Positions 1-34,898 of a stretch of DNA of 34,898 nucleotides are shown here, piece after piece. Both the position numbers and the translations under genes were made by a program. The stretch is from Acidimicrobiales bacterium (GTDB lineage Bacteria; Actinomycetota; Acidimicrobiia; Acidimicrobiales; Acidimicrobilacustridaceae), in the NCBI GenBank assembly GCA_026419545.1, contig JANZZE010000010.1, forward strand, positions 1 through 34,898, in the 5' to 3' direction. Below the pieces are notes generated by a model. It was given only the letters and a program-made list of their open reading frames with translations. It searched no databases and was not told where the DNA came from. Numbering within the stretch: the first letter of the stretch is position 1; every line of letters starts with the position of its first letter.

Positions 1-1
1 G

Positions 2-559
2 TGGATGCCGTTCCGTGGCCTGCTCACCGCGCTGGGGGCACCCACCGAGCTGGTGCCCAACGACGCCATCCCCGGCCGCGGGCCGGCCGTGCTCGACAGC
101 CCGGTCGGCCGGCTGGGCGTGGTGATCTCCTGGGAGGTGTTCTTCACCGAACGAGCCGCCGATGCAATCGGGAACGGGGGCGAGGTGTTGCTCAACCCCA
201 CCAACGGGTCCTCATATTGGCTGACCCAGGTGCAGAGCCAGCAGGTGGCCTCATCGCGGCTACGAGCGATCGAGACCGGGCGATGGGAGGTTCAAGCCGC
301 ACCCACGGGGTTCAGCACGATCATCAATCCGGTCGGCAGGGTGATCGACTGCACGAAAATCAACGGCCAAGGGGCCACCTCTGGGTGGTGCCGCAGCGGC
401 GTCTCCGAACAGATCGTCCTACAGGCAGTGATCCAAAGGCGCCACGGGCGCACGTTGGCGCTCACGATCGGCCAGTGGCCCAGCTTGGTGGTCGCAGTGC
501 TGGCGGTTGCGGGAGGCTGGGTCATCCAGCGCCGACAGCCACCCACATTCGACTCCTGA
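2..559 (+). CDS. lnt: Apolipoprotein N-acyltransferase-like protein, C-terminal part (5' partial)
   Basis: The reading frame enters from the left edge and ends at 559, so only about 185 C-terminal residues are visible. They match the end of the nitrilase/CN-hydrolase domain of Lnt, the inner-membrane enzyme that N-acylates lipoproteins: an ISWEVFF segment, then LNPTNGSSYW, a QVASSRLRAIETGRW stretch and APTGFSTIINPVGRV. A hydrophobic helix near the end (LVVAVLAVAGGWVI) fits the final membrane segment. The oddity is the first motif: Lnt normally has Cys in the ICYE position, and here the codon at 128-130 encodes Ser (ISWE). The catalytic Glu and Lys would lie upstream of the window. It may be a divergent or inactive Lnt, or a nitrilase-fold relative. 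The last codons lie inside a 36-bp repeat whose second copy follows the stop. Confidence 0.8.
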   Translation, partial: WMPFRGLLTALGAPTELVPNDAIPGRGPAVLDSPVGRLGVVISWEVFFTERAADAIGNGGEVLLNPTNGSSYWLTQVQSQQVASSRLRAIETGRWEVQAAPTGFSTIINPVGRVIDCTKINGQGATSGWCRSGVSEQIVLQAVIQRRHGRTLALTIGQWPSLVVAVLAVAGGWVIQRRQPPTFDS

Positions 560-618
560 ATGCCAACCAGCCTGAGGGAGTCGCGGGAGGCTGGGTCATC
601 CAGCGCCGACAGCCACCC
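509..618. repeat. 36-bp perfect direct repeat spanning the lnt 3' end
   Basis: Positions 509-544 and 583-618 are identical over 36 bases, period 74. The first copy encodes the last residues of the Lnt-like protein (AGGWVIQRRQPP); the second lies beyond the stop codon. 74 is not a multiple of three, so copy 2 is in another frame. A recent tandem duplication of the gene's 3' end explains this best. Confidence 0.9.
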
Positions 619-650
619 GGGTCCCCCTCAGCGACTGCATCGGTGTGGCC

Positions 651-1112
651 TCACACCTCCACCATCAGCGTGACGGGTCCGTCGTTGACCAACGAAACGT
701 GCATGTCGGCGCCGAAACGGCCGGTTGCGACAATTGCTCCGAGGCCCCGCAGCTCGCTCGTGAAATACTCGACGAGCGGTTCGGCATGCTCGGGTCGGGC
801 AGCATCGAGCCACGATGGCCGGCGCCCACGGCGGGTGTCGCCGTAGAGCGTGAATTGGCTGACAACCAGGATCTGCCGTGTTGTCTCCGCCACCGACAGA
901 TTCATGGCCCCCTGCTCATCGGCCATGACCCGCAGGGTCCAGACCTTCTTTGCCAGGCGGGAAGCGGTCGCTTCGTCATCGGAATGGGTGACACCGACGA
1001 GCAGGCACAATCCAGGACCGATCGACCCAATGACCTCGCGAGCGCCGACACCTTCACCGGTTCTCGGAACAGAAACCGAAGCCGATACCACCCGCTGCAC
1101 CAGCGCCCTCAT
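651..1112 (-). CDS. dtd: D-aminoacyl-tRNA deacylase
   Basis: Dtd hydrolyses D-aminoacyl-tRNA (and mischarged Gly-tRNA), recycling the tRNA in the cytoplasm. The 153-residue product starting MRALVQRV has the family's ordered motifs: N-terminal RALVQRVxxAxV, [17 protein letters not shown] (residues 85-101, with the SQFT substrate loop) and the C-terminal NDGPVT (143-148) that supplies the Gly-cisPro chirality filter. The open frame extends eight codons upstream, but the ATG at 1112 gives the normal family N-terminus, so I place the start there. The length is slightly above the usual 145-150 because of a few extra residues around 18-27. It is convergent with the lnt-like gene and divergent from the GT4 gene, and probably transcribed alone. 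Confidence 0.95.
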
Positions 1113-1156
1113 GCCGAGCAACCTACCGCCCAGCATTTCCCCAACTCATCCCCAAC

Positions 1157-1246
1157 GGGTGCTGTTCTCCCCGCATTGCGCGGTGTTACGCACCCAAACC
1201 CCCAAACGGGTGCTGCTTTCCGCGCATTGCGCGGTGTTACGCACCC
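1157..1246. repeat. Two tandem copies of a nested palindromic intergenic element
   Basis: Two 39-nt units (1157-1195 and 1208-1246, period 51) each begin GGGTGC and end with its complement GCACCC. Inside each is a smaller hairpin: CCGC-ATTGC-GCGG in unit 1 and CCGCGC-ATT-GCGCGG (1220-1234) in unit 2. A third degenerate unit lies at 23538-23574 and shares GGTGTTRCGCACCCGACAC with unit 2. The element lies between divergent dtd and the GT4 gene, so it is not simply a terminator. It resembles a REP-type or MITE-derived repeat. Confidence 0.8.
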
Positions 1247-1255
1247 GACACGTAT

Positions 1256-1283
1256 TTGACGGGCTGTCAGAGAGCGATAAGGC
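1256..1283 (+). promoter_or_regulatory. Possible sigma-70-type promoter for the GT4 operon
   Basis: TTGACG at 1256-1261 is followed after 16 bases by TAAGGC (1278-1283), about 95 bases before the GT4 start at 1377. The -35 match is good and the -10 is weak. It is the best promoter candidate I see in the gap, by pattern only. Confidence 0.3.
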
Positions 1284-1376
1284 TTAGCGGTTTGTGCAGC
1301 ATTGGGAGGCGTCTACCCACCGTCGACTGGGCGACGACCTCCGATCCGGCCAAAGCCGGGGAAGCGAGTAACAGGC

Positions 1377-2723
1377 ATGACCATTCCGGTGCCCCACGAC
1401 GACGAGCCGCTGAGCATCGCCTACCTGTGCTATCGGGGGAAACCCCATGTCGGCGGCCAAGGTGTCTACACCAGGCACCTCACCAAGGCCTTGGTCGACC
1501 TCGGGCACCACGTCGAAGTCCTGGGCGGGCCGCCCTACCCCATCCTCGACGACCGGGTACCCCTGATCAAGTTGCCAAGCCTCGAGATCTACAACGACTA
1601 CTTCCCGATGCGGATGCCCGGCATCTGGGAACTCAAGACGTTGGCCGACTGGGTGGAGGTCACCTCCTTCAGCACGGGTAACTTCCCCGAACCGCTCGCA
1701 TTTTCGATCCGGGCCTGGCAACACCTTCGGAAGCGAGTTTCGGATTTCGATCTGGTCCAGGACAACCAGTGTCTCGGCTACGGCCTCCTCGCCATCGAGC
1801 GTGAAGGGCTCCCGGTCCTGGCCACGATTCACCACCCGATCACGGTGGATCGCCGTCTGGAGATGGAACACGCCGAAACCCGCTACCAACGGTTCGCCAA
1901 GGCCCGCTGGTATGCGTTCACCAAGATGCAGACCCGAGTGGCGAGCCGAATGACCCGGGTGTTGACGGTGTCACAGAACTCGTTCGAGGACATCCACAAG
2001 GACCACAAGGTGCCCGTCGAACGGATCAACGTGGTCCCCGTCGGAGTCGACCAAGACCTGTTCCGGCCACTACCACACGTGCAGCGGGTTCCCGGCCGCC
2101 TCATCACCACGGCATCGGCGGATGTCACCATGAAGGGCCTTCGCTACCTGCTCGAAGCGGTGGCCAAGCTCCGCACCGAACGCCACGTCGAGTTGGTCGT
2201 CATCGGCAAGCTGAAGGAAGGCGGACCGTCGGCACGCACCATCGACCAACTCGGCTTGCGAGATGCGGTGATCTTCGTCAGCGGTGTGCCCGAAGAACGC
2301 ATCATCGAGCTCTACAGCGAGGCCGAGGTAGCAATCGTGCCGTCGCTGTATGAGGGCTTCTCCCTCCCCGCGATCGAGGCCATGTCGTGCGGTGTCCCGC
2401 TCGTCGCCACGACCGGCGGCGCGCTACCAGAAGTCGTCGGGGCCGACGGCGACACTGCCTTACTGGTTCCGCCCGGCGACTCAGATGCACTCGCCGCCAA
2501 GATCCGCGAGGCCCTCGATTCCCCCGAGCTGCGGGCCCGCGTCGGAGCCAACGGTCGCCAGCGCGTCATCGACCGCTGGACATGGCGCCATACCGCCATC
2601 GGGACCGTCGAGCAGTACCGGGCGCTGCTTGCTGAGACCGCCCACATCCAGGCCCGTCGACCAGGCGGCGCGGGCTCGGCACCTCGGTTCCGACGCAATC
2701 GCGTGGGAGTGCGGCCGTGCTGA
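1377..2723 (+). CDS. GT4 family glycosyltransferase
   Basis: A 448-residue GT-B retaining glycosyltransferase. The N-terminal half carries the glycine-rich acceptor loop (PHVGGQGVYTRHL, residues 23-35). The C-terminal half has the nucleotide-sugar site: TASADVTMKG (246-254), and the GT4 EX7E motif with E326 and E334 in EGFSLPAIEAMSCG, followed by GGALPEVVG. I chose ATG 1377, which starts just before the Rossmann strand (LSIAYLCYRG); the longer frame adds an unlikely N-terminus. The stop overlaps the methyltransferase GTG start, so the two are translationally coupled. Sugar donor and acceptor cannot be read from sequence. With the following methyltransferase and toroid gene, it probably builds or modifies a cell-envelope or lipid-linked glycan (inference). 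Confidence 0.9.
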   Translation: MTIPVPHDDEPLSIAYLCYRGKPHVGGQGVYTRHLTKALVDLGHHVEVLGGPPYPILDDRVPLIKLPSLEIYNDYFPMRMPGIWELKTLADWVEVTSFSTGNFPEPLAFSIRAWQHLRKRVSDFDLVQDNQCLGYGLLAIEREGLPVLATIHHPITVDRRLEMEHAETRYQRFAKARWYAFTKMQTRVASRMTRVLTVSQNSFEDIHKDHKVPVERINVVPVGVDQDLFRPLPHVQRVPGRLITTASADVTMKGLRYLLEAVAKLRTERHVELVVIGKLKEGGPSARTIDQLGLRDAVIFVSGVPEERIIELYSEAEVAIVPSLYEGFSLPAIEAMSCGVPLVATTGGALPEVVGADGDTALLVPPGDSDALAAKIREALDSPELRARVGANGRQRVIDRWTWRHTAIGTVEQYRALLAETAHIQARRPGGAGSAPRFRRNRVGVRPC

Positions 2724-3490
2724 CCGTCGACTACAACCGGCTCGGCCTGCGTCCCGGCGACCTGCTGCTCGATCTCGGGTGTGGCTTCGGCCGTCACGCC
2801 TTTGAAGCATTCCGCCGCGGCGCACGCGTCGTCGCCTGCGACCTGGCCCAACCCGAGCTTCAACAAGTGCGGGCCATCTTCGAAGCAATGGTCGATGCCG
2901 GCGAGGCGCCACCGACCGGGATGGCTGACACGACCTGCGCGGACGCAACCCGCCTGCCGTTCCCGAGCGCGACCTTCGATCGGATCATCGCCTCGGAGGT
3001 GCTCGAACACATCGCCCACGACATCGGCGCCTTGGATGAGCTGGCTCGTGTGCTCAAACCCGGCGGCACGATCGCAGTGACGGTTCCCGCCTGGCTCGCC
3101 GAGACGATCTGCTGGACGTTGTCGGACGAGTACTACGCCCCCAAAGCTGAGGGCGGTCACGTCCGTATCTACACCGAGTCTCGTCTTCGATCACTCCTCG
3201 CCGGCGCGGGTCTCGAGCCGGGGGCTTCGCATCTCGCCCACGCGCTGCACACGCCGTACTGGTGGCTCAAGTGCCTGGTTGGACTGCGAAGAGACACCTT
3301 CCCGCTCGTCAAGGCCTACAACCGGCTGCTCGTGTGGGACATCGAGAAGCGCCCCGTCATCACGCGTCTGGCCGAACGTCTTCTCAACCCGGTCCTCGGC
3401 AAGAGCCTAGTGGTGTATGCCACCAAGCCAATCGCCGCACGCGCCAGCACAGCTGGGCACGTTCGCGAACTGGAGAGCGTCCGTGGCTGA
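2717..3490 (+). CDS. Class I SAM-dependent methyltransferase
   Basis: 257 residues with a canonical class I methyltransferase core. Motif I is LLDLGCGFGRHAFEA (residues 17-31, SAM-binding glycines), then the motif II acid (VVACDLAQPE), a DATRLPF motif III region and FDRIIASEVLEHI with LKPGGTIAVTVP (motifs IV-VI). The C-terminal third is basic and aromatic (YWWLKCLVGL), suggesting a membrane-proximal or bulky hydrophobic substrate. It starts at GTG 2717 inside the last codons of the GT4 gene and ends at 3490, past the start of the next gene. This double overlap supports one operon and a shared pathway. The methyl acceptor is unknown; the family includes small-molecule and quinone or glycolipid methyltransferases. 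Confidence 0.9.
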   Translation: MLTVDYNRLGLRPGDLLLDLGCGFGRHAFEAFRRGARVVACDLAQPELQQVRAIFEAMVDAGEAPPTGMADTTCADATRLPFPSATFDRIIASEVLEHIAHDIGALDELARVLKPGGTIAVTVPAWLAETICWTLSDEYYAPKAEGGHVRIYTESRLRSLLAGAGLEPGASHLAHALHTPYWWLKCLVGLRRDTFPLVKAYNRLLVWDIEKRPVITRLAERLLNPVLGKSLVVYATKPIAARASTAGHVRELESVRG

Positions 3491-4592
3491 TTCCCGTCCC
3501 CCAATTCCAGAAGTCATCGGTGTGCTCTCGGCCGCTGACGTAGCGGCAACCGTCGACGCCATCGCCGAGTGGCAGTTGCCCAACGGCATGGTGCCGTGGT
3601 TCCCGGGCGGGCACGCCGATCCGTGGAACCACGTCGAGGCGGCGATGGCGCTTGCCCTCGGAGGTCGCCGGGCCGAAGCAGAGCGGGCCTATGACTGGCT
3701 GGCAAGCATGCAACGGGCGGATGGGTCGTGGCACCAGTACTACCTTGCCGACGGGATCGAGCAGGACAAGCTCGACGCCAACACCATCGCGTATGTCGCC
3801 ACCGGTGTTTGGCACCATTACCTGCTCACCGGGGACGAAGGGTTCGCTGAGACGATGTGGCCAGTGGTCGACCGGGCCATCGAGTTCGTCCTCGACCTCC
3901 AGACCCCACGGGGCGAGATCATCTGGGCCCGCCACGCCGACGGCACCCCCTGGTCTTTTGCGCTTCTCACCGGCTCGTCGTCGATGTGCCACTCGATCAG
4001 GTGTGCAATCGCCCTCGCCGAGCATCTCGGGCACGAGCGGCCCGACTGGGAACTGTCTGCCGCCCGGCTCGCCCACGTGGTGGGGGCACATTGCCGGGGT
4101 GAGATCCCGGACGCTTTCGCACCGAAACACCGCTGGGCGATGGACTGGTACTACCCGGTCCTCGCTGGAGTCCTGCGAGGCGACGAAGGCCTCGAACGGC
4201 TGGATGCCCGCGAAGCGACTTTCGTGGTCGAGGGGCTAGGTGTGCGGTGCGTGAGCGACCGACCGTGGGTGACCGCCGCCGAGACCTGCGAGTGTCTGTT
4301 GGCCTACCTGTCACTCGGCGAGCGCGATCGGGCCGTAAAGCTCTTCGAGTGGGCGCAACAACTCCGAGCCGACGACGGCCATTACTGGACCGGCATCGTC
4401 TTCCCGGAGATGGTCCATTTCCCCGGCGACGAGAAGACGACCTACACCGGTGCTTCGATCGTGCTGGCCGCGGATGCCCTGTCCGGCACGAGCGCGGCAA
4501 GCGGGTTGTTCATCGACCACGAGCTGCTACCTGAACTTGCGCTGGCAGAAGCGGAGGACGAACTCGCCGACGAGGTCGCAGAAGAACGCTGA
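3483..4592 (+). CDS. Alpha/alpha-toroid protein (prenyltransferase/six-hairpin-glycosidase-like)
   Basis: 369 residues starting at GTG 3483, which overlaps the methyltransferase stop; the open frame upstream is incidental. The sequence is a series of helical repeats with aromatic and acidic loop motifs: AIAEWQLPNGMVPWFPGGH, WLASMQRADGSWHQYY, LDANTIAYVATGVWHHY, KHRWAMDWYYPVLAG and DDGHYWTGIVFPE. That pattern is typical of alpha/alpha-toroids, which include terpene cyclases/prenyltransferases and six-hairpin glycosidases. There is no signal peptide and no clear DDXD cyclase motif, so a glycan-processing or structural role next to the GT4 enzyme is at least as likely as isoprenoid chemistry. The C-terminus is a short acidic tail (EAEDELADEVAEER). 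I do not assign a reaction. Confidence 0.75.
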   Translation: MADSRPPIPEVIGVLSAADVAATVDAIAEWQLPNGMVPWFPGGHADPWNHVEAAMALALGGRRAEAERAYDWLASMQRADGSWHQYYLADGIEQDKLDANTIAYVATGVWHHYLLTGDEGFAETMWPVVDRAIEFVLDLQTPRGEIIWARHADGTPWSFALLTGSSSMCHSIRCAIALAEHLGHERPDWELSAARLAHVVGAHCRGEIPDAFAPKHRWAMDWYYPVLAGVLRGDEGLERLDAREATFVVEGLGVRCVSDRPWVTAAETCECLLAYLSLGERDRAVKLFEWAQQLRADDGHYWTGIVFPEMVHFPGDEKTTYTGASIVLAADALSGTSAASGLFIDHELLPELALAEAEDELADEVAEER

Positions 4593-4613
4593 GACCACCC
4601 GCCGCCTGACACC

Positions 4614-7265
4614 ATGTCGGGCGTGCCCACTAATGCAGCCGTGATGAGAAAGCTGACCTTGCGCGGTTTGCGCGCCCATCCGACCCGGTTCGTGGCGATG
4701 ATGCTGGCCGTCATCGTGGCCACCACGTTCCTCGGTGGCGCGATCGTGTTACGCGACTCGGTGGTTCGCACGATCGAACGGAACACCACCGAAGCCCTCA
4801 AGGGGGTCGACGCCGCCATCGAGCCCGACCTGAACCTGGCCGAGGACAACTTCAACGACAACCCGACCGTTCCCGCCGAACTATTCGACGCCGTGACCTC
4901 GACACCGGGTGTCGCTGCAGCGGCGGGTGTCCTGCAGGGCCAACTCGTTCTGCTGCAACCACTCCCCGAGGGCCAAGTCGCGCGCACGACCGGCATCGGG
5001 ACACTGCGCATCGACGCCGAAGCCCTCAATCCGTATCAGCTCGTCGATGGACGCTGGCCCGAACGCTCAGGTGAAGTCGCACTCGACGCCAAGACGGCGC
5101 AGGTCAAGAAGCTGCCTGTTGGATCGGACGTTCAGCTCGCTACCTCCGTCGGCCAGGTCGGGGCCACAGTCGTGGGTACCGTGCGCTACGGGAGCTTGCC
5201 GAACGAGAACGACCAGCTCAACGTGATCGTCTCTGCCGCTGACGCGTTCGACTGGCTCGGCGCGGGGCAGGCTGCATACCAGTTCACCTATGTCAGCGCC
5301 GCAGCGGGCGTGGAAACCGGCAGCCTCGTCGACGCGCTCCGCCGTGCCGTCGGTGACGAGGCGCGAACACCTAAGAAGGCCGAGACCACCATCGGTCCAC
5401 CAGTCGCACCGACCGACCGCTACGACGTGCTCTCCGGCGACGAGTTCCGCCGCCAACAAGCAGGAGAGGCAGGCAACCTCACGTCCTGGGTCGGGACCGG
5501 GATGCAGGTCTTCGCCTATGTCGCCCTCTTCGTCGGGATCTTCATCATCTACAACACGTTCACGATCGTGGTGGCGCAACGGACACGGGAACTCGCCCTA
5601 CTCCGCGCGATCGGCGCTTCGGGGAAACAGGTACGCCGTTCCGTGCTCTTCGAATCGCTCATTGTCGGCATTGTGGCCAGCGCCACCGGTTACCTCATCG
5701 GGGTCGGGCTCGTCGCTCTGCTCGCCCGCACAGTCCCCGATCTGATCTCGTTCGGCACCTCTGGCGATGTAGGGCTCACCGTGGCCCCGATTGGCGTCCT
5801 CCAAACGTTGTTGTCCGGCACGCTCGTCACCGTCATCTCGGCCTTCATCCCTGCGTTCCGGGCGGCCAGGGTGCGCCCGCTCGAGGCGCTACGGGTGGCA
5901 AGCACCGACCGAAGCAGTTCCAGCCAGATACGGGCCTGGCTCGGCTTGGCCCTCACTGCGACTGGCGCGGTCGTGCTGATCGTCGCAAGCGTCACCGAGA
6001 CCGCGATCTTGTTGCTGCCCGCCCCCGCACTCTTGTTACTCGGTGTACTACTGCTCGGTCCATGGCTGTCCAAACGGGTTGCAGAACTCGCTCGGGCAGT
6101 GCTGCGCATCGGTGGTGGCACACCCGTTCGGCTCGCCGTTGACAACGTCGAACGAAACCCGCGGCGCGCCGCGACCACAGCGAACGCTTTGGTGATCGGC
6201 GTCACCATGGTCGTGTTCGTGACCGCCGCCGGGGGTGCGCTGCGAGATTTCGCGGTGCAGTTCATATCCCGCTTCGGCGGACCCGATCTCATCCTCGCGT
6301 CGAGCACGCCGACGTTCCCATCTGGAGTCGCTGAGAAGCTCAACGGGCTCGAAGGCGTCTCCCGAGTGGTCCCGGTGTACCAAGGGGTAGGCCGCACCGT
6401 GCTCGAAACCACCCAGGGCGGAAGAGGCGAACCGATCCCGCTGCCGATCGCGGCCCTCGACCTCGCCGACGACGCCAGCGCACTGGGGATCGAAGCCACT
6501 TCGGGGTCGCTGCAGGGTCTCGGCGACTCGCAGGTTGCGGTAGCTGACTTCTTCGGGCAACTCGGCATAGGCCTCGGATCACCGGTCACCGTCACGTTCG
6601 CGAATGGGGAAACCCGTTCCTACACCGTGGGCGCACTGACCAAGTTCTCGCTGTCGGTCCCTCCGGTGCTGATGAACACCTCCTCCTTGAAACAAGTCGT
6701 GCCAGATGCAATGCCTGCGACCTACAACCTCCAGGTCCGGTCCGGCCAGCTCGAGACAGTCAAAAAAGCGCTCGACGAGCTCACCACGACCTACAGCTCG
6801 ATCCAAGTCGTTCCCGGGAACGCCATCGCGTCGTTCGTCAAAGCATTCTTCGACACCTTGATCTCAGCGATCAACGCGTTGCTCGTCATCGCAGTCGTCA
6901 TCGCCGTGTTCGGCATCGTCAACACGCTGATGCTGAGCATCATCGAACGAACACGTGAGATCGGTCTGCTGCGAGCGGTCGGGATGTCCCGGCGGCAGGT
7001 GCGAACATCAATCCGGACCGAGTCGCTCATTGTTGCGCTTCTCGGGACGGGCATCGGTGTCGCCTTCGGTCTGTTCCTCGCCTACTTCGTGACCCGGCCC
7101 CTGTTCACGGATCCAGATGCCGGTATCACTGGTGGGTTCCGATGGCCGTTGGAGGAGCTTGCAGTGATCGACAGCCTCGGAGTCCTCATCGGGCTCGTCG
7201 CGTCGATCATCCCGGCATGGCGGGCCGCTCGGCTCGACATCCTCGAAGCCATCCGCACCGAGTGA
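4614..7265 (+). CDS. FtsX/MacB-type ABC transporter permease, two-module
   Basis: 883 residues, the size of fused LolC/MacB-like permeases. Order: N-terminal membrane helix (about 20-45), a large extracytoplasmic MacB-core-like domain (50-280), an FtsX domain (about 292-427, with the coupling segment RELALLRAIGASGKQVRR), two central helices (440-490), a second extracytoplasmic domain (500-740) and a second FtsX domain (746-882, REIGLLRAVGMSRRQVR). The paired coupling segments should contact an ABC ATPase, yet none is encoded nearby. It starts 21 bases after the toroid gene, so it probably belongs to the same transcript. Such permeases usually move lipids, lipoproteins or peptides or exert mechanical work. 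GTG 4641 and ATG 4644 are alternative starts. The stop abuts the convergent next gene without a spacer. Confidence 0.92.
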   Translation: MSGVPTNAAVMRKLTLRGLRAHPTRFVAMMLAVIVATTFLGGAIVLRDSVVRTIERNTTEALKGVDAAIEPDLNLAEDNFNDNPTVPAELFDAVTSTPGVAAAAGVLQGQLVLLQPLPEGQVARTTGIGTLRIDAEALNPYQLVDGRWPERSGEVALDAKTAQVKKLPVGSDVQLATSVGQVGATVVGTVRYGSLPNENDQLNVIVSAADAFDWLGAGQAAYQFTYVSAAAGVETGSLVDALRRAVGDEARTPKKAETTIGPPVAPTDRYDVLSGDEFRRQQAGEAGNLTSWVGTGMQVFAYVALFVGIFIIYNTFTIVVAQRTRELALLRAIGASGKQVRRSVLFESLIVGIVASATGYLIGVGLVALLARTVPDLISFGTSGDVGLTVAPIGVLQTLLSGTLVTVISAFIPAFRAARVRPLEALRVASTDRSSSSQIRAWLGLALTATGAVVLIVASVTETAILLLPAPALLLLGVLLLGPWLSKRVAELARAVLRIGGGTPVRLAVDNVERNPRRAATTANALVIGVTMVVFVTAAGGALRDFAVQFISRFGGPDLILASSTPTFPSGVAEKLNGLEGVSRVVPVYQGVGRTVLETTQGGRGEPIPLPIAALDLADDASALGIEATSGSLQGLGDSQVAVADFFGQLGIGLGSPVTVTFANGETRSYTVGALTKFSLSVPPVLMNTSSLKQVVPDAMPATYNLQVRSGQLETVKKALDELTTTYSSIQVVPGNAIASFVKAFFDTLISAINALLVIAVVIAVFGIVNTLMLSIIERTREIGLLRAVGMSRRQVRTSIRTESLIVALLGTGIGVAFGLFLAYFVTRPLFTDPDAGITGGFRWPLEELAVIDSLGVLIGLVASIIPAWRAARLDILEAIRTE

Positions 7266-8455
<1,190 letters not shown>

Positions 8456-8584
8456 AGTCGGTCGATTCTCTGGACGAACGGCGGCCAGCGGCGCTGGCGG
8501 CCAACCGGTCGGAACTGCCCAAGGTTACTCGGCGCCGCACCCATAGGACAGTTCAGCTCTGGCCCACGTCGTCTCGCGAGCAGC

Positions 8585-9772
8585 TCAGTCCACCAGAGCA
8601 TTAGCGCGGGCGACAGAGCCGAGCCAATACGCGCTGGGCTTCGCAGTCCGCAGTTGGGTCGAACGCTCGACGGCCACCAGACCGAACTTGGGGCCGTAGC
8701 CGAATGCCCACTCGAAGTTGTCGAGCAAGCTCCAGCACGTGTAGCCCAACACCGTGATGCCATCGGCCAAACAGTCAAGCACTCCGCGCAGTGCCGTCCG
8801 CAGGTAGGAGATCCGCTGGTCGTCGTCATCGGTCCCGATCCCGTTCTCGGTCACCAAGACTGGTACGCCGCCGGTCACCTCCCAGGCCCGCCGAATGGTG
8901 GCGCCGAGCGACTCGGGGTAGTACTCGTACCCCATCGGCAGCACCGGCACCCCTGGTTCGGGCCCTAGTGGGCCGCCCGCACCAACCCGCGTTCGGCTGT
9001 AGGTCTGCACGCCGATGAAATCGTCACCGCGCACGGCATCGAGGTAGAAGTCCTCGCTCACCCGCCGGTATCGGTCACGCATCGCAACGGCCTGCTCGTC
9101 ATCTGGCGGGACCGCTTGGTAATCGCTCATCGCCAAGGTCAGTCCGACGGGCTTGTCGCCCAGCGCTGCTTTGATCACGTCGCGAACCCGGCAGTGGGCG
9201 TCCCGAAACACCTCTTGTGACTGCTTGTACAGGTTCTTGTCCCGGGTGCCCGGTGGGAACGCCCCGACCATGTAGGTCAGGAAGGCGACGATGTTGGGTT
9301 CGTTGATCGTGCAGGCCCGGGTGATGAGGTCGCCCAGGTGCTTGGATGCCTGCTCCGCGAACCGGCAGAAGCGGTCGATGGTGGCTGGGTTCGTCCACCC
9401 ACCGTCGGCAGCGACCCAACGCGGACTCGTGAAATGGTGAAAGGTTACGACTGGATCGATGCCGTGCTCTAGGCAGGTGGCACACACCCGCCGGTAGTGA
9501 TCAAGTGCAGCCTTCGAGAAGAACCCTTCCTCAGGCTCGATACGACTCCATTCGATCGAGAAGCGGTAGTTGTCGAACCCCAGTGCAGCGAGCAAGGCAA
9601 TGTCGTCGGGATACCGGTGGTAGTGGTCGCAGGCATCAAGGCTTGGTTCAACACACGGCGTGCCGGGCTGGTGTTCCCACGCCCACCAGTCGTTGTTCCA
9701 GTTGTTTCCCTCCACTTGGTGCGCAGCCGTTGCCGTACCCCACCAGAACCCGTCCGGGAAACGATCCGCCAT
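8585..9772 (-). CDS. GH1 family beta-glucosidase/beta-glycosidase
   Basis: 395 residues starting MADRFPDGFWWGTATAAHQVEG, the standard GH1 N-terminus. The (beta/alpha)8 barrel landmarks are present: FRFSIEWSRIEP-type strand (70-80), acid/base TINEPN with E158, HHF (112-114) and the nucleophile VTENG with E309, then GYTCWSLLDNFEWAFGYGPKFGL (343-365), the aglycone/glycone-binding Trp loop. The length is a little short of the usual 440-480, with shortened loops. There is no signal peptide, so it acts in the cytoplasm on imported beta-glucosides or related disaccharides. The ATG at 9772 is preferred over the longer frame because it matches the family start. It is divergent from the sugar dehydrogenase gene. 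Confidence 0.95.
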   Translation of the reverse strand: MADRFPDGFWWGTATAAHQVEGNNWNNDWWAWEHQPGTPCVEPSLDACDHYHRYPDDIALLAALGFDNYRFSIEWSRIEPEEGFFSKAALDHYRRVCATCLEHGIDPVVTFHHFTSPRWVAADGGWTNPATIDRFCRFAEQASKHLGDLITRACTINEPNIVAFLTYMVGAFPPGTRDKNLYKQSQEVFRDAHCRVRDVIKAALGDKPVGLTLAMSDYQAVPPDDEQAVAMRDRYRRVSEDFYLDAVRGDDFIGVQTYSRTRVGAGGPLGPEPGVPVLPMGYEYYPESLGATIRRAWEVTGGVPVLVTENGIGTDDDDQRISYLRTALRGVLDCLADGITVLGYTCWSLLDNFEWAFGYGPKFGLVAVERSTQLRTAKPSAYWLGSVARANALVD

Positions 9773-9857
9773 GGCACCGCAGGCTAGCCCGACCACCCTC
9801 GGCACTTCCTGGGCCATAGTCTCGTCAGGTCACAAGACCATGCGGGAGGATCAAAGC

Positions 9858-11240
9858 GTGGGAGCCGGCAGCGGACACCGGGGTGGCAGCTACTTCGTGA
9901 TGGTCTCCTGCCACGCGGAACGTCACGGTGCGATCAGGAGTTTCAGCCGACGCCGGATTCGTAGGGCAGCCGGTTACCGCATCGGCGTCCTCGCCGTGCT
10001 TGCATCGATACTGCTCGGGTCCTGCGGCGATCGCTCCGCCTCCACACGATCGTCGATGAGCGGGACAACCTCTTCCTCACGTACTGCTACCGCCGATACC
10101 CGGGTCCCGCCTCCTGCGGTCACCGCGTCGAACGGGGCCATCAGTCTCGAGGGTGTCCTCCTGCGCGTCGACCGGGTAGGAGCACTTTCGGCAGCGTCGG
10201 CCCTCGCTGCACGCAAGGGCTATCCCAACCTGTACGTCGCCGAGCGGGCCGGACGGATTCGGCAGGTGACGGTGAACCACCAGCTCGACAGCAACGGGAA
10301 CATCCGCAAGACGGACTACCTCATCGAGCGGAGCCCGTTGCTCGACATCTCCCGCCAGTTGCGCACCGGCGAAAATCTCGGATTGCTCGGTCTTGCCTTC
10401 TCCGGTGACGGTCGCCAGCTGTATGTCAGTTTTACGCCGACCGACGGCGGCCTCAGAGTCGATGAGTACACCATGGACGACGACCGGGTGGACACCCGCA
10501 GCCGACGCACGATCCTGGAGATCGACCATCACACTGATGGGGCCATCGGGGGAGCCATTGCCATAGGCCCCGACGGGTTCCTGTACGTGGCGACCGGTGA
10601 TCCTTCCGGGGGCCCGGCACAAGACCCGCATTCTCTGCTCGGCAAGGTGCTACGGGTCGACCCTCAAGGCGGTGGCGACGACCAGCCCTACGGCATCCCC
10701 GACGCCAACCCGTTCAGGGACGGCGCCGCAGGGGCGCCCGAGGTGTGGCTGTCTGGACTCCGCGACCCCGGATCGATCGCCTTCGACACCCGCAGCGGAG
10801 ATATGTGGCTGACCGACCACGGTGAAACAATCGAGGAGATCAACGTGCTTCGCGCCCCGGGCGGGCCGGGCTCCGCGGGTCGTGGCGCAAATCTCGGGTG
10901 GGGACGCATCGAGGGTGCACACGGGGCCCGGACGGCCGCTCCAGACGGGCACATTGCACCCATTTTTGAGTACAACCGCGACCGCGGGGAGTGTCCACTC
11001 GTAGGGGGAATCCTGTATCGCGGCAAGGCGGTGCCCGGCCTCAACGGGGCCTACATCTTTGGTGACCGCTGCAGCGGCGTGCTAAGAGGGCTTCTCGCCG
11101 CGACCAGCGTGATCCTCGATCAACGAGAGCTCGGCATCGTTACGGGGGGTGAACTGGGCGTCATCGCAACAGGTCCCGACGGAGAGGTCTGGCTCTCGGG
11201 AGCCGCAGGTGAACTCTACCGTGTGGAGCCGGGACCGTGA
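9858..11240 (+). CDS. PQQ-dependent sugar dehydrogenase-like lipoprotein
   Basis: 460 residues related to soluble aldose/glucose sugar dehydrogenases (GSDH beta-propeller), which oxidise sugars to lactones with PQQ outside the cytoplasm. GTG 9858 has a clear GGGAGGA seven bases upstream, which decides the start over ATG 9840 and ATG 9900. The N-terminus has a basic region with SRRRIRR, a hydrophobic stretch and lipobox LLGSC with Cys56, so it is probably a lipoprotein, possibly Tat-exported. Propeller motifs include AIAIGPDGFLYVATGD, LLGKVLRVDPQG, EVWLSGLRDPGSIAFD, HGETIEEINVL with GANLGWG, and YIFGDRCSGVL. No PQQ biosynthesis genes are visible. Its stop overlaps the next gene start (GTGA). 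Substrate not determined. Confidence 0.88.
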   Translation: MGAGSGHRGGSYFVMVSCHAERHGAIRSFSRRRIRRAAGYRIGVLAVLASILLGSCGDRSASTRSSMSGTTSSSRTATADTRVPPPAVTASNGAISLEGVLLRVDRVGALSAASALAARKGYPNLYVAERAGRIRQVTVNHQLDSNGNIRKTDYLIERSPLLDISRQLRTGENLGLLGLAFSGDGRQLYVSFTPTDGGLRVDEYTMDDDRVDTRSRRTILEIDHHTDGAIGGAIAIGPDGFLYVATGDPSGGPAQDPHSLLGKVLRVDPQGGGDDQPYGIPDANPFRDGAAGAPEVWLSGLRDPGSIAFDTRSGDMWLTDHGETIEEINVLRAPGGPGSAGRGANLGWGRIEGAHGARTAAPDGHIAPIFEYNRDRGECPLVGGILYRGKAVPGLNGAYIFGDRCSGVLRGLLAATSVILDQRELGIVTGGELGVIATGPDGEVWLSGAAGELYRVEPGP

Positions 11241-12079
11241 TCATGGAACAACCGTTCACCACTCACAAAGACGATCTTCCGGCGGAGTTCGGCCATACAT
11301 CACCGACCAGGAACCTGGCCTGGTGGCGGGAACTCGCGATCGTCGCGGTCGTGTACGTGTTCTACGAGACGATACGCAACATCACCCAGTCCACGCCCAA
11401 GCGGGCCTATGCCAACGCGGTCAGGCTCATCAACCTGGAGAAGAACTTGGGAATCTTCCAAGAACAGGCGATGCAGGACTGGGCAGTACAGTTCGCGCCG
11501 CTGATCATCGTCTCGAACTACTTCTACGGGGCGGCGTACATTGTCGTGACGGTAGCCGGACTGGTGTACCTCTTCCGGCGGTTTCCCGACGATTACCGCT
11601 TCTGGCGGAACGCGCTGCTCGCGCTCACCCTCCTGGCCCTCGTGGGTTTCGCGCTCTTCCCGCTCATGCCACCGAGGCTGCTCGATGTACGTGGCGACGG
11701 GCGCGTCTGGGGGTTCGTGGACACGCTGGTCAAGTATCCGACCTTCTGGTCGTTCCAGTCATCGGCCATGGAGAAGGTGTCGAACCAGTTCGCGGCAATG
11801 CCGAGCTTGCACTGTGCTTGGTCGATCTGGGCAATGACGGTGTTCTACCCCCGGGTCCGCACCCGGTGGGCACGATTCCTCTCCGTCGGCTACGCCGTAT
11901 TCACCACGTACGTGATCATCATCACCGGGAATCACTACTTCCTCGACGCGGTGGGCGGTCTGGTGGTCTTTCTCCTCGGGGTCGGCATCGCCCGGGTCGG
12001 CGAGCAACTTCGCGCCAGATCACGGGCTGAAGGCCGAACCCGTCAAGTGCAACCGGCGGTCGAGCTCGAACAGGCCTAG
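11237..12079 (+). CDS. PAP2-superfamily membrane phosphatase/inositolphosphotransferase-like protein
   Basis: 280 residues, polytopic membrane protein of the PAP2_3 type (the group containing AUR1-like inositol phosphorylceramide synthases). Helices are visible at about 33-46, 88-112, 126-143, 213-231 and 236-255. The phosphatase motifs are AMPSLHCAW with His192 and GNHYFLDAVGG with His233 and Asp237, the catalytic His pair plus Asp. The start at GTG 11237 overlaps the dehydrogenase stop as GTGA; ATG 11243 is an alternative. Known relatives dephosphorylate or transfer head groups of lipid phosphates on the outer face of the membrane. Coupling to the sugar dehydrogenase is positional only. The basic C-terminal tail is cytoplasmic by the positive-inside rule. 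Confidence 0.87.
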   Translation: MIMEQPFTTHKDDLPAEFGHTSPTRNLAWWRELAIVAVVYVFYETIRNITQSTPKRAYANAVRLINLEKNLGIFQEQAMQDWAVQFAPLIIVSNYFYGAAYIVVTVAGLVYLFRRFPDDYRFWRNALLALTLLALVGFALFPLMPPRLLDVRGDGRVWGFVDTLVKYPTFWSFQSSAMEKVSNQFAAMPSLHCAWSIWAMTVFYPRVRTRWARFLSVGYAVFTTYVIIITGNHYFLDAVGGLVVFLLGVGIARVGEQLRARSRAEGRTRQVQPAVELEQA

Positions 12080-12118
12080 GTCGCAGATCACGGCCCGTCG
12101 GCGGCAACAACCGGGGGC

Positions 12119-13264
12119 CTACCGCTGCGCGATGCGCGACCTCGGCGGGCCAACGGCCGAGGCACCCACCAATTCGCGGGCCTTCTGATAGGCATCCAGG
12201 TTGAGGGACACGACCTCGGTCCAGTCGACGGGCGAGGGAATCTCACGATTGCGGGCCGTGATCTTCCCTCGCAGTTCTCGGTCAAGCACCAGCGTGACCA
12301 ACTGGTCGACCATGTCCGCGTCGCTGTCCGCGAGGAGTCCTTCTTGGCCGTGGTCAACGAACTCACGTATACCGGTACGAGCCTTCGCCACGACAGGGAG
12401 CCCCGCGCAGCGCGCTTCCAGCGCGGCGATCCCGAACGACTCCAGGTTGGCCGGGGCGACGAAGATATCTGCGGTGGCGTACACCTCTCGTATCTGTTCC
12501 CGACTCAGTCGACCGGTGAGTTCGACCGCATCGCTCAAACCCTGGGCGGCCACATACCGCTCCATGGATTTGCGTTCCGGGCCTTCACCGATGATCACCA
12601 AGCGAAGGTCGATATTGGATGGGACCCGCTGCCGTACTCGTTTGAACATCTTCAACAGCTGCAGGGGCCGCTTGCGGGGCGCTAGGCGCATCACCGATAC
12701 GATCACCACACGGTCCGGATCGCGTGGCGACGGATCGATCTCCCAGGCGCGATTGTCTATGCCGTTGGGCAGGATCAGGACCTCCCGATTCGGAGCGATA
12801 CGGCGGATCGGAGCCGCGGCCACCTCGCTCACCGCCGAAAAGACTGCGTCCCACTCGCTCCACCGATATCGCCGCTCGAGCAAACGGAACACCGGCGTGG
12901 CGTAGCTCCAAAGGCAGTGGGTCGTGATGACGGTGGGGATACGTCGCTGTACCGCATGGTGCGCCGAAACGAACGCGAGTGGCGAAACGATCCCCCCGTG
13001 GAAGTGCGCGACGTCGACCGCCTCGGCTTCGAGCAACTCGATGACCCGGTCGAAACTCGAAGGCTTGTAGGGAATGTCGAACGGTGCGAGCGGCACGTCC
13101 ATCCGGTGCACCGGCACGCCGTCGACGACATCGGGGCCGGGAGTCGGGGTGACCACCACAACCTCGTGTCCCGCCTCCCGGAGCCGCTGGCCTAGGTCAT
13201 GTACCTGCATCTCGATGCCACCGAGACGAGGGACATAGCAGTCAGTGACCAGGCCGATTTTCAT
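12119..13264 (-). CDS. GT4 family glycosyltransferase, PIG-A/PimB-like
   Basis: 381 residues from ATG 13264 (MKIGLVTDCYVPRLGGIEMQ), with the glycine-rich loop right after the first strand. The donor site has VMRLAPRKRPLQLL (R193 and K198 typical of GT4), IIGEGPERKSME, and the EX7E motif with E275 and E283 in ESFGIAALEARCAG. The N-terminal wording resembles the PIG-A/PimB group, which adds sugars to phosphatidylinositol-type lipids; that is family resemblance, not proof. The MshA hallmark GGMNVYV is absent. It lies divergent from a PIG-L deacetylase, an arrangement reminiscent of the first two steps of GlcN-inositol chemistry. The C-terminal 20 residues are basic. Confidence 0.9.
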   Translation of the reverse strand: MKIGLVTDCYVPRLGGIEMQVHDLGQRLREAGHEVVVVTPTPGPDVVDGVPVHRMDVPLAPFDIPYKPSSFDRVIELLEAEAVDVAHFHGGIVSPLAFVSAHHAVQRRIPTVITTHCLWSYATPVFRLLERRYRWSEWDAVFSAVSEVAAAPIRRIAPNREVLILPNGIDNRAWEIDPSPRDPDRVVIVSVMRLAPRKRPLQLLKMFKRVRQRVPSNIDLRLVIIGEGPERKSMERYVAAQGLSDAVELTGRLSREQIREVYATADIFVAPANLESFGIAALEARCAGLPVVAKARTGIREFVDHGQEGLLADSDADMVDQLVTLVLDRELRGKITARNREIPSPVDWTEVVSLNLDAYQKARELVGASAVGPPRSRIAQR

Positions 13265-13324
13265 GACAGTCGCGGGCTGCGCCTCGGGCACCGGACCACG
13301 GTAGCGGCATCGCGGACCACCCGG

Positions 13325-13421
13325 GCGCGCAGCTCATCTGCTTTCGCTCCCTGACCACCGCCTCGATCCGCGCGCAGCTCATTGCCCAGTTACGACATGC
13401 AGTGGCCTCGGCGGTGGTCAG
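13325..13421. repeat. Repeat cluster in the GT4/PIG-L divergent spacer
   Basis: A 13-bp direct repeat GCGCGCAGCTCAT lies at 13325-13337 and 13370-13382 (period 45). Interleaved with it is a 12-bp perfect inverted repeat, CTGACCACCGCC at 13351-13362 and GGCGGTGGTCAG at 13410-13421, loop 47. The 210-bp spacer 13265-13474 must hold both promoters; no clear -35/-10 was recognised. The inverted repeat could be an operator or a degenerate repeat element. Confidence 0.7.
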
Positions 13422-13474
13422 CGAGACCCCCCGATGCGTGTCCTTTCCCTGACGGTGCGGCCACAATTTGCCTC

Positions 13475-14365
13475 GTGATCACGACGACACCCGCTGCGCA
13501 GCGTGAAGGCCGACGGACACTCATCTGCGTCCACGCGCACCCCGATGACGAAGCCCTCCTCACTGCCGGCGTCATGGCCAAAGCTGCCGCAGAGGGCAAC
13601 CGGGTCGTGCTCATCGTCGCCACCCGGGGCGAAGTCGGCGAGGTGGCCGACGACTTCCTGAGCAGCGGCGAGGACCTGGGCGACCGGCGGTGGCGGGAAC
13701 TGGAACGATCCGCCGCGATCCTGGGAGTCGAGCGTCTGGAGTGGCTGGGCTACGGCGACTCGGGTCTGACCGGGAAGGGGCGGCCCGGTTCAAGATTGGT
13801 ACCGTTCGCTCACGCGGACCCCAACGAGGCGGCTGATCGCCTCGCAGCCATCATCGCCGACGAGCACGCCGACGTGGTCACGATCTATGACCGCCACGGC
13901 GGCTACCACCATCCTGACCATCTCCAAGTCCACCGGATCGGGCATCTGGCCGCACACCGGGCCCAACCAGGGGCTGTGCTCGAAGCCACGATCAACCGCG
14001 GTCTACTCAAGACGGGACTCGAGTTGGCTCGGTCATTGGGATTCGAAATCCCTTCCGCGTTCTCACCCGAAACCTTCGATGAATGGTTCCTGCCGGAAGA
14101 GAGCTTGACGCATCGGGTGGACGTCAGCTCGTTCGTCGACACCAAACGCGCCTCGATGGAAGCCCACGCCAGCCAGTCGACCAGTGCTAGCGGTGGCACA
14201 CGGACCATCGCTGCGTTCTTGTCACTGCCACCCGAGTATTTCGCGCTCGCATTCGGCAGCGAGTGGTTCGCCCAAGCCGGATGTCCGGGTGGGATCCGCT
14301 ACGACGACGTCTTCGACGTCTTGCGTCCCGACGCGACCGACACAGCGGAGGGAGCACCTGCGTGA
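13475..14365 (+). CDS. PIG-L family deacetylase
   Basis: 296 residues from GTG 13475. Zinc-dependent LmbE/PIG-L fold: the first motif is VHAHPDDEA (His22, Asp24, Asp25 region), the second HHPDHLQVH (His146, Asp148, His149), and between them TRGEVGE and RRWRELERSAAILGVERLEWLGYGDSG, typical of this family. Members include mycothiol enzymes MshB and Mca and the GPI enzyme PIG-L, which remove the acetyl group of GlcNAc-inositol compounds or cleave mycothiol conjugates. The sequence does not let me choose between them; the many unassigned PIG-L proteins of actinobacteria are an equal option. It overlaps the next gene by GTGA, so a membrane partner is likely. Divergent from the GT4 gene. Confidence 0.9.
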   Translation: MITTTPAAQREGRRTLICVHAHPDDEALLTAGVMAKAAAEGNRVVLIVATRGEVGEVADDFLSSGEDLGDRRWRELERSAAILGVERLEWLGYGDSGLTGKGRPGSRLVPFAHADPNEAADRLAAIIADEHADVVTIYDRHGGYHHPDHLQVHRIGHLAAHRAQPGAVLEATINRGLLKTGLELARSLGFEIPSAFSPETFDEWFLPEESLTHRVDVSSFVDTKRASMEAHASQSTSASGGTRTIAAFLSLPPEYFALAFGSEWFAQAGCPGGIRYDDVFDVLRPDATDTAEGAPA

Positions 14366-15495
14366 CGAGTGAACTCGAGCACGCGGAGGAACTCGGTGAG
14401 CACATCGCCCACGAAGAGGGGCGCCATGCCCTCCTCGCGCCGGTTGAGCTGATCGAGGACGAATTCACGCACAAGACCAAAGCACGCCGGATCGCGGAGT
14501 CGGTGCTGTCGGTCAGTGTCGTGCTCATCATGTTCGCGTTCATCATCCCCCGCTTGTTCGACGCCGAATATCGCGACGTATTCGAGAAGTTTTCGCAGCT
14601 CGATGGGCGCGCTGTCCTCGCCTTGTTCGTCGCGTGGTTCGGCAGTATGTGGACCTACTGGTCCTTCATGACCAGAACGCTTCCCGGACTGCGGACCGCC
14701 CAGGCCGGTGTACTGAACCTGTCCGGGAGCGCGGTGGCCAACGTCGTGCCGTTCGGTGGAGCCGTCGGCGTCGGCGCGACCTACGGTCAGTGCATGTCCT
14801 GGGGGTTTGCACCACCCCAGGTGACCGTTTCGATCCTCGTATCGGGGGTGTGGAACGTCTTCTCGAAGTTGGCGTTCCCGGCCGTCGCACTGGTGTGTGT
14901 GGCGCTTCGGGGCAAGAACCTCCGTCAACTCGACTTGGCTGCGCTCGTGGGGCTGACCGTCCTGGTCGCGGCAATTTCCGTCTTCTGGCTGATCGTCCGA
15001 AGCGAACACGCAGCCTCCGTCATCGACGCCTCGTTCGAACGGATCTGGAACGGCACTCGCCGTCTCTACGGCCGTGAACCGAACAGACGATCACGGCACG
15101 CGGTGGTCGAGTTCCGAAGAAAGATCGTTGGACTCGTACGTCAGCACTGGATGGCTCTCACCATCTGGATGGTTGCCTACAAGGTCTCGTCATTCGTACT
15201 CCAACTGTTGTGCGTACGAGCGCTCGGGATCACCGAACTCGGATGGGTCGAGGTACTCGCGGCCTACACTTTCGGGGAATTGCTCACGACCATCCCACTA
15301 ACCCCGAGCGGCGTCGGCTTCGTCGAGGCAGGGTCGGCCGGCATCATGGTCGCGTTTGGCACCCCGAACGAAGCGGCGCTTGCCGCGGTGTTCCTCTTCC
15401 GGGGTTTCACCTACCTCTTCGAGATCCCTGCGGGCGGATTGGCCTGGCTGATCTGGGCGACGCGGCGCTCATGGCGTCGCGAGATCAACAGTTGA
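14362..15495 (+). CDS. Lysylphosphatidylglycerol synthase TM region/UPF0104-like membrane protein
   Basis: 377 residues from GTG 14362, overlapping the deacetylase stop (GTGA). After a 40-residue charged N-terminus come about seven or eight transmembrane helices. It has the family's landmark segments: LSGSAVANVVPFGGAVGVGATY and, near the end, LLTTIPLTPSGVGFVEAGSAG, where the PxxPGGxGxxE-like loop of the LPG_synthase_TM family (PF03706) is recognisable. In MprF this region flips or houses an aminoacyl-lipid; stand-alone members are thought to move or modify lipids or lipid-linked sugars. No C-terminal aminoacyl-transferase domain is present. Coupling to PIG-L suggests a role on the same lipid or glycan. 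Its end is convergent with the GNAT gene, 30 bases away. Confidence 0.87.
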   Translation: MTSELEHAEELGEHIAHEEGRHALLAPVELIEDEFTHKTKARRIAESVLSVSVVLIMFAFIIPRLFDAEYRDVFEKFSQLDGRAVLALFVAWFGSMWTYWSFMTRTLPGLRTAQAGVLNLSGSAVANVVPFGGAVGVGATYGQCMSWGFAPPQVTVSILVSGVWNVFSKLAFPAVALVCVALRGKNLRQLDLAALVGLTVLVAAISVFWLIVRSEHAASVIDASFERIWNGTRRLYGREPNRRSRHAVVEFRRKIVGLVRQHWMALTIWMVAYKVSSFVLQLLCVRALGITELGWVEVLAAYTFGELLTTIPLTPSGVGFVEAGSAGIMVAFGTPNEAALAAVFLFRGFTYLFEIPAGGLAWLIWATRRSWRREINS

Positions 15496-15525
15496 GCGTG
15501 AAACGTCGACCTGGGGTGCGCTCGA

Positions 15526-15978
15526 TCAACCCCGGTCGGCACCGAGGTCAAACCGGTAGACGTTGGTTTCCCGCAGTTCGAACCCGATGCGGGTGTAGAG
15601 CCGGTTCGCGGCTTCGCGGGATGGACGAGAGGTCAGATCCACGGTCTTGGCCCCTGCAGCACGCGCCCGTTCGAGCGCATACCGGTTGAGCGCCTCCCCC
15701 ACTCCTCGACCCCGCGCCGCTTCGTCGACGACGACGTCTTCGATCCAGGCCCGCACGCCGGTCGGAATCCGGAACACGACCAGGGTCAAGCTGCCGACGA
15801 TTTCGCCGGTGGCCGGGTCACGAGCGACAAGCAGGATGCTCGCATCCGATTTGACGATCTCGCGTAGCTCCTCGTCGGTCGGTGGTGGGCTGGATTGCGA
15901 GAGTTGAGGGATCAGGCGTTCAAGCGCCGCCACCAGTTCGGGGGTCACCTCGGTCGCTTCGCTGACGTCGATCTGCAT
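15526..15978 (-). CDS. GNAT family N-acetyltransferase
   Basis: 150 residues, the normal size of a single GNAT domain. The acetyl-CoA pyrophosphate loop is RGRGVGEAL (R89-G94), preceded by the beta4 strand WIEDVVVDEAA and followed by the helix LNRYALERARAAGA. The end has NRLYTRIGFELRETNVYRF, the usual beta5-alpha4 NxxGF motif. The N-terminal helix pair (LVAALERLIPQLSQSSPPPTDEEL) resembles actinobacterial aminoglycoside-like or small-molecule acetyltransferases. Substrate unknown. Transcribed alone or with the citrate synthase gene 70 bases upstream on the same strand. Confidence 0.9.
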   Translation of the reverse strand: MQIDVSEATEVTPELVAALERLIPQLSQSSPPPTDEELREIVKSDASILLVARDPATGEIVGSLTLVVFRIPTGVRAWIEDVVVDEAARGRGVGEALNRYALERARAAGAKTVDLTSRPSREAANRLYTRIGFELRETNVYRFDLGADRG

Positions 15979-16048
15979 GACGGGGAACGCTAGACGCCCT
16001 CACCTGACCAGACGTTCACCGCACGACGGTTCACCCTGACCCACCTGA

Positions 16049-17593
16049 TCACGGCTCGGGTACTGGTTGGGGAGGTGGAGGGCCGACGTAGCGCGCCGAG
16101 GGCCGGATGATCCGGTTGTCTGCGGCCTGTTCGAGGATGTTGGCACACCAGCCGATCACCCGGCTCGACGCGAACGTCGGTGTGAACAACTCGCGGGGCA
16201 GGCCACAGCGGTCCATCACGACCCCTGCGTAGAACTCGACGTTGGTGTAGAGGTGTCGCCCCGGTTTCAGTTCGGCGAGCGTATCGACCACGGTTCGCTC
16301 CACCTTCTTGGCGAAGTCGACCAGGTCACCCCCCAGTCGCTCGGCCACCGATCGCAGCAACAACGAGCGCGGGTCGTCAGTCTTGTAGACGCGGTGACCG
16401 AAACCCATGATGCGCTCGCCGCTGAGCACGGCGTTTCGGACCCATTCCTCGGCCCGGTCAGGGGTGCCGATCGCGTCGAGCATGTCGAGTGCGCGACTGG
16501 GCGCCCCACCGTGGAGTGGCCCGGAGAGCGCGCCGATCGCCCCGACGACGGCAGCACCGAGATCGGCGCCGGTCGAGGTGATCACCCGGGCCGTGAAGGT
16601 CGATGCGTTGAACCCGTGGTCGATCGTCGAGATCTGGTACTGCTCGATGGCTCGGGCGATCTCAGGCGATGGCACATCACCGCTGAGCATGTACAGGTAA
16701 TTGGCGGCATAGCCGAGATCTGGCCGCGGATCGATGGGATCAGCGCCGTGCCGCAATCGGTACAGCGCCATAATCAAAGTCGGCACCACCGCACAGATCT
16801 GGATGGCGTTCTCCTTCAACTCCTCCAAGGAGATGTCGAGCGACGGCTTGAAATTGGCGTCGGCCGCCACAATGGACACGGCGGTGCGTAACGCGTCGAG
16901 CGGTACGAAGGTGTCACCAGCGGCAGCGATGGCGGGCAACAACGGCTTCACCCGCTCCGGGACCTGCATCAACGGCCGCACCTTGGCTTCGAACGCTGCT
17001 CGCTGCTCGGCATCAGGAAGCGCGCCTTCGAACATCAAGTACCACACGTCTTCGAGCGAGCGCTTCTCAGCCAACTCGACCGCGTTGTACTGCCGGTAGT
17101 GATAGAAGCCTTCTTGACCCCGTACGTCGCCCACCTCGGTTTCAGCGACGATGACCCCGGCCAATCCCTTGGGCGCCTCCATCGCACCTGGCGCCTCGAC
17201 CGGCTCGAGCCGCGCCATGCTCATGAGGTCCCGCATCGTGACGATGCCGACGAGCGAGGAGCGGTCAACAACGGGGATGTGCCGGTAGCCACGCTGCGAG
17301 AGGCGCTCGAAAGCCTTCACTACTGGTTCGCTCGGTTCGCAAGTATCGGGATGCTCCGTCATCCACTCCGACACCTTCGTTGCCGTCGGATCGCCGCCGG
17401 AGGCAGCGAAACGGATGAGATCGCGCTCGGTGAAGATCCCGATCGGCCGGTCACCGTCGACGACCACCACCGACCCGACACCTGCGTCTCGCATCCGAGC
17501 CGATGCATTCGACACGAGTTCCGACGGCAGGGCTGTCACGACCGGGTGGCTCATGACCTCGGCCACCGTCCGGATCACCGCGCTGTCTGCCAT
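16049..17593 (-). CDS. Citrate (or 2-methylcitrate) synthase with N-terminal tandem CBS domains
   Basis: 514 residues. Residues 10-65 and 75-125 are two CBS repeats (VSNASARMRDAGVGSVVVVD, IGIFTERDLI; YRHIPVVDRSSLVGIVTMRDLM), a module that usually senses AMP/ATP or related nucleotides. After a 15-residue linker, residues 141-500 form a complete citrate synthase: GVIVAETEVGDVRGQEGFYHYR, DHGFNASTF, SGPLHGGAP with His361, MGFGHRVYKTDDPR with His400, and NVEFYAGVVM, where Glu453 stands where many synthases have the catalytic Asp. It condenses acetyl-CoA (or propionyl-CoA) with oxaloacetate. ATG 17593 is chosen because GGAGG lies at correct spacing; ATG 17599 directly touches it. The frame is continuous, so the fusion is real. 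The CBS domains suggest energy-charge control of TCA entry (inference). Confidence 0.92.
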   Translation of the reverse strand: MADSAVIRTVAEVMSHPVVTALPSELVSNASARMRDAGVGSVVVVDGDRPIGIFTERDLIRFAASGGDPTATKVSEWMTEHPDTCEPSEPVVKAFERLSQRGYRHIPVVDRSSLVGIVTMRDLMSMARLEPVEAPGAMEAPKGLAGVIVAETEVGDVRGQEGFYHYRQYNAVELAEKRSLEDVWYLMFEGALPDAEQRAAFEAKVRPLMQVPERVKPLLPAIAAAGDTFVPLDALRTAVSIVAADANFKPSLDISLEELKENAIQICAVVPTLIMALYRLRHGADPIDPRPDLGYAANYLYMLSGDVPSPEIARAIEQYQISTIDHGFNASTFTARVITSTGADLGAAVVGAIGALSGPLHGGAPSRALDMLDAIGTPDRAEEWVRNAVLSGERIMGFGHRVYKTDDPRSLLLRSVAERLGGDLVDFAKKVERTVVDTLAELKPGRHLYTNVEFYAGVVMDRCGLPRELFTPTFASSRVIGWCANILEQAADNRIIRPSARYVGPPPPQPVPEP

Positions 17594-17648
17594 CGGCATC
17601 CTCCGTGTTCGTTTGTTCGGAAGGGTCGTTCCGAGCCTACTCGGCTAT

Positions 17649-17772
17649 TCGCCGCCATCGTCCGGCCAGACCGGGTACCGCGACCTTGACGTCCCGCCCG
17701 CGATCACCGGACTCGAGGATTGGCTCGCCGCCATCGTCCGGCCAGACCGGGTACCGCGACCTTGAGGTCCCG
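17649..17772. repeat. 41-bp perfect direct repeat between amidase and citrate synthase genes
   Basis: Positions 17649-17689 and 17725-17765 are identical over 41 bases (period 76); after one mismatch the match continues through GTCCCG to 48 bp. It sits in the 339-base gap 17594-17932, upstream of the CBS-citrate synthase and downstream of the amidase. Apart from this repeat I see no gene or clear promoter in the gap. Confidence 0.9.
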
Positions 17773-17932
17773 ACGTGACGGTTCGGGCCGAGAACCGTGA
17801 AGGTTCCGGCACCACTAGGTCCCGCGATCTGCCTTCATCGGCACCTTTCTGATCTGACTGGAACTGGGGGTACCGCTGGGGGCGGCACGCTGGCCGACGC
17901 TCTGCGGCAACCAGTGGACCGCCCGAGCGATC

Positions 17933-19381
17933 TCACGTGCTTGCGGTCGCGATCGGGGCATGGCGTGGCCAGGGCCGGACCTGCTCGAGAATCCTTGCCA
18001 GCCGCAGCACGACCTCGTCGGCATGCCGGCGCCCCATGATCTGGAGCGAGACCGGCAAACCTTCTGAGTTGAGCCCAGCCGGAACTGCGCAGGCCGGGTT
18101 CCAACACAAGTTCGCGAGCATCGTGAAAGGCACGCTCATCGCCCCAGCAGCCAGGCCGAACCGCTCAGAGAGATCGACACCGCCGATGTGAGTAGGTGGT
18201 CCCTCTGCGGAGAATGCAGGGACCGCCGTCGTTGGGGTCAACAACACGTCGACGTCTCGGAAGATGGCAGCACAATCGGCTTCGAGTTGGAGCCGACGGC
18301 GCAGTCCACTCACTAGTGAGCGCAACGGTCGGTCATAGGTCGACTCCAGGCCGAACCGGACGTAAGGGGTGAGATCATCGAGCCGGTCGGGGTAGTGCTC
18401 CTTCTCGTCGATGTCGAGCCAAAGCGTTAGCGCGCCGACTGAAAGCCATGTCTTGACCGGATCGGTGAGCCGGACCTCGTAATCGATCAAACCCACACCC
18501 ACTGCGGCAGCGAGTTGTTCGGCTGCGGCGTGGGTGAGCTCAAGCACCCCCGGATCCACCACTGCAAACCCGAGATCGGCGGACCAGCCGATGCGGAGAC
18601 CAGAAACGTCAAGGTCTTCAATGGCTTGTTCATAACGGACCGATGGCGGAGGCAGACTGGTGCGGTCACGATCATCGGGCCCGGCCACGACGTCGAGATG
18701 CCGGGCGGCGTCGGCAACCGTCACCGCTTCGATCCCCAACACCGCGGTCTGCGACGGATCCGCCGTCGGATTCGGGATCCGGCCATAGGACGGCTTCATC
18801 CCCACGAGGCCAGTGAACGAGGCCGGGATGCGTGTCGAACCACCGCCATCGGAAGCAGTCGCGAAAGGGACCAGGCCGGCTGCCACCGCCGCCGCCGAAC
18901 CCCCAGAAGACCCACCCGGGGTGCGGTCCAGACTCCACGGATTACGGGTCACGCCCCACGCCTTGGTCCGGGTGTAATGGAGCGTCCCGAATTCGGGGGC
19001 CGCCGTCTTACCCAGCGGGATCGCGCCAGCAGCCCGCAGGCGAGCAACGTGGATCGAATCAACCTCGACCGGTCCCCGGTCCTTGTAGAGCAGCGAACCA
19101 TGTGAGGTCGGCAGACCAGCACAGTCCTCGAGGTCCTTCACCCCGAAGGGCACCCCAGCCAACGGGCCTGGGTCGTCACCGCTGGCGATGGCCGAATCGA
19201 TGGAGTCAGCGAGCTCACGAGCCGCGTCCAGGTCGAGCACCACGAACGCATTCAGTTTCTCGTTGTTCGCCTCGATCGCTGCGATGCAGTGTTCGAGAAG
19301 CTCCGAGGCGGTGTAGGCACCTGATCGGATCGCTTCGGCGGCCTCGACGACCGATGGCATCTCTTCCGGTACTCGACCCAT
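17933..19381 (-). CDS. Amidase (amidase-signature family)
   Basis: 482 residues from ATG 19381, with GGGGGGA a few bases upstream; the longer frame has no family match. The Ser-cisSer-Lys triad is visible: Lys82 in [10 protein letters not shown], cis-Ser159 in [16 protein letters not shown], and nucleophile Ser182 in [27 protein letters not shown] follows as expected. Family members hydrolyse amides (aryl or aliphatic amides, nylon oligomers, GatA-type glutaminase); the lack of a neighbouring gatB/gatC argues against GatA. No signal peptide, so probably cytoplasmic. Substrate cannot be predicted. Ends before the repeat-bearing gap upstream of the citrate synthase gene. Confidence 0.93.
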
Positions 19382-19433
19382 GGCAATCCCCCCTTTGCTC
19401 GTCACGCGAACCCTACGCGGTGATCGCCGAACA

Positions 19434-19545
19434 CGCCCGTCCCCAAAAGGGGCGCTGGCCGGCACTGGGCTCATCGAAACGAGGGGATGCGGGGTGCAGC
19501 GATGCCGGGCGCCCGTCCCCCCAAAGGGCGCTGGCCGGCACTGGG
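19434..19545. repeat. Two 36-bp degenerate direct repeats upstream of the amidase
   Basis: 19434-19469 and 19510-19545 share the frame CGCCCGTCCCC...CGCTGGCCGGCACTGGG (period 76), differing only in the central C/A/G run. A fragment resembling it (CCCCCCA then GGCGCTGGCCG) recurs at 27906-27923 downstream of glnB. The second copy forms one arm of the strong hairpin at 19529-19562. Confidence 0.75.
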
Positions 19546-19562
19546 AGGGGTGCCGGCCAGCG
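19529..19562 (-). terminator. Strong stem-loop downstream of the His-rich membrane protein gene
   Basis: CGCTGGCCGGCA (19529-19540) and TGCCGGCCAGCG (19551-19562) form a perfect 12-bp GC-rich stem with a 10-base loop. It lies 26 bases past the stop at 19589 on the minus strand. There is no T-tract, which is common for actinobacterial terminators. Confidence 0.65.
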
Positions 19563-19588
19563 GATGTTGGGGTTGCTGGGAGAACGGG

Positions 19589-21238
19589 TCAGGGTGCAGC
19601 AGCGACCTCGTTGCCGCTATTCGAGGTTTGGGGTGCCGGGCTGGGGCCGCCCGGTGACAAATTGAAGCGGGCACGAGCGTTGCTTCCCTGACAACCACCA
19701 CCGTCGGTGCCGGAAGCCTGGCCCAGCTGCATGTCGAGCACCGGCGTGGCGCCACTGAACATGCCCCAGGGGCTCTCGCAGCCAGGGACAACCCAAACGT
19801 GGTTCATCCAACCCCAGCTGCCGTTCTGCTTCTTGCCACCAATGGCCTCGCACTGCTGCTCGGACAACGTGGTATCGCCCACCACCATCCCGCCACGGAC
19901 ACACAGCCCGACATGCCGGTGGAAGTGATCGTTCGGACCGGTGAAACCCTGATCCGGTTCGGTCTCGCTCCGGTGGATGACGTAGTAGCTGAGGCCCACC
20001 ACCGAAGCGTCGGGCCCAGTCCCGTCGTAGAGGATCATTTCGGGTTTGTCGATCTCAAACTTGCCGTCGACGTAGGCGAAGTTCATGAAATGGGCGGCGA
20101 TCCCTGGCACGTAGGGGGTCACCGGGACCCAGCCCGCAGCCATGGCGTCCTTGGCTGTCGGGTACCGCAACGCCACTTGGCGGGCCCGCTCGAGTTCGTT
20201 GGCCAACGCCTGACACTCGGCCGGATCAGTCATCGGCTCCCACGCCTGCGGTCCCAGGTGCCCACCGTGGCCACCGTGGTCGTCACCGGACTCCGAATGG
20301 TTGGCGTTGTGGGCGCTCTCGGCCAAGGACATGATGAACGCGTTGTACTCCTCGTCGGAGACGTTGCTCAGCTCGGCAACGAGACGAGCGGCGGCAACTT
20401 CGCCTTCCTGTTTGGCCAGCTCCTGCAGCTTCTGTTGCTTCTCGGTCCACTGCTGGTGTTCTTCGGCGTTGTGCTTCGAGTGGTCGAACCCGTCACCGTG
20501 GCTCGCGTCATGAGCACCACCGTGTACCATGTCATGCTCTCCCCAGAACGAAACCGGGTTGAACCCGAGGTCGCAGCGCTCGCTGGCAGACACCGTCTGG
20601 GCCGCCGCTCCATGGCCATGGTCGTGTCCATCTCCGTGATCGTGGTCAGCACCGGTGGCCAGCTCGCTGCCATGGTCACCATGACTGTCGTGCGCGTGGG
20701 TCTGAGCTGACGGCGAAGCCATGGCCACGGTGGCCGCCACCAGCACGCCGACCGGTAGGACCGAGCCCATCGCCAGCGCCGGACCAGCGATGTTCGCCGA
20801 CAGCGAGGGACGCGCCAGCAGGCCAGCCGCACCGAGCACGAGCACGCCCTCGAAGATCACACACATCAGGTCGATGGTCCCGACGGTTTCCGGGTGCCAG
20901 GCGTGGGCACCGTACGGAAGCCCGGTTGTCCGGCTCATGGCCCACGCCGCGATAAACCCGGCATTGGCAAGGAGACCGAGTTGGAGCCACCGCTTCGTGG
21001 CCCGTGCGCCGGTCGCCACGATGGCGATCGCGAACGCAACCTGGAACCATCCCGCGATCGCAAAGCTGATGCCTTCGGCGAGGCTGTTGCCCGCATGGCT
21101 CGGCACCATGGCGAGGTGGATGGCGCCGGCGCCGGCCGAGAACGCGGCGAGTAGGACTCGCATCGGCATGGCATAGCTGGAACCGGTATCCGCCTTCACC
21201 GGCTCCGCCGGGCTGAAGCTTCCGCTCACTAGGCCCAT
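19589..21238 (-). CDS. Histidine-rich multi-pass membrane protein with unknown exported C-terminal domain
   Basis: 549 residues from ATG 21238, preceded by GGGGGGAG at good spacing. Residues about 25-47, 57-77, 87-102, 120-142 and 152-174 look like five transmembrane helices. Then comes a His/Asp/Gly-rich region (180-210, THAHDSHGDHG and DHDHGDGHDHGHG), more His at 235-262 and 310-328, and a putative coiled segment (EEHQQWTEKQQKLQELAK). The C-terminal domain (about 330-505) has YVPGIAAHFMNFAYVDGKF, MILYDGTGPD, GPNDHFHRH (His437, 440, 442), WMNHVWVVPGCESPWGMFSG and six Cys overall. The His clusters suggest binding of Zn, Ni, Co or Cu; I do not recognise the C-terminal domain. It is divergent from a two-component system and shares a palindromic site with it. 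Could be a metal chaperone, sensor or storage protein. Confidence 0.8.
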   Translation of the reverse strand: MGLVSGSFSPAEPVKADTGSSYAMPMRVLLAAFSAGAGAIHLAMVPSHAGNSLAEGISFAIAGWFQVAFAIAIVATGARATKRWLQLGLLANAGFIAAWAMSRTTGLPYGAHAWHPETVGTIDLMCVIFEGVLVLGAAGLLARPSLSANIAGPALAMGSVLPVGVLVAATVAMASPSAQTHAHDSHGDHGSELATGADHDHGDGHDHGHGAAAQTVSASERCDLGFNPVSFWGEHDMVHGGAHDASHGDGFDHSKHNAEEHQQWTEKQQKLQELAKQEGEVAAARLVAELSNVSDEEYNAFIMSLAESAHNANHSESGDDHGGHGGHLGPQAWEPMTDPAECQALANELERARQVALRYPTAKDAMAAGWVPVTPYVPGIAAHFMNFAYVDGKFEIDKPEMILYDGTGPDASVVGLSYYVIHRSETEPDQGFTGPNDHFHRHVGLCVRGGMVVGDTTLSEQQCEAIGGKKQNGSWGWMNHVWVVPGCESPWGMFSGATPVLDMQLGQASGTDGGGCQGSNARARFNLSPGGPSPAPQTSNSGNEVAAAP

Positions 21239-21254
21239 CGAGACTCCCCCCCGA

Positions 21255-21272
21255 GTCAGACTGGTTTCTGAC
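21255..21272 (-). promoter_or_regulatory. Small leader hairpin of the His-rich gene
   Basis: GTCAGA (21255-21260) and TCTGAC (21267-21272) are perfectly complementary around a 6-base loop. They lie between the palindrome at 21289 and the Shine-Dalgarno region of the gene starting at 21238. It may be an additional half-site cluster or a leader structure. Confidence 0.4.
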
Positions 21273-21288
21273 CACATTCCGGCCAGGA

Positions 21289-21300
21289 TGACTGCAGTCA
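21289..21300. promoter_or_regulatory. Palindromic site TGACTGCAGTCA, His-rich gene side
   Basis: A perfect 12-bp palindrome 51 bases upstream of the start at 21238. A copy with one changed base lies at 21491-21502 before the response-regulator gene. The shared site suggests one regulator, plausibly the adjacent OmpR-type protein, controls both transcripts (inference). The rest of the 320-base gap 21239-21558 shows no gene. Confidence 0.65.
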
Positions 21301-21490
21301 CCAAAAGACTACGAATCGGTCCGTATGATCACCGTAAGGCGCTTCGGAACCGGCCTGACCTGCGCAAACATGACCGAAAACCCGTAAGCTTGGGGTAAGA
21401 CCTGCTCGGCAGCTCAAGGTGCCGACCACGCTATCGGCACGTCAGACCACTAACGCAGGCAATATGGGAGATGCGCCACGCTACGGGGCG

Positions 21491-21502
21491 TGACTTCAGT
21501 CA
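21491..21502. promoter_or_regulatory. Palindromic site TGACTTCAGTCA, response-regulator side
   Basis: Near copy of the 21289 site, with arms GTGACT and AGTCAC around a 2-base centre (21490-21503). It lies 57 bases upstream of the response-regulator start at 21559. It fits autoregulation of the two-component operon. Confidence 0.65.
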
Positions 21503-21558
21503 CAGTGCGCCCAGGCGCCGGCGTCCAAATCCACGACCAACCGAAAGAGGGGGCTTCT

Positions 21559-22215
21559 GTGCGGGTGCTCGTGGTCGAAGATGACCAGGCGCTAGCAGAC
21601 GTGATCGCACGCGGCTTGCGCCAAGAGGCACTAGCGGTGGATGTCGCCTACGACGGCGAAGAAGCCATCGACAAGGCCAGCTTCACGAGCTACGACGTCG
21701 TCGTCTTGGACCGGGACCTACCTAAGGTGCACGGGGACGACGTGTGCCGGCACCTCACGTCCGGAGGGAACGGCGAACGCATCCTCATGCTGACGGCTTC
21801 GGGCACGCTTGATGATCGGGTATCGGGACTGGCCCTCGGCGCGGACGACTCCCTCCCCAAGCCGTTCGCCATGAAGGAACTGGTGGCCCGGGTCCGGGCC
21901 CTTGGCCGACGGGTGCCGGCTGTCGTCCCACCGCTTCTGACCCACGGCAACCTCACCGTCGATGTCCCACAGCGACGAGTCGTCCGAGCCGGGCGCGAGA
22001 TCCGCCTGACCCGCAAAGAGTTCGGCGTCTTGGAAGTCCTGACCTCAGCGGGTGGGCGGGTCGTCAGCTCCGAAGAACTCCTCGAGAAGGTCTGGGACGA
22101 AAACACCGACCCGTTCACCAACGCTATCCGAATCACCGTCATGACCTTGCGCCGCAAACTCGGTGACCCCCCGATCATCGAGACGGTGGTCGGGGTTGGT
22201 TACCGGCTCGTCTGA
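21559..22215 (+). CDS. OmpR/PhoB-family response regulator
   Basis: 218 residues from GTG 21559 (VRVLVVEDDQALADVIARGL), preceded by AGAGGGGG at suitable distance; the frame upstream overlaps the putative operator and is rejected. Receiver domain: acidic pocket EDD, phospho-acceptor Asp51 in VVLDRDLP, Thr79 in LMLTA, Lys101 in SLPKPF (Tyr, usual in this motif, replaced by Ser). The C-terminal winged helix (about 125-218) has LTRKEFGVLEVLTSAGGRVVSSEELLEKVW and TVMTLRRKLGDPPIIETVVGVGYRL, the PhoB-type recognition helix and beta hairpin. The histidine kinase gene follows after 31 bases, so they are one operon. Probably binds the palindromes at 21289 and 21491 (inference). Confidence 0.95.
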   Translation: MRVLVVEDDQALADVIARGLRQEALAVDVAYDGEEAIDKASFTSYDVVVLDRDLPKVHGDDVCRHLTSGGNGERILMLTASGTLDDRVSGLALGADDSLPKPFAMKELVARVRALGRRVPAVVPPLLTHGNLTVDVPQRRVVRAGREIRLTRKEFGVLEVLTSAGGRVVSSEELLEKVWDENTDPFTNAIRITVMTLRRKLGDPPIIETVVGVGYRLV

Positions 22216-22246
22216 GCTAGCCGGCGCAGCTCGGGAAGGAGCCGCC

Positions 22247-23527
22247 ATGGCCACCCGGAAGAGATCGACGATCCGCCTCCGGCTCACGTTGTTCTACGGC
22301 TTCATGTTCTTGTTGTGTGGCGTCGGGTTGCTGTACGTCAGCTATGAGTTCGTCGACGAGGCACTCCGCAAGGACGAAGGGAAATCCGATCAGCGCGTGA
22401 TCGAGACCTACGGCTACGACCGGAGCGCCGTCGACTTCTTCTTCAACCTGCCGACGCCACCGTCGCCGACCCGGCCGAACACTCGGACCGTTGGCCAGGT
22501 CATCAAGGAAGTCCAAGCCGACATCCGTCAGGACACACTGAGTTCACTGGTTCGCGGATCGGGCGTAGCGCTCGCCGGCATGATCGTGGTGTCGATCGGG
22601 CTCGGATGGCTCGTCGCCGGTCGGGCGCTGCGCCCAGTCGCCGAGCTGACCGAGCGGGCACAACGGCTATCGGAGAACAACCTCCATCAGCGGTTGGCCA
22701 TCGAAGGACCCAACGACGAACTAAAAGAACTGGCCGACACGCTCGACGGGATGCTGGCCCGGCTCGAACGAGCGTTTGAGTCCCAGCGCCGTTTCGCCGC
22801 CACCGTCTCGCATGAGCTCCGCACGCCGTTGGCGGTCCTGCGGGCCGAGTCCGACCTGCTTCTCGACGATCCCACGGCGAGCGAGCGGGAGCGCCAGCTC
22901 GCGGGGACGGTCCGGGATCAAGCGACTCGGTCCGAGGCGTTGCTCGAGAGCCTTCTTGCGCTGGCCCGCAGCGAGAGCACGATGAGCGACCGTGAACAGA
23001 TCGATCTCGCCGATCTCGCCGGTGACGTCGTCGCCGAACGGATCGAAGCAGCGGACGAGGCGGGACTCCATGTAGACCTCGAACTCGCGAGCGCGCCAAC
23101 GGTCGTCGAGGGTGACCGGTGGCTGCTCGAGCGGCTTATGGTCAATCTCGTCGACAACGCCATCAACCACAACGTTGCCGGCGGCTGGGTGAAGCTCGCT
23201 ATCCGGTCAGCACCAGGAGCCGCGACCATCGCCGTCGAGAACACCGGGGAGCACCTGAGCGTCGAGCAGGTCGACGAGATCCTGAAACCATTCCACCGGG
23301 CCACCGCTGATCGTCCCGGCTACGGGCTCGGCATGACCATCATCCAATCTGTTGCCAAGCTCCACAATGGGACCGTCTCGGTCCGCCCCCGGGCCGAAGG
23401 CGGGCTCAGTGTCGAGGTCCGCCTACCAGCCCCTGGCGTGGCTGGCCGTCCGCAAGACCTCGACCCTGAACCGACCGCCCTCCCCTCCGTCGAAGTCACC
23501 ACGACCAAATCCAGCACCACCGTCTAA
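22247..23527 (+). CDS. Sensor histidine kinase
   Basis: 426 residues from ATG 22247, with GGAAGGAG five bases upstream. TM1 is about 12-32, an extracytoplasmic segment of roughly 75 residues follows (33-107), and TM2 is 105-125. A HAMP domain comes next (RALRPVAELTERAQRLSENNLHQRL), then HisKA with His189 in FAATVSHELRTPL and HATPase_c with N-box NLVDNAINHN, G1 VEQVDEILKPFHR and G2 GYGLGMTIIQSVAKLHNG. The sensor segment has no His or Cys and a Pro-rich stretch (LPTPPSPTRPNTRT), so direct soft-metal binding there looks unlikely; it may sense another signal or a partner, for example the His-rich membrane protein. The C-terminus is a short Thr/Ser-rich tail. Confidence 0.95.
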   Translation: MATRKRSTIRLRLTLFYGFMFLLCGVGLLYVSYEFVDEALRKDEGKSDQRVIETYGYDRSAVDFFFNLPTPPSPTRPNTRTVGQVIKEVQADIRQDTLSSLVRGSGVALAGMIVVSIGLGWLVAGRALRPVAELTERAQRLSENNLHQRLAIEGPNDELKELADTLDGMLARLERAFESQRRFAATVSHELRTPLAVLRAESDLLLDDPTASERERQLAGTVRDQATRSEALLESLLALARSESTMSDREQIDLADLAGDVVAERIEAADEAGLHVDLELASAPTVVEGDRWLLERLMVNLVDNAINHNVAGGWVKLAIRSAPGAATIAVENTGEHLSVEQVDEILKPFHRATADRPGYGLGMTIIQSVAKLHNGTVSVRPRAEGGLSVEVRLPAPGVAGRPQDLDPEPTALPSVEVTTTKSSTTV

Positions 23528-23529
23528 CC

Positions 23530-23547
23530 CCCCTCAGGGGCTTTTCT
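23530..23547 (+). terminator. Weak stem-loop after the kinase gene
   Basis: CCCC (23530-23533), TCA, GGGG (23537-23540), followed by CTTTTCT. This is a short hairpin plus T-rich run just past the stop at 23527, consistent with a modest intrinsic terminator. Confidence 0.45.
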
Positions 23548-23579
23548 CCCCGCATTGAATGGTGTTGCGCACCCGACAC
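23538..23579. repeat. Third copy of the 1157-1246 palindromic element
   Basis: Shares CTCCCCGCATTG and GGTGTTGCGCACCCGACAC with the units at 1157-1246. The inner hairpin is different but still palindromic (CATT-G-AATG, 23553-23561). This copy lies between convergent genes, in contrast to the first two between divergent ones. Confidence 0.75.
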
Positions 23580-23620
23580 AGAAAGTGGTTTGGGAGAAGC
23601 GGAAAGCGAGATGGGAATGG

Positions 23621-24307
23621 TCACGCGGTGGCGGACCGCCAGGGCGAGTTGCGAGGCCGGTCATAGATCACTTCGACCGGCTCGCCCCGGATCGCTCGGA
23701 AGGCGTGCTCGCCCCAGTGGTCGAACCCAGCCACGCCCTCAGGAAGAGCGCTAGGTCCAAACCAGCCGACGTCGCGGCATTCAAGCGGATGAGGACGCAG
23801 TTGCCCGCCGGCACTGCGGCAGTGGAACACCAACGAATACAAGGGGATCTGCGTGAATCCGAGGCGCAAGCCGTCGAGTACGGCGATCAACTGGACGACT
23901 TCGCAATCGATTCCCGTCTCCTCCTTGACCTCCTTGACTGCGATCTCTGACGCTGAATAGCCGATGTCGGCCCATCCGGTCGGGTAGAGCCAGACACCAG
24001 AGTCAGCCCGTTGAACCAACAGGATCTCCCCGCGGTCGTTCCCGACCACGGCACCGACCGCCACCTTCGGCGTCTGGTACCCCGCGACTCCCTGGCCTAC
24101 CGATTTCATCCACTCGGTCACGAGGTGTTCAGGGGTGTAGGGCGCGCCAGCTGCAACCCTGATGTCGGCAGCGACTGCTAGCACCTCTTCGAACCGTTCC
24201 CGCTCGTACGGGTTCTGAGTGAAACCAAGCCCCGTTCGAGCGATCCCGGCGAGTGCTTCGCCCCAACGAATCAGATCCTGCGGGGTCACATGCGGCCGCT
24301 CGGTCAC
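23621..24307 (-). CDS. NUDIX hydrolase with N-terminal helical domain
   Basis: 228 residues. An N-terminal helical region (1-70, LIRWGEALAGIARTGLGF then YERERFEEVLAVAADI) is typical of the NUDIX_N_2 group that includes ADP-ribose and ADP-sugar pyrophosphatases. The NUDIX domain follows: VAVGAVVGNDRGEILLVQRAD, GVWLYPTGWADIGYSASEIA and the box KEVKEETGI. In the strict signature the box Arg is Lys here and the first Glu is Tyr; the metal-binding EExG core is intact, and this pattern occurs in the subfamily. It hydrolyses X-linked nucleoside diphosphates; substrate not inferred. Convergent with the kinase gene. Confidence 0.92.
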   Translation of the reverse strand: MTERPHVTPQDLIRWGEALAGIARTGLGFTQNPYERERFEEVLAVAADIRVAAGAPYTPEHLVTEWMKSVGQGVAGYQTPKVAVGAVVGNDRGEILLVQRADSGVWLYPTGWADIGYSASEIAVKEVKEETGIDCEVVQLIAVLDGLRLGFTQIPLYSLVFHCRSAGGQLRPHPLECRDVGWFGPSALPEGVAGFDHWGEHAFRAIRGEPVEVIYDRPRNSPWRSATA

Positions 24308-24446
24308 GACCTCGACGCTAGCTCAGCGTGAATCGCACCCAGCTTGCACAATCCTCCGCGGAACAGCTCAGCTTCCCACGACCTTGGTGGCATGGGCCGC
24401 ACCCCTACCCGAACCGGCACCCGCACCCGACCTGCGCAACCGTCAG

Positions 24447-24498
24447 CAGCGGTGGTCATCGAGAACCGTACGAGTCATCAGCGGTAGTCATAGAAACC
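24447..24498. repeat. Degenerate duplication of the dehydrogenase 3' end
   Basis: 24479-24498, which contains the stop codon and last codons (FYDYR) of the dehydrogenase gene, resembles 24447-24467 just downstream on the minus strand, with one substitution and one base of length difference plus a second change. Period about 32. Similar in type to the 3'-end repeats at lnt and glnD. Short, so chance is possible. Confidence 0.45.
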
Positions 24499-25329
24499 CT
24501 TGCCGGCCTTCCGGCCAATGTGCCCGGCCGCAACCATCCGCCGCAGCAACGGTGGACAGGCGTACTGCTGTTGCCGGTACTCGTCGAAGAGCGCATCGAA
24601 CACCGCGACGCAGACATCGATACCAATGAGGTCGTACAGCTCGAACGGGCCCATCGGGAAGTTGCACCCACCCTTCATGGCTCGGTCGATGTCTTCCATC
24701 GATGCCACCTGCTGTTCGAGCATCCGCACCGCGTTGCCGAGATACCCGAAGAGCAACGCGTTCACGATGAAACCGGTCGAGTCCTTCACCACGACCGGGT
24801 GCTTCCCGCACCGTTCGACGAAAGCACGCGCCTCGTCAATGGTTTCGTCACTGGTGGTCAATGGCCGGGCGATCTCGACCAGGGGCATCACGCTTGCCGG
24901 GTTGAAGAAGTGGAGCCCACACACCCGGTCAGGGCGATGCGTCTCCGAGGCGAGATCGATCAAAGACAGTGTCGATGTGTTCGAAGCGAGGATCGTGTCC
25001 GAACCGCAGATGTGATTCAGCTCACGGAACAACGCACGCTTCACGCCGAGATCCTCGATCACCGCCTCTATCACCAGGTCGCAGTTAGCGAGCTCACTGA
25101 GCGACGAAGTGGCCGTCACCCGGCCAAGGGTCTCGTCCCTCGCTTGTTCACTGAGCTTGCCCTTCTCGACCTGCCGGTCGAGCTGTTTGGCCAACGAAGC
25201 GAGGAACGCGCCGGCCGACCCTTCGCTGCGTGACCGGACGACGACCTCGAAGCCTGCGCTAGCCGCGACCCCTGCGATCCCGGCACCCATGATGCCGGTG
25301 CCAACTACCCCTACCCGATTGATGGTCAT
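24478..25329 (-). CDS. 3-hydroxyacyl-CoA (3-hydroxybutyryl-CoA) dehydrogenase
   Basis: 283 residues from ATG 25329, the common length of stand-alone enzymes. NAD-binding Rossmann motif GVVGTGIMGAGIAG (residues 7-20), then SNTSTLSLIDLA, the active-site segment GLHFFNPASVMPLVEI (catalytic His), KDSTGFIVNALLFGYLGNAVRML and the C-terminal FPMGPFELYDLIGIDV. It oxidises (S)-3-hydroxyacyl-CoA or reduces acetoacetyl-CoA, in beta-oxidation or butyrate/PHB-type metabolism; no partner thiolase or crotonase lies in the window. An ORF extending upstream to 25434 reads into intergenic repeats and is not part of the gene. Confidence 0.94.
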   Translation of the reverse strand: MTINRVGVVGTGIMGAGIAGVAASAGFEVVVRSRSEGSAGAFLASLAKQLDRQVEKGKLSEQARDETLGRVTATSSLSELANCDLVIEAVIEDLGVKRALFRELNHICGSDTILASNTSTLSLIDLASETHRPDRVCGLHFFNPASVMPLVEIARPLTTSDETIDEARAFVERCGKHPVVVKDSTGFIVNALLFGYLGNAVRMLEQQVASMEDIDRAMKGGCNFPMGPFELYDLIGIDVCVAVFDALFDEYRQQQYACPPLLRRMVAAGHIGRKAGKGFYDYR

Positions 25330-25394
25330 CTGACAACGGTAGGACAGCGCGGCCTGGGCATGCGCGAGAACGTGTTCCCAACGAGAACCCGTTG

Positions 25395-25559
25395 CTGTTT
25401 GCCTCAGTGTGCAACCACCGCGCTCAGCCAGCACCCATAGCGCACAGCATCGTCTGTTTGCCTCAGTATGCGACTACCGCGCTCGGCCAGCATCCGAAGC
25501 GTGCGGAAGTGCAAACGATCCTGCTTGCGCCCAGCGTGCGCCACCGCGCTCAGGCGGCT
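25395..25559. repeat. Three-copy intergenic repeat overlapping the glnD stop
   Basis: Copies at 25395-25433, 25454-25492 (35 of 39 bases identical) and a more diverged one at 25521-25559. The third contains the glnD stop codon (25550-25552). All share ACCGCGCTC, whose complement GAGCGCGGT followed by a GCAC-like block resembles the GCGCGGTG...CGCAC core of the repeats at 1157 and 23538. Periods are 59 and 67. Confidence 0.8.
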
Positions 25560-27844
25560 TCCAAGGCGTGCAGCAAAGCCCGTTCGAGTTCCAAAAGATA
25601 GGACTCATCGGTGATCTTGGCGCCGTTGCGGTCCCGCACGTAGAACGCGTCGACGACTTCCGAGCCGAGCGTCTGGATCTTCGCAGTTCGGATATCGAGA
25701 TCGAGCTCCGCGATTGCACGAGTCACCCGGTAGAGCAATCCGATCGAGTCCGGTGCGTGAACCTCGACCACTGTTGCAGTGGCCGAGGTCTCGTTGTCGA
25801 ACGTGACACGCGCTCGACCGTCTCCAGCCTCAACACGGCGGGGCGTCCACGACGAATAACGGCGGGCCCGCTCAGCTAGGCGGGCCGTGAGCGCCAGTTT
25901 CCCTTCCAGCGCCAACTCGAGATCCCGTTTGACACGGTCCCACGGGATGACCGGCCCGATGCTGCTCTCGACTCGGAAGCGTTCAACAGCCATGCCGTCG
26001 TCGGAAGTGAAGGCATTGGCATCGAGCACGTCGAATCCGTGGAGCGCGAGCACGCCCGAAACGCGGCTGAACAAGCCCGGGCGGTCAAGGGTGATGACGA
26101 GCAACTGGTTGCCGGAGCCTTCGATCACCTGGTTGCCGTCGGCCATCCGTTGCAGGAGTTCAGGCCCGGGGAAGGTCTCTGCGGTCACCTCCTCGACCGC
26201 CCCGCCTCCCAATACATGCGCCACACGCTCGACGAGCCCGTGAACGAGGGATGCCTTCCAACTGTTCCACGCAGCCGGGCCCGTCGCGAGCGAGTCCGCT
26301 TCGGTCAAGGCGTGGAGCAGATAGAGCAAACTCAGCGAGCCGACCTCGTTGGCGACCCTCTTTATGGTGCCGTCGTCGTCGAGATCCCGACGGGTCGCAA
26401 TGTCGGGTAACAGCAGGTGCAGCCGGACCATCTCTTGGAGGAGATGCGTGTCCTCTGTGTCATAGCCCATGCGAGCGGCGATGCGCCCGACCACCTCGAT
26501 CCCGACCACGGCGTGGTCCCCCGAATATCCCTTGCCGATGTCGTGTAGCAGTGTCCCCACGACCAACAAATCCGGACGATCGACGCGGTCGGCGAGGGCC
26601 GCGGCATTGGCCGCAGCCTGACAAAGGTGCCGATCGACGGTGAAGGTGTGATAGGCGTTGCGTTGCGACTTGCAGCGGACCGGATCCCATTCGGGGAGAA
26701 GGCGGACCCACAGGCCCTTCCGATCGAGGGCCTCGATGATGGGCACCGCTGGCTCCCCGGCGAGCAACAGGTCGCTGAACAACGCTCGCGCCTCGGACGG
26801 CCACGGGACAGGAAGCGGCGCGGCCCGCTGCGCCAACCGCTCCAGGGACTTGCGATCGACCCGGGTGCGGGCCCTGGCCGCTGCCACAGCGGCCCGCAAC
26901 ACAAGAAGCGGGTCATCCGCGGGATCGGCGGTGTCGTGGAGGTGGACATCTCCGTCGCGCAGCACGACACCGGGGAGGAGCTCGCGGTCGCGGCGCAATT
27001 TCGACATCGACGGGCCTTTGAGCCAGGCACTGATCCGGTGCCAAACCTCGTCACTGGCCCAAGCGATGTCGCGAGCCGCCGACGACAGCGAACGCATGAG
27101 TGCGTCAGCATCGCCGTAGCCGAGGGACGCTGCCACAGCGTCCTGATCCTCGAGCAGGAGACGGTCAGATGCCTTGCCGGAAATGCGGTGCAACTCGACG
27201 CGCGCTGCAAGGAGCTGAAGATACGCGGCCTCGAGGCGTTCATCGTCCTCATCGAGGAGCAAGACATCAGCAGCCGCCGCCCAACGGATGGCGTGAACGT
27301 CTCGCAATCCGCCGCGTCCCTGCTTCAGGTCAGGCTCGAGTAGGAACGCCACCTCGCCTGCGGTTGCATGCCGCTCTCGCACGGTCCGAGCCAGCTCAGG
27401 AAGAAAACGTTTGGCCTTCTTGCGCCACAAGGAGAGCGCTCGACCCGTGAGCTCGTTGGCGAGGTCGACATCCCCGGCAACCCAGCGGGCCGAAATCAGC
27501 GAGGTTGCCGTCTCCAGGTCGTCGCCTGCAAGCGCAACGGCTTCCTTCACGGTCCGCGTGGCATGGCCCAGCTTCAGGTGCTGATCCCAGATCGGGTACC
27601 AAATCCGTTCGGCCACGTCGCGGACATCGCGCCTGCCGTCGTGGATGAGGACGAGATCGATATCACTACGAGGCGACAGTTCTGCTCTGCCGTAACCACC
27701 CACCGCGACGAGTGCGACCCCCGCCGGCGCCCCCGCAGCAGCGAAGAGCTCCGCAATCCATTCGTCCATGTCGCGGCTGAGGGCCTGACACAACGCCAGG
27801 CCCGCCAGCTCACGATCGGCGATCAGGGTTTCACGCTTCAGCAC
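25550..27844 (-). CDS. glnD: [Protein-PII] uridylyl/adenylyltransferase
   Basis: 764 residues, slightly short for GlnD (usually 770-890). The nucleotidyltransferase motif GGYGRAELSPRSDIDLVLI gives G49-G50 and the metal Asp61/Asp63. A GlnD-specific helical domain follows, then the HD hydrolase domain (GTLLHDIGKGYSGDHAVVG), and two C-terminal ACT domains (DRPGLFSRVSGVLALHGFDV and APDSIGLLYRVTRAIAELDL), the glutamine sensors. It modifies the T-loop tyrosine of PII under nitrogen limitation and reverses this when glutamine is high; actinobacterial homologues can adenylylate rather than uridylylate. It follows glnB after 104 bases and completes an amtB-glnB-glnD cluster. Start ATG 27844. Confidence 0.96.
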   Translation of the reverse strand: MLKRETLIADRELAGLALCQALSRDMDEWIAELFAAAGAPAGVALVAVGGYGRAELSPRSDIDLVLIHDGRRDVRDVAERIWYPIWDQHLKLGHATRTVKEAVALAGDDLETATSLISARWVAGDVDLANELTGRALSLWRKKAKRFLPELARTVRERHATAGEVAFLLEPDLKQGRGGLRDVHAIRWAAAADVLLLDEDDERLEAAYLQLLAARVELHRISGKASDRLLLEDQDAVAASLGYGDADALMRSLSSAARDIAWASDEVWHRISAWLKGPSMSKLRRDRELLPGVVLRDGDVHLHDTADPADDPLLVLRAAVAAARARTRVDRKSLERLAQRAAPLPVPWPSEARALFSDLLLAGEPAVPIIEALDRKGLWVRLLPEWDPVRCKSQRNAYHTFTVDRHLCQAAANAAALADRVDRPDLLVVGTLLHDIGKGYSGDHAVVGIEVVGRIAARMGYDTEDTHLLQEMVRLHLLLPDIATRRDLDDDGTIKRVANEVGSLSLLYLLHALTEADSLATGPAAWNSWKASLVHGLVERVAHVLGGGAVEEVTAETFPGPELLQRMADGNQVIEGSGNQLLVITLDRPGLFSRVSGVLALHGFDVLDANAFTSDDGMAVERFRVESSIGPVIPWDRVKRDLELALEGKLALTARLAERARRYSSWTPRRVEAGDGRARVTFDNETSATATVVEVHAPDSIGLLYRVTRAIAELDLDIRTAKIQTLGSEVVDAFYVRDRNGAKITDESYLLELERALLHALEAA

Positions 27845-27881
27845 TGACGGCGTGCCTAGCGCACATCCACCTCGTCAGCAA

Positions 27882-27935
27882 CGGGTTGCGCCCTTTCGGG
27901 GAAAGCCCCCCAGGCGCTGGCCGTGCCACAACCCG
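27882..27935 (-). terminator. Nested stem-loop between glnB and glnD
   Basis: CGGGTTG (27882-27888) pairs with CAACCCG (27929-27935). Inside, GCGCC (27888-27892) pairs with GGCGC (27913-27917) and CTTTC-GGG-GAAAG (27893-27905) forms the tip. It begins 13 bases past the glnB stop. It could attenuate transcription so that glnD is expressed less than amtB-glnB. Part overlaps the 19434-type repeat. Confidence 0.5.
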
Positions 27936-27948
27936 CGACGGGTGTCGC

Positions 27949-29578
<1,630 letters not shown>

Positions 29579-29602
29579 TACGCCTCTCCTCTCGCAGCGA
29601 AC

Positions 29603-29620
29603 GCCCCTAAAGAAAGGGGC
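29603..29620 (-). promoter_or_regulatory. Leader hairpin upstream of amtB
   Basis: GCCCCT (29603-29608) and AGGGGC (29615-29620) form a 6-bp stem with a 6-base loop, 25 bases before the amtB start. It probably lies in the transcribed leader. It may modulate mRNA stability; no known riboswitch is recognised. Confidence 0.4.
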
Positions 29621-29648
29621 AAGGTCTGCGACAGATTGGCGAAACGTT

Positions 29649-29686
29649 GTTTCCCGGCAATATCCCGGACGTTTCGATTCGATGAA
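29649..29686 (-). promoter_or_regulatory. GlnR-like nitrogen box upstream of amtB
   Basis: On the minus strand the order is TTCAT-6-GAAAC-6-GATAT-6-GAAAC, close to the actinobacterial GlnR consensus GTNAC-6-GAAAC-6-GTNAC-6-GAAAC. Both GAAAC boxes are perfect and exactly 22 bases apart; the GTNAC boxes are weak. It lies 71-108 bases upstream of amtB. A larger inverted repeat CGAAACG/CGTTTCG (29640-29646, 29670-29676) overlaps it. Confidence 0.5.
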
Positions 29687-29737
29687 TGCGTGTTTCTCCT
29701 GTGTTAACCCAACCTGAGGGAAATCTGTCGCTACCGG

Positions 29738-31081
29738 TCAGGCCAACTTCGCCGCTTCACGAGCGGCAAGGAGCACGGGATCCCAAACTGGCGAGAAGGG
29801 CGGGGCGTAGGACAAGTCCGTAGAGGCGAGTTCGTCGGCGGTCATCCCCGACGTGATCGCCACCGCGATCACGTCGATCCGTTTCGCCGATCCCGGCCCT
29901 CCGACGATCTGCCCGCCGAGCACGCGGCCGGTCCCGCGCTCAACTACAACCTTCACGTGGATCGGCGCGGCGTCCGGGTAATACCCGGCGCGGGTCTTGG
30001 ACTCGATCACGGCGCTGACCGGATCGAAGGCCGCCGCCTTGGCTTCCGCGTCGGTGAGCCCCGTACGACCGATCTCGGTCGCACACAACTTCGTCACGGC
30101 GCTGCCGATCACACCGGGGAAACTGGCGTAGCCGCCGCCGATGTTGATCCCTGCGACCCGAGCTTGCCGATTCGCGACGGTGCCCAGCGCGACGTGAACC
30201 GGTTGCTGGCTGACCAGGTGGATCGATTGGCAGCAGTCACCAGCGGCCCACACTCCTTCGGCACTGGTGCGCTGCCGGCGATCGACAACGATCGAGTTGC
30301 GTACACCCAGCTTGATCCCGGCTTCGTCCGCCAACTCGCTGTTGGGTTGAACACCGATTCCAAGAACGACGAGATCCGCGTCAATCGGCCCGTGGTCGGT
30401 CAGCACCCGGCCCGGCTCGAAGCCCTCAACGGTGACACCGGTCCGCACGTCGATGCCATGGTTCTGCATGGCTTGACGGACCAGCGCACCCATGTCGCAA
30501 TCGAGGGTACGCATGACTTCTCCGGCTGCTTCCACGACCGTCACGTGCGCGCCCCACATGAGGAACGCTTCAGCCATCTCGAGACCGATGTAGCCACCGC
30601 CCACGACAACGACTCTGCGGCAACCCGCGTCCTCTGCGTGGGCGAGCAGATCTTCTGCGTCGTCCAGGTTTTGCACGCCGTGGACGAACTCGCTCTCGAT
30701 TCCCGGCAAGTCGGGTCGGATCGGCCGGGCACCGGTGCCGATCAGGAGCTGATCGAACGGCTCGACCAGGATTCGCCCCGAAGCGAGATCGACGACCTCG
30801 ACCGTCCGCTCGTCGAGGTCGATTGCTCTGACGTCGTGATGGACCCTGATATCGATCCCGCGCCTCCGGTGCTCCTCCGGCGATCTGGCCACGAGGTCAT
30901 CGAGTTCGGCGACCAGACCGGCGACTCGGTAGGGGATCCCACACGCGGCAAAGCTGGTACGGCCTCCGCGTTCGAACCCGATGATCTCCAGGTCAGTCAG
31001 GTCGGGCCGCATCCGGCGTGCTTGCGCCGCGGCTGCCATGCCGCCAGCATCCCCTCCGACCACCACCAGTCGCTCAGCCAT
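29738..31081 (-). CDS. CoA-disulfide reductase/NADH oxidase-like flavoprotein
   Basis: 447 residues, single-cysteine group of the pyridine-nucleotide-disulfide oxidoreductases. FAD-binding VVVGGDAGGMAAAAQARR (6-23), active-site Cys47 in SFAACGIPYRVAG, NAD-binding VVVVGGGYIGLEMAEAF, second FAD motif GVWAAGDCCQ, and a C-terminal dimerisation domain ending STDLSYAPPFSPVWDPV. Homologues reduce CoA disulfide or persulfides, or act as NAD(P)H oxidases; the Asp after GG in the first FAD motif is common in this group. It lies upstream of amtB on the same strand but 159 bases away with an intervening promoter region, so it is probably separate. Substrate undetermined. Confidence 0.92.
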   Translation of the reverse strand: MAERLVVVGGDAGGMAAAAQARRMRPDLTDLEIIGFERGGRTSFAACGIPYRVAGLVAELDDLVARSPEEHRRRGIDIRVHHDVRAIDLDERTVEVVDLASGRILVEPFDQLLIGTGARPIRPDLPGIESEFVHGVQNLDDAEDLLAHAEDAGCRRVVVVGGGYIGLEMAEAFLMWGAHVTVVEAAGEVMRTLDCDMGALVRQAMQNHGIDVRTGVTVEGFEPGRVLTDHGPIDADLVVLGIGVQPNSELADEAGIKLGVRNSIVVDRRQRTSAEGVWAAGDCCQSIHLVSQQPVHVALGTVANRQARVAGINIGGGYASFPGVIGSAVTKLCATEIGRTGLTDAEAKAAAFDPVSAVIESKTRAGYYPDAAPIHVKVVVERGTGRVLGGQIVGGPGSAKRIDVIAVAITSGMTADELASTDLSYAPPFSPVWDPVLLAAREAAKLA

Positions 31082-31105
31082 TCCTCAACGTTACCGACCC
31101 AATCT

Positions 31106-31208
31106 GCGCGCTGACCGAGTCGCCGAAACCGTCGGCTCGACTGGCTGGCTCCTGGTCGAGAGGAAACTGACATATCGACCTGCGAGCACTGACCGACTAG
31201 CCGAAACC
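31106..31208. repeat. Degenerate CTGACCGA..GCCGAAACC repeats
   Basis: 31111-31130 and 31189-31208 match at 18 of 20 bases (period 78). Related GACTAGCCGA or inverse CTAGTCAGTCGG fragments recur at about 31563, 31672 and 31792. The 215-base gap 31082-31296 otherwise shows no gene. Confidence 0.55.
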
Positions 31209-31296
31209 CATTGGCCCGGCTCCCTTTCCCCAAACGCATCGAAGCCGCAACTACGCGTTTCGACCCAACCGACCAGCCACTGGCACACTTGCGTGC

Positions 31297-31482
31297 GTGG
31301 GGGTCCGCGACGACTGCCGGCATTACTCGACCCGATCCCAGGGAGACGAGGTCATCCAACGTTGTCGGCTCGGCGCGAATGAACCGGCCCCATTTGCCTG
31401 CCCTGAAGGGTGCTTGTTCTTCGAGCCGCGCAAGATCTCCAACGCCGGGTGGCAACAGACCGACACCGACGACGACAGTTGA
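31297..31482 (+). CDS. Small four-cysteine protein, conserved actinobacterial type
   Basis: 61 residues from GTG 31297. The sequence is compact and protein-like, unlike its overlapping frames: DDCRHYSTRSQGDEVIQRCR, then APFACPEGCLFFEPRKIS and GWQQTDTD. Cys7, Cys23, Cys35 and Cys39 form a C-x15-C-x11-C-x3-C pattern that could bind Zn or an Fe-S cluster. I recall similar short actinobacterial proteins with CPEGCLFFEPR, with no known function. No Shine-Dalgarno of note precedes GTG 31297. It stands alone between repeat-rich gaps. Confidence 0.7.
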   Translation: MGVRDDCRHYSTRSQGDEVIQRCRLGANEPAPFACPEGCLFFEPRKISNAGWQQTDTDDDS

Positions 31483-31895
31483 GCGCCCGTTCGCCTGTAC
31501 TGATCAAGGGTCGCTCGCTTCACTCAAGTATGTTGGCAAGTATCCTCTCGGCGAGGCTCTCTGACTAGCCGATGTCCCTGAATCCGAAACCCGAATGCGT
31601 CCAGCGCCTCTTGCCAGCCGAGCCTCGTTCCAATCCCTCTTCCCCCTTCGAGCAAACCGCCCGTTCCTCCTGCCGAGTCAGTCGCTCAAACGTTTGCCTG
31701 ACGAAAACGAGGTACCAAGCCAGAACGAGCACGAAACGGACGCGCACGAAACGCCACAGCTTCTGACCGATCATCCTAGTGATCAGGACCCTAGTCAGTC
31801 GGCATGCCTTTCGGGACACCGCACTGTGCGAACCAAACGGGGCAGGAAGCTCTCCGAATCTGACGAATGCTCTGGTACTTCACGAATTGTCCTGG
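31483..31895. other. Repeat-rich gap with one doubtful small ORF
   Basis: This 413-base stretch has lower GC and weaker codon bias than its surroundings. It carries dispersed CGACTGACTAG-type fragments (around 31563, 31672, 31792) and an inverted repeat GATCA-6-TGATC at about 31770. A minus-strand frame 31565-31819 (84 residues, one hydrophobic stretch FVLVLAWYLVFV between basic residues) could be a small membrane protein, but its codon use is not typical. I do not call it. Confidence 0.5.
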
Positions 31896-32459
31896 TCAAA
31901 ATTGTGCGCCACCACGATGGCGGGCGCGATGCACGAAGGCTTTCGCGGCACCCCATTCGATGCCGAGCTGAGCAAGGCGTTCTGGAGTCACACCGCCCTC
32001 CTCGTCGCTACCGAGATCAGCGAACCGCGCCGGTGTGAGGTCGTATTCGTCGTCGGGGAACAGTCGGACCGCCTCGGCATCTCTCACCACCGGCGGCACT
32101 CCGGCTGCGCGCAAGACTGCGGTCGGGTAGATGACGGCCCGGCGCACGACAGCAAGCGGGTTCGTGCGTTGCTCGTCGAGATCAGCCGCGAGTAGCTGTC
32201 GGACTTCCCCACCGATGTGATCAGCCGCCACCCGCCCAGCGACGCGGGCGTCCTCGAGCACTGAACCGTCGGCAGCACCCCGATAAGCGGTGAGTACTCG
32301 GCGGACCGAAGCGAGGACCCAGCCTGGCAACGCGGCAACCACCGTATCGGCCAACTCTGCCGAAAGCGCGACGAAACGCTGTTCATGATCGGACCAGCCG
32401 GCTGAATCCCTCACGTTGTTCAGATCGTCCTGGCCCGAACTGCTCATCCGTGCCAGCAT
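31896..32459 (-). CDS. Conserved actinobacterial hypothetical protein
   Basis: 187 residues from ATG 32459 (ATG 32447 is an alternative). Mostly helical, with DHEQRFVALSAELADTVVAALPGW at the start and a distinctive C-terminal half: NPLAVVRRAVIYPTAVLRAAG, VPPVVRDAEAVRLFPDDEYD, LTPARFADLG and GIEWGAAKAFVHRARHR. I recognise this C-terminal pattern from uncharacterised proteins widespread in actinobacteria; no function is known to me. No signal peptide or membrane helix. It is divergent from the small ORF at 32496 across a 36-base gap, so any shared promoter is very compact. Confidence 0.75.
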   Translation of the reverse strand: MLARMSSSGQDDLNNVRDSAGWSDHEQRFVALSAELADTVVAALPGWVLASVRRVLTAYRGAADGSVLEDARVAGRVAADHIGGEVRQLLAADLDEQRTNPLAVVRRAVIYPTAVLRAAGVPPVVRDAEAVRLFPDDEYDLTPARFADLGSDEEGGVTPERLAQLGIEWGAAKAFVHRARHRGGAQF

Positions 32460-32495
32460 GCCCGCTTCGCACCGACAACCGGTAATGATGGTGCG

Positions 32496-32855
32496 GTGCG
32501 AATCAGGGCTGTCTCGGTGTTCGAAGGCGTCGTCTACCACTGCTTTGCCGTCGACACCGCTCACCCATGCCGACCGATTCTCGAAGTCGACGCTGTGTTG
32601 CGCGAAGGAGACGCTGATGCCACCGCGGGGCCATTACTCGTGACCGTGGCGGATTACATCGCCATGGTGGGCGACCTCGACACTGCACGGCGCTGCCTCG
32701 ATAAGCTCAATGCCAAAGGCAGGATCGTGGAACGCCTCGGGGTGCAGCACCTGTCGTTTCCGACTTGGACACCGGTTGCCGAACCCGCCGCCCCCGACAC
32801 GCTGCCCGCCGATGACAACGGCCGCGCCCAGCCAGCACCGAAGCAGAGAACATGA
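32496..32855 (+). CDS. Small hypothetical protein upstream of pirin
   Basis: 119 residues from GTG 32496; not recognised. The middle part (PLLVTVADYIAMVGDLDTARRCLDKLNAKGRIVERLG) looks like a genuine helical segment, and the C-terminus is Pro/Ala-rich and probably disordered. No clear ribosome binding site, and a later GTG near 32640 is a possible start. Its stop overlaps the pirin start (ATGA), which supports a real, co-translated gene. Confidence 0.5.
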   Translation: MRIRAVSVFEGVVYHCFAVDTAHPCRPILEVDAVLREGDADATAGPLLVTVADYIAMVGDLDTARRCLDKLNAKGRIVERLGVQHLSFPTWTPVAEPAAPDTLPADDNGRAQPAPKQRT

Positions 32856-33592
32856 ACAGCGACAAGCCGGTCGGAGGAGCCATATCGACCTCGGGGAGCA
32901 TCGACCTGCGGCGAGCACAGGACCGTTTCCACACGAAAACGCACTGGCTCGATTCGTGGCACTCGTTCAGTTTCAACGGCCACTACGACCCGGCCAACGT
33001 GAACCACGGCTTACTCGTCGTCAACAACGACGACGTCATTGCGCCCGGCACCGGGTTCCCCCTGCACCCGCACCGCGACATGGAGATCGTGACCTGGGTA
33101 CTCGATGGCCAGCTCGAACACCGTGACTCGACCGGCGCCGAAGGCGTGATCTACCCCGGCCTGGCCCAGCGCATGAGCGCAGGCACCGGCGTCCGTCACT
33201 CCGAGATGAACGCGAGCCAGGACACACCGGTCCACCTCATCCAGATGTGGGTCCTTCCCGATACCGCTGGTGTGACGCCCAGCTACCAGCAGGTCGACGT
33301 GAGCGAGGATCTCGCAGGGGGCGGACTCGTTCGCATCGCCGATGGAGTGGGCGACGCAGCACTGCACATCCATCAGCGAGGCGCGGTCCTCCTCGCTGGT
33401 CGGCTTCCGCCTTCGGCGAGCGCCGAGGTGCCCGACGCACCGCACGTTCATGTATTCATCGCCCGCGGGAACGCAGCCCTCGGGGACGCGCGACTTGAAG
33501 CCGGGGATGCCGCTCGTTTGACCCGCGCGGGCAGTCTCCCCTTCACGGCGGGACCCGATGGCGTCGAGGTCCTCATCTGGGCGACCGACTGA
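32852..33592 (+). CDS. Pirin family protein
   Basis: 246 residues, bicupin fold. The N-terminal cupin has HTKTHWLDSWHSFSFNGHYDP and the metal motif FPLHPHRDMEIVTWVLDGQLEH with His72 and His74, then GVRHSEMN with His116 and Glu118, the four ligands typical of pirins. The C-terminal cupin (about 150-240) is degenerate. Bacterial pirins include quercetin 2,3-dioxygenase-like enzymes (YhaK/YhhW types) and regulatory proteins, so the reaction is open. ATG 32852 overlaps the upstream stop by ATGA. Confidence 0.93.
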   Translation: MNSDKPVGGAISTSGSIDLRRAQDRFHTKTHWLDSWHSFSFNGHYDPANVNHGLLVVNNDDVIAPGTGFPLHPHRDMEIVTWVLDGQLEHRDSTGAEGVIYPGLAQRMSAGTGVRHSEMNASQDTPVHLIQMWVLPDTAGVTPSYQQVDVSEDLAGGGLVRIADGVGDAALHIHQRGAVLLAGRLPPSASAEVPDAPHVHVFIARGNAALGDARLEAGDAARLTRAGSLPFTAGPDGVEVLIWATD

Positions 33593-33623
33593 CACGTGGG
33601 GACGAGGCCAGAACGGAGCCAAC

Positions 33624-34124
33624 ATGACCATCGACCAGGACGAGCGAGCCCACTACAACGCAGAGCGGGAACGCATACGAACGCAGTACCTGAAGCCAGC
33701 GGACCAACGACCGGCGAGTTCGGCCAGGGGTGTGCACCACGTCGCCTTGTTGAGCAGCGACGTCGAGCAGACGATCCGCTTCTACCAAGACCTACTCGAG
33801 TTCCCGCTCACCGACATCTTCGAGAACCGCGACTACCACGGCTCACATCACTTCTTCTTCGACATCGGCCACGGGAACGCGCTCGCCTTTTTCACGTTCC
33901 CCGACCTCGACCTCGGCGACTATGCCGAGGTCCTCGGGGGATTGCACCACCTCGCAATTTCGGTCGAGCCAGAACGGTGGCGCCATCTGAAGGCGAAGCT
34001 CGACGATGCTGGCATCGACTACCTCAACATCGAGACCAGCCTCTATTTCCGGGATCCCGACGGCGCGCGCATCGAACTCATTGCCGATCCACTCGGGGAG
34101 ATGTACGGCCACAGAGTGATGTAG
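33624..34124 (+). CDS. VOC (glyoxalase/bleomycin resistance/dioxygenase) family protein
   Basis: 166 residues from ATG 33624, with GGAG five bases upstream. A 35-residue helical N-terminal extension precedes a VOC domain: RGVHHVALLSSDVEQTIRFY, LEFPLTDIFENRDYHGSHHFFFDIG, GGLHHLAISVEP and LYFRDPDGARIELIADP. His38/39, His108/109 and Glu151 are positioned as the metal ligands. Family members include glyoxalase I, extradiol dioxygenases and resistance proteins; the length fits small dioxygenase or isomerase-like members. Downstream of pirin by 31 bases, so perhaps co-transcribed. Confidence 0.93.
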   Translation: MTIDQDERAHYNAERERIRTQYLKPADQRPASSARGVHHVALLSSDVEQTIRFYQDLLEFPLTDIFENRDYHGSHHFFFDIGHGNALAFFTFPDLDLGDYAEVLGGLHHLAISVEPERWRHLKAKLDDAGIDYLNIETSLYFRDPDGARIELIADPLGEMYGHRVM

Positions 34125-34364
34125 CTGTCGGGGTCGGCTCCGGGCCTGGTGCCACAAAGGGTCGCGCCTCATGAGGTACCCAGATTTGCGGCACAGGGCT
34201 CAGCGCGGCGGCCGATCACTGGACGGTCGATTCTACGCCCACTGAGGTGTGTCCAAATCTACGATCACATGGTGGTGGGTCGGCGGGCTCGACGCTGAAC
34301 GCATCGATGAGGATCGCCTCAGCCAACGCGCGCCGCACGCGCGCAGGACCAGTCACGCGCAGCC

Positions 34365-34882
34365 CTACGCTTCGGTTCGCTGATGGTCGCCGCCCGCCGA
34401 CGTGAGCGCTGCGTTGAGATTGCCGGAGCGCAGCCCTTCGAGATCAACGGTGACGTAGCGGTAACCCGCGTTGCTGACGCCTGTGACCACCTGTTCACGC
34501 CACTCGAGCAGACGAGCGAGGTCGCCAAGCGGAACCTCGATGCGAGCAGTGTCCCCATAATGGCGGACCCGGACCGCAGCAAAGCCCAAGCGACGCAACA
34601 CCAGCTCCGCCTTCTCCACCGACGACAGCGCCGAGAACGTCACTGGGGTCCCATACGGCAGTCGCGACGCCAGGCACGCTGCGGCTGGCTTGTCCCAGGT
34701 CCGCAAGGACAAGTGGCGCGACAACGCCCGGACGTCCGACTTGGTCAGCCCAGCGTCGACCAACGGGAACACCGCACCACGCTGGGCCGCTGCAAGCTGC
34801 CCTGGGCGGTGGTCGCCGAGATCGTCGAGGTTCACTCCCAACACGACGTTGGCGCCACGCCGTTCAGCGATCGGGTTAAGGG
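34365..34882 (-). CDS. larE: LarE-like sulfur transferase, C-terminal part (5' truncated by contig end)
   Basis: About 172 residues are visible, reading in from the right edge (LNPIAERRGANVVLGVNLDDLGDHRPGQLAA). LarE is an ATP-dependent PP-loop enzyme that supplies sulfur to the nickel-pincer nucleotide cofactor of lactate racemase. Matching segments are DLGDHRPG, FPLVDAGLTKSDVRALSRHLSL, the AACLASRLPYGTPVT stretch (with the Cys expected near the sacrificial-sulfur or cluster position), VRVRHYGDTARIEVP and GYRYVTVDLEGLRSGNLN. The N-terminal ATP-binding SGGxDS motif is beyond the window. larB and larC are not seen. The gap 34125-34364 shows nothing convincing. Confidence 0.85.
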
Positions 34883-34898
34883 CTGTCTCTTATACACA
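34883..34898. other. Nextera/Tn5 mosaic-end adapter sequence
   Basis: CTGTCTCTTATACACA is identical to the first 16 bases of the 19-base Tn5 mosaic end used in Nextera libraries. It interrupts larE at the contig end and should be treated as untrimmed adapter, not genome. Confidence 0.93.

Follow-up and report, generated by a model that had tools for sequence, protein, structure and literature searches.

A citrate synthase fused to a tandem CBS pair in Acidimicrobiales and related actinobacteria

The fused gene and its product

The window analyzed here is a 34,898-nt stretch of the Acidimicrobiales bacterium assembly GCA_026419545.1 (contig JANZZE010000010.1), and all coordinates refer to it. 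On its minus strand, positions 16049–17599 form one open frame that encodes 516 aa when read from its first ATG at 17599. The second ATG (Met3, at 17593) is the better start because a GGAGG lies 6 nt upstream of it, within a Shine–Dalgarno-like ACGGAGG region at 17599–17606 of the same strand that was identified by direct reading of the sequence; from Met3 the gene occupies 16049–17593 and its product has 514 aa. A tandem CBS pair covers approximately aa 9–129 (17215–17575, minus strand; the two domains themselves at approximately aa 10–127), where Pfam finds two CBS stretches (PF00571) in tandem with 96.4 bits, the arrangement of a Bateman module. It is followed by a linker at aa 129–152 (17144–17215, minus strand) and by a complete citrate synthase domain at aa 145–501 (16097–17167, minus strand), which matches the Citrate_synt profile (PF00285) over its entire length (1–357 of 357) with 380.8 bits against a gathering score of 27 and thus belongs to the citrate synthase superfamily. 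The open frame and the Pfam matches bear out the claim of an earlier note on this DNA that an uninterrupted frame links two CBS repeats to a full citrate synthase. GC and GC3 are level on both sides of the junction.

In the AlphaFold2 model of the fusion protein, the two CBS modules and the citrate synthase are all well folded, and the linker (129–152) has low model confidence and is presumably flexible. A structure search returned citrate synthases without CBS in all of the 50 matches listed.

The intergenic region upstream of the fused gene contains a 48-base sequence present twice (98%; 17649–17696 and 17725–17772) with a spacing of 76 bases, the core of which has no further copy in the genome. 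A second repeat pair, likewise spaced by 76 bases, is located at 19434–19545, and a 571-aa open frame without a Pfam match (19592–21304, minus strand) lies upstream of an amidase gene. Comparison by Pfam of the flanks of the fused gene in the loci of G043, G050 and G049 revealed no gene in common.

The CBS pair as a putative ligand-binding module

The CBS pair in the window contains the motifs T57-E58-R59-D60, R106-H107-x-P109 and T121-x-R123-D124. T57, E58, R59, D60, R106, H107, P109 and R123 are present in all 43 diverse fused proteins compared, position 121 is Ser or Thr throughout this set, and D124 is kept in 40 of the 43. Conserved T/S-x-x-D site motifs combined with basic phosphate contacts (TERD, S/T-x-R-D, RHxP) are the sequence signature of an adenosine-binding CBS pair, and ST2348, MJ1225 and TTHA0829 are among the solved CBS pairs nearest to it. 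Because the ligand-contact motifs are conserved, it is likely that the pair binds an adenosine-containing ligand, which may be AMP, ADP or ATP or Ap4A, with c-di-AMP a less likely candidate. AcuB, a CBS-CBS-ACT protein that binds Ap4A, has comparable Arg-His and Asp residues at its site, and Arg, His and Asp residues of this sort contact the phosphate and ribose there (PMC13039410). The earlier note had interpreted the pair as an adenine-nucleotide sensor of energy charge. The adenosine-type site remains a likely part of that interpretation, with TERD and RHxP present in all 43 fused proteins, whereas the assignment to energy charge does not stand, as Ap4A (the ligand of the CBS pair in AcuB, PMC13039410) or a different adenosine compound would fit equally well.

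The CBS pair could also serve mainly as a dimerization or protein-docking module instead of switching catalysis directly in cis. DarB of B. subtilis, a c-di-AMP target, exerts its control over pyruvate carboxylase through protein contact, which is relieved by c-di-AMP (PMC8822347), and a linker modeled with low confidence, and probably flexible, would be compatible with such a role. We consider this scenario unlikely, as pure dimerization would not require the ligand-contact residues that are invariant among the fused proteins. Control in cis is the best-supported reading of the mechanism in our analysis. CBS-fused enzymes under the control of adenine nucleotides are an established class, exemplified by the CBS-pyrophosphatase of Moorella (Jamsen 2007, listed in PMC11210485), and CBS pairs that bind Ap4A are described in pyrophosphatase, IMPDH and AcuB (PMC13039410).

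AcuB and DarB, which are CBS-type or nucleotide-sensing proteins, steer central carbon enzymes in trans, whereas the CBS pair in the window is fused to the enzyme itself. In CBS-pyrophosphatases and IMP dehydrogenase the CBS pair is inserted within the enzyme, in contrast to its N-terminal position in the window protein. These enzymes belong to other catalytic families but also combine a tandem CBS pair with a metabolic enzyme, and their ligands are adenine nucleotides or Ap4A (PMC11210485, PMC13039410).

Active site, subfamily and metabolic place of the enzyme

The citrate synthase domain retains H328, H363, H402, R411, R480 and R499 and carries Glu455 where a catalytic Asp is usually found. 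Residue roles were transferred from the pig enzyme, whose catalytic Asp (D375) aligns with Glu455. The catalytic His pair (H363, H402) and the CoA/oxaloacetate residues R411, R480 and R499 do not vary among 65 fused and 39 plain relatives. The same 65 of 65 fused and 39 of 39 plain proteins have Glu at the position of the catalytic Asp, which places them outside the classical GltA/pig type. This position is Asp in GltA-type enzymes, in Thermus citrate synthase and in the helix-turn-helix partner described below. The closest solved structure, B. subtilis CitA (PDB 2c6x; ~41% identity to the fusion enzyme, without a CBS pair), has the same catalytic Glu, and the substitution therefore marks a subgroup inside the citrate synthase superfamily. 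With Glu in place of the catalytic Asp, the rate and the substrate may differ from those of an ordinary citrate synthase.

Among NCBIfam subfamilies, TIGR01800 (“2-methylcitrate synthase/citrate synthase II”) gives the best match, with 344.7 bits compared to a cut-off of 421.3; the enzyme part is treated here as related to this curated model and not as a member of it. Plain orthologues of the Streptomyces type (citrate synthase II; TIGR01800/PRK12350), which lack CBS, are 60–66% identical to the fused enzyme. TIGR01800 covers both activities, and an additional enzyme beside GltA is a usual setting of methylcitrate synthases. These observations would agree with an enzyme that is mainly a 2-methylcitrate synthase acting on propionyl-CoA, in which case the CBS pair would tune the use of propionate or odd-chain carbon and not Krebs-cycle entry. 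This seems rather improbable to us, given that the closest solved relative, CitA, is annotated as a citrate synthase, that the NCBIfam equivalog models for the bifunctional enzyme score far below their cut-offs, and that methylcitrate-cycle genes are absent among the ten Pfam-annotated neighbours.

The prevalence of Glu455 in fused and plain relatives alike, against Asp in GltA and the helix-turn-helix partner, might also point to a condensing enzyme that has diverged, or to a regulator, instead of an efficient citrate synthase, and Caulobacter citrate synthase is reported to have an activity-independent regulatory role (PMC7083601). However, B. subtilis CitA shares the Glu and is named a citrate synthase, and the remaining active-site residues that were checked are all kept, which makes this possibility very unlikely.

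The question raised by the earlier note of whether the genome has a second, plain citrate synthase is answered by a GltA-type gene, present as a fragment at a contig end and 75–86% identical to the GltA of relatives. The GltA type belongs to the same reaction class and has the catalytic Asp, no CBS and 31–36% identity to the fused enzyme. GltA-type citrate synthases of other bacteria are regulated by NADH or ATP. In a comparison of 61 genomes, GltA was nearly universal, genomes with the fused gene carried it in addition to GltA, and those with just one citrate synthase had GltA only; one genome (G046, 70% complete) has only a partial second copy. Because plain GltA co-occurs with the fused gene and single-citrate-synthase genomes have GltA only, we take the fused protein, on the basis of gene content, to be an accessory citrate synthase. 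The proposal that the CBS pair sits on the enzyme of TCA entry has to be abandoned, as GltA is found both in this genome and in the relatives with the fused gene. Among the four citrate synthase genes in Streptomyces coelicolor, citA (SCO2736) is described as the main one (PMC12323332). The neighbour SCO5831, which shares an upstream region with SCO5832, suggests that SCO5832 is the orthologue of the family studied here.

Distribution, origin and possible meaning of the fusion

Full-length CBS–citrate synthase homologues occur in the closest relatives with 79, 76, 74 and 73% identity. The survey of genomes covered Actinomycetota. Of 395 genomes sampled from its own class (Acidimicrobiia), at least 47 carry this architecture, which a profile search confirmed on the fetched loci. 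It also recurs in 19 genomes from other classes of the phylum, including 3 of 3 genomes of one separate small class, and identities across both sets are 47–79%. Most of the named records with fused homologues are metagenome bins of Acidimicrobiia or Acidimicrobiales. The identical architecture recurs at full length in dozens of independent assemblies, of which some consist of one or a few contigs, and this leaves practically no chance that the join is an assembly or frameshift artefact, the outcome that the earlier note had named as fatal to its reading.

One genome (G467, L165 and L166) contains both fused and plain copies of this citrate synthase family, and another (G487, L139) has an extra CBS-containing open frame of ~385 aa upstream near the fused gene. 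Independent fusions on plasmids were considered and rejected, as the two matches that extend well past the enzyme part, in Nonomuraea and Thermomicrobium, have no CBS domain.

Both halves of the fusion protein appear from rough dN/dS estimates to be under purifying selection (0.12–0.46 in the CBS part and 0.11–0.20 in the enzyme part, with dS near saturation). Identity among relatives is lower in the CBS half (55–74%) than in the enzyme half (77–83%), so the CBS half drifts faster yet is constrained. In a tree of CBS pairs, 31 of 31 fused pairs are separated by a single branch (support 99/83; recovered in 98% of 200 bootstrap trees) from 21 stand-alone pairs of relatives, a small set chosen by similarity to the CBS pair in the window. 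A citrate synthase tree of 110 rows, built by a quick method, shows strong clustering of fused and plain proteins with six state changes. Its outermost members are the fused proteins of the separate class, and fused proteins surround the Streptomyces-type plain orthologues and also occur within that mostly plain group; some inner branches are weak. A single early fusion followed by repeated losses of CBS fits both trees best, and the fused architecture is, to judge from these comparisons, old and conserved. The CBS pair would not be needed for catalysis, since several lineages dropped it and retained the enzyme.

Plain orthologues are arranged head-to-head with a partner gene in 32 of 44 cases. 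The partner joins a helix-turn-helix (HTH_17/MerR) domain to a citrate-synthase-like domain (for example L065:2341-3585, L157:104-1414, L016:252-1787 and L114:4053-6908) and is possibly a metabolite-sensing regulator. The fused orthologues show the opposite trend, 56 of 61 having no such partner, with too few independent tree events for significance. The partner is absent at the fused locus in the window.

With a join that is real, old and common to many relatives, an adenosine-type signal probably acts as the switch of the fused enzyme. We give roughly even chances to an accessory citrate synthase of the B. subtilis CitA/actinobacterial citrate synthase II type in which the fused N-terminal CBS pair sets the activity. 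In such a scheme, an adenosine-containing ligand would bind the CBS pair and alter how the CBS dimer packs, and the short linker would pass this change on and shift the citrate synthase dimer in its movement between open and closed states. Extra acetyl-CoA-consuming capacity could then go up or down with the state of the cell, with basal Krebs-cycle flux running through GltA.

The literature searched, in which coverage of subscription journals is thin, yielded no mention of a CBS–citrate synthase enzyme, and the architecture is probably already present, unremarked, in public protein databases. More tentatively, we speculate that these proteins represent an ancient actinobacterial citrate synthase lineage that an adenosine signal (perhaps Ap4A) gates directly via the fused CBS pair, a form of control undescribed for citrate synthase, and that the plain Streptomyces-type enzymes are descendants without CBS, paired instead with the helix-turn-helix citrate-synthase-like regulator. 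Natural controls exist in the form of fused and CBS-less orthologues at more than 60% identity, and the group concerned is a large, mostly uncultured set of actinobacteria. Citrate synthase is a textbook point of metabolic control, to which the CBS fusion would add a new type of built-in sensor.
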